Shown here piece after piece: positions 1-64,000 of a stretch of DNA of 64,000 nucleotides. The DNA lies in contig NZ_KB913035.1 in the NCBI RefSeq assembly GCF_000384255.1, forward strand, positions 2,371,093 to 2,435,092. Direction: 5' to 3'. The first letter of the stretch is position 1, and every line of letters starts with the position of its first letter. This stretch comes from Methylotenera mobilis 13 (GTDB lineage: Bacteria > Pseudomonadota > Gammaproteobacteria > Burkholderiales > Methylophilaceae). Made by a program: the position numbers and the translations under genes. Under the pieces are notes generated by a model. That model saw only the letters and a program-made list of their open reading frames with translations. It was not told where the DNA came from and searched no databases.

Positions 1-758
1 GCGGCTTATCTCAAAATGGTTTTAAGATGTCCGACATTACGATTTTGGAGCTAGACGCTCAAAAACGTATTGAGTTAGCACACGATCTAAATGTTCAAGT
101 TACCGACACTTATGCTGAGTTTCGCAACACAGATGTCATTGTTTTAGCCATTAAGCCACAGCAACTTAAAGAAGTCTGCCATCAATTACGTCCCGTGCTA
201 GAAAGTCAGCTCATTGTATCTATTGCTGCAGGGGTAAGGAGTAAGGATATCTCCGCATGGTTAGGTGAGTACAAAGATATTGTACGTGTCATGCCGAATA
301 CACCGGCACAAATTCAAGCGGGTGTTTCAGCACTTTATGCAATGCAGAGCGTGAACCAAACGCAACGTGATCAAGCCAGTACAATACTTGCAGCTGTTGG
401 CAAGACGCTGTGGCTTGATGACGAGACTAAAATGGATGCTGTGACAGCAATATCAGGTAGCGGGCCAGCTTATGTATTTTATTTCATAGAGGCGCTACAA
501 GAAGCAGGCGTGGCACTAGGTCTAAAAGAGGATGAGGCCAAGATGCTCGCATTACAGACATTTGCTGGCGCGAGTTTACTAGCCTCACAAAGCGAAACTG
601 ATATTAAAACCCTACGCGCTCAAGTCACATCTAAAGGTGGCACTACTGAGCAAGGCATATTAAGCTTAGAATCTGCTGATATTAAACACATTGTTGCAAA
701 TGCCGCCAAAGCTGCAGCCGACAAATCAGTGACACTTGGAGACATTCTAGGTAAGTAA
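1..758 (+). CDS. proC: Pyrroline-5-carboxylate reductase, 5'-partial
   Basis: Catalyses the last step of proline synthesis, NAD(P)H-dependent reduction of 1-pyrroline-5-carboxylate, in the cytoplasm. The frame is open from base 3 to the left edge (GLSQNGFK precedes the first in-window ATG at 27), so the gene is cut by the window and not truncated in the genome. The dinucleotide-binding GxGxxA loop therefore lies outside. What remains is family-typical: VLAIKPQ of the Rossmann part, RVMPNTPAQI, the ISGSGPAYVFYF segment and the C-terminal VTSKGGTTEQG signature of the dimerisation domain. yggT follows 18 bases downstream on the same strand, the common proC-yggT pairing. Confidence 0.97.
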   Translation, partial: GLSQNGFKMSDITILELDAQKRIELAHDLNVQVTDTYAEFRNTDVIVLAIKPQQLKEVCHQLRPVLESQLIVSIAAGVRSKDISAWLGEYKDIVRVMPNTPAQIQAGVSALYAMQSVNQTQRDQASTILAAVGKTLWLDDETKMDAVTAISGSGPAYVFYFIEALQEAGVALGLKEDEAKMLALQTFAGASLLASQSETDIKTLRAQVTSKGGTTEQGILSLESADIKHIVANAAKAAADKSVTLGDILGK

Positions 759-776
759 TTTACCGGGAAAATAACT

Positions 777-1352
777 ATGTTAAATAATGCTATCTTATTC
801 TTAATACAAGCTGTACTAGGCTTGCTCAGCTTTGCATTTTTATTACGGTTCTACTTTCAACTAACAAAGGCGCCGTTCCAAAATCAAATTGCTCAACTGA
901 TCGTAACCGTGACTAACTTTGCTGTAAAACCTGTGCGCCGCTTTTTACCTAGTATTGGAAAGTTTGATTTATCAACACTATTGCTCGCATATCTAACACA
1001 GATTATTCTCAGCACATGTACTTTGTGGCTAAAAGGCTTTCCCATTCTTGTTGCTGGAAGTACAGTGTGGTTCGTTATTGTTGGCGTAGCCCTCATTGGC
1101 ATTCTCAATATTAGCCTCTCCATTTTCCTTTATGCTGTTTTAATCCAAGCAATCTTGAGTTGGATTAATCCACATACGCCAATTGCCCCTGTTTTAAATA
1201 GCCTGACATATCCCATATTAAATATATTAAGAAAATACATCCCGCCCGCGGGCAACTTTGACCTCAGCCCACTGGTGTTTATCATTACGGCACAGTTATT
1301 GCTAATTACTATACTAATTCCATTAGAAAGTAACTTACTTTCCACGTTGTAA
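777..1352 (+). CDS. yggT: YggT family integral membrane protein
   Basis: A 191-residue, very hydrophobic protein with two YGGT-type halves. Each begins with a long membrane helix followed by an amphipathic stretch and a basic proline-containing turn (KPVRRFLPSIGKFDLS in the first half, ILRKYIPPAGNFDLSP in the second). Four to five membrane segments are visible. The family has been linked to osmotic tolerance and to cell-division or membrane organisation in other bacteria, but its biochemical role is not settled. The ATG is preceded by a GGGAAA ribosome-binding sequence. It sits between proC and a dynamin-like GTPase and probably shares the proC transcript. Confidence 0.93.
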   Translation: MLNNAILFLIQAVLGLLSFAFLLRFYFQLTKAPFQNQIAQLIVTVTNFAVKPVRRFLPSIGKFDLSTLLLAYLTQIILSTCTLWLKGFPILVAGSTVWFVIVGVALIGILNISLSIFLYAVLIQAILSWINPHTPIAPVLNSLTYPILNILRKYIPPAGNFDLSPLVFIITAQLLLITILIPLESNLLSTL

Positions 1353-1366
1353 GTTAAGATAACATC

Positions 1367-3439
1367 ATGAGTATACCGATATCTAATACTGCACAAGATC
1401 AAGCGATTACTGCTGTTTCGAACTTAACTTCGAAAATTACAGAGTACAGCCAGTGGCGAGAAAATCTTATTGCTACGATTGATGAGTATATTGATTGGCC
1501 AGGCCATGCTGAATCGCTCAACGCCATTCAAGAGTTACGACTATATGATATTAAGGAAATTTTAAAAAAAGATCAGTTAGTGCTCGCATTTTTAGCAGAG
1601 TTCTCGCGTGGAAAAACTGAAACCATTAATGCACTGTTTTTTTCTGACTTTAATCAAAGACTGCTTCCTAGTGAGCCTGGCCGCACTACGATGTGTCCGA
1701 CAGAGATTTTCTGGAGCGACAAAGAAGAGCCTTGTATTAAGCTCTTACCGATTGAAACTAGGCAGTCAGACGATACACTGAGCTATCTGAAAACAACTCA
1801 AGATGTATGGCATAAAATACGCCTAGATATCAATTCTGCTGATGCAATGAAACAAACTTTACGTGCATTGGTTCAAAAAAGAGATGTCGATATTGATACA
1901 GCCAAGAAACTGGGATTTTGGAATGAAGACGACTCCAGCATGCAAAGACAACTTGCCGAAAACGGAAAAGTTGAAATCCCTGTTTGGCGTCATGCACTCA
2001 TCAACTATCCTCACCCCTTACTGAAAAATGGATTAGTAGTTCTGGACACCCCTGGTCTAAACACCATGGGGGCTGAACCAGAGCTCACGCTGAGCATTTT
2101 ACCTAATGCGCAAGCAATTCTATTCCTGACTGCTACAGATACAGGTATTACCAAATCAGACATGCAGATTTGGACTAATTATGTGCAAAAACGCGTAGCG
2201 CATAAATTAGTTGTACTCAATAAGATAGACATTCTTTGGGACGGTCTAGAGTCAGATGCTGAAGTTGAACTCTTAATTCAAAAGCAAATAAGAAACACAG
2301 CGCATGAGCTTGGCTTAGATTCACAAAATATTTTTGCCATTTCAGCACAAAAAGCATTAGTAGCAAAAATCAGAAAAGATCCTGCCCTACTTAAACGTAG
2401 TGGAATCAATGGGCTAGAAAACTCCCTCGCCGAGCAAATGGTGCAATCAAAACACGAAATTCTTGGTAGAGCCGTGGTCACTGAGTGCTCAAACATGATT
2501 AGAGCGTCTCGAAAGCTTGCTCAGATTCGAGTAGACAGCGCAAAAAATCAACTTGCTGAATTGCGTGAACTTCAGCACAAAAGCCATGATGCTTCTAAAG
2601 AAATTTTAGCTAAAGTAGTGGCAGAACGGAAACGCTACGAGTCGTCAATTCTTACCTTTAACCAAGGTAGTGAAAAAATTAAACGATTAAGCAGCAAACT
2701 ATTGCGCCATTTAAGTCTTGGCTACTTAGATACAACGCTAGCTCAAACCAAACAAGATATGGGCGACAGTTGGACAACTGTTGGACTGAACCGCAACATT
2801 CGAGAAATTACACGCCTTGCAATCAATCTTGCTGAAGAGATTAGTATTGAAGGCCAGATTATTAAAAAACATGCGGATGATTTATATCAGCTTTTTTCAA
2901 GTAAACATGGCTTTGAGAAAACAGAAGCGGTCGAACTCGACATGCGTCACTTTATTGAAAATATTCAAGCTTTAGAGAAAGTGACCGAAGAGTTTTGTAC
3001 GAGCCCAGTCAACCTGCTAACAGAAAAAAATTTCTTAATTCGTAAGTTCTTCTTAGGCTTAGGTGTGCAAATCCAAGCTATTTTCGAACAAGCCCATTTA
3101 GACTGCACCCGCTGGCTCAATCAAGTCATCGGGGAGTTAAAAGATCAAATCAGTGTGCACAAAAGCGCGCTTGATCAACGTGCAGAATCGCTGATGGAAT
3201 CACATAACAATGCAGACAAGGTGATTAAAAACATAACGAATGCTGAAAAAGACTTGATTAAATTTCAAGAGCAATCTAATCAGCTGGACGCTACGTTACT
3301 CAAACTCATGCGTAGCGTTAAGTTCAATACCGATCTATCAGCAGATGGTAAGGTAGTGCAATTAAATATGGGTACTGCAAATCTAACGGGCAGCAGCAAC
3401 CAGAAGCCGACTACAAAGTTTGATGCACCGTTTATATAG
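1367..3439 (+). CDS. Dynamin-family large GTPase (bacterial dynamin-like protein)
   Basis: A 690-residue protein with an N-terminal dynamin-type GTPase domain and a long helical, coiled-coil-rich remainder (about 370-690). G motifs visible: a P-loop-like AEFSRGKT at 77-84, GRTTMCPT at about 106-112 as the G2 threonine region, DTPG at 227-230 (G3), NKID at 285-288 (G4) and AISAQKAL as a G5-like segment. The first P-loop position is Ala instead of Gly and the Lys-Thr is followed by Glu, unlike the usual GEFSAGKST. Bacterial dynamins remodel or protect membranes. Here the target is unknown. No clear hydrophobic paddle or transmembrane segment is obvious. It starts 14 bases after yggT, so co-transcription is likely. 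A distinct betaproteobacterial clade is probable. Confidence 0.85.
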   Translation: MSIPISNTAQDQAITAVSNLTSKITEYSQWRENLIATIDEYIDWPGHAESLNAIQELRLYDIKEILKKDQLVLAFLAEFSRGKTETINALFFSDFNQRLLPSEPGRTTMCPTEIFWSDKEEPCIKLLPIETRQSDDTLSYLKTTQDVWHKIRLDINSADAMKQTLRALVQKRDVDIDTAKKLGFWNEDDSSMQRQLAENGKVEIPVWRHALINYPHPLLKNGLVVLDTPGLNTMGAEPELTLSILPNAQAILFLTATDTGITKSDMQIWTNYVQKRVAHKLVVLNKIDILWDGLESDAEVELLIQKQIRNTAHELGLDSQNIFAISAQKALVAKIRKDPALLKRSGINGLENSLAEQMVQSKHEILGRAVVTECSNMIRASRKLAQIRVDSAKNQLAELRELQHKSHDASKEILAKVVAERKRYESSILTFNQGSEKIKRLSSKLLRHLSLGYLDTTLAQTKQDMGDSWTTVGLNRNIREITRLAINLAEEISIEGQIIKKHADDLYQLFSSKHGFEKTEAVELDMRHFIENIQALEKVTEEFCTSPVNLLTEKNFLIRKFFLGLGVQIQAIFEQAHLDCTRWLNQVIGELKDQISVHKSALDQRAESLMESHNNADKVIKNITNAEKDLIKFQEQSNQLDATLLKLMRSVKFNTDLSADGKVVQLNMGTANLTGSSNQKPTTKFDAPFI

Positions 3440-3500
3440 GTATTTAAATAATATGCAATTTAAGTTCGTAGCTCAATGCAAAGCAAAATGATGAAGGCTA

Positions 3501-3532
3501 GATATAGACACCACTGAAGTTAAGTCTATATC
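3501..3532. terminator. Hairpin between convergent genes
   Basis: The inverted repeat GATATAGAC (3501-3509) / GTCTATATC (3524-3532) lies in the 111-base gap where the GTPase gene and rng converge. A second palindrome, AGTTAATCAATTAACT, overlaps the rng stop codon at 3537-3552. Neither is followed by a clean U-tract, so a bidirectional terminator is plausible but unproven. Confidence 0.4.
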
Positions 3533-3550
3533 TGGCAGTTAATCAATTAA

Positions 3551-5002
3551 CTACATCAAAATAATATCAAATGACTCTTGCCCATAGCTAGTTTCAACCT
3601 GCAATGAAATAGGCTTAGCGATAAAATCCGATAGGTTCGCTAAACTCTGCGACTCTTCATCAAGTAGCATCTCAATTACTTTAGGTGCGGCAAGCACACG
3701 CAACTCACGCGCACTAAACTGGCGGGCCTCCCGCAGCAGTTCACGTAAAATTTCATAACATACCGTTTGCGCAGTTTTTAATTCACCACGGCCTTTACAT
3801 GTAGAGCATGGCTCACAAAGAATATGCGCCAAGCTCTCACGCGTTCTTTTACGCGTCATCTCCACCAATCCTAGCGGCGTAAAACCATTAATGCCAGTTC
3901 GCGCCCGATCACGCGAGACTGCTTTTTGTAGCTCTTCGAGCACAGCTGCGCGCTGAACATCTTCATCCATATCGATAAAATCAATAATGATAATGCCACC
4001 CAAGTTTCTGAGCCGCAATTGACGTGCAATAGACTGTGCCGCCTCGAGATTGGTCTTGAAAATCGTGTCTGATAGATTCTTACCACTGACAAAACTACCA
4101 GTGTTTACATCGACAGTGGTCAACGCTTCAGTCTGGTCAAAAATCAAATACCCACCAGATTTTAGCTCTACCTTACGTGACATTGCCTTTTCAATTTCCT
4201 GCTCGATATTATATAAATCAAACAGTGGCCGCTCACCTTGGTAATGCACCAGTTTATCAAGTGCTGCGATTGCATATAAATTAGAAAAATCTACTAACTT
4301 TTGATACGTCTCACTCGAATCGACACGCACAACTTCTGTATCAGCACACAACACATCACGCAAGACTCTCATCGGTAAATTCAGATCTTGAAATATCAAG
4401 GTTCGCTCTGGAACCGTAATACTCTTGCCTTTAATATGCATCCAAGTTTTATTTAAATAGTCTATATCTGCTAATAACTCCTCATCGGTAGCCGCCTCAG
4501 ACATAGTGCGAATAATATAGCCTCCAACGCGCTCTGCAGGCAACAAACCTAGCAACCGTGCTTTTAAAGACTCTCGTTCTGCCTCAACTTCAATACGCTG
4601 AGAAACACCAATATGCTCTTGTTGAGGTAAGTACACCAAGAAGCGCCCAGCAATACTAATTTGCGTCGTCAAGCGCGCACCTTTGGTGCCGATTGGCTCT
4701 TTAATCACCTGCACCATCACAGACTGACCTTCATGCAACACTTCTTGTATCGGCCGTTTCAACTCTGCATCACCGCAAGCCAAAACATCTCCTGCATGCA
4801 AAAAAGCGGCTCTTTGCAAACCAACTTCAACAAAAGCAGACTGCATGCCTGGCAAGACTCTGCATACCACGCCTCTGTAGATATTACCCACTAAACCTAA
4901 TGATGAACTACGCTCAATTTGCAGCTCTTGCACCACACCATTTTCCATCATGGCAATACGAGTTTCTTGCGGCGTTACGTTAATTAATACTTCTTCGCTC
5001 AA
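3551..5002 (-). CDS. rng: Ribonuclease G
   Basis: Endoribonuclease of the RNase E/G family, known for 16S rRNA 5'-end maturation and mRNA decay. The 483 residues match the family length without the RNase E C-terminal scaffold. An S1 domain spans about 38-120 (LVGNIYRGVVCRVLPGM onward). Catalytic acidic residues sit in VDVNTGS (Asp298) and IDFIDMD (Asp341), with the same 43-residue spacing as the RNase E pair. Cysteines 396, 399 and 402 (CEPCSTC) form the zinc-link region. The gene is followed upstream on the same strand by maf, 27 bases away, the usual maf-rng pairing. No rlmH or rsfS adjoins, although these commonly precede maf in betaproteobacteria. Confidence 0.96.
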   Translation of the reverse strand: MSEEVLINVTPQETRIAMMENGVVQELQIERSSSLGLVGNIYRGVVCRVLPGMQSAFVEVGLQRAAFLHAGDVLACGDAELKRPIQEVLHEGQSVMVQVIKEPIGTKGARLTTQISIAGRFLVYLPQQEHIGVSQRIEVEAERESLKARLLGLLPAERVGGYIIRTMSEAATDEELLADIDYLNKTWMHIKGKSITVPERTLIFQDLNLPMRVLRDVLCADTEVVRVDSSETYQKLVDFSNLYAIAALDKLVHYQGERPLFDLYNIEQEIEKAMSRKVELKSGGYLIFDQTEALTTVDVNTGSFVSGKNLSDTIFKTNLEAAQSIARQLRLRNLGGIIIIDFIDMDEDVQRAAVLEELQKAVSRDRARTGINGFTPLGLVEMTRKRTRESLAHILCEPCSTCKGRGELKTAQTVCYEILRELLREARQFSARELRVLAAPKVIEMLLDEESQSLANLSDFIAKPISLQVETSYGQESFDIILM

Positions 5003-5029
5003 TTTATACTCACTTCATTCATTAATCGT

Positions 5030-5632
5030 TTAAATCGTAATAATGCGATGTTTTCTTAACAAAGCTGCTGTTTCATAGATCGGCAAACCCATCACGCCAG
5101 TATAACTTCCTTCAATTTTTTTAACCCAAGCACCCGCTAGGCCCTGAATGCCATAGCTGCCTGCTTTGTCTCGATGATCTCCGGTGGCAATATATTGTTC
5201 AATTTGTTCCGCCGACAACGTCATCATTTCAACATTAGTCGAGCTCAATAACACCTCAAGCTCACCATTAAAACTCAGCGCTACTGCCGTATGCACTTGA
5301 TGCGTGCCAGCCGATAACTTGCTTAGCATATCACGCGCATCGTCGTCATCTACAGGCTTACCTAGTACAAGGTCAGATAAAGCCACCGTTGTATCTGCGG
5401 CCAAGATAGGATAATTAAGATACTCTGTTGGTAGCATAGATGCACAAGCAGTTGCTTTCTCCTGAGCCAACCTCAGCACATATTGCACTGGCGACTCATT
5501 GGGCAATTGAGACTCATCGATATCCGCTGGATAGATTTCACAATCTAAGCCAATCTGCTTCAGCAGTTCCACGCGACGAGGGCTGCGTGATGCAAGAATA
5601 ATGGTTGAATTTTTATGATTATTTTTCCACAT
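5030..5632 (-). CDS. maf: Maf family nucleoside triphosphate pyrophosphatase (YhdE-like)
   Basis: House-cleaning enzyme predicted to hydrolyse dTTP/UTP or modified nucleotides to monophosphates. Family hallmarks: N-terminal LASRSPRRVELL, the E-K helix (YVLRLAQEKA), the ILAADTTVAL catalytic Asp region, a KLSAGTHQVHTAVAL segment and the C-terminal DKAGSYGIQG and VMGLPIYET motifs. The segment DKAGSYGIQGLAG and the linkage to rng favour the YhdE (dTTP/UTP) subgroup over the YceF (m7GTP) subgroup. At 200 residues it is of normal length. It is divergent from the MarC-family gene and probably heads the maf-rng transcript. Confidence 0.94.
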   Translation of the reverse strand: MWKNNHKNSTIILASRSPRRVELLKQIGLDCEIYPADIDESQLPNESPVQYVLRLAQEKATACASMLPTEYLNYPILAADTTVALSDLVLGKPVDDDDARDMLSKLSAGTHQVHTAVALSFNGELEVLLSSTNVEMMTLSAEQIEQYIATGDHRDKAGSYGIQGLAGAWVKKIEGSYTGVMGLPIYETAALLRKHRIITI

Positions 5633-5706
5633 ATAGGCACTTTAATTTACTATCTAAGAATTAACAACGCGTTAATGGCATTAGATTGCATGAAATGGGA
5701 ATGAAT

Positions 5707-6339
5707 ATGATCGATTGGCCAAGTTTATTTAAAATCAGCCTAGGCTTGTTTGCTATTGTCAACCCTATTGGCAGTGTCCCTATTTTCATTAGTGCGACGA
5801 GTGGCTGGAGCCACGCAGAAAGAGCACAAACCGCTAAAACGGTAGCTTTTTCAGTATTTATCATTCTGATGGTGTCGTCACTCATGGGGGATCAAATCTT
5901 AGACTTCTTTGGGGTTTCTATCCCATCGTTTCAGGTCGGTGGTGGTATCCTGTTGATGTTAATCGCAATTTCAATGATGCACGGTAAACAAAGTGGCACC
6001 AGCCAAACACCAGAAGAAGCCCAAACACTTGCTGAACGGGAAGTTATCGCGATTGTGCCGCTCAGCATTCCATTGCTTGCTGGACCAGGAGCCATCAGTA
6101 ATATGATTATTGCCGCTCAAAAAAACGCTAGTCTGATAGGCCATCTTTCACTCATCATTCCCATATCTCTTGTCTGCCTGACCATATGGCTAGTACTGAA
6201 GCTATCAGTCAAAATTTCGTACAAGCTAGGCACTATCGGCATTAATGTTGTCACAAGGTTAATGGGGTTAATTTTAGCTGCCATGGCTGTTGAATTTATT
6301 GCACACGGCTTAACTGGACTTTTCCCTGCGCTGGCATGA
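5707..6339 (+). CDS. MarC/YhgN family membrane protein (YchE-like)
   Basis: Six-helix integral membrane protein of the MarC (UPF0056) family. Conserved parts are the LFAIVNPIGSVPIF helix-loop near the N-terminus, a PLSIPLLAGPGAIS motif in the middle and GINVVTRLMGLILAAMAVEFI near the end. This resembles the E. coli YchE/YhgN branch, sometimes described as an NAAT-type transporter. The physiological substrate is not established, and the old link of MarC itself to antibiotic resistance was withdrawn. Several starts are in frame (TTG 5686, ATG 5695, 5701, 5707). I chose 5707 because GGGA at 5697-5700 is then well spaced and the protein begins right at the first helix. Confidence 0.9.
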   Translation: MIDWPSLFKISLGLFAIVNPIGSVPIFISATSGWSHAERAQTAKTVAFSVFIILMVSSLMGDQILDFFGVSIPSFQVGGGILLMLIAISMMHGKQSGTSQTPEEAQTLAEREVIAIVPLSIPLLAGPGAISNMIIAAQKNASLIGHLSLIIPISLVCLTIWLVLKLSVKISYKLGTIGINVVTRLMGLILAAMAVEFIAHGLTGLFPALA

Positions 6340-6421
6340 TATACATTAACTCCTGAAGAGATATTTCAGTAAATGGCATGCTTCAGAGTAAAATAACGTT
6401 ACATTAACTTAAGACATCATT

Positions 6422-6865
6422 ATGCAATGGAAGCCACATGCCACAGTCGCGGCAATTATCGAAGAAAACGGTAAATTTTTACTGGTAGAAGAAACGACGG
6501 ATCGCGGAAGCCGATTCAACCAGCCAGCTGGACATCTTGAAGATAACGAAACTTTGCTGGAAGCAGTAATACGCGAAACCTTGGAAGAAACTGCTTATAC
6601 CTTTCATCCAACCAGTTTACTGGGTGTCTACCACTGGAAACATGAGCACAATGACACAACTTACTTAAGGTTTGCATACATAGGCAGCGTGAGTAATCAC
6701 CAACCAGCGCTTGGTCTAGATGACGGCATTATTCGCACAGTCTGGATGTCGGCTGAGGAAATTCGCAACAACGCCATGCTCATGCGTAGCCCACAAGTCA
6801 TTACCTGCATTGAAGACTATCTGAGTGGACAGCATTTTCCACTCTCAGTCGTGACGCACTTATAA
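6422..6865 (+). CDS. nudJ: Nudix hydrolase, NudJ/YmfB-like
   Basis: A 147-residue single-domain Nudix protein. The Nudix box is present as GHLEDNE, seven residues, then RETLEET, so all acidic metal ligands are kept, with Ala at the usual final Gly position. NudJ of E. coli is a phosphatase for thiamine-type and nucleoside diphosphates. Substrate here is inferred from family and context only. The pairing nudJ-mnmA is the same as in E. coli. The two genes are 26 bases apart and likely share a transcript. No strong Shine-Dalgarno sequence precedes the ATG. Confidence 0.9.
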   Translation: MQWKPHATVAAIIEENGKFLLVEETTDRGSRFNQPAGHLEDNETLLEAVIRETLEETAYTFHPTSLLGVYHWKHEHNDTTYLRFAYIGSVSNHQPALGLDDGIIRTVWMSAEEIRNNAMLMRSPQVITCIEDYLSGQHFPLSVVTHL

Positions 6866-6891
6866 TCCAAAATACCTGATGAATTTGAATC

Positions 6892-8001
6892 ATGAATTTA
6901 AATAAAGCTCAAAAAAAGAAAATAGTGGTCGGCCTTTCCGGCGGCGTAGACTCCTCAGTGACAGCCCTACTGCTCAAGCAACAAGGTTATGAAGTGACAG
7001 GTCTTTTCATGAAAAACTGGGAAGATGACGATACTGACGAATACTGTTCAAGCAAGCAAGATTTAATCGATGCTGTTTCCGTCGCAGACAAAATAGGCAT
7101 CGACATCGAAGCTGTTAACTTCAGTAAAGAATATAAAGACCGTGTATTTGCAAATTTTCTGAGCGAGTATCAAGCTGGTCGCACGCCTAACCCAGACATT
7201 CTCTGCAACGCTGAAATCAAATTCAAAGCGTTTTTAGATCATGCCATGAGCATGGGTGCAGATTTAATTGCCACTGGCCACTATGCACAAGTGCGTGAGA
7301 ACCCACTAAAACCGGGTTTATTTCAACTTATGAAAGCAGATGATGGTAGCAAAGACCAAAGTTACTTTTTATACCGCTTAAATCAAGCCCAATTATCTAA
7401 AACATTATTCCCATTAGGCCAACACCTAAAACGCGAAGTACGTGAAATAGCACGTAATGCCGGGCTAATTAATGCAGAAAAAAAAGACTCTACTGGCATT
7501 TGCTTTATCGGCGAACGTCCATTTCAGGAGTTCCTAAGTAAATACCTGCCACGTGAGCCAGGTGATATAAAAACGCCAGAAGGCAAACTCGTCGGCCGCC
7601 ACGAAGGCTTAATGTATTACACATTAGGGCAACGTCAGGGCTTAAAAATTGGGGGGAGTCGCGAGAGTAATGGCGAGCCTTGGTTTGTTGCAGCTAAAGA
7701 CATGGAAAAGAACGAACTCATCGTCGTGCAGGGCCATGAACACCCATTACTACTTAATGATGGCCTAAAAGCAAGTCAACTTCACTGGATTAGTGATGAA
7801 AACCCAATCACTAACTGGGTTTATGCTGCAAAAACCCGTTACCGCCAGCCTGACGCGCCATGTGAAATTGATAGCATCAGCAGCAATGAAGTGGAAATTA
7901 AATTTGGACAAAAACAATGGGCAATCACCCCAGGCCAATCAGCTGTCGTTTATGAAAGCAATGTATGCCTTGGTGGCGGTATTATTACTGGTGCAATATA
8001 A
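6892..8001 (+). CDS. mnmA: tRNA-specific 2-thiouridylase MnmA
   Basis: Inserts sulfur at C2 of the wobble uridine (U34) in tRNA for Lys, Glu and Gln, using ATP and a persulfide carrier. The 369 residues carry the PP-loop SGGVDSS (16-22) and the two catalytic cysteines: Cys105 in [12 protein letters not shown] and Cys204 in [11 protein letters not shown]. The GHYAQ and GLKIGG-type segments match the family as well. It lies in the nudJ-mnmA-small protein row and ends 15 bases before the next start. Confidence 0.97.
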
Positions 8002-8016
8002 AATAAGGAAGACATC

Positions 8017-8346
8017 ATGGCATATGTACTTAAAAACCACTTAGGCCAAATTGTCGCATCCAGCGCTACTGAAAAGCTGAGTGACGAATGGGTAGAGATT
8101 GTTGCCACAGATAAAGCCTACATTGATTTCTTAGAAAAATCACTGGCTGAAAGTGATCCATTTCGTGAAAGTGACATACATTTAGCAAGGGTATTAGAGG
8201 ACTTAATTTCGCTACTGATTGAGCGTAACGTGATACGCTTTACAGACCTGCCAGAGCATGCCCAAAAACGCCTGAATCAAAGGCAGTCTATGCGTAGCAA
8301 ATCACACCTTGCTGGCATTCTTGATGATAGTAGCGAGCTCTTTTAA
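8017..8346 (+). CDS. Small conserved protein (often labelled tryptophan synthase beta-like)
   Basis: A 109-residue soluble protein with a strong ribosome-binding site (AAGGAAG, 5-11 bases before the ATG). It belongs to a small family in gamma- and betaproteobacteria that is frequently annotated as 'tryptophan synthase subunit beta like'. It has none of the residues of the real TrpB, so that name should not be read as a function. Conserved-looking parts are the N-terminal AYVLKNHLGQIVASS hairpin and the RVLEDLISLLIERNVI-RFTDLP helix-turn segment. Close coupling with mnmA may hint at a role near RNA modification or translation, but nothing in the sequence proves this. Confidence 0.8.
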   Translation: MAYVLKNHLGQIVASSATEKLSDEWVEIVATDKAYIDFLEKSLAESDPFRESDIHLARVLEDLISLLIERNVIRFTDLPEHAQKRLNQRQSMRSKSHLAGILDDSSELF

Positions 8347-8351
8347 CCGTT

Positions 8352-8382
8352 AACAAAACCTTAGTTTCACTAAAGTTTTGTT
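8352..8382. terminator. Strong hairpin between convergent genes
   Basis: AACAAAACCTTAG pairs with CTAAAGTTTTGTT (12 of 13 positions) around a five-base loop. It lies just after the small protein downstream of mnmA and before the 3' end of the minus-strand GST gene. The arms are AT-rich, so it may act in both directions. Confidence 0.6.
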
Positions 8383-8456
8383 GCTCAATAAATACTGTGT
8401 ATATTATCAGCAAATATCGAGTGGCATATCTGCTAAACAATACACAATTACTGTCA

Positions 8457-9071
8457 TTAATTAGCCACTGGTAAAGTATCTTTAAATGACTGACGTTGTA
8501 GCAAAGTTAACTGCAAGCGCTCCAAGTTTGCATAGTCTTCCGCTAAATTAATCTCTTGGCTAAACCTGAGACCAAGATAACCCAAGGTACAACCTACTGC
8601 AATATCAGCCAAACTAAAGGTGTCATCCACACACCATTTATTTTGGCCTAAATCATTATTTAACACAGCTAGGCCACGCGTCACTTTATCCATTTGCTTT
8701 ACAATAAACGCAGGATCCTGCATTTGCGCTGATTTTCTTTGTTCTAGCATTACCGCAACAGCTGCATCACAAACTCCATCAGCCAAGGCTTCCCATCTAC
8801 GTACAGCAGACTTAGCACCATTATCTTTCGGAATTAAATGTGCTAACGGTGTCCGGTTATCTAAATATTCGGCAATCACACGAGAATCGTACAAACTGTC
8901 ACCATCACTTAAAATCAACACGGGGACTTTACCTAAAGGGTTATAGTCTTTAACAGGACAGTCTGGTGCTGACAACACCACCTCTTGTAATTGGACCTCA
9001 ATATGTTTTTCTGCCGCAACAATACGAACTTTGCGTGCATATGGACTATTTACTGTGTATAAAAGCTTCAT
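8457..9071 (-). CDS. Glutathione S-transferase family protein (YibF-like)
   Basis: About 204 residues with an N-terminal thioredoxin-fold GST domain and a C-terminal all-helical domain. Signs are MKLLYTVNSPYARKVRI at the N-terminus (the Ser/Tyr-containing active-site turn), the cis-proline region NPLGKVPVLIL, the glutathione-binding DSRVIAEYLD and the C-terminal SLADIAVGC fold motif. The resemblance is to E. coli YibF. No specific substrate can be named. An ATG six codons upstream (9089) is also in frame. I chose 9071 because the family normally begins with MKL and neither start has a clear ribosome-binding site. The gene is divergent from nadC. Confidence 0.9.
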   Translation of the reverse strand: MKLLYTVNSPYARKVRIVAAEKHIEVQLQEVVLSAPDCPVKDYNPLGKVPVLILSDGDSLYDSRVIAEYLDNRTPLAHLIPKDNGAKSAVRRWEALADGVCDAAVAVMLEQRKSAQMQDPAFIVKQMDKVTRGLAVLNNDLGQNKWCVDDTFSLADIAVGCTLGYLGLRFSQEINLAEDYANLERLQLTLLQRQSFKDTLPVAN

Positions 9072-9154
9072 AATATTTACTGATGACAATGTTGATGTTT
9101 ATAGATTCTTTGTTAGCATTATAATTCAATCACAGGCCCTACTTACGATAACTT

Positions 9155-10054
9155 ATGAAGCAAAATAACGAATACCACCCAATCGGGCTAAAAAACCTCA
9201 ACGCACAAACTGATTTCAACTCAATGGTGCAGTCGCAAGTCAAAAGCGCACTGGCAGAAGACATCGGCAGCGGCGATCTTACTGCCTTATTAGTGCCCGC
9301 TAGACAAACAGCTAAGGCAAAAGTGATTGTACGTGAGCATGCTGTTATTTGCGGTATTGATTGGTTTAACGAATGCTTCAAACAAGTCGACGCTAATGTG
9401 AAAATTGATTGGCTTGTAACAGAAGGAGAACGGGTTCAACCTAATCAGACATTATGTAACATGACAGGCTTAGCTCGCTCACTATTAACTTCAGAACGAT
9501 GCGCACTTAATTTCCTGCAAACACTATCTGCGACAGCGACCAAATCTGCTAAATATGTAGATGCTATTGCTGGCACATCTGCAAAAATTCTAGACACTAG
9601 AAAAACTATTCCTAATCTGCGATTAGCGCAAAAGTATGCAGTCACTGTCGGCGGAGGCCATAATCAGAGGCTTGCACTATATGACGGCATATTAATTAAA
9701 GAAAATCACATTGCGGCAGCTGGCAGTATAAGCAAGGTGATGCAACAAGCTTTTGCACTTAAATGTGATAAAAGCATACAAATTGAAGTCGAAAACTTAC
9801 AACAACTACAAGAAGCACTGGAGGCCGGCGCTACCAGCATCCTTCTAGATAATTTCAACCTTGATCTACTCCATGAAGCCGTGAGATTGAACAACTCGGC
9901 TGTTAAAAAAGCGATACTGGAAGCATCAGGAGGTATTACGTTAAACAACGTTCTCGAGGTTGCCAAAACAGGGGTTGACCGCATATCAATTGGCGCAATC
10001 ACCAAAGATATCAATGCGATTGATTTATCAATGCAAATCATACCCAATACTTAA
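9155..10054 (+). CDS. nadC: Nicotinate-nucleotide pyrophosphorylase (carboxylating), QPRTase
   Basis: Converts quinolinate and PRPP to nicotinate mononucleotide in de novo NAD synthesis. The 299-residue protein has the N-terminal open-faced sandwich (ALAEDIGSGDLTA) and the alpha/beta barrel with PRPP and quinolinate contacts DTRKTIPNLR, GGGHNQR, LYDGILIKENH, IEVE and the C-terminal EASGGITLNNV with ISIGA. The length is normal, with about 20 extra residues at the N-terminus. A later gene of the same pathway, nadD, is also in this window at 56969 but not linked. Confidence 0.97.
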   Translation: MKQNNEYHPIGLKNLNAQTDFNSMVQSQVKSALAEDIGSGDLTALLVPARQTAKAKVIVREHAVICGIDWFNECFKQVDANVKIDWLVTEGERVQPNQTLCNMTGLARSLLTSERCALNFLQTLSATATKSAKYVDAIAGTSAKILDTRKTIPNLRLAQKYAVTVGGGHNQRLALYDGILIKENHIAAAGSISKVMQQAFALKCDKSIQIEVENLQQLQEALEAGATSILLDNFNLDLLHEAVRLNNSAVKKAILEASGGITLNNVLEVAKTGVDRISIGAITKDINAIDLSMQIIPNT

Positions 10055-10149
10055 AGCTCATCACAAAAAAGAAGTACATGCTAAGATACAAACGAGTTCC
10101 TTATATTGCATTTATGTTAAAAGGTCACTTCTAGTTTAAAAGGCAAAAA

Positions 10150-11934
10150 ATGAGTAAAGCTGCAATATCAATCAAACCCACGGGTCGCCTAACGCTAGGT
10201 GATACGCTACGTATTTTGGTTAACGATGGCATACTAGATAAAGAGCAAGCTGAAAAACTATACAAAGACCGTAAACTAGATAGCTCCAACCTGCATCCAC
10301 TGGTAGTGATTGGTGAACAAAAGTGGAAAAGCCTGAACACACCACACAACGCGATCACAGTAGAATGGCTTTCATCATGGCTTGCTACCCATGCTGGCTT
10401 AGATTACTACCATATTGATCCACTCAAGTTAGATTTTGGTTCTGCGGCCCAAATTGTTTCCAAAGGATATGCAGAGCGCCTAAAAATCATGCCAATCGCA
10501 GTGAAGGACGGCATGGCAATTATTGCCACTACTGAGCCTTTCAATACGGACTGGATCGAAGATCTAGAGCGCGTCCTTAAAATGAAAGTGAAGCTGGTAT
10601 TTGCCAACCCGCTGGAAGTAAGCCGCTACCTACCAGAAATGTACAAGCTAGCCAGCTCAATGAACGCAGCCAATCTAGCAAAAGCAGGACAGATTGTTGG
10701 CGTACAGAACTTTGAGCAGCTAGTTGAACTGGGCAAAGATAAAAATCTAGATGCCAATGAACAGCACGTAGTCAACATCGTTGACTGGCTATTTAAATAT
10801 GCCTTTGAGCAACGCGCCAGCGATATTCATTTAGAACCTAGACGTAATATGGGCATGATGCGTTTTCGAATCGACGGTGTGCTGCATCAAGTCTATCAAC
10901 TGCCACCTAACATTATGAACGCCATTACTAGCCGAATTAAGCTACTAGGGCGTATGGATATGGTTGAAAAGCGCCGCCCACAGGATGGCCGCATCAAAAC
11001 GCTCTCTGCTGAAGGCCAGGAAATCGAGTTGCGTTTATCCACCATGCCTACCGCGTTTGGTGAAAAGCTAGTCATGCGTATATTTTCACCAGATATATCT
11101 GGCAAAGACTTTCTCACACTTGGGTTTTCGAAAGACCAAGCAGAGAAGTGGAACTCATGGACCAAAGCACCAAACGGCATTATTCTAGTGACGGGTCCAA
11201 CTGGCTCAGGAAAAACAACCACCCTTTACTCCACATTAAAACTACTTGCTACTTCAGAAGTCAACGTATGTACGGTCGAAGAGCCTATCGAAATGGTTGA
11301 ACCTGCATTCAATCAAATGCAAGTGCAACAAAACATAGGTCTAGGCTTTGCTGATGGCATACGCACCCTCATGCGCCAAGACCCAGACATCATCATGGTT
11401 GGTGAAATTCGAGATCTTGAAACTGCAGACATGGCAATTCAAGCAGCATTAACAGGACACTTAGTCCTATCAACCTTACACACAAATGACTCTCCATCCG
11501 CGGTGACACGATTACTAGACTTGGGCGTACCATCTTACCTCATACACTCCACAGTGCTGGGGATCATGGCGCAACGACTAGTTCGGACACTTTGCCCAAG
11601 CTGCAAGACAAAAGAACCGATTGAACAAAGTAAATGGGATGCTCTCGTTGGCAGCTTCAATATTCCAAAACCTGCACACATTTATAAAGCCGTTGGTTGC
11701 CTAGAGTGTCGCAATACAGGATTTAGAGGACGTAGCGGTATTTATGAAATGCTTACGATTACTCCAGCACTAAGAAAACTCATCACACCAGAAACAAACT
11801 TAGCAAAACTGACTAAATTAGCGCAACAAGAAGGTATGCAACCATTAATAATCAATGGTGCAGAAAAGATAGCAGCAGGACTCACCACCATTGAAGAACT
11901 ACTCAAGGTAGCGCCCCCGCTAGAACTTGAGTAA
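10150..11934 (+). CDS. GspE/PilB-type secretion or pilus ATPase (second, orphan copy)
   Basis: A hexameric traffic ATPase of the type II secretion/type IV pilus superfamily, 594 residues. An N-terminal MshEN-like region (about 10-165) is followed by the N2 domain (DIHLEP around 225, RIDG) and the ATPase core. Walker A is GPTGSGKT at 349-356, the Asp box/Walker B is DPDIIMVGEIRD, the His box is TGHLVLSTLHTND, and a tetracysteine zinc site is formed by Cys482/485 and Cys517/520. The gene stands alone between nadC and ilvI with no GspD, GspF or pilin neighbours. A second paralogue, pilB, lies at 33576 beside pilC. It could serve pili, a secretion system elsewhere in the genome, or an alternative extension motor. 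Confidence 0.88.
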   Translation: MSKAAISIKPTGRLTLGDTLRILVNDGILDKEQAEKLYKDRKLDSSNLHPLVVIGEQKWKSLNTPHNAITVEWLSSWLATHAGLDYYHIDPLKLDFGSAAQIVSKGYAERLKIMPIAVKDGMAIIATTEPFNTDWIEDLERVLKMKVKLVFANPLEVSRYLPEMYKLASSMNAANLAKAGQIVGVQNFEQLVELGKDKNLDANEQHVVNIVDWLFKYAFEQRASDIHLEPRRNMGMMRFRIDGVLHQVYQLPPNIMNAITSRIKLLGRMDMVEKRRPQDGRIKTLSAEGQEIELRLSTMPTAFGEKLVMRIFSPDISGKDFLTLGFSKDQAEKWNSWTKAPNGIILVTGPTGSGKTTTLYSTLKLLATSEVNVCTVEEPIEMVEPAFNQMQVQQNIGLGFADGIRTLMRQDPDIIMVGEIRDLETADMAIQAALTGHLVLSTLHTNDSPSAVTRLLDLGVPSYLIHSTVLGIMAQRLVRTLCPSCKTKEPIEQSKWDALVGSFNIPKPAHIYKAVGCLECRNTGFRGRSGIYEMLTITPALRKLITPETNLAKLTKLAQQEGMQPLIINGAEKIAAGLTTIEELLKVAPPLELE

Positions 11935-12106
11935 AAGCCTTGTTTTTATGATGGTTTTTTTAAAAATCACTTACAAAGTAAAATACAGCGACTTTAGTTA
12001 ATTTAGTCAATTAAATATGCGCGCTTAACACTTTCTTCCTTGACCAAACACGCTCAAACCGTTATCGTGTAGGGTTACAAATAAATTATTAAAATCAAAA
12101 AGATTT

Positions 12107-13831
12107 ATGGCAGAGACTACTCATCCGCATCAAATCACAGGCGCAGAAATTGTTATCCGTTGCCTAGAACAAGAGAATGTAAAGTTCGTGTTCGGCTACC
12201 CAGGTGGTGCCGTTCTGCACATTTACGACGCAATTTACAAGCAAGGTCACTTTAAACACATTCTCGTTCGCCACGAACAAGCTGCCGTGCATGCTGCAGA
12301 TGCATTTTCACGCGCAACTGGTGAAGTAGGTGTTGCACTTGTCACATCGGGCCCGGGCGCAACTAATGCGATTACCGGCATTGCAACGGCCTACATGGAC
12401 TCGATCCCTCTTGTTGTCATCAGCGGCCAGGTGCCAGTGCCAGCAATTGGTCTAGACGCATTCCAAGAGGTAGACATGGTGGGTGTTACGCGACCATGCG
12501 TTAAACACAACTTTTTGGTTAAAGATGTAAAAGACATTGCGACAACACTGAAAAAAGCATTCTATATTGCAAAAACTGGCAGACCAGGCCCTGTGGTTGT
12601 CGATATTCCGAAAGATATTACGGCACACTTAGCTGACTTTGTTTACCCTGAGTCAGTTGAAATGCGCTCATACAATCCAGTGACCAAAGGCCATAGCGGT
12701 CAAATCAAAAAGGCAGTTAAGTTACTGCTTGAGGCTAAACGCCCGATGGTATACACAGGTGGCGGCTTAGTATTGGGTGACGCATCAGAGTTATTAGTTA
12801 AACTTGTTAAAGCCCTAGGCGTACCTGTCACTAACACCTTAATGGGTTTAGGTGGCTACCCTAGCACTGATAAACAGTTCTTAGGCATGCTTGGTATGCA
12901 CGGTACGTATGAAGCAAACATGGCGATGCAGGACTGTGATGTGCTATTAGCCGTAGGCGCTCGTTTTGACGACCGCGTAATCGGCAACACTGATCACTTC
13001 TACAGCAAAGATCGCACTATTATTCATGTGGATATCGACCCATCATCAATCTCTAAGCGCGTCAAAGTGCACGTGCCTATCGTAGGTGATGTTAAATCAG
13101 TCCTAGCCGAAATGAACGAACTCGTTGCACTTGAAAAGCCGACGCAATCACCAGCGTTAAAAGCATGGTGGACACAGATTGAAAGCTGGCGCGGTAAGCT
13201 TTGCCTAGACTACAACAATAGCAACGGCCTGATCAAACCACAATATGTGATTGAGAAGCTTTGGGAAGTCACTAAAGGTGACGCTTATGTCACATCTGAC
13301 GTTGGGCAGCACCAAATGTGGGCAGCACAGTACTACAAATTTGACAAACCACGCCGCTGGATTAACTCTGGCGGCCTAGGTACGATGGGTGTCGGCTTAC
13401 CCTACGCAATGGGCTGTCAATTTGCCGATCCAACTGCACAAGTAGCATGCGTGACAGGTGAAGGCAGTATTCAAATGAATATTCAAGAGCTTTCTACCTG
13501 TAAACAATACAGCCTACCAATTAAAGTGATTCTATTAAACAATCGCTACCTAGGCATGGTGCGCCAATGGCAAGAATTCTTTTATGAGAATCGCTACTCA
13601 GAGTCATACATGGACAGCTTGCCTGACTTTGTAAAACTTGCAGAGTCTTACGGCCATGTTGGTATGCAAATCACCAAACCAGAAGATGTTGAAGGCGCGC
13701 TAAAAGAAGCTTTTGACATGAAATCACGCTTTGTATTTATGGATTTCATTACAGACCAAAAAGAAAATGTATTCCCTATGATTCCTAACGGCAAAGGGTT
13801 ATCTGAAATGATTCTGGCGGAGGACTTATAA
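12107..13831 (+). CDS. ilvI: Acetolactate synthase large (catalytic) subunit
   Basis: ThDP-, FAD- and Mg-dependent synthesis of acetolactate or acetohydroxybutyrate, the first common step of branched-chain amino acid synthesis. The 574 residues show the FGYPGGA N-terminal region, the catalytic Glu in [21 protein letters not shown], a central FAD domain and the C-terminal ThDP domain. The ThDP-metal motif reads TGEGSIQMN with Glu452 where the classical motif has Asp, followed by the NN of [14 protein letters not shown]. The ilvH start overlaps the stop codon by one base (TAATG), so translation is coupled. No attenuator-like leader was recognised in the 172 bases upstream. Confidence 0.96.
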
Positions 13832-14322
13832 TGCGTCATATTGTTTCACTATTGATGGAAAATGAAGCAGGCGCATTATCTCGCGTCGCAGGACTTTTCT
13901 CAGCACGCGGCTACAACATCGAGTCTTTAACCGTGGCGCCAACTGAAGACCCAACATTATCACGCATGACAATTGTCACCTCTGGCTCTGACGACGTGAT
14001 TGAACAAATCATTAAACAGCTTAACAAGCTGGTAGATGTAGTTAAAGTGCTTGATTTGAACGACGGTAAATTTATTGAACGTGAGCTGATGCTGGTTAAA
14101 GTAAAGGCGACAGGCGCGTTCCGTGAAGAAATGAAGCGTATGTGCGACATTTTCCGTGGTCGAATTATTGACGTAGCAGATGGCACATTCACCATTGAGC
14201 TAACTGGTTCTGGCCACAAGCTAGACGCGTTTATTGAAGGGTTAGACAACGCTGCGATTTTAGAGACCGTACGCACTGGCGCATCCGGTATCGGACGTGG
14301 TGATAGAATTTTAAAAGTATAG
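13831..14322 (+). CDS. ilvH: Acetolactate synthase small (regulatory) subunit
   Basis: Regulatory partner of IlvI that gives full activity and valine feedback control. The N-terminal ACT domain is clear (RHIVSLLMENEAGALSRVAGLFSARGYNIESL, with the valine-site Gly/Asn turn), followed by a second ferredoxin-like C-terminal domain (about 80-163, RELMLVKV ... GSGHKLDAFIE). The 163-residue length equals the IlvH subgroup. GGAGGA lies just before the start, inside the end of ilvI, and supports efficient coupled initiation. Confidence 0.97.
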   Translation: MRHIVSLLMENEAGALSRVAGLFSARGYNIESLTVAPTEDPTLSRMTIVTSGSDDVIEQIIKQLNKLVDVVKVLDLNDGKFIERELMLVKVKATGAFREEMKRMCDIFRGRIIDVADGTFTIELTGSGHKLDAFIEGLDNAAILETVRTGASGIGRGDRILKV

Positions 14323-14388
14323 ATTTTGCAACACGAACAACACTACCTACTAGACGCATATGATACAAAAATGTGCTGATAATCACTC

Positions 14389-14453
14389 AATTTAGATATT
14401 GTTCTAAATTTAAGTGCTTCTCAAAGGTAAGTGTTTCTAAGGTAAGTGTTTGA
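14389..14453. repeat. Hairpin plus 15-bp tandem repeat in the ilvH-ilvC gap
   Basis: In the 262-base gap before ilvC, AATTTAGA (14389-14396) can pair with TCTAAATT (14403-14410). Then AAGGTAAGTGTTT occurs twice with a 15-base period (14424-14436 and 14439-14451), with a weaker third relative (TAAGTGCTTCT) just upstream. The repeat could be an operator-like direct repeat or simple slippage. Confidence 0.5.
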
Positions 14454-14530
14454 TAGACAAATTGTAGTTTTCTTAAACAATGTAGTTGGTAGTATCAAAG
14501 CAACAGTGGCAACGAAAGTAACTCAGATGA

Positions 14531-15601
<1,071 letters not shown>

Positions 15602-15651
15602 ATTTAGCTTAGCTAGTTTTCATTTTAAAAAATTTAAACTAGCTTAAAATT

Positions 15652-15687
15652 AAAAGGGCAAAACGTTTAACGATTTGCCCTTTTTTA
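15652..15687 (+). terminator. Rho-independent terminator after ilvC
   Basis: AAAAGGGCAAA pairs with TTTGCCCTTTT around a short AT-rich loop and is followed by a T run. It lies 50 bases after the ilvC stop. Confidence 0.88.
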
Positions 15688-15786
15688 TTAGCAGTGTATA
15701 TAGCACTTTGATAGCCTGATACATTGCATTAAATATCATGCATATTATGTATTGAGTTTAAAAGAATAACGATTATTGGAATTATC

Positions 15787-16647
15787 GTGCAAACTAACAT
15801 CACAGTACTCACGCAATATTTATTACCTAAACAAGTAATCACAATGATTGCAGGGAAACTTGCCCATCTAAAGGGAGGCAAGACAACCACTGCAGTTATT
15901 CGTTGGTTTGTTAAACGATATAACGTCAATATGAGCGAGGCGGCCAATCCAGACATTTCCTCATACAAAAGCTTTAATGAATTTTTTACTCGCCCGCTAA
16001 AACAGAATGCCAGACCGCTCGCTAATGCAGATTTTATTTGCCCTGTTGATGGTGCAATCAGCCAGCTTGGTGACATCGAGCAAGATCAGATCTTTCAAGC
16101 AAAAGGCCATTATTACACCACCGCAGCATTGGTAGGTGGCGATACAACGACTGCTCAGCAATACGAAAATGGGCTATTTGCATGCCTATACCTCAGCCCT
16201 AAAGACTACCATCGCATACATATGCCATGCGATGGCCGCTTACTAAAAATGACTTATGTACCAGGGGACTTATTCTCGGTTAACCCAACGACGGCACAGG
16301 GCGTACCTAACCTATTTGCAAGAAATGAGCGTGTCGTTTGCGAATTCTCTTCTGAACAACATGGAAGTTTTGTGATGGTGCTGGTTGGTGCAACTATTGT
16401 TGGTAGCATGGCAACCGTTTGGCACGATGCTAAGGATGGCATTATTAACCCACCTCGCTTGCCTAGTATTAAAACCTGGTCTTACACAGACAAAAACATT
16501 TGTCTAAAACAAGGTGAAGAAATGGGTAGATTTCTACTTGGCTCGACTGTCGTCATGCTATTCCAGAAAGACAGCATAAAGTTCAATGCATCATGGAAAC
16601 CATCCCTGACAATCATGCTCGGTGAGCACATGGGTACAAAAGTGTAA
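15787..16647 (+). CDS. psd: Phosphatidylserine decarboxylase proenzyme
   Basis: Makes phosphatidylethanolamine from phosphatidylserine at the inner membrane. The self-cleaving proenzyme has 286 residues. The LGST processing site is at 251-254, where Ser253 would become the pyruvoyl group of the alpha chain. Conserved parts include SYKSFNEFFTRPLK, PVDGAISQLG, QAKGHYYT, YLSPKDYHRIHMP, YVPGDLFSVNPTTA and LVGATIVGSMATVW, which identify the E. coli-like class. The start is GTG at 15787, and the N-terminal alignment to the family (TVLTQYLLPK) supports it. No downstream partner is coupled to it. Confidence 0.96.
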   Translation: MQTNITVLTQYLLPKQVITMIAGKLAHLKGGKTTTAVIRWFVKRYNVNMSEAANPDISSYKSFNEFFTRPLKQNARPLANADFICPVDGAISQLGDIEQDQIFQAKGHYYTTAALVGGDTTTAQQYENGLFACLYLSPKDYHRIHMPCDGRLLKMTYVPGDLFSVNPTTAQGVPNLFARNERVVCEFSSEQHGSFVMVLVGATIVGSMATVWHDAKDGIINPPRLPSIKTWSYTDKNICLKQGEEMGRFLLGSTVVMLFQKDSIKFNASWKPSLTIMLGEHMGTKV

Positions 16648-16666
16648 GACGTGAGATAAACCAGGT

Positions 16667-16685
16667 TGCCTTGCACTTCAAGGCA
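16667..16685. terminator. Small hairpin between psd and rppH
   Basis: TGCCTTG pairs perfectly with CAAGGCA around a five-base loop, 20 bases after the psd stop. No T-run follows on either strand, so intrinsic termination is uncertain. Confidence 0.35.
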
Positions 16686-16851
16686 GCTGAAGCAATATGA
16701 GAGTTGTTTAAAAAGGTTATTAATGAGCTGATGCAAGCAAACAAATAGTTAAACAATACGTTAAGGCACAGCTCTAGTGATGAACAAACCTTAACTATTC
16801 AATTATTCAGACCATCTCAGCGAACTACTAATTACATTAGTAGCACATCCA

Positions 16852-17340
16852 TTACTTATGAGCACCTTTGTGGTACAAATTCGGCGCCAACTCATTCAAT
16901 GCCGCCTCATAGACACCACGCTTAAACTCAATCACATCTTCTAAAGGCACCCAGTAGTCATTCCAGCGCCAAGCATCAAACTCTGGATGACTAGTTGCCC
17001 TTAGCGAAACATCACTGTCTCGCCCCATTAAGCGCAACAAATACCAAATTTGCTTTTGCCCACGATAGCTACCGCGCCACTCACGCTTAACCCAGCTAGT
17101 TGGCACTTCATAGCGCAACCAATCTTTAGTGCGCCCTAAAATCTTAACATGCTCAGGTTTTAGGCCAACCTCTTCCATCAGTTCGCGATACATTGCCTGC
17201 TCTGGACTCTCGCCAAAGTTAATACCACCTTGTGGGAACTGCCAAGCATGCTCACGGATACGCTTACCCCAAAATACCTGATTATTAGCATTACATAAAA
17301 TAATGCCAACATTCGGGCGAAACCCGTCACGATCTAACAT
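16852..17340 (-). CDS. rppH: RNA 5'-pyrophosphohydrolase
   Basis: Removes pyrophosphate from 5'-triphosphorylated mRNA and so primes RNase E-type decay. The 162-residue Nudix protein starts with the diagnostic [15 protein letters not shown] and [16 protein letters not shown]. The Nudix box is [21 protein letters not shown], spanning roughly residues 39-60 with every ligand present. The tail [25 protein letters not shown] is also typical of RppH/NudH. It is a single gene, convergent with psd and divergent from the beta-propeller gene. Confidence 0.96.
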
Positions 17341-17449
17341 AGCATAAACTGCCTAAATAATACTGTTATAAAATATGATGCAATTTTTTCATATTTCCAG
17401 CATTATTGAAAGCAACCATTTGCTTGATACTGAATTAATATTAAATCTA

Positions 17450-18448
17450 ATGAAAACTAAAATTAATAATTTTACAAAAATCGGCATTTTTATTGCCATG
17501 AGCAGCTTTAGCTTATCCATAAGCTCATGCTCAGCAGACACGAACACCCATCATCGCGCTTATATCACTAATCAAGGAGAGCACACGGTATCCGTTATCG
17601 ACACAGGTACCAATAAGGTCATTCATACAATCAATGTGGGCAAAGCTCCTGTTGGGATTGCTGTCGCATCACGACTGAATAGAGCTTACGTTTCAAATGT
17701 TGAAAGCCAAGATATTTCCGTCATTGATACTCAAAACAACACCTTAGTTAACAGGATTAAAGTCAATGGTGCTCCAGTTGGCCTAGCAATATCCCCAGAT
17801 GAAAAAACGCTATATGCTGCAGACTGGTTTAACAACCGTGTAATAGCGATTAGCACAAACTCTACACACACAGTACGCGAGCTAAGCATCGGCGACGCAC
17901 CTGCTGGGCTTGTCGTCAGCCCCAATAATCGAACGCTATACATTACCAACAGAGATAGTAACGACATTGCGGTCATCGATACAGAGACTTTCACTATTAA
18001 ACAACGGATAAAGGTCGGAAAACATCCTTTTGGTATTGCCTTAAGCAAAACAGGAAAGCTACTGGCTAGCGTCAACGTACAAGATGACACAATCAGCATC
18101 ATCAATACAGAATCAAATGTCATAGAAAATATGAAAGTAGGCTACCACCCCTATTGCGCGGCATTTAGCGCTGACGAAAAAACGCTTTATGTCACCAATA
18201 CGCAAGATGACAGCGTCACAGTACTCGATATTGCTAACAAAAATACACTCACCACGATTAATGTAGGCAGCACCCCTGAAGGCATCAGCATAGATGATAC
18301 AAACCATCAAGCTTATATCGCTAACTGGGGTAGTAATAATGTAAGTGTCATCGATACAAAAACCAACCAGCTACTCACCACCATCAAAACTGGTGAAAAA
18401 AGCCGCGCATTTGGCCAATTTATTTTAAGCCCTACAATCGGAAATTAA
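17450..18448 (+). CDS. YVTN-family seven-bladed beta-propeller lipoprotein
   Basis: A secreted protein of about 332 residues with seven repeats of roughly 41-42 residues. Each repeat has the pattern [L/A]Y[I/V][T/S]N-x-VSVIDT-x-INVG-x-P-x-G[I/L]A. An N-terminal basic stretch, a hydrophobic core and an ISSC lipobox indicate a lipoprotein facing the periplasm. An upstream in-frame ATG at 17375 would bury this signal behind 25 residues, so I use 17450. Such propellers are found beside PQQ/quinoprotein alcohol oxidation genes and also elsewhere. The next gene is an MxaD-like protein, which makes a methanol-oxidation accessory role an attractive but unproven inference. No catalytic residues are evident. 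Confidence 0.85.
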   Translation: MKTKINNFTKIGIFIAMSSFSLSISSCSADTNTHHRAYITNQGEHTVSVIDTGTNKVIHTINVGKAPVGIAVASRLNRAYVSNVESQDISVIDTQNNTLVNRIKVNGAPVGLAISPDEKTLYAADWFNNRVIAISTNSTHTVRELSIGDAPAGLVVSPNNRTLYITNRDSNDIAVIDTETFTIKQRIKVGKHPFGIALSKTGKLLASVNVQDDTISIINTESNVIENMKVGYHPYCAAFSADEKTLYVTNTQDDSVTVLDIANKNTLTTINVGSTPEGISIDDTNHQAYIANWGSNNVSVIDTKTNQLLTTIKTGEKSRAFGQFILSPTIGN

Positions 18449-18551
18449 AATTAGCTAGCAATCAATCGAACTCAATCACACATCAATGTCAACCAAGCCA
18501 AGTTCACATCGTTGAATAGATCACAAACCACCTTACAATTGCAGATTCGGG

Positions 18552-18581
18552 TTCTCATAAGTTCTGTTTCTACTTTATAAT
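18552..18581 (+). promoter_or_regulatory. Possible sigma-70 promoter for the MxaD-like gene
   Basis: A perfect TATAAT (18576-18581) is preceded at 18 bases by TTCTCA (18552-18557, 4 of 6 to the -35 consensus). The predicted start would leave a leader of about 50 bases. Confidence 0.4.
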
Positions 18582-18636
18582 GTATTGTTGTTTTTGAACA
18601 ATCCCTCTCATTACTGAGATTTTTGGAGAAAAGTGA

Positions 18637-19173
18637 ATGAAAAAAATTCTAGCGTTAATCGCACTCAGCTTAACTACAAGCTTAGTTTCTGTATCAGCAT
18701 CTGCACACGGTCCAACCCCAATCAAAGTTGACAAATCAATCACCATCAAAGCTGAGCCAGCTAAAGTTTGGGCATTGGTTAAAGATTTTGGCAATATGCA
18801 AAAATGGCACCCTGCTGTCACGAACACTAAGTTAGAGAAAAAAGGCGAAGACACATTCAGAACGCTAACACTCAAGGATGGCGGTACAATTCTTGAGAAA
18901 TTACGTAGTGTAGATGAAGCAGACATGAAAATCCGCTATGAAATCGTTTCAAGTGGCTTGCCATTTACAGATTACAACGCATTCATTGTAGTTAAAAAAG
19001 GTGCAAACGCTGGTGAGTCAACTGTACAATGGGTAGGTCGCTTTTACCGCCTATACAAACTCAACCCACCTATCCCTGCTGGTCAAGATGATGAAACCGC
19101 AACAAACACTGTTAACGGAATTTACGATGCCGGTTTAGCAGGTCTAAAAAAAGCAGCTGAATCGTCAAAGTAG
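18637..19173 (+). CDS. Periplasmic SRPBCC/START-like protein, MxaD-like
   Basis: A 178-residue protein with a classical Sec signal peptide (basic MKKI, hydrophobic core, cleavage after ASA before HGPTP). The mature part is a polyketide-cyclase/SRPBCC-type fold: a helix-strand start VDKSITIKAEPAKVW, the VKDFGNMQKWHP motif, a long beta sheet and a C-terminal helix (GIYDAGLAGLKKAAE). Periplasmic members in methylotrophs are called MxaD, a 17-kDa protein reported to assist the interaction of methanol dehydrogenase with its cytochrome. The assignment here rests on fold, export and organism type, so MxaD-like is as far as I go. TGGAGAAAAG provides a good ribosome-binding site. A strong terminator follows. 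Confidence 0.83.
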   Translation: MKKILALIALSLTTSLVSVSASAHGPTPIKVDKSITIKAEPAKVWALVKDFGNMQKWHPAVTNTKLEKKGEDTFRTLTLKDGGTILEKLRSVDEADMKIRYEIVSSGLPFTDYNAFIVVKKGANAGESTVQWVGRFYRLYKLNPPIPAGQDDETATNTVNGIYDAGLAGLKKAAESSK

Positions 19174-19290
19174 GTAACCGCGAAGGCTCTCAAAACAAAG
19201 CCTCTACAAATTGGTCACTAATGCAATGGCTACGTGACCTTTTTTGACAGTTTGAGCGGTAGAAAATACAAAAAATTGTCAGTCAACTAA

Positions 19291-19318
19291 AAAACGGAGC
19301 TTAAAGCTCCGTTTTTTT
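19291..19318 (+). terminator. Rho-independent terminator after the MxaD-like gene
   Basis: ACGGAGCTT/AAGCTCCGT is a perfect palindromic hairpin preceded by an A-run and followed by seven T residues. Confidence 0.9.
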
Positions 19319-19624
19319 GCAAAAAAAATCTTTACGATACACCTATAAAATTTCACTTTTACCCATTAAAGTTGAAACATTTAAGCTAGTGACACCTACC
19401 CGCCACCACTGCGAACATCACACCCCCACTAAAATGGGATTCAATTTAAGCAATTGATTTAAATATACTTTTCATTTCGTTAAAATGGCTGATTATTGGT
19501 CACTCAATAGATAAAATTACCTCCATCGACTCATGCAAATGCTTATCAGTTATAAAGATAAAGTAATATTGAACGTACTAAGCACCGTGTTATATTGAGC
19601 AGGAAACACGTCCACCTAAAACTC

Positions 19625-19640
19625 TGGCACGGCTATTGCT
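19625..19640 (+). promoter_or_regulatory. Sigma-54 (-24/-12) promoter of pilA
   Basis: TGGCAC-GGCTA-TTGCT fits the RpoN consensus TGGCAC-N5-TTGCW exactly, with GG at 19626-19627 and GC at 19638-19639. The expected transcription start is near 19651, leaving a leader of about 60 bases before the pilin ATG. This agrees with the known PilS/PilR-RpoN control of pilA in Pseudomonas and relatives. Confidence 0.88.
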
Positions 19641-19711
19641 TGTTTAAGCGCGAGCACCACTATTTAAGATTTAGTGTAAAACATATAAAACTTTTAACAA
19701 AGGAAACTAAA

Positions 19712-20068
19712 ATGAAACAAGTACAAAAAGGCTTTACCTTGATTGAGTTGATGATTGTTGTTGCGATTATCGGTATTTTGGCTGCAGTTGCATTGCCGGC
19801 CTACCGTGATTACACACAACGTTCTGCTAATAGTGCATGTTTAGCAGAAGCTAAAGCGTACATGAATACCGCAGTTGCTGATGCTGCAGACAATCGAGAC
19901 CCTGCAGCAGCTCCAACCGTTTCTTGCGCCACATCACCAACCATGACACAAGCCAACTATGCAGCCAATGCTTCACTAACTTACATTCCTAGAGTTCGTG
20001 GCAATTCAACACTCCTAAGAAACGTAACATGTATTTCAGGTAGCGGCTCTTGTACATTAGCACCTTAA
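19712..20068 (+). CDS. pilA: Type IV major pilin, PilA-like
   Basis: A type IVa prepilin of 118 residues. The short leader MKQVQKG is followed by [22 protein letters not shown], with Glu5 of the mature protein needed for assembly. Cleavage after Gly7 by PilD would leave a 111-residue pilin. Four cysteines occur in the globular part, and the last two in [10 protein letters not shown] form a small C-terminal loop like a D-region. The ATG at 19712 has AAGGAAA at good spacing. The longer in-frame opening from 19595 would begin upstream of the sigma-54 promoter and cannot be the start. The gene is monocistronic and lies about 13.9 kb from pilBC. Confidence 0.95.
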
Positions 20069-20117
20069 TAAGGTGAGCTTGACATTAGTCATGTATTTGA
20101 CTAAATACTCCTAAAAA

Positions 20118-20147
20118 AAAGAGGCCTAATTTAGGTCTCTTTTTTTA
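20118..20147 (+). terminator. Rho-independent terminator after pilA
   Basis: GAGGCCTAA pairs with TTAGGTCTC (one G-U), flanked by A8 and T7 runs, 50 bases after the pilA stop. Confidence 0.88.
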
Positions 20148-20326
20148 TAAGTCATCTTAAAACTCACAATCTCATAACTTACATGTGAATAGATTATTTC
20201 TTTAGTCTATTACTAATAAATCATTTACCATTTTCGCCACGATTTAGCCTAGTGGCATAGATAGTTTAAAGATTTTCAATTGTTGCATTGCAGGTAAACT
20301 GATAATCTAATTTTTTATAACCAATA

Positions 20327-21412
20327 CTAAGTAATTGAATTCACCCGCGTACCACCTTTTAGTACCACAACATCAAATCCATTTTGAACTAATATAAAGG
20401 CAGTAGCAGAACTACGTCGACCAGTTTGACAATAGACTACGTAATCTTTTTTACGGTCTAGTTCCGACATTTTTTGACGAACCTCATTTAATGGTAAGTT
20501 AATTGCACCATCGATATGGTCATACTGATACTCAGACGGCAATCTTGCATCCAACCAGATTGCGCCCTGAGCAATTCTAGCGTCAGCAATATCTCTTCTC
20601 ACCTGAGTTAACATTGGCTCTTTTAACAGCTCAACAAAATCATGTTTATTTAGCCTTAGTAGCTGGCCATCAGTTCTTGCAGTCACGGTAGCATTACGCT
20701 TATTATCAGAAACTAAAGCCTCCTCTCCAAACGCATCCCCAGCATGCAGTTCTGCAACTAACATAGAAGCCGCATTGATACCATCAGCTCTGCTGACTAG
20801 CAATGACCCATGCTCGACTAAGTAATAGTAATCACCCACTGCACCTTGCTGAATAATCACTTGGCCTGCAACAGTACTGATACGTTCCATCCGCTGAAAC
20901 ATCGCTTCTATATTAGCAACAGGCACTTTACTAAACACCCCAGATTGCAATTTTTCCACGCTAAACACGCTTATATCACGCATCCATTCAACCGGGGTTC
21001 TGTTGGGTTTTTTATCGCCTGATTTATGACGCAGATTTTTAAGGGCCTGTTCATCAGTAGACAATTGATCCCATGTCATCATGATATCTAACAGATCATT
21101 GTCTATTCTTAAAATTTCCACATCAGTCAGTGCGATGCTATCCACTAAGTTATCATCACAATTAATAGGATGTTTTGCCGCAGGGCCCTCTCCGCGCAAT
21201 AGTACTTTGCCATTTTTAGCGAACTTTAACTCTAGCTCACCTTTGATTAAATAGACAGCCTGTTTTGCATGCGTTACATTCATGCGCAGGGGATTAACAC
21301 CCTTGCTTACTTTTTCTACAAAACACAATTTAGCTAACTCCTGCTTACGTCCCTCGGAAAGCTTAGCAATAGGTTCAATCGTGTTTAATATGGTGAGTGC
21401 GGCTGTTGTCAT
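20327..21412 (-). CDS. Cyclic-nucleotide-binding/rhodanese fusion protein
   Basis: A 361-residue cytoplasmic protein. A degenerate N-terminal cupin-like cNMP domain (about 10-115) precedes a better-preserved cNMP-binding domain (about 155-270) with the phosphate-cassette pattern AFGEEALVSDNKRNATVTA, close to the FGE-x-A...R-x-A signature. The C-terminus is a rhodanese domain (about 280-361) with active-site loop CQTGRRSS (Cys328). No DNA-binding helix-turn-helix is visible, so it is not a CRP-type transcription factor. It is probably a cNMP-gated sulfurtransferase or a sensor whose partner is unknown. The gene immediately upstream on the same strand, 122 bases away, encodes a metallo-beta-lactamase-fold phosphodiesterase that may degrade the same messenger. 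Confidence 0.85.
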   Translation of the reverse strand: MTTAALTILNTIEPIAKLSEGRKQELAKLCFVEKVSKGVNPLRMNVTHAKQAVYLIKGELELKFAKNGKVLLRGEGPAAKHPINCDDNLVDSIALTDVEILRIDNDLLDIMMTWDQLSTDEQALKNLRHKSGDKKPNRTPVEWMRDISVFSVEKLQSGVFSKVPVANIEAMFQRMERISTVAGQVIIQQGAVGDYYYLVEHGSLLVSRADGINAASMLVAELHAGDAFGEEALVSDNKRNATVTARTDGQLLRLNKHDFVELLKEPMLTQVRRDIADARIAQGAIWLDARLPSEYQYDHIDGAINLPLNEVRQKMSELDRKKDYVVYCQTGRRSSATAFILVQNGFDVVVLKGGTRVNSIT

Positions 21413-21534
21413 GTTAAGCGTCAGTATCTAAATATAGTTAGGATGATATATCTTTTACACTAAGTGTCGTCATCTGGCATGACCATTTGTCAATCATGTT
21501 AGTTTTGATAGTGCTAGTAATTTTATTAATTAGA

Positions 21535-22317
21535 TTACAACTCAAAAATCTGATATCGATTTAGCGCTGATATGGACAAACCAATCTCTACATCAGCTAT
21601 TTCGCGCATGATGCATTCATCTTCGCCCGGCTTTAAGTGGGTAATATATACTTTAAGCTCGCTTGTAAAGTGAGCTTTATCTAATTTAGCTAATTCTTGC
21701 ATAAGCATTGAAGGGCATAGGTGCTTAGATAAAATTGCTAGCTCCAACTCACTATTGCTAAACGCTGTTTCCACAATCAAATACTTAAGCTGGCTTATCT
21801 TATTTATTTCGTGCCAAAGCGCATCACAAATCGTCGTATCGCCAGTATAAACCAAACTGTGAAACGCGCCTTTGATATGATAGCCAACAGCAGGCACCAC
21901 ATGATGCACAGGCAATGCGGTAATTTCTCGTTGACCAAGCACCATTTTCTGCCCCAGCATTATTTCTTGATAGCGTAAAAAAGGCATATCAAGATTAGGT
22001 ATGGCATTAAAATCTGGCCATATCTTCCAATTAAAGATATGTTCTTTAAGAATAGTCAGCGTTTCCCTAGTTGCATAGACGGTAATGGGTTCCGTACGAA
22101 TCCCCATTACCGTGTCAATTAACAGAGGAATGAACGCAATATGATCCAAGTGCGAGTGTGTCACAAATATGTGGCTAATTTTCAGCAATTCCTCCATGGA
22201 CAAATCACCCACACCGGAGCCGGCATCAATTAATACGTCTTGATCCAGCAACAGTGATGTTGTGCGGCAATCACCACCTATACCGCCACTACACCCTAGC
22301 ACTTTGAGTTGTGTCAT
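21535..22317 (-). CDS. Metallo-beta-lactamase-fold protein, class II cyclic-nucleotide phosphodiesterase-like
   Basis: A 260-residue soluble hydrolase. The dinuclear metal motif THSHLDH (His54, His56, Asp58, His59) is followed by IAFIPLLID, close to the class II 3',5'-cyclic-nucleotide phosphodiesterase signature HxHLDH. Further ligands are visible in PVHHVVPAVGYH, YTGDTTICD and a late YITHLKPGED. The N-terminus LGCSGGIGGDCRTTSLLLD is also typical. It presumably hydrolyses cAMP or a related cyclic nucleotide. An RNase Z-like activity is less likely given the HxHLDH form. It lies directly upstream of the cNMP-binding/rhodanese gene on the same strand and is divergent from the esterase gene. 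Confidence 0.82.
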   Translation of the reverse strand: MTQLKVLGCSGGIGGDCRTTSLLLDQDVLIDAGSGVGDLSMEELLKISHIFVTHSHLDHIAFIPLLIDTVMGIRTEPITVYATRETLTILKEHIFNWKIWPDFNAIPNLDMPFLRYQEIMLGQKMVLGQREITALPVHHVVPAVGYHIKGAFHSLVYTGDTTICDALWHEINKISQLKYLIVETAFSNSELELAILSKHLCPSMLMQELAKLDKAHFTSELKVYITHLKPGEDECIMREIADVEIGLSISALNRYQIFEL

Positions 22318-22413
22318 TTAGACATTCACCTTAATTAAACTATTATCATACTTACTCATCAATGAAAGCATATGCAGGCTGTTTTGAGTACAATGTCACG
22401 ATAATCAACACAA

Positions 22414-23127
22414 ATGCAAATGTCTACATCAATTATGACTTACCAGCAACCACTTGAACTAAGCCTTCATGCGTCAAACAACAGCAAAATCAATGCCAGC
22501 ATTATCTGGCTTCATGGCCTTGGTGCAGATGGGTATGATTTTGAACCTCTTGCTCAGCTTCTTTTAAAAATCCCATTATTTAACCAGATACGATTTATAT
22601 TGCCACATGCACCAGAAATGGCTGTCAGCAGAAACAATGGGTACGTGATGCCAGCTTGGTATGATATTTACGGCAACATTCCCATTACGCATGAAGATGA
22701 AGAAGGCATTAGAGCAAGTCAAGAGTACATTAACTCTTTGATTGAGAAAGAGATTAACAAAGGAATTTCATCTGAGCGAATATTACTTGCAGGGTTCTCA
22801 CAGGGTGGTGCAATTGCGTTACATACGGCATTACGTTACCCACATAAATTAGCTGGCGTATTGGCACTTTCTACTTACTTACCCTTACATTCACTATTAA
22901 GTAGCGAGGCCAGCACAACCAACGCTAACACTCCAATTTTTATGGCACATGGTATTTTTGATGACATCATTTCATTGGAAATGGCAGCAAAATCGCGCGA
23001 TTTACTACAAAACTGTCGATATTCTGTCAGTTGGCATGAGTACGACATGGCACACTCGCTTTGTGATCAAGAAATTATCGACATTCAAAGCTTTTTAAAA
23101 CAAGTTTTGTCCTTAGATTTATCTTAA
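22414..23127 (+). CDS. Phospholipase/carboxylesterase family alpha/beta hydrolase
   Basis: A 237-residue serine hydrolase of the acyl-protein-thioesterase-like carboxylesterase family. The catalytic triad is readable: Ser in GFSQGG (about 126-131), Asp in HGIFDDII and His in DMAHSLCDQE. The IIWLHGLGADGYDF oxyanion region and LPHAPEMAVSRNNGYVMPAWYD are highly characteristic. Substrate is probably short-chain esters or lipids. A few in-frame ATGs near the 5' end (22414, 22420) leave the exact start open. xseB starts 46 bases downstream. Confidence 0.92.
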   Translation: MQMSTSIMTYQQPLELSLHASNNSKINASIIWLHGLGADGYDFEPLAQLLLKIPLFNQIRFILPHAPEMAVSRNNGYVMPAWYDIYGNIPITHEDEEGIRASQEYINSLIEKEINKGISSERILLAGFSQGGAIALHTALRYPHKLAGVLALSTYLPLHSLLSSEASTTNANTPIFMAHGIFDDIISLEMAAKSRDLLQNCRYSVSWHEYDMAHSLCDQEIIDIQSFLKQVLSLDLS

Positions 23128-23173
23128 GATTTGGTAGAATAGCGAATTGATTAATCTTAGCCACTGAGACTTG

Positions 23174-23446
23174 ATGTCTGCATCCAAAACAAAATCCAAT
23201 ACTGTCGCTAGCGATGAAGGCACTCTTGAACCTACGCTTAGCTTTGAACAAGCGTTTAGCGAGTTAGAAAACATCGTGGCGCAAATGGAATCTGGGCAGA
23301 TGCCGCTAGAAGCTTCACTAGAAGCTTATAAACGCGGCAATTCACTGCTAACGTTCTGTCAACAATCCCTTGCTGATGTTGAGCAGCAAGTAAAAATACT
23401 GAACGAGCGCCAACAACTTGTTACGTTCAATGAAAACAATGACTGA
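23174..23446 (+). CDS. xseB: Exodeoxyribonuclease VII small subunit
   Basis: Small subunit of the single-strand-specific exonuclease VII. The protein is about 90 residues, with the conserved helical hairpin LSFEQAFSELENIVAQMESGQMPLEASLEAYKRG followed by L-x(2)-C-x(2)-LA. A TTG three bases earlier is in frame, and I use the ATG. The large subunit gene xseA is not in the window, which is usual. The gene overlaps the ispA start region, so xseB-ispA-dxs is a single translational unit in the common order. Confidence 0.95.
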   Translation: MSASKTKSNTVASDEGTLEPTLSFEQAFSELENIVAQMESGQMPLEASLEAYKRGNSLLTFCQQSLADVEQQVKILNERQQLVTFNENND

Positions 23447-24350
23447 CGCCAACATGACAGACAAGTCGACGACTGACTTTTTAATATGGGTAAAAGATAA
23501 ACAAGACCATATTGAAATGGTACTTGATGAAGTGTTGCCTAGTGAGACAAGTGCTCCAGAAAAACTACATGAGGCGATGCGTTACAGCATACTTGGCGGA
23601 GGTAAGCGCGTTAGAGCCCTACTCTGCTATGCAGCAGCAGAGCTATGCGCGACAACGGCAACTGCAGCTGATGCGGCGGCCTGTGCTGTAGAAATGATTC
23701 ATGCATACTCATTAGTACATGACGATATGCCTTGTATGGATAATGACGACTTGCGCCGCGGCAAACCTAGTTGCCACAAACAATATGATGACGCTACCGC
23801 ACTACTAGTTGGTGACGCTTTACAAAGTCTGGCATTCGACGTGCTATCCACGCCTACACTTTGTGAAAATGCAAATCAACAAATATCAATGCTCAACATT
23901 TTAGCAAAAGCATCAGGCTCATCAGGTATGGCAGGTGGTCAAGCCATTGATTTAGCATCGATTGGCAAGTCATTGACACAAACTGAATTAGAAACTATGC
24001 ATCAGTTGAAAACAGGTGCACTCATTCAAGCAGCTACATTACTGGGTGCTTCAGGCGGCTCGCACGAGCAAATGTCTGCTGTGATGTCTTATGCAGAACA
24101 TATAGGCCTCGCCTTTCAAGTCGTAGATGATATTCTAGATGTTGAGGCAGACACTAACACGCTAGGAAAAACAGCTGGTAAAGATGCAGAGAGCAGCAAA
24201 CCTACCTATGTCACCATTCTAGGTTTAGATCTAGCAAAAGAATTGGCGGATCAACTTTATCAAACAGCAATTTCAGCATTAATACCATTTGGTGAAGATG
24301 CAAAACGTCTGCGCGAGCTAGCTGGTTTTATTCTACATCGTAGCTTTTAA
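23439..24350 (+). CDS. ispA: Farnesyl diphosphate synthase (polyprenyl synthetase family)
   Basis: Condenses isopentenyl and dimethylallyl diphosphate to geranyl and farnesyl diphosphate. Around 300 residues carry LGGGKRVRALLCY, the first aspartate-rich motif DDMPCMDNDD (preceded by YSLVHD) and the second DDILD, with the typical C-terminal L-x-E-L-A-x-F-I-L-H-R end. Several in-frame ATGs lie at 23430, 23439 and 23454. I use 23439, which overlaps the end of xseB by eight bases. It supplies precursors for ubiquinone and undecaprenyl phosphate, and dxs, the entry enzyme of the same pathway, follows 35 bases later. Confidence 0.96.
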   Translation: MTDANMTDKSTTDFLIWVKDKQDHIEMVLDEVLPSETSAPEKLHEAMRYSILGGGKRVRALLCYAAAELCATTATAADAAACAVEMIHAYSLVHDDMPCMDNDDLRRGKPSCHKQYDDATALLVGDALQSLAFDVLSTPTLCENANQQISMLNILAKASGSSGMAGGQAIDLASIGKSLTQTELETMHQLKTGALIQAATLLGASGGSHEQMSAVMSYAEHIGLAFQVVDDILDVEADTNTLGKTAGKDAESSKPTYVTILGLDLAKELADQLYQTAISALIPFGEDAKRLRELAGFILHRSF

Positions 24351-24385
24351 CATTAACTATTATTTGAATTAACAACACTCTGCTC

Positions 24386-26239
24386 GTGACTCCACTATTA
24401 AATACGATTAACTACCCTGAACAATTGCGACTACTAGAACGTAGGGAATTGGCTCAGCTCGCGCAAGAGTTACGTTTATTTTTGGTGGATAGTGTCGCTA
24501 AAACAGGTGGGCATTTAGCATCTAATCTTGGCGTAGTTGAGCTCACCATTGCATTGCACTATGTATTTAACACGCCGGAAGATAAGCTAGTTTGGGATGT
24601 TGGGCATCAAACTTACCCACATAAAATACTGACCGGGCGTCGCGAAGCTATGCAAAATTTACGCATGCCTCAAGGTATTGCAGGCTTTCCAAGACGCAAC
24701 GAAAGTGAATATGACACTTTTGGTACGGGACATTCCAGCACATCAATTTCTGCAGCATTAGGCATGGCCGTTGCCGCACAAAAAGCAGGCAGCGAGAGAC
24801 GTGCTGTCGCTATCATCGGTGATGGGGCAATGACTGCTGGCATGGCCTTCGAAGCGCTGAATAACGCCGGAAACATGAATGCCAACCTGCTAGTTGTACT
24901 CAACGATAACGACATGAGCATTTCTAACAATGTCGGTGCACTGAACAACTATCTAGCCAAATTACTGTCCAGCCGCTTCTATGGCACAGTGAGAAAATCT
25001 GGTAAAAAAGTCTTATCAGCATTACCTCCAATGATGGAGTTTGCAAAGCGAGCAGAAGAACATGTAAAGGGCATGGTCACCCCTGGCACTTTGTTTGAAG
25101 AGTTTGGCTTCAACTACATCGGACCAATTGATGGTCATGATATAGATACGCTTATTGACACTTTACACAATATTAAACAGCTCAGCGGACCTCAGTTCTT
25201 GCACATTGTGACGCAAAAAGGTAAGGGATTTGAGCCGGCTGAAGAGAATCCAAATAAATTCCATGGCGTAGGTAAGTTTGATCCATTTAATGGCAACGCT
25301 ATCAGTGCAAAATCAGCAAAGTCTTACACAGAGGTTTTTGGTGACTGGCTTGTTGACATGGCAAGCGCTGACGAAAGACTTATCGGCATCACGCCAGCAA
25401 TGTGCGATGGTTCTGGCTTAAATGCTTTTGCCAATAAATTCCCTGAGCGTTACTATGATGTAGGTATTGCAGAACAGCACGCACTTACATTTGCCGCAGG
25501 GATGGCTTGTGATGGATTAAAACCGGTTGTCGCTATTTACAGTACTTTTTTACAACGCGCTTATGATCAATTGATTCATGATATTGCATTACAAAACTTA
25601 CCCGTATTATTAGCGATTGATCGCGCTGGTCTGGTTGGTGCAGACGGCCCTACGCATGCTGGTAGCTTTGATTTAACGTATATGCGCTGCATTCCCAACA
25701 TGGTAGTCATGACCCCAAGTGATGAGCACGAATGCCGACAAATGCTCACAACAGGGTTTCTTCACAACGGAGTAGCCGCAGTACGCTACCCTAGAGGCAG
25801 TGGTACTGGGGCAGAAGTGAGTGGCACACTTGAGCCGATAGAAATTGGTAAAGGCATCATCGTACGTCGAGGTGAAAAAGTGGCAATTCTAGCGTTCGGC
25901 TCAATGCTTGCGCCTGCTTTAGAAGCTGCTGAAACACTCAATGCCACCGTCGCTAATATGCGTTTTGTTAAGCCAATTGACTCAGCACTAATCGCAGAGA
26001 TTGCACAAAAATATACTGTTATTGTCACCATAGAAGAAAATTGCATTATGGGAGGCGCCGGTTCTGCTACGATGGAAGCGCTGCAACTTATACAAACCAA
26101 TATCCCTCATGCGATTAAAACACTGTGTCTTGGCTTACCAGACCAATTTATAGAACATGGTGTACATGAAACTATGCTTGCTGATTGCGGTCTAGATGGT
26201 AAAGGAATAGTTTCTGCAATTGCGAAGCTAATAACCTAG
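24386..26239 (+). CDS. dxs: 1-deoxy-D-xylulose-5-phosphate synthase
   Basis: First and rate-limiting enzyme of the methylerythritol phosphate pathway, joining pyruvate and glyceraldehyde 3-phosphate with thiamine diphosphate. The 617 residues show [13 protein letters not shown], the [16 protein letters not shown] segment, the ThDP motif [18 protein letters not shown] ... NDNDMSIS, the pyrimidine-domain [14 protein letters not shown] and the C-terminal transketolase domain. The start codon is GTG at 24386, and the N-terminal family pattern [10 protein letters not shown] begins just behind it. It forms an apparent operon with xseB and ispA. Confidence 0.97.
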
Positions 26240-26281
26240 TGATATACTCAACTAATATTTGTAAAATTTAAGAAAATATAC

Positions 26282-27088
26282 ATGGATCAGACTACGCATA
26301 AAACCCCGATTGAAGACGTACAAAACACGGTAGATACCCGCCATTTGGCCATTGATAAAGTTGGTATTAAGGCGATTCGCCATCCAGTTGTTGTAAAAGA
26401 CAAAACTGGTGGTGATCAGCATACTGTTGCCATGTTTAACATGTATGTACATTTACCACAGCAGTTCAAGGGCACGCACATGTCTCGTTTTGTTGAAATT
26501 CTCAACATGAATGAGCACGCAATTTCTGTAGAGTCTTTTGAAACCATTCTACGTGAAATGGTAAAACGACTTGAAGCGGAATCTGGTCATATTGAAATGA
26601 CATTCCCTTACTTTGTGAACAAAGCAGCACCAATTTCTGGTGTAAAAAGTTTATTAGACTATGAAGTCACTTTTATTGGTGAGATTCATCATGGAAAATT
26701 TGAAATCACGGTAAAGGTATTGGTACCTGTAACGAGTTTATGTCCATGTAGCAAAAAAATCTCTAGTTATGGTGCCCATAACCAGCGCTCACATGTGACA
26801 GTAACCGCACTCATTAATGACTTTATTTGGATAGAAGATATTATCGACTTAGTAGAGAAGCAGGCATCATGTGAGCTTTATGGACTACTGAAACGTCCGG
26901 ATGAGAAATATGTTACTGAGCGCGCTTACGATAATCCTAAATTTGTTGAGGACATGGTACGTGATGTTGCCGCTCAACTAAACGCAGAGAAACGCATTAT
27001 TGCCTACACTGTTGAATCAGAGAACTTTGAATCTATTCATAACCATTCAGCATACGCATTAATCGAAAAAGACAAGCGTCAAAATTAA
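26282..27088 (+). CDS. folE2: GTP cyclohydrolase FolE2 (type IB)
   Basis: Makes 7,8-dihydroneopterin triphosphate from GTP for folate and pterin synthesis. The 268 residues match the FolE2 (COG1469) family, not the unrelated-looking zinc enzyme FolE1. The catalytic/metal segment is [20 protein letters not shown] (about 150-170), where the Cys in PCSKK is the key ligand, with further parts [15 protein letters not shown]-type near the C-terminus. FolE2 enzymes can use metals other than zinc and often replace FolE1. Methylotrophs need pterins for C1 carriers. The gene follows dxs by 42 bases and has its own terminator. Confidence 0.96.
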
Positions 27089-27094
27089 GAAATA

Positions 27095-27126
27095 AAAAAG
27101 CCACTTAAGTTAAGTGGCTTTTTTTT
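27095..27126. terminator. Rho-independent terminator after folE2
   Basis: AAAAAGCCACTTAA/TTAAGTGGCTTTTT is a nearly perfect palindrome with A- and T-runs on the two sides. It also faces the 3' end of the minus-strand protease gene and may act on both. Confidence 0.92.
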
Positions 27127-27184
27127 ATAAACGCCAACTTTTGTTAGTATTTAATGACAAAAATTTAAATGTTTACTCTATTGT

Positions 27185-27850
27185 TCAGTACTTTTTAGTT
27201 AATGTCATGGCAATATCATGACGCTTCATTTCCATTCTATTTAATGCACTCATTCCCATAAGAACGACTGAAGGTGATCCGCCTTCTAAAACACTTCCCT
27301 CAACCTGACTCAATGTAATGTTACCTATCTTTAAAGTTGCAATTGTCACACGATACGCTGTGACAACCCCATTAGCTGTTCCAACTAAGACAGGCTCACC
27401 TTTTTTATAATCAATATTAGCAAATTTAGCGTCGCCACTATTAAGTGCGACAGTGGTTGCTCCAGTATCAATTAAGAACTTTAGTGGTGCGCCGTTAATT
27501 TTACATTCAGAAATAAAATGTCCCTGTGGATTAGCGTATAACGTCACACTAGGGTTACTACTAGCTGAAGCATCCCCAACTGAAGCTGCCTGCCCCATGC
27601 TTAATTTTTTTATCTTACCTTCAATTAAGAGCGTCGCAGAGCTACTATCTGCGGCTATTAATTTGACACCGTCAACCGTCTGTCCAGCACTCAAGGTTCT
27701 GGGTTTAGCATCATTTATGATCATCACAGCTTTACCGCTAAATAAACCTACAATATTCACTTTCGTATTTGCTGTTGCAACACCCGACAATAAACACAAA
27801 GAAATGGTGAATGTAAGAAATAAAGATCGATGTGGTCGCACAGATGGCAT
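27185..27850 (-). CDS. Retropepsin-like aspartic protease, exported (TIGR02281-type clan AA)
   Basis: About 221 residues. A signal peptide or membrane anchor at the N-terminus (PHRSLFLTFTISLCLLSGVATA) precedes a small beta-rich segment with an S/A-rich linker. A single retropepsin-like domain (about 105-221) follows, with the active-site motif FLIDTGATTVAL and the later hydrophobic VVLMGMSALNRMEM flap/helix. One such domain per chain implies a homodimer, as in retroviral proteases. The physiological substrate is unknown. The ATG at 27850 overlaps the stop codon of the upstream MFS gene (TAATG on this strand) and is preceded by AAGGA. A longer in-frame opening from 27904 lies inside the MFS gene and lacks this logic. 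Confidence 0.85.
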   Translation of the reverse strand: MPSVRPHRSLFLTFTISLCLLSGVATANTKVNIVGLFSGKAVMIINDAKPRTLSAGQTVDGVKLIAADSSSATLLIEGKIKKLSMGQAASVGDASASSNPSVTLYANPQGHFISECKINGAPLKFLIDTGATTVALNSGDAKFANIDYKKGEPVLVGTANGVVTAYRVTIATLKIGNITLSQVEGSVLEGGSPSVVLMGMSALNRMEMKRHDIAMTLTKKY

Positions 27851-29022
27851 TATTTGAACATTCCTTGTTGAGCTGGATGTTGCTGAGTAAGATTTAAACC
27901 CCATGCTATCACAACCAGACCTAATAACGGGAAAACAGCTGCAAGCATAAAAGTTTGCTGCCCACCCAAATATTGCAAAGCATAACCACCAGCAACACCA
28001 CCCACTGTACCGCCGACACCATATGCCACACTATTGTAAATGGCCTGACCTTTTGCTTGATGTCGTCCATTAAAAAATTGCGTTATCACTTCAACTGAAG
28101 CAGCATGAAAACTACCAAATGTAGCAGCGTGTAAAGTTTGTGCCAAAATAAGCAACCACAAGCTATCCACAGCAACGCCAATCAGAGCGAAGCGAATCAC
28201 AGCCAATACCAAGCTGACGAGTAAGATTACTTTTAAAGTGAATCTCCTCAAAATCTTAGGCATTAACATAAAAATAAGAATTTCACAGATGACGCCTATC
28301 GCCCACAGCAAACCAATCATGCCCTTGGTGTAACCATGTTCACTCAGATAAATAGAATAGAAGTTATAAAGTACACCATGTGCGGTCACCATTAAGGAAC
28401 AACCAACCAACAATGCAACCACATTAGGTTGTCGTATTACTTGCCAAATTGAGAAATGATCATGTGGATGTGCGGCAAGCTTTGGCTCTGGCAATGAGTA
28501 AGTGAGGGAAAATAACATCACTTGGACTGCGAGTAAAAACCACAGCAAACTGGAGATACCAGCATAGTCTATTAAAAAACCTAACACTACTGCCGCCACA
28601 ATAAACCCTGAGGACCCCCACATACGAATACGGCTGTAGTGTCCATTGGTAGTAGCAAGATGCGCTAAGGTAAGCGACTCTGCCAATGGCAAAGTAGAAC
28701 TGGTAAATAAACTCAATGCGGCCATCACTAAGAACATCCAGAAAAAACCATGCGCCCAAAACACGGCCACAAAGCCGCACAGTCCTAAAAATGCAGTGAG
28801 CTTGATCCAAGGGGTGCGCTTACCTGTGTGGTCAGCAAGCCAGCCCCAAAAATTAGGTGCAAAAATGCGGCTAATTTGGAATAAAGACATCAATATTCCA
28901 ATATCAGTTGCTGAAAACGCTTCAGATTTTAAATACAACCCCCAATATGGAACAAATGCCCCCACAAAGAAGTAATAGATAAAATAGAATCGTGATAATC
29001 GATAATGTAACGCTGAATGCAT
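27850..29022 (-). CDS. MFS transporter, HcaT/nucleoside-symporter-like (MFS_1_like)
   Basis: A 12-helix inner-membrane transporter of about 390 residues. The N-terminus RLSRFYFIYYFFVGAFVPYWGLYL is characteristic of the HcaT/LacY-like branch, and the loop 2-3 motif appears as GWLADHTGKR. Substrate cannot be read from the sequence. The in-frame ATG at 29055 would place the start inside the aroC terminator hairpin, so I use the ATG at 29022 (MHSALHYRL). The 3' end is coupled to the retropepsin gene. The pair is separated from aroC by a terminator. Confidence 0.88.
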   Translation of the reverse strand: MHSALHYRLSRFYFIYYFFVGAFVPYWGLYLKSEAFSATDIGILMSLFQISRIFAPNFWGWLADHTGKRTPWIKLTAFLGLCGFVAVFWAHGFFWMFLVMAALSLFTSSTLPLAESLTLAHLATTNGHYSRIRMWGSSGFIVAAVVLGFLIDYAGISSLLWFLLAVQVMLFSLTYSLPEPKLAAHPHDHFSIWQVIRQPNVVALLVGCSLMVTAHGVLYNFYSIYLSEHGYTKGMIGLLWAIGVICEILIFMLMPKILRRFTLKVILLVSLVLAVIRFALIGVAVDSLWLLILAQTLHAATFGSFHAASVEVITQFFNGRHQAKGQAIYNSVAYGVGGTVGGVAGGYALQYLGGQQTFMLAAVFPLLGLVVIAWGLNLTQQHPAQQGMFK

Positions 29023-29038
29023 ATGGGTATCATACCGA

Positions 29039-29066
29039 TAAAAAAAGTCGGCCAAGGCCGACTTTG
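29039..29066 (-). terminator. Rho-independent terminator after aroC
   Basis: Read on the minus strand, AAAGTCGGCC-TT-GGCCGACTTTTTT forms a long GC-rich stem followed by a T-run, about 35 bases after the aroC stop. Confidence 0.9.
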
Positions 29067-29101
29067 AAATTAATATTTATTTCCGAGTAATCACGAAAAA
29101 T

Positions 29102-30190
29102 TTAGATAATTTTAGGGGTATTACACAAGACATCTGCATTTTGCCCACGATTACGTAGCACATGGTCCATCAACACCATGGCCAACATTGCTTCCACAAT
29201 AGGGGTTGCTCGCACACCAACACATGGATCATGACGTCCAGTCGTTTGCATCGTCACAGCATTTCCGCTTTTATCAATTGAACGGCGCTCTTGTGGAATA
29301 CTAGAAGTTGGTTTTAGTGCCACATTCACGCGAACTTCTTGGCCAGTAGAAATGCCACCCAAAATACCACCCGCATGATTCGTCACAAACCCTTGCGGCG
29401 TCATTTCATCAGAATGCACACTACCTCGCTGCGCGATGCTAGAAAAGCCAGCACCAATCTCAACGCCTTTTACCGCATTAATACTCATCATGGCATATGC
29501 AATTTCAGCATCTAATCGATCGAAAATCGGCTCACCTAGACCTACAGGTACATTTTCTGCAACAACAGTAATCTTTGCGCCTACAGAATCACGCTCCGCA
29601 CGGATTTTATCTAAATAAGTTTCCAGTTCTGGCAAGATGGTTGTATTAGGCGAGAAAAACGGATTGCTATTCACCACATCCCAATTTTCAAATGGAATGT
29701 TAATTTCACCTAACTGGCTCATATATCCGCGCACGACTACACCAAAACGCTCTTTTAACCATTTTTTTGCAATTGCTCCAGCAGCGACACGCACTGCGGT
29801 TTCACGCGCGCTCGAGCGACCGCCACCTCGATAATCACGTACGCCATATTTTTGCGTATAAGTATAGTCTGCATGCCCTGGACGAAATGTATCCATGATT
29901 TTACTGTAGTCTTGGCTACGCTGATCTGTATTGCGAATCAGCAAACCAATCGGCGCACCAGTGGTTTTTCCCTCAAAGATACCAGACAGAATTTCAATAG
30001 AATCTGCTTCTTGGCGTTGCGTCACATGGCGTGAGGTACCTGGCTTGCGACGATCCAAATCGATTTGCAAATCTTCAGCACATAAAGCCAACCCTGGTGG
30101 GCAGCCATCTACGACCCCACCAATTGCTGCACCATGCGACTCACCGAATGATGTAAAGGTAAAAAGTTTGCCAAGTGTATTGCCAGACAT
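29102..30190 (-). CDS. aroC: Chorismate synthase
   Basis: Final step of the shikimate pathway, converting EPSP to chorismate with reduced FMN. The 362 residues carry the three family signatures: [18 protein letters not shown] near the start, RPGHADYTY...[16 protein letters not shown] in the middle and [16 protein letters not shown] near the C-terminus. The length is normal for the bacterial monofunctional enzyme. It is monocistronic with a strong terminator. A MITE-like sequence lies in its upstream region, between aroC and the amidotransferase gene. Confidence 0.98.
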
Positions 30191-30245
30191 GATACGACCT
30201 CAATTAAAGTTAGGTGATTTTAACATACCCAAGCAACATGTTAAG

Positions 30246-30383
30246 GACGCCTCTAAAAATTCAAATGCCGAAGCCAGGCAAGGCACGAGCAAAAAATTGC
30301 GACGCCGCATATGCCTGATAGGTAAAGAGTAATTTTTTGTGAGCAATGCCGCTTAGCAACGGAAGTTAGATTTTGGAGGTGTC
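30246..30383. repeat. MITE-like 138-bp element with terminal inverted repeats
   Basis: The ends GACGCCTCTAAAA and (reverse complement of the right end) GACACCTCCAAAA match at 11 of 13 positions. Inside, GAGCAAAAAATT near 30287 and AATTTTTTGTGAGC near 30331 form a second inverted repeat, so the element could fold into a long cruciform-like RNA or DNA. There is no reading frame of note. The right end stops one base before the stop codon of the amidotransferase gene. No target-site duplication is evident. The element type and any parent transposase are unknown, and no second copy was noticed in this window. Confidence 0.6.
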
Positions 30384-30384
30384 A

Positions 30385-31092
30385 TTAATTAGCCAAGCCT
30401 TTAATCCATTGTTGATACACCTGATTCGCCACTTTATTCAGAAAAAAGCAATGCAATGGTAAAGTTTGCTGAATGACATCAGGGCGCTGAACCGCTGGAC
30501 TATCCAAAGCAGACGCGATTTCATCTGCGCCAACAATACACCACTCGCTTACCATGTCTGCGGTCATTTCTATATGACATTGCAACGCTAGATGTTTACC
30601 AATGGCATAAGCTTGATTCTCACAAAATGGGCTCGCTAACAAATGCACAGCACCCGATGGCAAACTAAATGTTTCGCCATGCCAATGAAAAGCATTAAAA
30701 CTCTCTAACTCGCCAAACCAATTTTGAGCAGTATTATTTTGACTTACTTTAACTTCACCCCAACCAATCTCTTTGATTACGTTTTTGCTAACTTCAGCCC
30801 CCAAAGCTTTACTCATTAGCTGAGCACCTAAACAATGCCCCAATACAGGAACATCGGCATCCACAGCTTGCCTAATCAAATCAAGCACAGCTGCAATCCA
30901 AGGTAAATCATCATTGACACTCATTGGGCCACCCATCAGCACCATGCCACTATAAGCATCAATTGAAGTGGGGACAGCATCCCCTTCATCAATCTTAATT
31001 AAACACCAAGGTATCTCTTGCTCATCTAAGAATTCAGAGAAGTAACCTGGACCTTCACTGCTAAAGTGACGAAAAATAATCACTGGTTTCAT
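30385..31092 (-). CDS. Class I glutamine amidotransferase-like protein
   Basis: A 235-residue stand-alone GATase1 domain. The nucleophile elbow is LGHCLGAQL (Cys about 86) and the His-Glu pair is in LQCHIEMT, so the Cys-His-Glu triad is complete. [10 protein letters not shown] is the oxyanion strand. Such GMP-synthase-like proteins include gamma-glutamyl-peptide hydrolases and amidotransferases of unknown acceptor, so the substrate is open. The start overlaps the end of rluE by four bases (ATGA), indicating a two-gene operon. The C-terminal end lies directly beside the MITE-like element. Confidence 0.88.
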
Positions 31093-31643
31093 GCTTCTAG
31101 TACCTTATATTGTCCAATATCAATTCCATCTATTGTATAACGCCCTATTGCATATCGGACCAACCGCAGTGTTGGGAAACCAATTTTCGCAGTCATCCGC
31201 CTTACTTGACGATTTTTACCTTCTGAAATTTTAATTTGTAGCCAAGTCGTCGGTATCGCCTTACGTTCTCGAATAGGTGGATTGCGTAACCACAAACCTT
31301 CGGGCTCATCTATGACCGCCACCGTTGCTGGTAATGTCACAAAATCACCCAAATCAACCCCTCGCCTAAGCGGTTGCAAATCATCGTCGGATGGCGCACC
31401 CTCCACTTGTACCCAGTAAGTTTTAATTTCTTTATGTTTCGGATGACTTAAACGATGTTGCAATGCCCCATCATCGGTTAAAATAAGCAAACCTTCACTA
31501 TCAGTATCTAAACGCCCAGCTACATATACATCAGGGATTGGAATAAAGTCTTTTAACGTGGCGTGTTTATTATCAGGATTCGGCGAGTCATGCGGGCTAA
31601 ATTGGCACACGACGTTAAATGGTTTATTAAATAAAATTATCAT
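31089..31643 (-). CDS. rluE: 23S rRNA pseudouridine synthase, RluE-like
   Basis: Predicted to isomerise a uridine in 23S rRNA (U2457 in E. coli RluE). The 184-residue protein lacks an S4 domain and starts directly with [13 protein letters not shown]. The catalytic motif is [14 protein letters not shown] with the essential Asp. [10 protein letters not shown] and the T-L-R-L-V-R-x-x-I-G segment complete the RsuA/RluE fold. It is divergent from icd with only 15 bases between the start codons, and the two genes are neighbours in E. coli also. The promoters of both genes must reach into the opposite coding sequence. Confidence 0.94.
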
Positions 31644-31658
31644 CTTAGGAAATTGTGA

Positions 31659-32915
31659 ATGACTTCGAAAATTATCAAACCTAGCACAGGCGAAAAAATA
31701 TCTGTTAACGCAGACAATACGCTAAACGTACCCAACAACCCCATTATCCCATTTATTGAGGGTGATGGCATAGGTGTAGATATCACCCCGCCTATGATTA
31801 AAGTTGTAGATGCCGCAGTAAATAAAGCTTATGCAGGCACTCGTAAAATTTCTTGGATGGAAGTCTTTGCCGGTGAAAAAGCTGTCAACGTATATGGCAA
31901 AGATAAAGAAGGTAAAGATACGTGGTTGCCTAGTGAAACGATGCAAGCTGTGCGTGACTATGTAGTATCGATTAAGGGTCCATTAACGACCCCAGTTGGT
32001 GGGGGCATTCGCTCACTCAATGTATCGCTACGCCAAGAACTTGACCTTTATGTATGCTTACGTCCAGTGCAATACTTCACAGGGGTACCTAGCCCAGTCA
32101 AACATCCTGAAAAAACCGACATGGTGATCTTCCGTGAGAACACAGAAGACATCTACGCGGGTATTGAGTGGGCAGCGGGCACAGATGAAGTAGAGAAGGT
32201 CATCAACTTTCTGAGCGATATGGGCATGCGAAAAAAAATTCGCTTCCCTGAGTCATCTGCCATTGGTATCAAGCCAGTATCAGTCGATGGTAGCCAACGC
32301 TTAGTGCGCAAAGCAATTCAATACGCGATTGATAACAACCGTAAATCAGTGACCATTGCCCATAAAGGCAATATTATGAAGTTTACAGAGGGAGGCTTCA
32401 GAGATTGGGGTTATGAAGTTGCGAAGCAAGAGTTTGGCGCAGTTGAAATTGATGGTGGTCCATGGTGCAAATTGCCGAACGGTATTGTCATCAAGGATTG
32501 CATTGCTGATGCATTCTTACAAGAAATTTTATTGCATCCACAAGACTATGATGTGGTTGCCACGCTTAACCTAAACGGCGACTACATGAGCGATGCCTTG
32601 GCAGCACAAGTAGGCGGTATTGGGATTGCACCAGGCGCTAATCTTAGTGATACGGTTGCAATGTTTGAGGCAACGCATGGTACTGCACCAAAAATTGCTG
32701 GAAAAAACATCGCCAACCCAAGCTCGTTGATACTTTCTGCTGAGATGATGCTTCGTCATTTAGGATGGACAGAAGCCGCAGACTTAGTGCTGAAAGGTGT
32801 TGCAAATGCAATTATCAGCAAACGTGTGACTAGTGACTTCTCAAGCCAAATGGATGGTGCCACACAAGTAGGCACCACTGAATTTGGTGACGAAATTATT
32901 GCAAATATGCAATAA
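31659..32915 (+). CDS. icd: Isocitrate dehydrogenase (Icd family; cofactor preference uncertain)
   Basis: Oxidative decarboxylation of isocitrate to 2-oxoglutarate. The 418 residues fit the homodimeric bacterial enzyme. Substrate residues are in [12 protein letters not shown], with Ser119 equivalent to the regulatory Ser113 of E. coli, together with [28 protein letters not shown] and [10 protein letters not shown]. In the cofactor pocket Lys345 (E. coli 344) is kept, but the other NADP determinants are replaced: Ile346 for Tyr345, Ala352 for Val351, Ser392 for Tyr391 and Ser396 for Arg395. Ile, Ala and Ser are the residues used in NAD-type enzymes, so annotation as strictly NADP-dependent would be unsafe. 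AGGAAA precedes the ATG, and a bidirectional terminator follows. Confidence 0.95.
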
Positions 32916-32934
32916 CTGATTTTAAATCTGAAAA

Positions 32935-32976
32935 TAAAAAAGGCTCTATATGTGTTAACGCATATAGAGCCTTTTG
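32935..32976. terminator. Bidirectional terminator between icd and the cold-shock gene
   Basis: AAAAGGCTCTATATG pairs with CATATAGAGCCTTTT, an approximately 15-bp perfect stem with an eight-base loop. On the plus strand it ends in T4. On the minus strand it is followed by TTTTTTATTTT, so it probably serves the cold-shock gene even better than icd. Confidence 0.9.
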
Positions 32977-33025
32977 AGCATTGGGGACCAGATGTAGGCT
33001 AACCCAAATTTAGTTTGGATAAAAC

Positions 33026-33229
33026 TTAAGCTTTCTGAATATTTGAAGCTTGTTTACCTTTTGGGCCTTCAGTTAAATCAAAACTTACACGTTGGCCTTC
33101 TTTTAGGCTTTTATAACCTGATTCTACAATCGCTGAGAAGTGTGCGAATAAATCATCACCACCATCATCAGGTGTAATAAAACCAAAACCTTTAGAATCA
33201 TTAAACCATTTTACGGTACCTGTTGCCAT
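33026..33229 (-). CDS. Cold-shock protein, CspA family
   Basis: A 67-residue single cold-shock domain that binds single-stranded RNA and [21 protein letters not shown] contains RNP1 (KGFGFI), DLFAHF is RNP2, and [11 protein letters not shown] closes the barrel. I start at the ATG at 33229, which is preceded by AAGGA at eight bases. An in-frame ATG three codons upstream lacks such a site. The gene has a consensus promoter and a leader of about 113 bases with a GC-rich palindrome, typical of genes controlled post-transcriptionally. Whether it is cold-induced or constitutive cannot be told. Confidence 0.96.
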
Positions 33230-33256
33230 TTCATACATCCTTACATATTACAAAGG

Positions 33257-33266
33257 GGGGCGCCCC
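33257..33266 (-). promoter_or_regulatory. GC-rich palindrome in the csp leader
   Basis: GGGGCGCCCC, within G6CGC4, stands out in an AT-rich leader about 28 bases before the csp start codon. It could be a temperature-sensitive or pausing element of the mRNA. Confidence 0.4.
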
Positions 33267-33349
33267 AAAAAGTTTGCCTCAAGAACAGAAGTCGCAGTAA
33301 CTAAATTAAAGCAAGCTGCAAAAAACTCGAATTCAAACACCTAAGCATA

Positions 33350-33378
33350 TTTATATGTTGCTTTTTCTGACATGTCAA
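33350..33378 (-). promoter_or_regulatory. Sigma-70 promoter of the cold-shock gene
   Basis: On the minus strand, TTGACA (33373-33378) and TATAAA (33350-33355) are separated by exactly 17 bases. The start site is expected near 33343. Confidence 0.82.
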
Positions 33379-33575
33379 GTAGTTTTTAACATACCCCTAT
33401 ACGGATGACTGTCTGAATACGTTAGACTCATCGTTTTAATTAAAAGATTTATAAAACGAGTGAATTTTCATGATAAAAGACGTAAAGTCTTTACAAAAAA
33501 AAACGTAAAGTGCATTATTGGTCTGAATTAATTAACAGAAATTGCTAGTAAGCTCATTTAACCACGACAATCAAT

Positions 33576-35300
33576 ATGGCAACTGCAACCTCACAAACAA
33601 AACTAAGTGGTCTAGCAAGAACATTAATTCAAGAAAAACTGCTTTCTGAGGATGAAGCGAGGGCGGTAGAAACTCAAGCCTCCATCGCAAATGCTTCATT
33701 TATTTCGCAACTTATTCAAAGTAAAAAACTGAGTGCCTTAAGTATTGCTGAGACCTCAGCTAAAGCGTTTGGATTTCCTTACTTTAACCTTGATTCATTT
33801 AATCCAGACTATCTGCCTGCAAAACAAATTGATAGCAAACTGGCAATTAGTAATCGTGTTATAGGTCTACAAGCACGCAATAACGTACTTTATGTAGCTA
33901 TCTCAGATCCCACCAACATCCTCGCATTAGATAGTGTTCAATTCCAAATGGGCATGAACATTTCACCAATTGTAGTAGAAGACGACAAACTCGGCCGCTG
34001 GATAGATAAAGTCATTCAATCAAAAGATACTAGCCTGAAGTCGCTTGATGTTGGACACGACGATGATTTCGGCTTTAATGACGACAATGCGCATGTAGTT
34101 GAAGACGAACAGGTAGAAAGTGAAGTTGATGATGCACCTGTCGTACGCTTTCTTAATAAAATGTTGTTAGATGCGATTAACATGGGCGCATCTGATCTAC
34201 ATTTTGAACCGTATGAAAAATTTTACCGCGTGCGTTATCGGGTTGATGGCGCACTTCGCGAAATTAGCCAACCTCCTCTTGCCATTAAGGAAAAGTTGGC
34301 ATCTCGTATCAAAGTAATTTCAAGCATGGATATCTCTGAAAAACGTATCCCGCAAGATGGCCGCATGAAGCTAGTCTTATCAAAAACACGCACCATTGAT
34401 TTCCGTGTTAGCACCTTACCCTTAATTCATGGGGAAAAAATTGTGATGCGGATTCTAGACCCGGCTAGCGCATCACTCGGTATTGAGGCGTTAGGCTATG
34501 AACCCATTCAAAAAGAGCGTCTGCTTAATGCGGTCAGTAGGCCTTATGGTTTAGTACTGGTGACTGGCCCAACGGGGTCGGGTAAAACAGTTTCACTCTA
34601 TACGTGTTTAAATATCTTAAACAAACCAGATGTCAACATTTCAACTGCGGAGGATCCATGTGAGATTCCACTTGCAGGCATCAACCAGGTGAACGTGAAT
34701 GACAAGCAAGGACTGACATTTGCGGCTGCATTAAAGTCTTTCCTGAGGCAAGATCCTGACATCATCATGATTGGTGAAATTCGTGACCTAGAAACAGCAG
34801 ATATGGCAATTAAGGCTGCATCTACTGGACATATGGTACTTTCTACGCTACATACGAACGATGCACCATCTACATTAACTCGTTTGTTGAATATGGGCGT
34901 TGCACCATTTAATATCGCATCAGCAGTTTCTCTTATTACCGCACAACGCTTGGCTAGACGCTTGTGCAAGAATTGTAAAACACCTATCAACATCCCTAAA
35001 GAAGCACTATTGAGCGTTGGTTTTATTGAAGAGGACTTTAATGAACCTTGGCAGCTTTATGGGCACAATCCAGATGGCTGTGAACTCTGCAATGGTGGTT
35101 ATAAAGGCCGTGTAGGGATTTATCAAGTCATGCCCGTGACAGACGCTATTAGCCGAATTATCATGAAAAATGGTACAGCTCACGATATTGCTGACCAAGC
35201 AAGACTGGATGGGGTGAATGATTTGCGCCGTTCCGGCATACTGAAGGTAATACAAGGCTTAACTTCAATAGAAGAAGTCGAGGCATGTACTAATGAATAA
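33576..35300 (+). CDS. pilB: Type IV pilus assembly ATPase PilB
   Basis: Hexameric extension motor that powers pilin polymerisation at the inner membrane. The 574 residues have an N-terminal MshEN-like domain (about 1-150), an acidic linker rich in Asp/Glu (about 155-185) and the ATPase core. DLHFEPYE marks the N2 domain, Walker A is TGPTGSGKT, the Asp box is DPDIIMIGEIRD, the His box is TGHMVLSTLHTND, and two Cys pairs (LCKNCK and CELCNGG) bind zinc. pilC follows 47 bases downstream. The first residues MATATSQTKLSGLARTLI are typical of betaproteobacterial PilB. Confidence 0.95.
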   Translation: MATATSQTKLSGLARTLIQEKLLSEDEARAVETQASIANASFISQLIQSKKLSALSIAETSAKAFGFPYFNLDSFNPDYLPAKQIDSKLAISNRVIGLQARNNVLYVAISDPTNILALDSVQFQMGMNISPIVVEDDKLGRWIDKVIQSKDTSLKSLDVGHDDDFGFNDDNAHVVEDEQVESEVDDAPVVRFLNKMLLDAINMGASDLHFEPYEKFYRVRYRVDGALREISQPPLAIKEKLASRIKVISSMDISEKRIPQDGRMKLVLSKTRTIDFRVSTLPLIHGEKIVMRILDPASASLGIEALGYEPIQKERLLNAVSRPYGLVLVTGPTGSGKTVSLYTCLNILNKPDVNISTAEDPCEIPLAGINQVNVNDKQGLTFAAALKSFLRQDPDIIMIGEIRDLETADMAIKAASTGHMVLSTLHTNDAPSTLTRLLNMGVAPFNIASAVSLITAQRLARRLCKNCKTPINIPKEALLSVGFIEEDFNEPWQLYGHNPDGCELCNGGYKGRVGIYQVMPVTDAISRIIMKNGTAHDIADQARLDGVNDLRRSGILKVIQGLTSIEEVEACTNE

Positions 35301-35347
35301 CACTTTGAAATACACTCATACAACAGCAAGATACTCAGGGAATAATT

Positions 35348-36568
35348 ATGGCAGCTAATCCTAAGGCCACAAAAGAAGTTATTTATTCTTGGGTAGGTAA
35401 AGATAAAAAAGGCAAAATCATTAAAGGTGAAATGAAAGCCTCTGGAGAGTCTTTCGTGAGTGCCACGCTACGCCGACAAGGGGTTACTGTCACTAAGATT
35501 AAGAAACAAAGTGGATTTAGTAGTGCAGGCAAAGTGTCTGATAAAGATGTAACGTTATTCACACGCCAACTTGCTACCATGATGAAATCAGGCGTTCCCT
35601 TATTGCAGACTTTTGATATTGTAGGCAAAGGCCATAGTAACCCTGCTGTATCTAAACTGTTAAGTGATATTAAATCTGATGTAGAAACGGGTAGCAGCCT
35701 GAGTGCGGCATTCCGGAAGTATCCATTGTACTTTGATGCACTTTTTTGCAATTTAATTAGTGCGGGTGAGCAAGCTGGTATTTTAGATACGCTACTTGAC
35801 AGGCTTGCTACCTATAAAGAAAAAATTCTTGCCATTAAATCAAAGATTAAATCAGCGCTTTTCTACCCTGTCTCCATTCTTGTTGTTGCGTTTATCATTA
35901 CTGCTGTGATTATGATTTTTGTGATTCCGGCATTTAAAGAGTTATTTACTAGTTTTGGTGCTGATCTTCCAACGCCAACTATCGTAGTGATGGCAATGTC
36001 CGATATCTTTGTAGAGTGGTGGTGGGCAATTTTTGGCTCGATTGGGTTTGGAGTGTGGTTCTTTTTCTACACATGGAAGCGCTCTGTTTCTTTTCAGGCT
36101 ACTATGGATAGATTATTGCTAAAAATACCAGTGTTCGGTGATTTAGTTCGTAAAGCAACAATTGCTAGATTTGCACGTACAATGGCGACCATGTTTGCTG
36201 CTGGCGTACCATTAGTCGAAGCATTGGATTCGGTAGCAGGAGCATCTGGCAATCGAGTCTATTACGATGCGACAAAAAGAATTCAAAGCGAAATCAGCAC
36301 AGGAACAAGCTTAACGGTTGCAATGCAAAACACTGATGTCTTCCCTAATATGGTGCTACAAATGACTGCGATTGGTGAAGAGTCAGGAGCGTTGGACTCT
36401 ATGTTGAGTAAAGTTGCTGACTTCTATGAAGGTGAAGTGGACGATGCCGTAGAAGCGCTATCGAGCTTGATGGAACCTATTATTATGGTCGTACTAGGCG
36501 TATTAATCGGCGGTTTGGTTATTGCAATGTACTTACCAATATTCAAACTTGGCCAGATTGTGGGCTAG
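35348..36568 (+). CDS. pilC: Type IV pilus inner-membrane platform protein PilC
   Basis: Polytopic platform protein that couples the PilB motor to pilin. The 406 residues contain two T2SF domains (about 70-195 and 272-395), each beginning with FTRQLATMMKSGVPLLQ or FARTMATMFAAGVPLVE. Three membrane segments are visible: about 172-194, 217-236 and near the C-terminus (IIMVVLGVLIGGLVIAMYLPIF). GEQAGILD and GEESGALD are the conserved cytoplasmic turns. It shares a transcript with pilB. The prepilin peptidase gene pilD, which often follows, is not here: an inverted repeat and the convergent dsbC come next. Confidence 0.96.
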   Translation: MAANPKATKEVIYSWVGKDKKGKIIKGEMKASGESFVSATLRRQGVTVTKIKKQSGFSSAGKVSDKDVTLFTRQLATMMKSGVPLLQTFDIVGKGHSNPAVSKLLSDIKSDVETGSSLSAAFRKYPLYFDALFCNLISAGEQAGILDTLLDRLATYKEKILAIKSKIKSALFYPVSILVVAFIITAVIMIFVIPAFKELFTSFGADLPTPTIVVMAMSDIFVEWWWAIFGSIGFGVWFFFYTWKRSVSFQATMDRLLLKIPVFGDLVRKATIARFARTMATMFAAGVPLVEALDSVAGASGNRVYYDATKRIQSEISTGTSLTVAMQNTDVFPNMVLQMTAIGEESGALDSMLSKVADFYEGEVDDAVEALSSLMEPIIMVVLGVLIGGLVIAMYLPIFKLGQIVG

Positions 36569-36614
36569 CTATTAGAGCAAATCATTCTTAACTCTTAAGT
36601 AACAAGTTTAATTT

Positions 36615-36651
36615 AGGTATTAAAAGAGATAACTAATATCTTTTAATACCT
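36615..36651. terminator. Bidirectional terminator between pilC and dsbC
   Basis: AGGTATTAAAAGA (36615-36627) and TCTTTTAATACCT (36639-36651) are perfect 13-base inverted repeats between convergent genes. Confidence 0.75.
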
Positions 36652-36665
36652 GATAAGATTCAATA

Positions 36666-37382
36666 CTATTTTTTTGCAGCTGACAACATACGCTCAATTT
36701 CTTTATGTGGTTGCGCACCTAGCATGCGCTTACCATCAGAAAATATTAAGGTCGGCGTACTAGTAACACCAATTTTTCTAGCAAGTTCTCCTACTTTCTC
36801 TAGCGGCACATCACAACTGCCAGCACTGCTTGGTAGTTGATCTCTTAATATCCAATCTTCCCAAGCTTTTACACGGTCTTTAGCGCACCAAATTAATTTT
36901 GATTTATTTGCAGCATCAGGATGCAACTGTTCGATTGGGTACAGAAATGTATAAATGGTAACGTCAGTAATATTGCTAAGCTCATTACGCTCTAACCTTT
37001 TGCAGTACGGGCAATCAACATCAGAGAAAACAACCAACTTACGACTACCATTACCCTTTACAACCTTGATTGCCTGATTCAACGGTAGGGTAGAGAAATC
37101 AATTTTAGTCAACTCTTCCAACCGCTCACCAGTGATATCTTTTTTAGTTTTTGGATCAACCAAACGCCCTTCTGCAATCAAAAATGACAATTTTTCATCT
37201 GTATAGATAATCTGCCCACCCATAAATACTTCATAAAGCCCAGCATAAGGCGTCTTTGTCACTTTCTCCACTTTAAACTTAGGGTAAGCAGCCTCAACCG
37301 CTTTTTTCACACTGGCTTCGTCCGCCACAGCAAACGTTGCAAAAGCGCTTAGCAATGCAATACTGACGATCTTTTTTAACAT
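36666..37382 (-). CDS. dsbC: Thiol:disulfide isomerase DsbC
   Basis: Periplasmic disulfide isomerase. The 238-residue precursor has a Sec signal peptide (MLKKIVSIALLSAFATFAVA, cleaved before DEAS), an N-terminal dimerisation domain (about 20-80) and a thioredoxin-like domain with active site CPYC in VFSDVDCPYCKRLE and the cis-proline loop TSTPTLIF. A second Cys pair (IWCAKD ... GSCDVP) fits the structural disulfide. The gene lies 76 bases downstream of the ubiquinone hydroxylase genes on the same strand. It may help assemble envelope proteins with disulfides such as LptD, also encoded in this window. Confidence 0.95.
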   Translation of the reverse strand: MLKKIVSIALLSAFATFAVADEASVKKAVEAAYPKFKVEKVTKTPYAGLYEVFMGGQIIYTDEKLSFLIAEGRLVDPKTKKDITGERLEELTKIDFSTLPLNQAIKVVKGNGSRKLVVFSDVDCPYCKRLERNELSNITDVTIYTFLYPIEQLHPDAANKSKLIWCAKDRVKAWEDWILRDQLPSSAGSCDVPLEKVGELARKIGVTSTPTLIFSDGKRMLGAQPHKEIERMLSAAKK

Positions 37383-37458
37383 CTAATTTCCTTTAAGTAA
37401 TAGTAGGGTAACGCTTCAAACAAATATAAAGAAACAGCTAAGCTAAGTAGATAGCTCA

Positions 37459-38655
37459 TTAAAGTGAAATGGCATTTGCAATTAATATCTTTTTGATTGC
37501 CTGCTGGTTTGTCGCAGACAATCCCCAGTTCCTTACATGCTTAACTACAGAATGGGAGCTTTCAAACAAATGATATAGTCCATTTGTTAAAGAGACCATG
37601 TTTAGCAAGTCAACTTTTCTTATCCTAGCGTATTGTTTAAGTAAGGCTTTGTCGTTAATAGGCTGATAAGTGTGTTTACTCTCTAACAAATCAAGCAAAT
37701 CAATCACATCTCTAAAACCTAAATTAACACCCTGACCAGCCATTGGATGAACACGATGAGCTGCATCACCTATCAATATAACTGATGAGGCAACGATCTG
37801 ATTAGCTTGTTTGAGTATTAAGGGAAAGCTTGCAAGCTTACCTATGGGTGACATAGCACCTAAGCTGCTACCCCCTGACCGCATTACTTCATTGGCAAAT
37901 ACATCAAGAGGTAACTTCATGAGTGCCTCAGCATGTGCTGTAGGTGCGGACCACACAATTGATATCTTATTTTCTGGTAAGGGCAACCAAGCTAGTACGC
38001 CACCCCTACCCATTCCGTCATGAGTAAACCATTGCCTTGCTATGTGCTCATGTGGCTTTTCTGTTAAGAAATTTGCAACGATTGCTGTCTGCTCATAATC
38101 TTTATGTTGAACCCCAATATCAAGTTGCTGCCGTACCCATGAGTTAGCACCATCTGCGGCAAGCAACAAAGTACTTTCTATTGTTTGCTGATTATCCAAG
38201 GTCAACAAAGTTTGCTGTGGAGAGGATTTAATTGCTAAACACTCATGTCCCGTCAACATACGTACATCGCTAGCCTCTATCCATTGTAGAAGCGCGTCTT
38301 TTAGTAAGCGTTCCTCTACGATAAAACCTAAGTCATCAGCATTTACATTTTCGGCATGCAACGTTAATGGTTGCGATGTTGTATCGCCCCATATTTCCAT
38401 CGCCTGCATCTCAGTGATACGGCTTTTATCCATCAGCGGCCAAATACCTAACTGACTTAGCCATTGCATATTGTTAGGACTAATTGCATAGATGCGCTGA
38501 TCCCAATCATCGGCTGGATAACGCAAACGTTGCTGCGTTTGACTATCGACCAACACAACCTGATACCCAGCTTGAACCAAAGCAACGGTTGCAGCCAACC
38601 CCACAAGCCCTGCACCTACAATCGTTACATCTGTTTTTAATTGAGTAGCTGTCAT
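37459..38655 (-). CDS. UbiH/UbiF/UbiI-family FAD-dependent monooxygenase (UbiI position)
   Basis: Flavoprotein hydroxylase of ubiquinone ring modification, 398 residues. Visible are the FAD Rossmann loop VGAGLVGLAATVAL, a second dinucleotide motif around LLLAADGANSWVR and the third FAD motif GDAAHRVHPMAGQGVNLGFRD. The order pepP-ubiH-this gene equals pepP-ubiH-ubiI in E. coli, so C5 hydroxylation is a fair guess. Since betaproteobacteria have enzymes with broadened position specificity, I leave the symbol open. The start overlaps the end of ubiH by four bases. Confidence 0.88.
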   Translation of the reverse strand: MTATQLKTDVTIVGAGLVGLAATVALVQAGYQVVLVDSQTQQRLRYPADDWDQRIYAISPNNMQWLSQLGIWPLMDKSRITEMQAMEIWGDTTSQPLTLHAENVNADDLGFIVEERLLKDALLQWIEASDVRMLTGHECLAIKSSPQQTLLTLDNQQTIESTLLLAADGANSWVRQQLDIGVQHKDYEQTAIVANFLTEKPHEHIARQWFTHDGMGRGGVLAWLPLPENKISIVWSAPTAHAEALMKLPLDVFANEVMRSGGSSLGAMSPIGKLASFPLILKQANQIVASSVILIGDAAHRVHPMAGQGVNLGFRDVIDLLDLLESKHTYQPINDKALLKQYARIRKVDLLNMVSLTNGLYHLFESSHSVVKHVRNWGLSATNQQAIKKILIANAISL

Positions 38656-39821
38656 TTACCAAAACTCATTTTACGTACCAAGTGACGCTTAACAGGCTTA
38701 ACGATATCGAACAAGCCTAAGCCTGTGCTTCTTAATTTGGCGAAGCCTAAAATGTCATTGGAGAAAATATTGACAAGAAAATCTGTAAATAACAGACCAT
38801 TTTTAGTGTCAGTTTTTCGGCTTGCACGATATGCAGCTAACATTTCTTTAGTGCCAATACCACCTGCTGCCGTATTCAATATTTGTTGCGCTAACACCTC
38901 TGCATCACGCAGACCTACATTAAAGCCTTGTCCTGCAACAGGGTGCATTGTTTGCGCAGCATTGCCAATCACGACAAGATGTGGAGTGCTCACCTCTTGC
39001 AGTTGCGACAACTTCAATGGAAAAGTCATACGTTTTTCTACGGTTAAGAAGCGTCCGACTCTATCTCCGAATTGGGTATGAAATTGAGTGAGAAACTCAG
39101 CATCACTTAAATCAAGCAGAGGAGATATTAACGCTTTCTTTCCTGTCCAAACCAATGAAAAATCTCGTTCACCATTAGGTAATAGCGCCATCGGGCCATC
39201 GGAGGTAAAGCGTTCATAGGCAACATTATGATGGGGCAACTCAGCACTAACCTTAGTAATGAGCGCATCGTGCCCGTACTCTTTAGTTTCACGTTTTAAA
39301 CCAGCGGCTTCTTCCAAACTACGCCCACCATCTGCCAGTACTGCTAACTGGCTATTTAACTGAAAAACCTCAGATTGACGGTTATAGCGTATCGTGGCTT
39401 GATTTGCATCATAGGTAATCGCCTCAGCCTGCGCTTCATCAATGAACTTAACCATCGGGAAACGTTGCAATTCTGCATTTAGCACGGTACATAAAGCACC
39501 ATAAGATAATACGTACCCAAGCGCCTCTTGCTGATAATCAGTCGCCTGCAAAACGCTACGGCCTAGGCTACCTTTTTGCGACACATGAATCGTGTTGATA
39601 GCGGTAGCATAGGTAGATAAAGACTGCCAAATACCTAGCTTTTCAAAAATCCGCCTAGTGCCATAAGACAATGCAAGCGCACGTGTATCTTGATTTGCTG
39701 CGCCTTGCTTACGCACTTCAAGCACAGTACTGGCAATATCATTCTTAGCCAACAGTAACGATAGCACTATACCAACTGGCCCACCGCCTACAATCACAAT
39801 ATGTTCTGATGTCGATATCAT
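38652..39821 (-). CDS. ubiH: 2-octaprenyl-6-methoxyphenol hydroxylase, UbiH
   Basis: FAD-dependent hydroxylase of the ubiquinone pathway. In 389 residues: VGGGPVGIVLSLLLA (FAD), DTRALALSYGTRRIFEKLGIW (a UbiH-like segment), IHVSQKGSLGRSVL, VLADGGRS and the GNAAQTMHPVAGQGFNVGLRD motif. It sits three bases after pepP and overlaps the next hydroxylase, giving a tightly packed pepP-ubiH-ubiI-like operon. Two hydroxylases in tandem suggest they handle successive ring positions. Confidence 0.92.
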   Translation of the reverse strand: MISTSEHIVIVGGGPVGIVLSLLLAKNDIASTVLEVRKQGAANQDTRALALSYGTRRIFEKLGIWQSLSTYATAINTIHVSQKGSLGRSVLQATDYQQEALGYVLSYGALCTVLNAELQRFPMVKFIDEAQAEAITYDANQATIRYNRQSEVFQLNSQLAVLADGGRSLEEAAGLKRETKEYGHDALITKVSAELPHHNVAYERFTSDGPMALLPNGERDFSLVWTGKKALISPLLDLSDAEFLTQFHTQFGDRVGRFLTVEKRMTFPLKLSQLQEVSTPHLVVIGNAAQTMHPVAGQGFNVGLRDAEVLAQQILNTAAGGIGTKEMLAAYRASRKTDTKNGLLFTDFLVNIFSNDILGFAKLRSTGLGLFDIVKPVKRHLVRKMSFGK

Positions 39822-39824
39822 TCG

Positions 39825-41129
39825 TTAACCACGCATCAGCGCTTCAATATCAGCAATAGATTTTGGCGCATCTACCGTTAAAACTTCACATACACCATCT
39901 GTCACCAACACATCATCTTCTATGCGAATACCGATATTCCAAAAATGTTCTGGCACATTATCTGCTGGCCTAATGTAACAACCAGGCTCCACTGTGAGTG
40001 TCATACCTGCCTCTAACTTACGCCAATCGCCCGCTTTATCTTTATATTCGCCAGCATCATGCACATCTAAACCTAGCCAGTGCCCAGTTCGGTGCATATA
40101 GAACTGACGATAAGCGCCACTTTCCAATACAGCATCTTTACTACCTTGACACAGTTTCATGTCAATAAAGCCTTGCACCAAAACATCTAACGCAGCCTCA
40201 TGCGGTGAGTTCCAATGATTTCTTACTGTGACTTGTACAATTGCCGCTGCTTGTGCAGCTAAGACTAAATCATATACATCTCTTTGCGCTGCACTAAACT
40301 TACCATTCACAGGAAAAGTGCGCGTTATGTCCGAAGCATATCCATCCAACTCACATCCAGCATCAATCAGCAACAGATCGCCATCTTTCAATACACCATT
40401 ATTGGCGTTGTAGTGCAAAGTGCAGGCATTCGCCCCTCCTGCCACGATGCTGGTATAAGCTGGAGCCTGTGCGCCAGAGCGATAAAATTCATGGAGAAAC
40501 TCTGCCTCCACCTCATACTCCATTTGACCCCCACGCACATACTGCATAGCGCGCGCATGAGCCCGCGAAGCAATGTTGGCAGACTGTCGCATCAGGTCTA
40601 ATTCGTAGCTAGATTTATAAAGCCGCATCTCATCGACCAACTTACGCACATCTATGACGCCATCAGGGGCACTCACACCACTTCTGGCTTGCGCTTTCAC
40701 TTGGTTTAACCAGCTTGTGACACGAACATCCCAAGCAACATCGGCGCCTAAGCTATAAAACAATTTAGGTTGATTTGCCAATAACTTAGGCATCAACTCA
40801 TCTAAGGCATTAAAACTGTATGCCTGATCAAAACCAAACTCATGCTTTGCGGCATCAGGCCCATAGCGGAAACCATCCCAAATTTCGCGCTCAATATCTT
40901 TATCTCGACAGAAAAGGATACTTTTACTATCTTCTCCTGCAACTAATACCAACAAAGCCTCTGGCTCTTTAAAACCCGTTAGATAATAAAAGTAGCTATC
41001 AAACCGATATGGATAATGGCTATCACGGTTTCGAATCAGCTCTGGCGAGGTTGGTATAATAGCAATACCGTCACCCATCGCTTTTATCAGCTGATGACGG
41101 CGCGTTTTAAATTCGTTTAAATTAAACAT
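39825..41129 (-). CDS. pepP: Xaa-Pro aminopeptidase P
   Basis: Cytoplasmic dimetal peptidase removing an N-terminal residue before proline. The 434-residue, two-domain enzyme has the creatinase-like N-terminal domain (about 1-170, starting with FKTRRHQLIKAMG) and the pita-bread catalytic domain. Metal ligands appear in LLIDAGCELDGYASDITRTFP (two Asp), HRTGHWLGLDVHD (His), TVEPGCYI (Glu) and IRIEDDVLV (Glu). It heads the operon with the two ubiquinone hydroxylases, as in gammaproteobacteria. Confidence 0.96.
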   Translation of the reverse strand: MFNLNEFKTRRHQLIKAMGDGIAIIPTSPELIRNRDSHYPYRFDSYFYYLTGFKEPEALLVLVAGEDSKSILFCRDKDIEREIWDGFRYGPDAAKHEFGFDQAYSFNALDELMPKLLANQPKLFYSLGADVAWDVRVTSWLNQVKAQARSGVSAPDGVIDVRKLVDEMRLYKSSYELDLMRQSANIASRAHARAMQYVRGGQMEYEVEAEFLHEFYRSGAQAPAYTSIVAGGANACTLHYNANNGVLKDGDLLLIDAGCELDGYASDITRTFPVNGKFSAAQRDVYDLVLAAQAAAIVQVTVRNHWNSPHEAALDVLVQGFIDMKLCQGSKDAVLESGAYRQFYMHRTGHWLGLDVHDAGEYKDKAGDWRKLEAGMTLTVEPGCYIRPADNVPEHFWNIGIRIEDDVLVTDGVCEVLTVDAPKSIADIEALMRG

Positions 41130-41174
41130 GTTAGGTTAGTTTCTTTTCTTAGCTTTTAACTATGACCAAGGCTT

Positions 41175-41834
41175 TCAACTCAGACCAAGCAATTGCTGAT
41201 TTAGTGCCATTAATCGCTCAGGTGTTCCAATATCGTGCCAAACACCTTTAAAATGTTCCGCTGTCGCTTTATTATCTGCAATCGCTTGTCTTAATATGGG
41301 CGCAAGTTTTGCGGGTTCTCCGCGCTTAATCTCAGCAAATAAGGCTGGGTGATAAACGCCAACACCAGAGAAAGTGAGCTTGCTGTCGCCTTCTAGCTTA
41401 ATTATCTCATTTTCAAAGACAAAGTCGCCTTGACTATGCTGTGGGGGGTTATCAATCAACACTAGATGCATTAATTTACTTGGTGCCAATACAAGATGTT
41501 CAAACGGGATATCTGTAAACACATCTCCATTAATCACGAGAAATGGCTCACTACCCAACAGCTCAAGTGCATTAGCAATGCCGCCAGCAGTTTCTAATGC
41601 CACATGCTCTGGGGAGTATTGAATGTGCAAGCCCCATGTAGCACCATCGCCCAAGGCCGCCTCTATCTGGCTGCCTAGGTGTGCATGATTAATCACCACT
41701 TCTTTAAACCCAGCCTGAGCCAAGTGTTCTAAATGCCAGACAATCAAAGGCTTCTCACCTACGGGCAGCAACGGCTTAGGAGTGTGGTCAGTCAGTGGTC
41801 GCATCCGCTCTCCACGCCCTGCCGCCAATATCAT
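41175..41834 (-). CDS. murU: N-acetylmuramate alpha-1-phosphate uridylyltransferase MurU
   Basis: Nucleotidyltransferase of peptidoglycan recycling that makes UDP-MurNAc directly from MurNAc 1-phosphate and UTP. The about 219-residue Rossmann-type protein has MILAAGRGERMRPLT, KPLLPVGEKPLI, YSPEHVALETAGGI, VINGDVFTDI and the late WHDIGTPERL, closely following the pattern of Pseudomonas MurU. I start at the ATG at 41834, where the family begins, not at 41861, which adds nine residues. Its partner kinase amgK lies 43 bases upstream on the same strand. The amgK-murU pair beside lptD is a known arrangement and bypasses the E. coli-type recycling route. Confidence 0.9.
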   Translation of the reverse strand: MILAAGRGERMRPLTDHTPKPLLPVGEKPLIVWHLEHLAQAGFKEVVINHAHLGSQIEAALGDGATWGLHIQYSPEHVALETAGGIANALELLGSEPFLVINGDVFTDIPFEHLVLAPSKLMHLVLIDNPPQHSQGDFVFENEIIKLEGDSKLTFSGVGVYHPALFAEIKRGEPAKLAPILRQAIADNKATAEHFKGVWHDIGTPERLMALNQQLLGLS

Positions 41835-41903
41835 CGCTTTCAAATTAGCACCTTTGGTCAAAAAACTGTTCTGTCATTATCTGGTTTTACTGCAGATGAC
41901 TAA

Positions 41904-42989
41904 CTAAAAGGTATAACCGACTTGTGGTGTTGTACCCTCAAAACTCTCTAATAAGCGCAGCATTGGTTTTAACTCAATATAGCGCTCGCACACCTTACGC
42001 AAATACGTCATGACAAGCGGCATATCTTTTAAATAACCATCTTTACCATCACGATGGTAAAGCCTTGCAAAAATACCCAGCACTTTAATATGGCGTTGCG
42101 CACCCATGTACTCGAAATCACGATAGAACTCACTAAAATCGTCAGGCACAGGAAGGTTTGCTTTTCGTGCCGCTTGCCAGTAGCGTACACACCAATCAAT
42201 AATCTGCTCCTCTTCCCAGCCAATATAGGCATCCTTCAACAGAGACACTAGATCATAGGTAATCGGACCATATACTGCGTCCTGAAAATCCAACACTCCG
42301 GGATTGTCTGCACAAACCATCAAGTTGCGCGCATGGTAGTCCCGATGCACATATACCTTACCTTGAGCCAAAATGTTTTGATTCAGTATTTCAAACGTTT
42401 TATGTAGGACAGTTTGCCATTTTTCATCTAGCGTAACATTGAGGTGTTTACTGATATACCAATCTGAAAACAGTTGCATCTCACGCGTGAGTAGTGCGGC
42501 ATCATAATCAGGTAGCACATCTGGCTTACTCGCTAACTGTAATTTAATCAGCGCCATATTGGCATCATGATATAAATTCGGTGCGCTTTCTTTACTTAAC
42601 TGACTTAAATAAGTGATATCACCCAAATCACTCAGTAATAAAAAGCCATTTTCTAAATCTTGGGCAATCACTTTTGGCACATGCATGCCAGCTTCACCAA
42701 ACAGCGCTGCGATTCTCACAAAAGGCTCACAATTTTCTTGTGGCGGTGGCGCATCCATTGCGATTAAAGTCTCTTCTACGCCATTATCTGAAACTAGATG
42801 CACTCTGAAATAACGCCTAAAGCTCGCATCGGCAGAAACCGTGCTTAGCCTGAATTCAGTATTATTTAATGTAGCTGCTAACCATTCACTTAACTGCTGT
42901 TGCCTAACATCTTGTTGACCGTTATTCACATCTATCTTTCTAAATATTGATATATCTTGAGACCATGTATCGTTAACACTTCTATCCAA
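41904..42989 (-). CDS. amgK: N-acetylmuramate/N-acetylglucosamine kinase AmgK
   Basis: Anomeric sugar kinase producing MurNAc 1-phosphate for MurU. The aminoglycoside-phosphotransferase-like fold is read from SADASFRRYFRVHL (nucleotide loop), IAMDAPPPQENCEPFVRI, LLLSDLGDITYL, the catalytic VHRDYHARNLMV and the metal-binding VLDFQDAVYGP. At 361 residues it is slightly long, because the N-terminus (about 28 residues before QQLSEWLAATL) is not conserved in the family. A GTG at codon 21 is an alternative start. The gene is divergent from lptD, 221 bases away. Confidence 0.9.
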   Translation of the reverse strand: MDRSVNDTWSQDISIFRKIDVNNGQQDVRQQQLSEWLAATLNNTEFRLSTVSADASFRRYFRVHLVSDNGVEETLIAMDAPPPQENCEPFVRIAALFGEAGMHVPKVIAQDLENGFLLLSDLGDITYLSQLSKESAPNLYHDANMALIKLQLASKPDVLPDYDAALLTREMQLFSDWYISKHLNVTLDEKWQTVLHKTFEILNQNILAQGKVYVHRDYHARNLMVCADNPGVLDFQDAVYGPITYDLVSLLKDAYIGWEEEQIIDWCVRYWQAARKANLPVPDDFSEFYRDFEYMGAQRHIKVLGIFARLYHRDGKDGYLKDMPLVMTYLRKVCERYIELKPMLRLLESFEGTTPQVGYTF

Positions 42990-43085
42990 GTATAATTTGC
43001 TTTTAATTACAGATTAATACTGAACAGTTTAAAGTTTCTTGTCTAAGTTTAGAGTACATATCTCAAGCTTAGCTAATTGCAAGGA

Positions 43086-43109
43086 CAATTTTTTGATTGC
43101 CAAAAATTG
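43086..43109. other. AT-rich hairpin in the amgK-lptD divergent gap
   Basis: CAATTTTTTG and CAAAAATTG (one bulged base) flank a five-base loop. It is about 100 bases before lptD. No sigma-E consensus for lptD was recognised in this gap. Confidence 0.35.
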
Positions 43110-43210
43110 CAATATATGAGATTTTAACATTGATAAAATAAAACAGTTTACCTATATACAGTGCTTCTAATTTCATCGTTAAACTCTATACATCGCCCTA
43201 TGGTTTATTC

Positions 43211-45592
43211 ATGCTAAAAAGTCGCTTTTTAGCTGCGATCTCCCCTATTGTATTTGCATACGCATTGCAATCGCACGCCAATGAAACTGCACTTCCAGAG
43301 GTTGCGCAATCAGAGAGCTTGCCTATTAATGAGCAAGAGGCTGGCGGCATCGTCATCGATGGCGACAAACTAGAACTTCATCTTGATAGAAAGATGAGAG
43401 CAATCGGCAATGCAGCCATCCATCAAGGTGATCAAAGTGCCTATGGCGATGTTATCGAATATAACGTACAAAACGATGAGTTACATGTAACAGGTAATGC
43501 CCGTATTGAGGTTGGCAATGCAAAAATAAGTGGTCCTGAGTTGCGTATGCGACTTTCAGAGAGCATAGGTGAAATGCGTGACGCTTCAATCATCATGCAA
43601 AAGCAACCCAGCGCATCTAATCAACTAGATGACACAACATCCACTTCACAAGTCGATAGCAAGCAAAATCAATATATTGAAAATCAAAGTCGAGCAAGTG
43701 CATTTTTAGATGACTCGACTGGGACCAATAACTTCAGTGGCAATCAACTCTCATCAAGACCATCGACTGTCCGCGGGAATGCCGAAGCTATCTATTTTGA
43801 TGGTGAAGACAGAAAGCGCATGGTAGATGCGCGCTACACAACCTGCCCTGCTGGCACGGACGATTGGTACATCAAAGCAAGTGAAATAACGCTTAACGAC
43901 TATACTAGTTCTGGCAGCGCTAAGAATGCATACATTGAGTTTAAAGGCGTACCTCTTATCTATACGCCATGGATAGACTTTTCGTTTAATAATCAACGCA
44001 AAAGCGGACTACTGGCCCCAACCATCGGGAGCACGAGTCGCAGTGGTTTTGAAGTATTAACACCATTCTACTGGAATATTGCACCCAACATGGACGCCAC
44101 GCTCGCCGTGCGCGCATTGAGTAAACGCGGCGTGCAATTGCAAGGAGAATTCAGGTACTTAGAAGAAAACTTCTCTGGTACAAACAGTGTGGAGTATTTA
44201 CCTACCGACAGCCTCAGTAATGAAACGCGTTATTTCGCAAACTTAAAACACCAACACCAACTGGGGAATGGATGGTCCGCTGGTTATAGCCTTGAAAAAG
44301 TATCAGACAACGAGTATTTCTCAGAACTTTCTACACGTATCGTCACGACCAGTCGCATTAACCTACCACAACAATTCAACGTTGATTACGCAGATGACAC
44401 TTGGCGCTTCAATGCGATTGCCCAAAAGTTTCAAACCCTAGACAATTTATCGTATCCATATGAGCGCCTACCGCAAATGACATTGGTTGGTGACAAATAT
44501 TACGGTGACGTTAACCTGAACTTATACAGCCAACTTGTAGCATTTGACAACAATCAAGACAGCTCGACCAGACCAACTGGTACTCGCGTGACGGTTTATC
44601 CAAGTGTTACTGTGCCATTTACCCAATCTTATGGTTACATCACGCCTAAATTCGGCATCCACCACACCAGCTATAATTTAGATAATTTGACTGCCAATCA
44701 AGACTCGCAACAAAGAACATTACCAATATTTAGTCTAGATAGTGGGTTATATTTCGATCGTGACTTCCATATTGCAAATCGCGCTTACTCACAAACCATT
44801 GAACCTCGTTTATTCTATGTTTACATTCCTGACCGCAATCAGTCTAAGATTCCAGTATTCGACAGCAGTTTGACCGATACAAACTTTTCCACATTATTTA
44901 TGGAAAACCAATTTACTGGTAATGACCGCATCAACGATGCTAATCAGTTAAGCTTCGCGCTCACCACACGCTTTATTGAAAGCAGCAGCGGTACGGAACG
45001 TTTGTCAGCGTCAATTGGTCAACGTTATTACTTTTCGGATCAAGAAGTTGCACTAGACTACAACAATCTTTCATCATTTCGCAGAAGCAACAGCTCAGAC
45101 GTGATTGCAGGCATTACTGGCCAACTAAAAAATAGCTGGAGAATTGACACATTCTGGCAATACAACACGGATGACTCATCCGCAGTTAGAACAACGATGA
45201 CAGGCCGGTACAATCCTGAACCTGGAAAAACATTGAATTTAAGTTATAGCTATCGAAAAGACTTATTAGACCAATTCAACATTTCAAGCCAATGGCCACT
45301 AAGTAAAGGTTGGTACGGTATTGGTCGAGTCAACTACTCACTTCGTGAAAAAAGTATCATCGAAACGCTGGCTGGTTTAGAGTATGATGCAGGTTGCTGG
45401 CAAGCGCGTGGCGTAGTTCAGCGCGTCAGTACGGCAACTGCAGATGCAAACTATGCATTCTTTTTCCAACTTGAACTAGGCGGACTAGCTTCCATTGGCG
45501 CAAACCCATTATCAGTAATTAAGCGAAATATTCCAGGCTATGTTAGCTCCAGCTTCATTCCTGACAACCCACAACAATCATATTACGAGTAA
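43211..45592 (+). CDS. lptD: LPS-assembly protein LptD (OstA/Imp)
   Basis: Outer-membrane beta-barrel that inserts lipopolysaccharide with the lipoprotein LptE (lptE is at 53977). The 793 residues have a signal peptide (about 1-23, ending SHA), the periplasmic OstA jellyroll (about 45-210) and a C-terminal barrel (about 225-793, start YIEFKGVPLIYTPWIDFSF). Only two cysteines are present: Cys212 (TTCPAGTDDW) and Cys729 (AGCWQARG). Thus there is one possible interdomain disulfide, where E. coli LptD has four cysteines. A Ser/Thr/Asn/Gln-rich insert of about 60 residues (130-190) interrupts the periplasmic domain. surA follows after two bases. Confidence 0.95.
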   Translation: MLKSRFLAAISPIVFAYALQSHANETALPEVAQSESLPINEQEAGGIVIDGDKLELHLDRKMRAIGNAAIHQGDQSAYGDVIEYNVQNDELHVTGNARIEVGNAKISGPELRMRLSESIGEMRDASIIMQKQPSASNQLDDTTSTSQVDSKQNQYIENQSRASAFLDDSTGTNNFSGNQLSSRPSTVRGNAEAIYFDGEDRKRMVDARYTTCPAGTDDWYIKASEITLNDYTSSGSAKNAYIEFKGVPLIYTPWIDFSFNNQRKSGLLAPTIGSTSRSGFEVLTPFYWNIAPNMDATLAVRALSKRGVQLQGEFRYLEENFSGTNSVEYLPTDSLSNETRYFANLKHQHQLGNGWSAGYSLEKVSDNEYFSELSTRIVTTSRINLPQQFNVDYADDTWRFNAIAQKFQTLDNLSYPYERLPQMTLVGDKYYGDVNLNLYSQLVAFDNNQDSSTRPTGTRVTVYPSVTVPFTQSYGYITPKFGIHHTSYNLDNLTANQDSQQRTLPIFSLDSGLYFDRDFHIANRAYSQTIEPRLFYVYIPDRNQSKIPVFDSSLTDTNFSTLFMENQFTGNDRINDANQLSFALTTRFIESSSGTERLSASIGQRYYFSDQEVALDYNNLSSFRRSNSSDVIAGITGQLKNSWRIDTFWQYNTDDSSAVRTTMTGRYNPEPGKTLNLSYSYRKDLLDQFNISSQWPLSKGWYGIGRVNYSLREKSIIETLAGLEYDAGCWQARGVVQRVSTATADANYAFFFQLELGGLASIGANPLSVIKRNIPGYVSSSFIPDNPQQSYYE

Positions 45593-45594
45593 TT

Positions 45595-46896
45595 ATGTTG
45601 CGTAACTTTATTAAAATTTCATTCTTGATTGCGTTAAGTTTTAACCAATACAGCGCACTAGCTGCTGATGTGGTGAAAATGGATCGAATCGTTGCAGTTG
45701 TTGACCAAACTGTCATTACCGAACAAGAGCTAGAAAGCCGCATTACCTCACTTAGCGCACAATTGCGCAAACAAGGTACCGAGCTCCCAGAAGAAAGTAT
45801 TCTGCGTAAGCAAATCCTAGAGCGTTTGATTTCTGATGCGCTTCAATTGCAATACGCTGCACAAACTGGCATTAAGGTAGATGACATTCAGCTCGACAAA
45901 ACGATTGAACGTATTGCTGAGCAGAACAAAATGACGATTCGTGAGTTTCACGACGCACTTAACCAAGACGGCATTAGCATCCGTAAATTTAGAGCAGATA
46001 TCCGCAACGAAATCATCATTGCAAGACTGCGTGAGCGTGAAGTAGAAAGTCGAGTCAATGTCAGCGAATCAGAAATTGACAACTACTTAACAACGCAAGC
46101 TTCAAGCAATCAAAATCAGGATGAATATGATATCTCTCATATTCTTATTCGTGTACCAGAAGACGCCGCGCCAGAAGATGTACAAAAGGCGAAAACAAAA
46201 GTAGACGAAGCATTAGCAGCACTAGATGCTGGTACAAACTTTGCTAAAGTGTCTGCTAGCTTTTCAGACGCACCAAATGCATTAGAAGGCGGTAATATCG
46301 GTTGGAAATCAGGCTCGCAAGTGCCTACTTTATTTTTAGACGCCTTAAAAACGATGCAAAAAGGCGACGTTTCAACAGCATTACGCAGCCCTAATGGGTT
46401 TCACATTCTAAAAGTGAACGACAAGCGTGGCGGTAGCTCACCCCTCATTATTGAGCAAACACATGCGCGTCATATCCTGATCAAACTTTCTGAAATTATG
46501 TCTGAAAAAGATGCAAAACAGAAAATAGATGGCATTAAAGAGCGCCTCGATAACGGTGAAAAATTTGAAATACTGGCACGCCAATTTTCAGAAGATGGCA
46601 CCGCATCGAATGGTGGCGACTTAGGCTGGGTCAACCCAGGTGATACCGTCCCACAGTTTGAAAAAGCGATGAATACACTTAAACAAGATGAAATCAGTGA
46701 ACCGGTATTGAGCCCTTTTGGTTGGCATGTGATTCAAGTGATAGAACGTCGCAAACAAGATATGAGTAAAGAGGCTGCTCGTTTAAAAGCGCGTCAGGAA
46801 ATTCGTACAAGAAAAGCAGATGAGGCTTATCAAGATTGGGTACGTGAACTTCGAGATCGTGCATTTGTAGAACTTAGGCTTGAAGATAAGTTTTAA
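45595..46896 (+). CDS. surA: Periplasmic chaperone and peptidyl-prolyl isomerase SurA
   Basis: Escorts unfolded outer-membrane proteins through the periplasm. The 433 residues have a signal peptide (cleavage after ALA before ADVVKMD), the N-terminal SurA domain with VVDQTVITEQELESRI, two parvulin-like PpiC domains (about 175-275 and 285-385, each with HILI-x-FSxxxxA-xxGGxxGW) and a C-terminal helix returning to the core. The start lies two bases after the lptD stop, so translation is probably coupled. The order lptD-surA-pdxA-rsmA is the classical proteobacterial cluster and links chaperone supply with its main client LptD. Confidence 0.96.
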   Translation: MLRNFIKISFLIALSFNQYSALAADVVKMDRIVAVVDQTVITEQELESRITSLSAQLRKQGTELPEESILRKQILERLISDALQLQYAAQTGIKVDDIQLDKTIERIAEQNKMTIREFHDALNQDGISIRKFRADIRNEIIIARLREREVESRVNVSESEIDNYLTTQASSNQNQDEYDISHILIRVPEDAAPEDVQKAKTKVDEALAALDAGTNFAKVSASFSDAPNALEGGNIGWKSGSQVPTLFLDALKTMQKGDVSTALRSPNGFHILKVNDKRGGSSPLIIEQTHARHILIKLSEIMSEKDAKQKIDGIKERLDNGEKFEILARQFSEDGTASNGGDLGWVNPGDTVPQFEKAMNTLKQDEISEPVLSPFGWHVIQVIERRKQDMSKEAARLKARQEIRTRKADEAYQDWVRELRDRAFVELRLEDKF

Positions 46897-46925
46897 TAGT
46901 ACTAATTAAATAGCACTAAACCAAA

Positions 46926-47942
46926 GTGACAAGACCATTACCACGTATTGCTGTAACTGCAGGCGAACCTGCTGGCATCGGTCCTGACCTGTGCGTTATG
47001 TTGGCACATCAACCGCTTGATGCGGAGTTAGTGGTGGTCGCTAACACAGAAATGCTACAGGCGCGCGCTAAATCACTTAATCTCACACTGAATACTGTGG
47101 CATATGATGCAAACATCAATCAAGCACACACAGGAAATGGATATCTAACTGTTTTAGATCAAGCAATCAATGCCCCTGTTGTCGCAGGCCAATTGAATAC
47201 TAGCAACAGTGATTACGTACTAGAAACCTTAAAAAAAGCAACTTTAGGCTGCATTAAAGGTGAGTTTAATGCCATGGTCACTGCACCTGTTCATAAAGGC
47301 ATTATTAACGATGCAGGTATCGCTTTCAGCGGCCATACTGAGTTCCTGGCAGAATTAACCAATACAGCACAAGTGGTGATGATGTTAGTCGCGGGCAACC
47401 AGTCAGACAGCATGCGCGTTGCGCTTGCCACCACGCATCTGGCGTTGAAAGATGTACCGCGGGCCATCACCAGAAAAAGCCTAGAAACGACTATTCGCAT
47501 TTTGCATTATGATTTGGTCAATAAATTTGGCATTCAGAACCCGCGTATTTTAGTGGCCGGGCTCAATCCTCATGCTGGAGAAGACGGCTATCTAGGCCGT
47601 GAAGAAATAGAAGTGATTAACCCAGTGCTAACCAACCTGCGCGAAGAAGGAATGAACCTGATTGGCGCATTGCCAGCTGACACATTATTTGCAAAACACC
47701 ATTTAAAAAATGCAGATGCCGTTTTAGCCATGTATCACGACCAAGGACTACCAGTGTTAAAACATGCAAGCTTTGGTGAGGGGGTTAACGTAACCTTAGG
47801 CTTACCGATTATTCGCACCTCAGTTGATCATGGCACAGCGTTAAACCTTGCTGGCACAGGCAATATTGAAATTGGCAGCTTGTTAGCAGCGATTCAATTA
47901 GCTATTCAACTTTCTAACAACAAGCCATTGCTTGGTTTGTAA
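46926..47942 (+). CDS. pdxA: 4-hydroxythreonine-4-phosphate dehydrogenase
   Basis: NAD-dependent step of the DXP-dependent pyridoxal phosphate pathway. In 338 residues: RIAVTAGEPAGIGPDL at the start, the metal-binding TAPVHKGIINDAG and FSGHTEFLAEL, GLNPHAGEDGYLG with the second His, and the third in AMYHDQGLPVLKH. The start is GTG at 46926, confirmed by the conserved N-terminal beginning TRPLPRIAVTAGEP. It sits 29 bases behind surA and 36 before rsmA. Confidence 0.97.
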   Translation: MTRPLPRIAVTAGEPAGIGPDLCVMLAHQPLDAELVVVANTEMLQARAKSLNLTLNTVAYDANINQAHTGNGYLTVLDQAINAPVVAGQLNTSNSDYVLETLKKATLGCIKGEFNAMVTAPVHKGIINDAGIAFSGHTEFLAELTNTAQVVMMLVAGNQSDSMRVALATTHLALKDVPRAITRKSLETTIRILHYDLVNKFGIQNPRILVAGLNPHAGEDGYLGREEIEVINPVLTNLREEGMNLIGALPADTLFAKHHLKNADAVLAMYHDQGLPVLKHASFGEGVNVTLGLPIIRTSVDHGTALNLAGTGNIEIGSLLAAIQLAIQLSNNKPLLGL

Positions 47943-47978
47943 ACTTCCACAAGCACTTATCTATTATCGACTGACGCT

Positions 47979-48752
47979 ATGAAACACATTGCAAAAAAAC
48001 GCTTCGGACAAAACTTTCTGACTGACCAAGGTGTTATTTCTAGTTTGGTTGAAGCCATCTCGCCAAAGAAAGATGACCTGATGGTAGAGATTGGCCCGGG
48101 CTTAGGCGCATTAACCAAACCGTTGATGCAACAATTAGAAATGCTACATGTGGTGGAAGTAGACCGTGACATCATAACCTGGATGGAAAAAGCATATGCG
48201 CATAACAAAATCACCATCCATAACTCAGATGCACTTAAGTTTGATTTTTCTAGCCTAGGTAACGCAATTAGAGTGGTGGGCAATCTGCCTTATAACATTT
48301 CCACCCCCATCTTGTTTCATCTACTCGACAATGTCGCCGTAATCATCGATATGCACTTTATGCTACAAAAAGAAGTCGTAGAACGTATGGTTGCCACACC
48401 CTCTACCGCAGCTTATGGAAGACTCAGCGTGATGTTGCAATATCGCTTGCAAATGGAGTATTTATTCACCGTACCGCCCGAGGCTTTTGACCCTGCCCCT
48501 AAGGTTGAGTCAGCATTTGTCCGCTGTGTACCTCATGCATCTTTACCATATACGGCAAAAGATGAAACTTTATTTGCGCAAATAGTCACGGCTGCATTTG
48601 GTCAACGCAGAAAAACATTGCGTAACACGCTCAAAGGCTTATTAGATGACGAAGGATTTACGGCTGTAGGTATAGATTCTCAACTTCGTGCAGAGAATTT
48701 AAGTGTCGCAGCGTTTGTGAATATCAGTAACTACTTAAGCCAGAAAATTTAA
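47979..48752 (+). CDS. rsmA: 16S rRNA (adenine1518-N6/adenine1519-N6)-dimethyltransferase
   Basis: KsgA, the SAM-dependent enzyme that dimethylates two adjacent adenines in the terminal helix of 16S rRNA. The 257 residues start with HIAKKRFGQNFLTDQ. The SAM motif is EIGPGLGALT, the acidic loop is VVEVDRDI, the catalytic motif is VGNLPYNISTPI, and the C-terminal domain has AFGQRRKTLRNTLKG. The length is normal. The gene is usually followed by apaG-apaH in gammaproteobacteria, but here by adk. Confidence 0.97.
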   Translation: MKHIAKKRFGQNFLTDQGVISSLVEAISPKKDDLMVEIGPGLGALTKPLMQQLEMLHVVEVDRDIITWMEKAYAHNKITIHNSDALKFDFSSLGNAIRVVGNLPYNISTPILFHLLDNVAVIIDMHFMLQKEVVERMVATPSTAAYGRLSVMLQYRLQMEYLFTVPPEAFDPAPKVESAFVRCVPHASLPYTAKDETLFAQIVTAAFGQRRKTLRNTLKGLLDDEGFTAVGIDSQLRAENLSVAAFVNISNYLSQKI

Positions 48753-48831
48753 GCGTTATATCATCAATTTCAACAGGAGATTGAGTCGATTAATCGTCTT
48801 AGCATCAATAATTTTAATTAACTAGTTTTAA

Positions 48832-49569
<738 letters not shown>

Positions 49570-49638
49570 AATCTAACTTAACAATCGTAATAAATGATTT
49601 TAAAATAGGTTAGTAAACTAGCGATAGGAGAGGTCTTT

Positions 49639-49959
49639 ATGCTCAAGAAAACATTTGATGATGAAATGCTCGAACGCATTATTGAGGCCTCTCTTATCTA
49701 CATGTGCGCATGCCCTGCACAAGTCGCAAAAGAACTGTTAGACATGCGACAACTTTATACTTATCAACAAAACTGCTTGAGTAACAATCCATTAAACACT
49801 AAGGTACATGAGCTAATTGCCGAGACAGTAAGCGACAATCATGAACGCATGGAGGCCACTTTAGATTCAATTCTCACACTTGAGAACTGGGATCGTGCAA
49901 CCTTGGAGATGCCAGAAGGTTTAAGAAGGTTAAGAGATAAATTAATAGAGGAGTCTTAG
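49639..49959 (+). CDS. Small conserved hypothetical protein with CxC motif
   Basis: A 106-residue acidic, mostly helical protein that I cannot assign. A strong ribosome-binding region (AGGAGAGG) precedes the ATG. The distinctive part is YMCACPAQVAKELLDMRQLYTYQQNCL, in which a Cys-x-Cys pair and a third Cys about 28 residues later could bind a metal or form a disulfide. The rest is amphipathic helices without a signal peptide. The IS256 copy lies just downstream, 36 bases after the stop, and leaves the gene intact. No function is claimed. Confidence 0.75.
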   Translation: MLKKTFDDEMLERIIEASLIYMCACPAQVAKELLDMRQLYTYQQNCLSNNPLNTKVHELIAETVSDNHERMEATLDSILTLENWDRATLEMPEGLRRLRDKLIEES

Positions 49960-49987
49960 CACTAACCCTGATATCTCCATGAAATCT

Positions 49988-49995
49988 AAAGATGA
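49988..49995. repeat. Left target-site duplication of the IS256 copy
   Basis: AAAGATGA at 49988-49995 is repeated exactly at 51326-51333, directly outside the two ends of the element. Eight bases is the length expected for IS256. Confidence 0.93.
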
Positions 49996-51325
49996 GAGGG
50001 TGTCCCGAATTTTGTGTAAACGTCGGTTGATTACTGCTGAGGCATCCTCTCTTCAAATTGAATAGTAAACCTATTTAAAGCAGGTTTCCAATCACGTAGT
50101 GGCATCGTCCATTTCTTGCTGATGTTTTGCAGCGCCAAGTAGAACAATTTCATCACAGCTTCATCATTTGGAAATGAACCACGGCTCTTCGTCACTTTAC
50201 GTAAACTCATATTCACCGATTCAATCGCATTGGTGGTGTAGATGATTTTGCGTATTTCTGGTGGGTAATCAAAGAACGGTATGATACGCGCCCAGTTGCT
50301 GCGCCAGGATTGTGCAATCGGTGGGTAGGCATCATCCCATCTTACTTCAAACTCAGACAGATATTGTTCTGCTTCATCAATCGTTGACGCGGTATAAACG
50401 CGCTTTAAATCAGCAGCCACAAGCTTACGCTTCTGCCAGCCCACGTAATTCAAGCTGTTACGCACCATATGCACAATACACAATTGAACCGTTGCCTTGG
50501 GATAGACAGTTTCGATCGCCTCAGGAAAGCCCTTTAGACCATCCACACAGGCAATGAAAATGTCCTGTACCCCTCGATTCTTGAGTTCAGTCACAACACT
50601 TAGCCAGAACTTGGCACCTTCGGTCTGGGCGATCCACAACCCCAATACTTCTTTCTCTCCCTGAATGTTGATGCCGATGGCAAGATAGACTGCCTTAGAC
50701 CTGACCGCACCGGTATCTCGTACTTTGGCATGGATGCAATCCAGATACACCACTGGGTAAATAGCATCCAATGGGCGAGACTGCCATTGCTTCACATCTT
50801 CAACCACAGCATCAGTGACCGATGAAATGAGCGTAGGTGACACTTCAGTGCCATACATTTCAGCCAAGTGGCCTTGAATCTCACGCACCGTCATGCCACG
50901 CGAGTACAGGGAGATGATCTTGTCATCAAAGCCTGTCCAGCGTGTTTGATGTTTAGGAATCAGTTGCGGTTCAAAACTGGCATCACGATCACGGGGAATC
51001 TCAATAGGCAATTCACCGAATTCACCCTTGAGCGTCTTACGGCTTTTACCGTTACGGGCATTGCCAGTGCCATTCATTACTGCTTCGTGTTTGTCATGGC
51101 CAAGGTGTTCAGCCATCTCAGCTTGCAGCGCACGTTCAACCAGTGCTTTGGTGAGTTGCTTGAGAAGACCATTCTCACCAATCAGGTCTTCTGGTTTTTT
51201 ATAGTTAGCTAATAAGCTATCAATTAGATCATTGGGTAATACTTTTGGTATCGTCATTTTTATTCCATTCCTGAAAATAGCAGTTTCCTGCAAAATGACG
51301 TTTACACAAAATTATTTACACCCCC
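49996..51325 (-). mobile_element. IS256-family insertion sequence, complete
   Basis: A 1330-bp element with imperfect 29-bp terminal inverted repeats (49996-50024 and 51297-51325; 24 of 29 positions match, the inner 17 identical). It contains a single intact transposase gene on the minus strand and is flanked by an 8-bp direct duplication. The transposase reads towards the small hypothetical gene. The copy looks complete and recent. Confidence 0.95.
50031..51257 (-). CDS. IS256-family transposase
   Basis: A DDE transposase of the mutator type, about 408 residues. Catalytic residues are readable as Asp in YLDCIHAK, Asp in ACVDGLKGF and Glu in TNAIESVNMSLRK, with the family C-x2-H in QLCIVHMVRNS between them. 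The N-terminal part (LLKQLTKALVERALQAEMAEHLG) is typical. I start at the ATG at 51257 (MTIPKVLPNDL), which has AGGAATGGA upstream. An in-frame ATG at 51293 adds 12 residues inside the terminal repeat region. The frame is intact. Confidence 0.94.
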   Translation of the reverse strand: MTIPKVLPNDLIDSLLANYKKPEDLIGENGLLKQLTKALVERALQAEMAEHLGHDKHEAVMNGTGNARNGKSRKTLKGEFGELPIEIPRDRDASFEPQLIPKHQTRWTGFDDKIISLYSRGMTVREIQGHLAEMYGTEVSPTLISSVTDAVVEDVKQWQSRPLDAIYPVVYLDCIHAKVRDTGAVRSKAVYLAIGINIQGEKEVLGLWIAQTEGAKFWLSVVTELKNRGVQDIFIACVDGLKGFPEAIETVYPKATVQLCIVHMVRNSLNYVGWQKRKLVAADLKRVYTASTIDEAEQYLSEFEVRWDDAYPPIAQSWRSNWARIIPFFDYPPEIRKIIYTTNAIESVNMSLRKVTKSRGSFPNDEAVMKLFYLALQNISKKWTMPLRDWKPALNRFTIQFEERMPQQ

Positions 51326-51333
51326 AAAGATGA
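51326..51333. repeat. Right target-site duplication of the IS256 copy
   Basis: AAAGATGA, identical to 49988-49995. Removing the element and one copy restores an uninterrupted intergenic sequence between the small hypothetical gene and leuS. Confidence 0.93.
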
Positions 51334-51466
51334 AAACTTATTTAAATCTTTAGACTAGCCTTCATATTACTTTCCTAAGTAATTAGTTCACAACACCAAA
51401 GTTGACTAATTTACTGACAAACCTACATCCATCAATACTCTCTCTCAATGATGTGTGTTTTGACTC

Positions 51467-51496
51467 TTCGCTTATTCATACCCTACAAGGTATAAT
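51467..51496 (+). promoter_or_regulatory. Possible promoter of leuS
   Basis: A perfect TATAAT at 51491-51496 lies 35 bases before the leuS ATG, but the -35 region (TTCGCT, 18 bases upstream) is poor. Confidence 0.3.
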
Positions 51497-51522
51497 TCGA
51501 TAATCTAAAAATTAACTCTTAA

Positions 51523-53973
<2,451 letters not shown>

Positions 53974-53976
53974 ACC

Positions 53977-54483
53977 ATGCAATACCTGAACTTAACATTT
54001 ACACGTCATTTAAGTTGGGTTATTTTAGCCACCATGCTGATTTCAGCATGTGGCTTTCAATTGCGTGGCACTGCACCGTTATCATTCACAAAACTGCACC
54101 TTCAAGGCGCCGAACTGAGTATTAAAAAGGATTTAAAACGTGCACTTGAAGTAAATGGAGTCAAGGTCGTTGATCAAACTGAAGAGGCAGAGATGCTACT
54201 CGAACTCGTGAATGAAACAAGTGAAAAGCGCATTCTGTCTTTGAGTGGTGGCGGGTTGGTGCGTGAATTCGAGTTGTATTACTCCGTTAACTTTAGGACA
54301 CGTGCGCAGAACAACCCGTTATGGGGAAGAACACAAACCATACAAATTCGCCGAGATTTCTCTTACAACGATAACGCGTTGCTAGGTAAAGCTGAAGAAG
54401 AAGCTGGACTGAATCAAGATATGCGTAAAGAGTCTGTTCGAGCTATATTACGTAGACTATCTGCTACCAATCCAGAGCAATAA
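53977..54483 (+). CDS. lptE: LPS-assembly lipoprotein LptE (RlpB)
   Basis: Outer-membrane lipoprotein that plugs the LptD barrel and binds lipopolysaccharide. A 168-residue precursor has a lipoprotein signal with lipobox ISAC (Cys at about 26) followed by GFQLRGTAPLSF, the standard LptE start. The short mixed alpha/beta domain shows the SLSGGGLVREFELYYSVNF segment and ends with a helix of the LRRLSA type. It is 3 bases from leuS and 9 from holA, the usual order. Confidence 0.94.
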   Translation: MQYLNLTFTRHLSWVILATMLISACGFQLRGTAPLSFTKLHLQGAELSIKKDLKRALEVNGVKVVDQTEEAEMLLELVNETSEKRILSLSGGGLVREFELYYSVNFRTRAQNNPLWGRTQTIQIRRDFSYNDNALLGKAEEEAGLNQDMRKESVRAILRRLSATNPEQ

Positions 54484-54492
54484 GCATTCATA

Positions 54493-55506
54493 ATGCGCCT
54501 AACTCAAGCCCAACTGGAGCCTCACTTAAAACAAGGCTTACAGCCAATTTACGTACTAGTTGGTGATGAGCCTTTAGCACAAAGAGAGTGTTTGGACGCT
54601 ATTCGTGTTGCGGCAACAACACAGGGATTTGATGAGAGGACCAGCCTAATCGTTGAACGTAGCTTTAACTGGCAGCAGATTCAGAACTTTGGGCAGTCAA
54701 TTTCACTTTTTTCAAGTCGTCGATTATTAGAGTTAAATATCCCCAATGGGAAGCCAGGAGTTGAAGGTGCTAAAGCGTTGCAGGCATTAGCAACCAAAAC
54801 ACTGCCTGATACCTCAGTCATTATCATTCTCCCTACGTTAGAGCGAGATGCAAAAAACAGCGCATGGTTTTCAGCATTGGAATCACATACGCAAGTGATT
54901 ACACTCAGCGAGGTCGACGCTACCAACTTACCAAAATGGATTGCTAACCGTCTTGCACAACAAGGCCAGCATACTAGTATTCAAACATTAGAGTTTCTTG
55001 CACACCAGGTTGAAGGTAATCTACTCGCAGCTAATCAGGAAGTACAAAAACTAAGCCTGCTCTATCCCCAAGGTGAACTGTCAGATGAAGTCGTACGCGA
55101 AGCGGTACTTAACGTATCTCGTTATGACCCATTTCAACTGGGTGAAGCTGTACTCGCTGGTGATGCAGAGCGCACTGTCAGGATTTTGCAAGGGCTACAA
55201 GATGAAGGTGAAACTGCCGTTGCAGTGATGAATCCGCTTATGTGGGTGTTACGTCCATTAGTACGCATCAAACAAGCCGAAATGCGTGGCGCTAATCTTA
55301 CTGCTGCGATGACTAATGCGCGCATTTATGGTGACAAACAAGCACTAGTAAAACGTGCGCTAACGCGCTTAAGTCTGCGTCAGTTAGATGCTGCACTACA
55401 AAAATTAGTGGACATTGATAAAATGGCTAAAGGCGTAATGCTGGGTGATGCGTGGCTAGAAATATCTAGGTTATGCTTCGGCTTGGCAAAAGTACGTAGC
55501 CGCTAG
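54493..55506 (+). CDS. holA: DNA polymerase III delta subunit HolA
   Basis: Clamp-loader subunit that opens the beta sliding clamp. The 337 residues have the N-terminal AAA-like domain without a Walker A loop (PIYVLVGDEPLAQRECLDAI; clamp-binding SLFSSRRLLELN at about 70-85), the hinge (EFLAHQVEGNLLAANQEVQKL) and the C-terminal collar domain. The length and architecture are those of E. coli HolA. It follows lptE directly. Confidence 0.95.
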   Translation: MRLTQAQLEPHLKQGLQPIYVLVGDEPLAQRECLDAIRVAATTQGFDERTSLIVERSFNWQQIQNFGQSISLFSSRRLLELNIPNGKPGVEGAKALQALATKTLPDTSVIIILPTLERDAKNSAWFSALESHTQVITLSEVDATNLPKWIANRLAQQGQHTSIQTLEFLAHQVEGNLLAANQEVQKLSLLYPQGELSDEVVREAVLNVSRYDPFQLGEAVLAGDAERTVRILQGLQDEGETAVAVMNPLMWVLRPLVRIKQAEMRGANLTAAMTNARIYGDKQALVKRALTRLSLRQLDAALQKLVDIDKMAKGVMLGDAWLEISRLCFGLAKVRSR

Positions 55507-55618
55507 CTTAGCAAACACCCATTCATCTGACGCATATCATTTAACAATTATCAACTACACCTCATTTCCGTACCGCAAAAATGTTTTTTATTAGCCACAA
55601 TAAAAAGTATAATTAATC

Positions 55619-56875
55619 ATGAACATACAACAATACATGCAAAATGTTGGTGTAGAAGCACGCAAAGCCTCTCGCTTAATGGCAAGTGCCGACACTAACC
55701 AAAAAAATATCGCACTCAACGCAATTGCCGCTGCGATATTACGTGAAAAAGACACATTGCTCGCTGCAAACAAACTGGACTTAGATGCAGCGAAAGCTAA
55801 TGGCTTAGAGCCTGCAATGTTAGATAGACTCACTATTACTGAAAAATCCATCAACGGGATGGCCGAAGGCTTGACGCAAATTGCAAGTTTAGCAGACCCG
55901 ATTGGGGAAATGAGTAATTTTAAATATCGTCCAAGTGGTATTCAAATTGGTCAAATGCGCGTCCCATTAGGGGTGATCGGCATTATTTATGAGGCACGCC
56001 CTAACGTGACTGTTGATGCTGCTGGTCTATGCATCAAATCAGGTAATGCAGCCATTCTCCGTGGCGGCAGTGAAGCGATTCATTGCAATCAAGCATTGGC
56101 AAAGTTGGTGCATGAGGGCCTAGCGGCGGCAGGCTTGCCGACCACTGCAGTACAGATTGTGGAGACCACAGACCGTGCAGCGGTGGGTGAGTTAATTACC
56201 ATGAAACAGTACGTGGATGTCATTGTGCCACGTGGTGGCAAAAGTTTGATTGAGCGTATCTCCAATGATGCACGTATTCCTGTGATTAAACATTTAGATG
56301 GCAATTGCCATGTATACGTTGATGACGATGCTGACTTTGATAAAGCATTGCGCATTCTCGAAAACAGTAAAACACAGCGTCTTGGCACTTGCAACACCAC
56401 AGAATCATTGTTAATTGCTCGTTCAGTTGCAAAAGAAATGTTGCCAAAGCTAGCATCGATGTTGATATCACATGGGATTGAAATTCGTGGCTGTCCAGAA
56501 ACATGTGCACTAGTCAGTGAAGCGAAGCCTGCTACGGAGCAAGATTACTATACCGAATATTTGGCAGCGATCATCTCATGCAAAGTGGTAGAGGGTTTAG
56601 ATGAAGCGATTGCCCATATTAATCAACACTCTTCACAGCATACAGAAGCGATCGTCACTGAGAACTACACGAAAGCTCGTAGATTTTTACGGGAAGTGGA
56701 CTCAAGCAGCGTGATGGTGAATGCTTCTACCCGTTTTGCCGATGGTTTTGAGTACGGTTTCGGCGCTGAGATTGGCATTTCAACAGATAAGCTGCATGCA
56801 CGAGGTCCAGTTGGCTTGGAAGGCCTTACATCACTTAAATACATTGTGTTGGGTGATGGACACGTCCGCGCTTAG
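55619..56875 (+). CDS. proA: Gamma-glutamyl phosphate reductase
   Basis: NADPH-dependent second step of proline synthesis, forming glutamate semialdehyde. The 418-residue aldehyde-dehydrogenase-like enzyme has [49 protein letters not shown], the catalytic Cys in [13 protein letters not shown] and the late [23 protein letters not shown]. proC, the next enzyme of the pathway, is at the far left of this window. It is not co-transcribed. proA sits between holA and nadD, as in several betaproteobacteria. Confidence 0.97.
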
Positions 56876-56968
56876 TACTCTAGAAATCATAGGGTGGGTT
56901 GTCACAGCGAGCCATCCTGATTTCACCTAGCATTTCACTTATGATTTAAAACCATCGATTTAATTCAA

Positions 56969-57619
56969 ATGAAAACCATTGGTATTTTTGGCGGCACGTT
57001 CAACCCTATTCATTATGGGCACTTACGCATGGCGCAAGAGCTTGCAGTGGGTTTGAATATCGATTCAATACGCTTTATCCCTTCTGCAAACCCACCACAT
57101 AAAAGCACACACAATATTAGCGCATCGCATCGCGCTGCGATGGTGGATTTGGCAATTGCCAACAACCCATTATTCCACTTAGATGATCAAGAGCTAAAAA
57201 GAACTGGTCACTCATACACCATCGACACACTGCAAAACTTACGTGATGAGTTGGGGCATGAAGTGAGCATTATATTATTGATGGGGAGCGACGCTTTTAC
57301 ACAATTTGACACTTGGCATCGCTGGCAAGAAATCATCATGCTATGCCATATTGCAATGGTGCAACGCCCTCAAGCGAGCAAAATAGAACCTAGCCGTAAA
57401 CTATCGCCAGTCCTAGAAAATTTTCTGCACAACCATTACACAGAAACAACTGATGATTTGTACACTAGCCCTGCAGGTCATATCACGATGCGACAAATTA
57501 CAGCGCTAGATATTTCATCAACTGCTATTCGTGATGCATTTCAGCACAGCAAGTCTGCACGCTACTTAATGCCAGATAGCGTGATTGATTACATTCAAAC
57601 ACATCAACTTTACAAATAA
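56969..57619 (+). CDS. nadD: Nicotinate-nucleotide adenylyltransferase
   Basis: Adenylates nicotinate mononucleotide in NAD synthesis. The 216 residues show IGIFGGTFNPIHYGHLRMA with the H-x-G-H nucleotidyltransferase motif, FIPSANPPHK, LMGSDAFTQF and the C-terminal ISSTAIRD. The gene is followed by an M48 peptidase. In many betaproteobacteria rsfS and rlmH come next, but here they are absent from this position. Confidence 0.96.
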   Translation: MKTIGIFGGTFNPIHYGHLRMAQELAVGLNIDSIRFIPSANPPHKSTHNISASHRAAMVDLAIANNPLFHLDDQELKRTGHSYTIDTLQNLRDELGHEVSIILLMGSDAFTQFDTWHRWQEIIMLCHIAMVQRPQASKIEPSRKLSPVLENFLHNHYTETTDDLYTSPAGHITMRQITALDISSTAIRDAFQHSKSARYLMPDSVIDYIQTHQLYK

Positions 57620-57698
57620 CCAACTATTCAATGCATGATTATCAGCATAAAATACCTAATGCGTTGTCATACGCCCAACTGATAGCGAGCTTAATACG

Positions 57699-59270
57699 AT
57701 GAAATACCATCTACAGAATATTGATCGAAAACTACCGCTTACTATTATGTTAGCGCTATCACTTATCGTCAGTGCATGCGGCATTAACCCTGTGACAAAA
57801 AAACGTGAATTTCAGTTTGTCTCCGAGGCACAGGAAATCTCGATTGGCACACAAAATTATTCGCCTACCCGCCAATCTCAGGGTGGTGATTATGTACTTG
57901 ACCCAGAACTTACGGCATACATACAAAGTGTTGGTAATAAATTAGCGGCTGTGTCCGATCGTAAACTCCCTTATGAGTTTAATCTGCTAAATGATTCAGT
58001 ACCCAATGCATGGGCAATGCCTGGCGGAAAAATTGCATTTAACCGCGGCCTTCTCTATGAGCTTAACAGTGAGGCAGAGTTAGCCGCCGTAATGGGCCAT
58101 GAGCTAGTACATGCGGCCGCCCGACATGGCGCACAAGGTATGGAGCGTGGCGTATTATTACAAGGCGCGATGATTGCCGTTGGCATTGGCGCACAGAACA
58201 CAGACTATGCGAACCTGATTGTGGGCGGTGCACAAACTGGTGCGCAATTGGTGAATAGCAAATATGGTCGTGATGCCGAAAGCGAATCAGATTTATACGG
58301 CATGCAATATATGAAAAAAGCAGGTTACGACCCATCTGCCGCCGTCACATTACAAGAGACATTTGTGCGATTAAGCGCTGACAGAAAAAGCAATTTCATC
58401 GAAGGTCTGTTTGCAAGCCACCCACCTTCACAAGCCCGTGTAGATGCAAATAAAGAAACGCTTAAACAAGTTGGCGCTGGTGGCGAGTGGGGTAAAGAAA
58501 TTTATGCCAAGAAAACAGCTAAATTAAGAGCAACCCAAGGTGCTTACAAAGCTTATGACGATGCAGTCAAAGCCCTTAGTGAGAAGAATATCGATAAAGC
58601 AAAATCACTGATTAACCAAGCAATCGCAGGTGAGCCACGCGAGGCGCGTTTTCAGGAGCTGTTAGGTGACATTGCACTCACAGAAAAGAAACCACAAGAG
58701 GCATTAAAGCTGTATGCAAAAGCCATCAAGATGCAGCCCGATTACTTCAAACCACACATCCAAAGTGGTATCGCCTTATTCAATATGGGTAAAAAGACAG
58801 AGGCAGAGCCGTTTCTAAAACGCGCCAATGAGTTATTGCCAACGGCACCAGGGCACGCATTATTAGGCCAAATTGCGGAAGGCAAAGGCCAAACTGATGT
58901 TGCGTTGCAGCACTATCAAGTAGCTGCCAGTTCTAACTCAGATATCGGTAAAGATGCCATCGCCAGAGCAGTGAGATTAGATTTGCCACGCAACCCAGCC
59001 AAATACATTAAATCAGGCATACAAAGTGATAATTTAGGCAATTTATTTGCAGTCGTTCAAAATGATACGCCAGTAGCGCTGAGCCGAGTACAAGTGCGCG
59101 TCATTCAATATAACGAAAATGGACGCGCGATTGGGCAGAGTCAGCCACTATTTATTCATGGGGTTGCCCCAGGAAAACGCAATCAAGTTGCTATTGGGGA
59201 AAGAATTAGTGACCCCAAAGCCATCAATTTCTACAAAGCCATCGTTGAGAGTGCCAGCATCACAGAGTAA
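57699..59270 (+). CDS. M48-family metallopeptidase lipoprotein with TPR region, BepA/LoiP-like
   Basis: Envelope protease with a chaperone-like tail, 523 residues. A lipobox VSAC (Cys about 27) marks it as a lipoprotein. The zincin site is HELVH (134-138), with a downstream Glu in ESESDLYGM (about 196). VPNAWAMPGGKIAFNRGLL is the conserved upstream strand. From about 285 to 420 there are TPR-type helical repeats (ALSEKNIDKAKSLINQAI, ALKLYAKAIKMQPDYF and more). The C-terminal 90 residues are beta-rich. This is the layout of BepA, which clears misassembled LptD in E. coli. Here lptD, lptE and surA are all in the same window. Confidence 0.9.
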   Translation: MKYHLQNIDRKLPLTIMLALSLIVSACGINPVTKKREFQFVSEAQEISIGTQNYSPTRQSQGGDYVLDPELTAYIQSVGNKLAAVSDRKLPYEFNLLNDSVPNAWAMPGGKIAFNRGLLYELNSEAELAAVMGHELVHAAARHGAQGMERGVLLQGAMIAVGIGAQNTDYANLIVGGAQTGAQLVNSKYGRDAESESDLYGMQYMKKAGYDPSAAVTLQETFVRLSADRKSNFIEGLFASHPPSQARVDANKETLKQVGAGGEWGKEIYAKKTAKLRATQGAYKAYDDAVKALSEKNIDKAKSLINQAIAGEPREARFQELLGDIALTEKKPQEALKLYAKAIKMQPDYFKPHIQSGIALFNMGKKTEAEPFLKRANELLPTAPGHALLGQIAEGKGQTDVALQHYQVAASSNSDIGKDAIARAVRLDLPRNPAKYIKSGIQSDNLGNLFAVVQNDTPVALSRVQVRVIQYNENGRAIGQSQPLFIHGVAPGKRNQVAIGERISDPKAINFYKAIVESASITE

Positions 59271-59291
59271 TTTTTTCCTAGGGTAACTTTC

Positions 59292-59316
59292 TGAGAAAAG
59301 ACTATTTGAGAAAAGA
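59292..59316. repeat. Short direct repeat between convergent genes
   Basis: TGAGAAAAGA occurs at 59292-59301 and 59307-59316 with a 15-base period, in the 51-base gap between the M48 gene and bioD. No terminator hairpin is apparent. Confidence 0.5.
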
Positions 59317-59321
59317 TGATT

Positions 59322-59987
59322 TTACTTTGCGATAAAAGAATCGGCGTTGAAATTTACATCTTTTTGCCAAAGAACTACACTGATACATGGTGCGGCAATA
59401 CGTTGCTGCAAACTCGCCAAGTTTTCTTCGAAAACAGGCATTTCAGCATCCACTTGATTAGCCACCCAGCCAGCCAATGTTAATCCGCGGGATTTAATTG
59501 CCTCTACCGTAAGCAAGGCATGGTTAATGCAGCCTAAGCGCATACCTACCACCAATATCATGGGAATATTCAGTGTGACCGCCAAGTCTGCTAAGGTCTC
59601 CTGCCTATTCAATGGCACAAGAAAACCACCAGCACCCTCTACGACCACCACCTCAGCTAATTGCGTTAACTCATGGTATGCCTGCTTAATCTTTTCACAA
59701 TCAATAATCTCCTCTGCTTGCTCTGCGGCAATATGAGGGGCAATGGCTGGTGAAAAACGATAAGGATTAGTCAGATCTAGTGGGGCAACAACATTACTCG
59801 CTGTAGACAATGCAAGTACGTCATCATTCAATAAATCGCCATCAGGTGTCTGCATGCAGCCTGATGCTATCGGCTTCATGCCTATTGTTTGATAACCAGC
59901 TTTAGCAAAGTGCCTGACTAATGCACTGGCAACATAGGTCTTGCCGACATTGGTATCAGTGCCAATAATAAAATAAGATTGTTTCAT
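59322..59987 (-). CDS. bioD: Dethiobiotin synthetase
   Basis: ATP-dependent closure of the ureido ring of biotin. The 221 residues carry the P-loop GTDTNVGKTYVASAL (about 8-22), KPIASGC, the LTNPYRFSPAIAPHIAA segment with the DAPA-binding residues, VVEGAGGFLVPL and CINHALLTVEAI. It is the last gene of the bio operon, 31 bases behind bioC. Confidence 0.95.
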   Translation of the reverse strand: MKQSYFIIGTDTNVGKTYVASALVRHFAKAGYQTIGMKPIASGCMQTPDGDLLNDDVLALSTASNVVAPLDLTNPYRFSPAIAPHIAAEQAEEIIDCEKIKQAYHELTQLAEVVVVEGAGGFLVPLNRQETLADLAVTLNIPMILVVGMRLGCINHALLTVEAIKSRGLTLAGWVANQVDAEMPVFEENLASLQQRIAAPCISVVLWQKDVNFNADSFIAK

Positions 59988-60018
59988 GTTAATTAGTTAG
60001 GTAACGACACAAATAACA

Positions 60019-60924
60019 TTAGTATTTCTTACGTGTAAAATTAATTGGGACGGCACCGTCTGGCAATACTTCTTTATCTTTTGCGCGCCATGCATGACCA
60101 TACACCACTTCAAATGTCGCAGGCAATTTCCCATCTTGTCTAAACTGCTCGTACTCAGCCTCTAATTTCGTAAAGAAACCACGTCCCAACAATCCTCTGG
60201 CACGGCCATCCGTAGCATTATGTGCACCTATACTTTTGAGATCACGCATCACGCTCTTTACATCATCATAAGTCAGCGTGAATCGCTCAACATCCAATAC
60301 GGGTGCGTTAAATCCAGCTCGAACCAACGCATCACCAATATCATGCATATCAATAAATCGGCTTACACTTGTATACTCACTACCACTGGCGGCACTAGTC
60401 GCCACTCTTAACTCACGTAACGTATCAGGGCCGAACGTGCTAAACATCAGTAAACCTTCTGGCTGCAATACTCGGTGAAACTGCTGTAAAGCCGTATCTA
60501 AATCATTACACCACTGTATCGCCAGATTTGACCATACCAAACTGACACTTGAGTTGGCCATGGGCAAAGCCTCGATATCCGCACAAACCAAGCTTTGTTT
60601 GGTGATTCCGACTAGAGACTTGAGTAAATGTAAGACACCAATACTCGAGTAAGTCTTACGGGCCTGTTGCAACATAGGGTATGCAAAATCAAGTGACACT
60701 ACTTGTGATGCTGGGTATTTTCTTTGTAGCGCATGACTACCTAATCCAGTACCACAACCAGCATCCAAGATCACCTGCGGATTCAATTTAACCAAATCTA
60801 GGCGATTTAGCATTTCCTCACGCACTTGCTTTTGCAAAATGGCAGCTGCATCGTAAGTTTCAGCAGCACGGCCAAATGAAGCGCGCGCGCGCGCTTTGTC
60901 TATGCGATAAATATCGTCCGTCAT
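60019..60924 (-). CDS. bioC: Malonyl-ACP O-methyltransferase BioC
   Basis: SAM-dependent methylation of malonyl-ACP that primes pimeloyl synthesis. The 301 residues show the BioC start ARASFGRAAETYDAAAILQ, the SAM loop VILDAGCGTGLGSHAL, the acidic VSLDFAYPML, ADIEALPMANSSVSLVWSNLAIQW and MFSTFGPDTLREL. It starts in a (GC)7 dinucleotide run (60881-60894) that codes Ala-Arg-Ala-Arg-Ala. At 301 residues it is about 50 longer than E. coli BioC, chiefly at the C-terminus. bioH precedes it by four bases. Confidence 0.95.
   Translation of the reverse strand: MTDDIYRIDKARARASFGRAAETYDAAAILQKQVREEMLNRLDLVKLNPQVILDAGCGTGLGSHALQRKYPASQVVSLDFAYPMLQQARKTYSSIGVLHLLKSLVGITKQSLVCADIEALPMANSSVSLVWSNLAIQWCNDLDTALQQFHRVLQPEGLLMFSTFGPDTLRELRVATSAASGSEYTSVSRFIDMHDIGDALVRAGFNAPVLDVERFTLTYDDVKSVMRDLKSIGAHNATDGRARGLLGRGFFTKLEAEYEQFRQDGKLPATFEVVYGHAWRAKDKEVLPDGAVPINFTRKKY
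60881..60894. repeat. (GC)7 dinucleotide run inside bioC
   Basis: Fourteen bases of alternating G and C at codons about 11-15 of bioC, in an otherwise AT-rich region. The frame is intact. Confidence 0.9.
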
Positions 60925-60928
60925 GTTA

Positions 60929-61741
60929 TTACTGCGCTTGGGGTTCTAAAAATTGGACAATCGCATCAATAAACTGCTCTTGATGTGATAAAAATGGCGC
61001 GTGAGATGCACCAGCCATCACACGTAAAAAACCTACAGGTAGCGTTTTCATCATCCAATGCGCCGCCTGAACAGGCGCCAAAGTATCACGATCTCCGTGT
61101 ACTAATAACGTAGGTTTTCTTAAGTGTTCGATTTCTGCACGCAAATCTGTTTCTAACAATATATTCAGTGCACGATATAAGGTTTGCGATGTTGGCGTTG
61201 GACGCTCAGCAAATTTATTACGCAATAATTTAACGGTACTTCTTGCGTCATTCGACCCCATGCACTGCAAAGTTAAAAACTGCGTCATAGTTTTGTGATA
61301 ATCTTCATTCACACTATCTGCAAAGTTACCAAACACGTCTGGCTCAATGCCAATATCCCAAGTGGATTTATATTCCACGCTTTCTTGATCAAAACTCTTA
61401 TTCACAAAACAGGGCGTAGCGCCAACAAGTACTAATCTACGTACTAAGTCTGGATAATCTAGCGCTATGCGTATTGCAACTTGTGCTCCTAAAGACCAGC
61501 CGACCACGTCCGCATGTGCAGGCAAAACTTCTGCCACTTTTTCTGCGGTAGCATGTAAGTGAAACGGCTCTATTGGGCGGCTTAAACCCATGCCTGGCAA
61601 ATCAATGATGTGTAGCGTGAATAGCTTGCTTAGTTTTTTGACCAAAGGCTGCCATACTGCGCCATTCATTCCCCATCCATGTAGCAATACAAGATTAGGG
61701 CCTGTGCCTATCACTTCAACATGCAGGTGATTAGCAATCAT
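60929..61741 (-). CDS. bioH: Pimeloyl-ACP methyl ester carboxylesterase BioH
   Basis: Alpha/beta hydrolase that removes the methyl group added by BioC and so ends chain elongation. The 270 residues show NLVLLHGWGMNGAVWQPL, DLPGMGLSRP, the nucleophile GWSLGAQVA (Ser about 83), HGDRDTLAPVQ (Asp) and GASHAPFLSH (His). The triad is complete. Its start overlaps the end of bioF by four bases (ATGA) and bioC follows after four bases, so bioF-H-C are translationally coupled. This is the E. coli type of pimelate route. Confidence 0.94.
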   Translation of the reverse strand: MIANHLHVEVIGTGPNLVLLHGWGMNGAVWQPLVKKLSKLFTLHIIDLPGMGLSRPIEPFHLHATAEKVAEVLPAHADVVGWSLGAQVAIRIALDYPDLVRRLVLVGATPCFVNKSFDQESVEYKSTWDIGIEPDVFGNFADSVNEDYHKTMTQFLTLQCMGSNDARSTVKLLRNKFAERPTPTSQTLYRALNILLETDLRAEIEHLRKPTLLVHGDRDTLAPVQAAHWMMKTLPVGFLRVMAGASHAPFLSHQEQFIDAIVQFLEPQAQ

Positions 61742-62901
61742 GCGGCGAGCTCACTTTCTGCCTGATGAATCGCTTCAACAAGTTTTTTCATATCATCCAG
61801 TGTATGTGCCGCCGATAGCGATATACGCAGCCTTGCAGTACCCACAGGCACGGTAGGCGGACGGATTGCTGGCACTAAAATGCCACAAGTTTGTAAATAC
61901 TCACTTAACGCCAAAGCCTCCTTATTACCGCCTACTACCAAGGGCTGAATAGGCGTATCGGAATCCATTAACTGCCATTGATTGAGCTTAAGGTTATTTT
62001 TCAAATAGGCGATTGAGCGATTGAGATTTGCACGCAAATCATCACCCTGCTCAATCAACTTAACAGAAGCTGAAAGCGTGGCTGACAAAGCTGGCGGTGC
62101 AGGTGTGGAATACACATAACTCTTGGCTTTTTGAATCAGATAATCAATCACGACTTGCTCACCCGCCACAAAAGCACCCGCAACACCGGCAGCTTTTCCT
62201 AAAGTTGCCATCATGATAATACGTGGCGATTTAACTTTAAAGTGATTTAATGACCCTTTACCATGTTCACCTAACACGCCAAAACCATGGGCATCATCTA
62301 AATACAGATAAGCGTCATATTTCTCGCAAAGTGCCAGAAACTCGGGAATAGGCGCAATATCGCCGTCCATGCTAAACACTGCATCAGCAGCAATCAACTT
62401 ATGATTAGCGGTACTCGCCTGTAACAACTTTTCTAGCGCAGCCACATCATTGTGCGGATAGCGTTGAAACTCTGCATGTGAGAAATAAGCACCGTCATTT
62501 AAACACGCATGATTTAACTTATCTGCGAAGATTGCATCGCCTCGGCCTGTCAGTGCGCCAAGCACGCCGATATTTGCCATGTATCCGGTAGAAAATAGCA
62601 GAGCGGCAGGCAACTCAACAAATGCTGCAAGCTGTTTTTCTAAAGCATCATGATAGCGATGATGCCCCGTGATCAAATTAGAGGCACCACTCCCAACGCC
62701 AGATTCTCCAGCGGCCTTTTGCATCGCTGCGATTAATTCGGGCCGGTTCGCCAAGCCTAGGTAGTCGTTACTACAAAAAGAAAGATACGGTTGCTCATTT
62801 GCAACAATATGTTCAGCCTGTGGCGAATCTAACAAACGACGTTGGCGCAACAAACCATCGGTTTTGCGCTGGTCGAGTTCACGTTGTAAAGAAGCTAACA
62901 T
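61738..62901 (-). CDS. bioF: 8-amino-7-oxononanoate synthase
   Basis: PLP-dependent condensation of pimeloyl-ACP with alanine. The 387 residues have FCSNDYLGLANRPELI, GVGSGASNLITGHH, DDAHGFGVLGEHG (the Asp and His near the cofactor), the Schiff-base lysine in MATLGKAAGVAGAF and the late LRISLSAAHTLDDM. The length and motifs are normal. It is 8 bases downstream of bioB on the same strand. Confidence 0.97.
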   Translation of the reverse strand: MLASLQRELDQRKTDGLLRQRRLLDSPQAEHIVANEQPYLSFCSNDYLGLANRPELIAAMQKAAGESGVGSGASNLITGHHRYHDALEKQLAAFVELPAALLFSTGYMANIGVLGALTGRGDAIFADKLNHACLNDGAYFSHAEFQRYPHNDVAALEKLLQASTANHKLIAADAVFSMDGDIAPIPEFLALCEKYDAYLYLDDAHGFGVLGEHGKGSLNHFKVKSPRIIMMATLGKAAGVAGAFVAGEQVVIDYLIQKAKSYVYSTPAPPALSATLSASVKLIEQGDDLRANLNRSIAYLKNNLKLNQWQLMDSDTPIQPLVVGGNKEALALSEYLQTCGILVPAIRPPTVPVGTARLRISLSAAHTLDDMKKLVEAIHQAESELAA

Positions 62902-62909
62902 TCTGTGTA

Positions 62910-63965
62910 TTAAATCTTGTTAATGCCAAGTTTGGCAAATAATTGCTTATCAGTCTCAGCTTCAGGGTTACCTGTCGTTAGCAATTTCTCACCGTAGAAA
63001 ATACTGTTAGCACCAGCTAAGAAGCATAATGCCTGAATGCCTTCGTGCATACTCTGACGCCCAGCAGATAAGCGCACAAAACTGTTTGGCATGGTAATGC
63101 GAGCAGCCGCGATTGTACGCACAAACTCTAATGGGTCTAGCTCTTCAGTTCCGTGTAAGGGTGTACCTTCCACTTGGGTCAATAAGTTAATTGGCACGCT
63201 TTCTGGTGGGCGCTCCATATTAGCCAACTGGGCCAGCAAACCAGCACGTTGATTACGTGATTCGCCCATCCCGATAATGCCCCCACTGCAAACGTTGATA
63301 TCAACGCTACGTACACGGTCTAATGTTTCCAATCGGTCTTGGTAAGTACGCGTAGTAATCACTTCACCGTAAAACTCAGGTGCGGTGTCTAAGTTATGAT
63401 TGTAATAATCTAAACCGGCGTCCTTTAACTGCTCCGCTTGTCCTTCTTTTAACATACCCAAGGTTGCACAAGTTTCCAAGCCCATTGCTTTGACTTCTGA
63501 AATCATTTTAAGCACAGGCTCCAAATCACGCTGTTTTGGGCCTCGCCATGCAGCGCCCATACAGAAACGGCTTGCACCATTGTCTTTTGCCTCTTGTGCC
63601 GCAGCCAGTACATCATCCAAAGCCATTAAAGGCTCACTTTCAACATCGGTATGGTAGCGGGCAGCTTGCGGACAATAACCGCAGTCTTCAGAGCATCCAC
63701 CCGTTTTAATAGATAGCAGAGTACTCACTTGCACTGCATTCGGGTCGAAATTGGCACGATGTACCGTTTGCGCGCGATGCATCAAATCACTGAATGGCAT
63801 CTCAAATAACTCAACAATCTCTGCCACACTCCAGCGATTCACTGTATTTTCTTCATGCGCATGTGTGCTACATGATTTATTTAAACCTGCTTTGAGGTGA
63901 TCAGTATTGATAACCGCTTCATTAGTAGGTGTTGTTGCTTCTGAGTGAGTTGATGATTCAAGCAT
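62910..63965 (-). CDS. bioB: Biotin synthase
   Basis: Radical-SAM enzyme inserting sulfur into dethiobiotin. The CxxxCxxC motif is [16 protein letters not shown], the [2Fe-2S] Arg/Cys positions are in RFCMGAAWR and [12 protein letters not shown], and PRO-type [13 protein letters not shown] and [19 protein letters not shown] follow. A non-conserved N-terminal extension of about 40 residues (with a CSTHAHEE stretch) precedes the usual [13 protein letters not shown] start. The ATG at 63965 has AAGGAAA just upstream and supports the long form. It is the first gene of bioB-F-H-C-D. bioA is not in the window, and the promoter is mostly beyond the right edge. Confidence 0.96.
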
Positions 63966-64000
63966 TGTATTTCCTTGTATATTTACTAAGGTATCTTCAC

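Follow-up and report, generated by a model that had tools for sequence, protein, structure and literature searches.

A PDE1-like MBL-fold protein and a cNMP-binding/rhodanese fusion in Methylotenera mobilis are encoded by a conserved gene pair that is a fragment of a larger Burkholderiales operon

Two neighbouring genes of Methylotenera mobilis 13 raise the question of whether a cyclic nucleotide signal can be sensed, passed on to sulfur chemistry and removed again by proteins encoded side by side. We analysed a 64,000-nucleotide stretch of contig NZ_KB913035.1, hereafter the window, in which a gene for an MBL-fold protein (P0002) lies 122 bp upstream of a gene for a tandem cNMP-binding-fold/rhodanese fusion (P0001, hereafter cNR), both on the minus strand (Table 1). 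A preliminary description had read a second cNMP pocket (FGEEAL...RNATVTA) and a rhodanese loop (CQTGRRSS) in cNR, and THSHLDH in an MBL-fold protein directly upstream on the same strand, and all of these were recovered here. The two genes turn out to be part of a larger, multi-messenger operon; sensing and signal removal by their products are likely, and we infer cAMP-gated sulfur transfer as a further step.

The flanks were syntenic across the mapped family loci, with folE2-dxs-ispA-xseB-esterase on one side and pilin, START-like, beta-propeller, rppH and ilvC genes on the other (names assigned by eye, except esterase and pilin). At the window locus, no cyclase gene was found between the esterase gene and the MBL gene by ORF inspection, a cyclase search of the genome and comparison of family loci. 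The lack of this putative signal-making enzyme here, and its presence just upstream in many relatives, went beyond the preliminary description, as did an N-terminal cNMP-like fold without a pocket in cNR. A promoter scan returned 12 sigma-70-like matches, compared with 8.1 (sd 3.3) in shuffled sequence, too small an excess to speak for or against a promoter of cNR's own. A plasmid-borne module was rejected because a plasmid collection gave zero matches at E 1e-40.

Table 1. Features of the MBL-cNR locus (positions within the window)
Feature	Position	Strand	Remarks
MBL-fold PDE1-like gene, P0002	21535..22317	-	260 aa / 260 codons, intact ORF
Metal-binding motif H54-S-H-L-D-H59 of MBL	22141..22158	-	H54, H56, D58, H59 invariant in 34/34 rows
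FNWKIWPDF of MBL, common with yeast PDE1	22009..22035	-	F95, N96, W97, W100, P101 invariant in 34/34 rows; aligns to PDE1 FNDLIWPDL
Gap between MBL and esterase genes, 96 bp	22318..22413		relatives such as L033, L034 and L043 have a CHASE2 cyclase gene there
cNR gene, P0001, tandem cNMP-binding-fold/rhodanese fusion	20327..21412	-	361 aa, intact ORF
LDIMMTWDQ helix, N-terminal domain of cNR	21065..21091	-	D109, I110, M112, T113, W114, D115, Q116 invariant in 37/37 rows
Second cNMP-binding domain of cNR, PF00027, residues 182-264	20621..20869	-	E 3e-20, 72.4 vs gathering 27.5 bits
Phosphate-binding cassette FGEEAL...RNATV of cNR	20684..20731	-	Glu230, Arg239; fits the Gly-Glu...Arg-x-Ala pattern
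Rhodanese domain of cNR, PF00581, residues 277-355	20348..20584	-	E 5.2e-17, 62.6 vs gathering 22.2 bits
Candidate catalytic Cys328, CQTGRR loop of cNR	20429..20431	-	invariant in 37/37 rows

In the wider cNR alignment, which takes in distant and duplicate rows, the readable rows kept the pocket residues Glu230 and Arg239 with few exceptions: Arg is Ser in G099 and G100, Glu is Ala in the second tandem copy of both L066 and L069, and the L071 gene is broken. Binding of a cyclic nucleotide ligand by cNR is likely. The rhodanese loop residues C328, G331, R332, R333 and S334 were invariant in the 37 aligned sequences, and the loop varied within a few distant rows (L099, L105, L127, and L128). Read off the sequence, the Cys loop is six residues long, in line with the usual rule for rhodaneses. 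The best fold match of the rhodanese part was the persulfide reductase rhodanese domain 3nt6_A (Z 16.3, 95 residues, 1.8 A). Rhodanese chemistry is probable, and gating of the rhodanese by a nucleotide is a step for which we put the chances at about even.

The AlphaFold model of cNR (pLDDT 82.5, pTM 0.59, with low-confidence domain placement) showed a further, many-stranded domain in the N-terminal part (approximately residues 1-130). Read by eye, this cNMP-like fold shows no pocket motif, and the protein has a single Pfam cNMP stretch. Within the LDIMMTWDQ helix of this domain, seven of the nine residues were invariant in the 37-row alignment, with variants in more distant rows. Searched with the whole of cNR, Foldseek placed the tandem CNB parts of PKG and PKA in its top rows, at a query TM-score of only about 0.3. 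Two other assignments were rejected: cNR is not a Crp-type (Crp/Fnr) regulator, as no DNA-binding domain was among its Pfam matches (E ≤0.1), in agreement with the preliminary description, and the rhodanese fills the C-terminus; nor is it a family 2B encapsulin (NCBIfam encap_f2b, 35.6 vs 400 bits).

The MBL protein passed the Pfam gathering cut-off of PDEase_II (PF02112; 54.1 vs 23.7 bits) and also matched Lactamase_B_2 (63.6 bits, E 2.4e-17). Its best PDB sequence match was yeast 3',5'-cyclic-nucleotide phosphodiesterase 1 (PDE1, 4ojv; phmmer 1.6e-7, profile 2.6e-11). All of the metal-ligand candidates (H54, H56, D58, H59, H139, D160, and H227) were invariant in 34/34 aligned proteins. The PROSITE-type class II signature, which we take to require Gly or Ser at the third position after the last His of HxHLDH and a later Ser-Pro, does not fit the MBL protein, which has Phe62 and Ile67-Asp68 where PDE1 has Gly and Ser-Pro; we therefore call it PDE1-like rather than a class II phosphodiesterase. 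Nor did it come near the cut-off of the NCBIfam equivalog model for cyclic nucleotide-degrading phosphodiesterases (35.7 vs 400).

An unlikely alternative is that the MBL protein acts on another phosphodiester, as an RNase Z-like or PhnP/YhfI-like enzyme, and that its linkage to cNR merely reflects an old operon. Structural comparison leaves room for this: Foldseek ranked PDE1 first for the AlphaFold model (pLDDT 92.1), with rivals close, and VIA-align gave Z 25.6 for PDE1 (2.5 A, 254 residues), tied within 1 with 1zkp (24.7), and 24.5 for both RNase Z and YhfI. The fold by itself is thus insufficient to decide the substrate of the modelled protein. Further, the RNase Z model found the MBL protein itself as its best match in the window genome (44.5 bits) and no match that reached 292.95, which leaves this genome without another obvious RNase Z. 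Against this alternative, the protein passed the PDEase_II cut-off and failed that of the NCBIfam RNase_Z equivalog TIGR02651 (59.2 vs 292.95 bits), and PDE1 ranked first by sequence as well as by Foldseek. The MBL protein is nearer to yeast PDE1 than to RNase Z by sequence, and slightly nearer by fold. A role as the off-switch that removes the signal is quite probable.

Linkage of the two genes was assessed in 187 genomes of Methylophilaceae kin, a sample that includes drafts, some about 71% complete, and in which genes at contig ends were counted as absent. P0001 was matched in 68 genomes, P0002 in 76 and both in 58. In every one of the 58, MBL lay directly upstream of cNR on the same strand, at a median match distance of 64 nt (range 11-868); these pairs include broken cNR genes (G143 and G051), an MBL gene with an in-frame stop (G040) and matches cut by contig ends. 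A PF00211 class III cyclase lay directly upstream of MBL in 33/76 family MBL genomes, and 26 of these also had cNR, which gives the triple cyclase-MBL-cNR in 26/58 pair genomes. Pfam scans verified CHASE2 in L063, L177 and L043, the last being the one family protein scanned; at other loci the assignment rests on tblastn similarity. Both the position of MBL behind a cyclase and its lack of a match in 111/187 family genomes, which is unlike a housekeeping RNase, argue against action on another phosphodiester.

Ten family genomes had a P0001 match without MBL (G032, G041-G044, G099, G100, G115, G171, and G181). Among them, the G032 match was cut by a contig end, G041-G044 retained the N-domain only, with LDIMMTWDQ altered so that only TWDQ was left, and the G181 match comprised the rhodanese only; cNR was broken in G115 and read in two frames in G099. 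G171 had lost MBL and most of the neighbouring cyclase and kept the cNR pocket.

A PF00211 cyclase was present somewhere in the genome in 57/58 pair genomes and in 35/129 others (Fisher test, with kinship and genome reduction ignored). The window genome itself has a strong PF00211 match, a 414-aa class III cyclase encoded at G000:C1:2104297, away from the pair. The identity of the second messenger was judged by eye from residue rules, under which a Lys paired with Thr or Asp within the cyclase domain presumably denotes ATP specificity; by these rules this protein and the CHASE2 enzyme would both be adenylate cyclases. G099 and G100 lack MBL and a detected PF00211 cyclase; in both, Arg239 of the pocket is replaced by Ser and CQTGRRS is kept. 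This Arg loss, which represents one lineage within one genus (genomes 81 and 92% complete), is the outcome to be anticipated if the pocket depends on the signal. G144 runs opposite, having the pair and an intact pocket without a PF00211 cyclase, in a search limited to PF00211.

The missing cyclase also suggests a reading in which the pair is a non-functional remnant of a locus in decay that has already lost its cyclase, kinase and ATPase genes. Broken or partial cNR genes in G143, G051, G115, and L071 and broken cyclases in relatives (L049 and L059) are compatible with it. However, the motifs are intact, and dN/dS between the window and kin that likewise lack a local cyclase was 0.07-0.09 for cNR (computable in 4/7 comparisons, with dS saturated in three) and 0.04-0.10 for MBL (computable in 5/7, with dS saturated in two). 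The pair is under purifying selection, which largely refutes decay and makes it very improbable. Among the three domains of cNR, the cNMP domain had the lowest dN in 6/7 comparisons; the exception was G114 (0.056 for the N-domain vs 0.060 for the cNMP domain). In G120, dN of the linker was below that of the cNMP domain.

The wider context of the pair was visible in the order. Among 190 genomes of the order sample, cNR was found in 19 and MBL in 114, and the two were adjacent in 12/19 cNR genomes, 2 of the 12 within the family. The cNR loci examined were those of all 17 order-sample cNR genomes outside the family plus the class genomes G391 and G285. All of the 10 other pair loci (L177-L186) had the order cyclase-MBL-cNR-T2SE-HD-GYP, although in L178 the contig ends within the cyclase gene, and in the eight with long enough contigs, CHASE2 protein-Ser/Thr kinase-PP2C-FHA preceded the cyclase. 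Together these form a nine-gene operon encoding a CHASE2 protein, a Ser/Thr kinase, PP2C, FHA, a CHASE2-cyclase, the MBL phosphodiesterase, cNR, a GAF/MshEN/T2SE ATPase and a GAF/HD-GYP protein, with domain identities taken from Pfam on L063 and L177 (L062 is the same stretch as L177).

We also inspected MBL loci without cNR, namely 20 of the higher-scoring ones in the order (L197-L216). A T2SE ATPase gene lay within 350 bp of MBL in 19/20 and 3 kb away in the remaining one, and the cyclase was directly upstream of MBL in 15/20 and missing in 5/20. This pattern places MBL in the core of the operon, with cNR as an addition. Since most order genomes with MBL lack cNR and the cyclase is missing too in five of these loci, MBL has a role independent of cNR, which weighs against the circuit; the five loci also favour its acting on another phosphodiester. 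In a midpoint-rooted tree, 57 operon-lineage cNR proteins lay on one side of a branch with 100/99 support and 32 others on the opposite side, which fits a single entry of cNR into the operon. The operon label was set according to locus, so that it also covers L055 and L157, where MBL is missing; long branches were seen for L194, L186, L192, and L109.

The operon context also bears on the main rival to a gated sulfurtransferase, namely that cNR acts in response to cNMP as a scaffold or regulator, much as a kinase regulatory subunit does, its rhodanese serving as a redox/persulfide sensor or docking domain and its output being a partner protein, ancestrally the adjoining GAF/MshEN/T2SE ATPase. 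cNR directly precedes the T2SE ATPase gene in 10/10 cNR-bearing order loci outside the family, its top Foldseek rows are the PKG/PKA tandem parts noted above, and LDIMMTWDQ is among its most conserved stretches, with four relatives retaining the N-domain alone. However, LDIMMTWDQ is changed in those four relatives; the loop Cys is invariant (37/37) and was retained in G099 and G100 despite their loss of the pocket Arg; and in the mapped family loci cNR stands without a neighbouring GAF-ATPase, G144 having beside it only a T2SE gene 37% identical across the ATPase part. We consider this rival somewhat unlikely and favour the reading in which the rhodanese itself is the output.

Other parts of the operon persist elsewhere in the family genomes. 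The operon FHA gene was found in 73/187 family genomes, comprising 53/58 pair genomes and 20/129 others (Fisher test, again disregarding kinship and genome reduction). Among eight family FHA loci (L227-L234), four carried CHASE2-kinase-PP2C-FHA-HD-GYP as a second locus (G185, G107, G034, and G050), three, including that of the window genome, carried PP2C-FHA-HD-GYP, and one carried FHA-HD-GYP. The window genome copy (G000:C1:2496220-2499544) lies about 103 kb from the MBL-cNR pair, and this genome retains at least five of the nine operon genes (PP2C, FHA, HD-GYP, MBL, and cNR). Two T2SE ATPases in the window were 34-37% identical to the operon GAF-ATPase and matched without its GAF part. The presence of operon parts at second loci, with fewer genes per locus, indicates that an ancestral operon broke into separate loci, which afterwards lost genes. 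The interpretation in the preliminary description is thus partly supported: the gene order is conserved and a cyclase joins the pair in 26/58 relatives, but the pair is a fragment of the larger operon.

From gene structure, domains, pocket and Cys loop, gene order and linkage, selection and the pattern of losses, we infer a ligand, its hydrolysis, sulfurtransferase activity, gating and a sulfur acceptor in the following scheme. A cyclic mononucleotide, most likely cAMP, would be made in many relatives by the adjoining CHASE2 class III cyclase; its presumable source in the window genome is the class III cyclase that remains there. The nucleotide would occupy the second cNMP domain of cNR, and its binding would rearrange the tandem cNMP domains and alter the activity of the C-terminal rhodanese or partner access to it. 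The rhodanese would move sulfane sulfur, as persulfide, by way of Cys328, and the PDE1-like MBL protein would hydrolyse the nucleotide and so end the signal. Taken as a whole, this scheme, in which the pair is what survives, as receiver and off-switch, from an old signalling operon of Burkholderiales with cAMP as the most likely signal and a rhodanese output, is in our judgement evenly balanced between right and wrong. A broader reading is less likely than not: a cNMP-gated sulfurtransferase may have been inserted, perhaps once, into an operon that had already gathered Ser/Thr phosphorylation (kinase, PP2C, FHA), a cAMP cyclase with its phosphodiesterase and the c-di-GMP components MshEN and HD-GYP about an ATPase of pilus/secretion type, with persulfide chemistry as a second-messenger output and Methylotenera keeping a two-gene form.

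Known bacterial cAMP receptors are mostly transcription factors and channels, with a few enzymes. Circuits of cyclase, phosphodiesterase and receptor are already known, and it is the effector that is unusual here. A sulfurtransferase under cyclic nucleotide control would, if true, connect persulfide signalling with second messengers, and the conserved order of cyclase, phosphodiesterase and receptor genes offers a ready gene set for testing. The preliminary description had called the arrangement a candidate for an under-described system. Neither the cNMP-rhodanese fusion nor the nine-gene operon was found described in the open-licence literature, a scope outside which most subscription papers fall. 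Annotation databases probably list the cNMP and rhodanese domain pair. In the available parts of PMC5554334 and PMC12604733, rhodanese and cNMP terms refer to differently numbered genes.

Class II cNMP phosphodiesterases (yeast PDE1, PF02112; Apyc1, according to the available part of PMC9117128) are among the closest known systems to the MBL protein, which has in common with PDE1 the MBL fold, the HxHxDH site and the HxFNxxIWPD and HLxP stretches. It differs in being a bacterial protein of 260 aa, shorter than the 369-residue PDE1 entry, and in having an activity that is so far a prediction. Like the PKA and PKG regulatory parts, cNR has two cNMP-binding folds in tandem with a standard phosphate-binding cassette in one; unlike them, it lacks the cassette in its first domain, is fused to a rhodanese and has no kinase domain. 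Its rhodanese fold and Cys loop resemble those of single-domain rhodaneses and of persulfide reductase and persulfide dioxygenase fusions, whereas its fusion partner is a cNMP sensor and not a sulfur-metabolism enzyme. It shares a cNMP-binding domain with Crp/Fnr proteins (CRP model, 29.3 vs 266 bits, NCBIfam) but has no Pfam match to their DNA-binding domain. Family 2B encapsulins likewise tie cNMP-binding domains to sulfur handling: the available part of PMC8346489 describes a cNMP domain in the 2B shell protein, some members of families 2A and 2B that carry a cysteine desulfurase as cargo, and enrichment of rhodaneses in cysteine desulfurase operons. Unlike these shell proteins, cNR matched no capsid domain.

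Across the class, the two families are mostly apart. Among 323 genomes, cNR-like proteins occurred in 151, MBL in 119 and both in 97, with a Fisher odds ratio of 12 for co-occurrence when genomes were treated without correction for ancestry. The two genes were within 5 kb of each other in only 2/82 shared genomes among the rows compared (114 cNR and 99 MBL rows among the matches listed, mostly from genomes with both), and these two close pairs (L195 and L196) were divergently oriented. Neither partner accompanied the other in 20/20 cNR-centred and 20/20 MBL-centred loci, a non-random set of 40 chosen from the top-scoring matches, of which L109, L118, and L127 are on short contigs. Adjacency of MBL and cNR, one of the features by which the preliminary description proposed to judge the pair, therefore holds among relatives (58/58 in the family, 12/19 cNR genomes in the order) and is not general in the class. 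A lone cNR lay near aroE in 11/20 loci and a lone MBL near ffh in 17/20, with aroE and ffh identified by Pfam at one locus each and by clustering otherwise; the neighbourhood of ffh favours another phosphodiester as the MBL substrate. At single class loci, a lone cNR stood beside CHASE2-like, kinase, PP2C and FHA genes (L125), a lone MBL beside a T2SE ATPase gene (L129) and another beside cyclase, kinase, PP2C and FHA genes (L130).

The LDIMMTWDQ helix of the N-terminal cNMP-like domain was nearly constant across the 37 aligned proteins of the cNMP-binding-fold/rhodanese fusion (cNR). In four relatives (genomes G041–G044, loci L150–L153), this domain, encoded by a short ORF in the syntenic position, was all that remained of cNR, and its LDIMMTWDQ stretch was altered, with TWDQ alone kept. 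The retention of the domain alone at the syntenic site in these four genomes hints that it may have a role of its own.

Alignment of the tandem cNR duplicates revealed that the pocket Glu (Glu230) was replaced by Ala in the second copy at both extracted loci, L066 and L069.

The cNR-bearing genome of Methylotenera mobilis 13 (G000) encodes another cNMP fusion without a DNA-binding domain, a single protein in which a pyridine nucleotide reductase is combined with 4Fe-4S domains and a pair of cNMP-binding domains. In Burkholderiales, the operon of loci L177–L216 combines genes for Ser/Thr phosphorylation with cAMP and c-di-GMP components and a T2SE ATPase of the GAF/MshEN type; a pilin-like gene follows it in many of these loci.

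Two transposase-like ORFs were read by eye: one in the window, flanked by adk-like and leuS-like genes, and one on L006, adjoining the genome's sole strong PF00211 (class III) cyclase gene.

Coordinates of the features, with strand and basis or remark
Feature	Location	Strand	Basis or remark
cNR tandem duplicates	L066 2359-3432; L069 7088-8134		alignment
Pyridine nucleotide reductase/cNMP/4Fe-4S fusion	G000:C1:1757737-1760214 (= L169 1-2478)		5' end outside L169
LDIMMTWDQ helix, cNR N-terminal domain	window 21065-21091		conservation in alignment
Transposase-like ORF	window 50031-51293	-	read by eye
Transposase-like ORF	L006 170-991		read by eye
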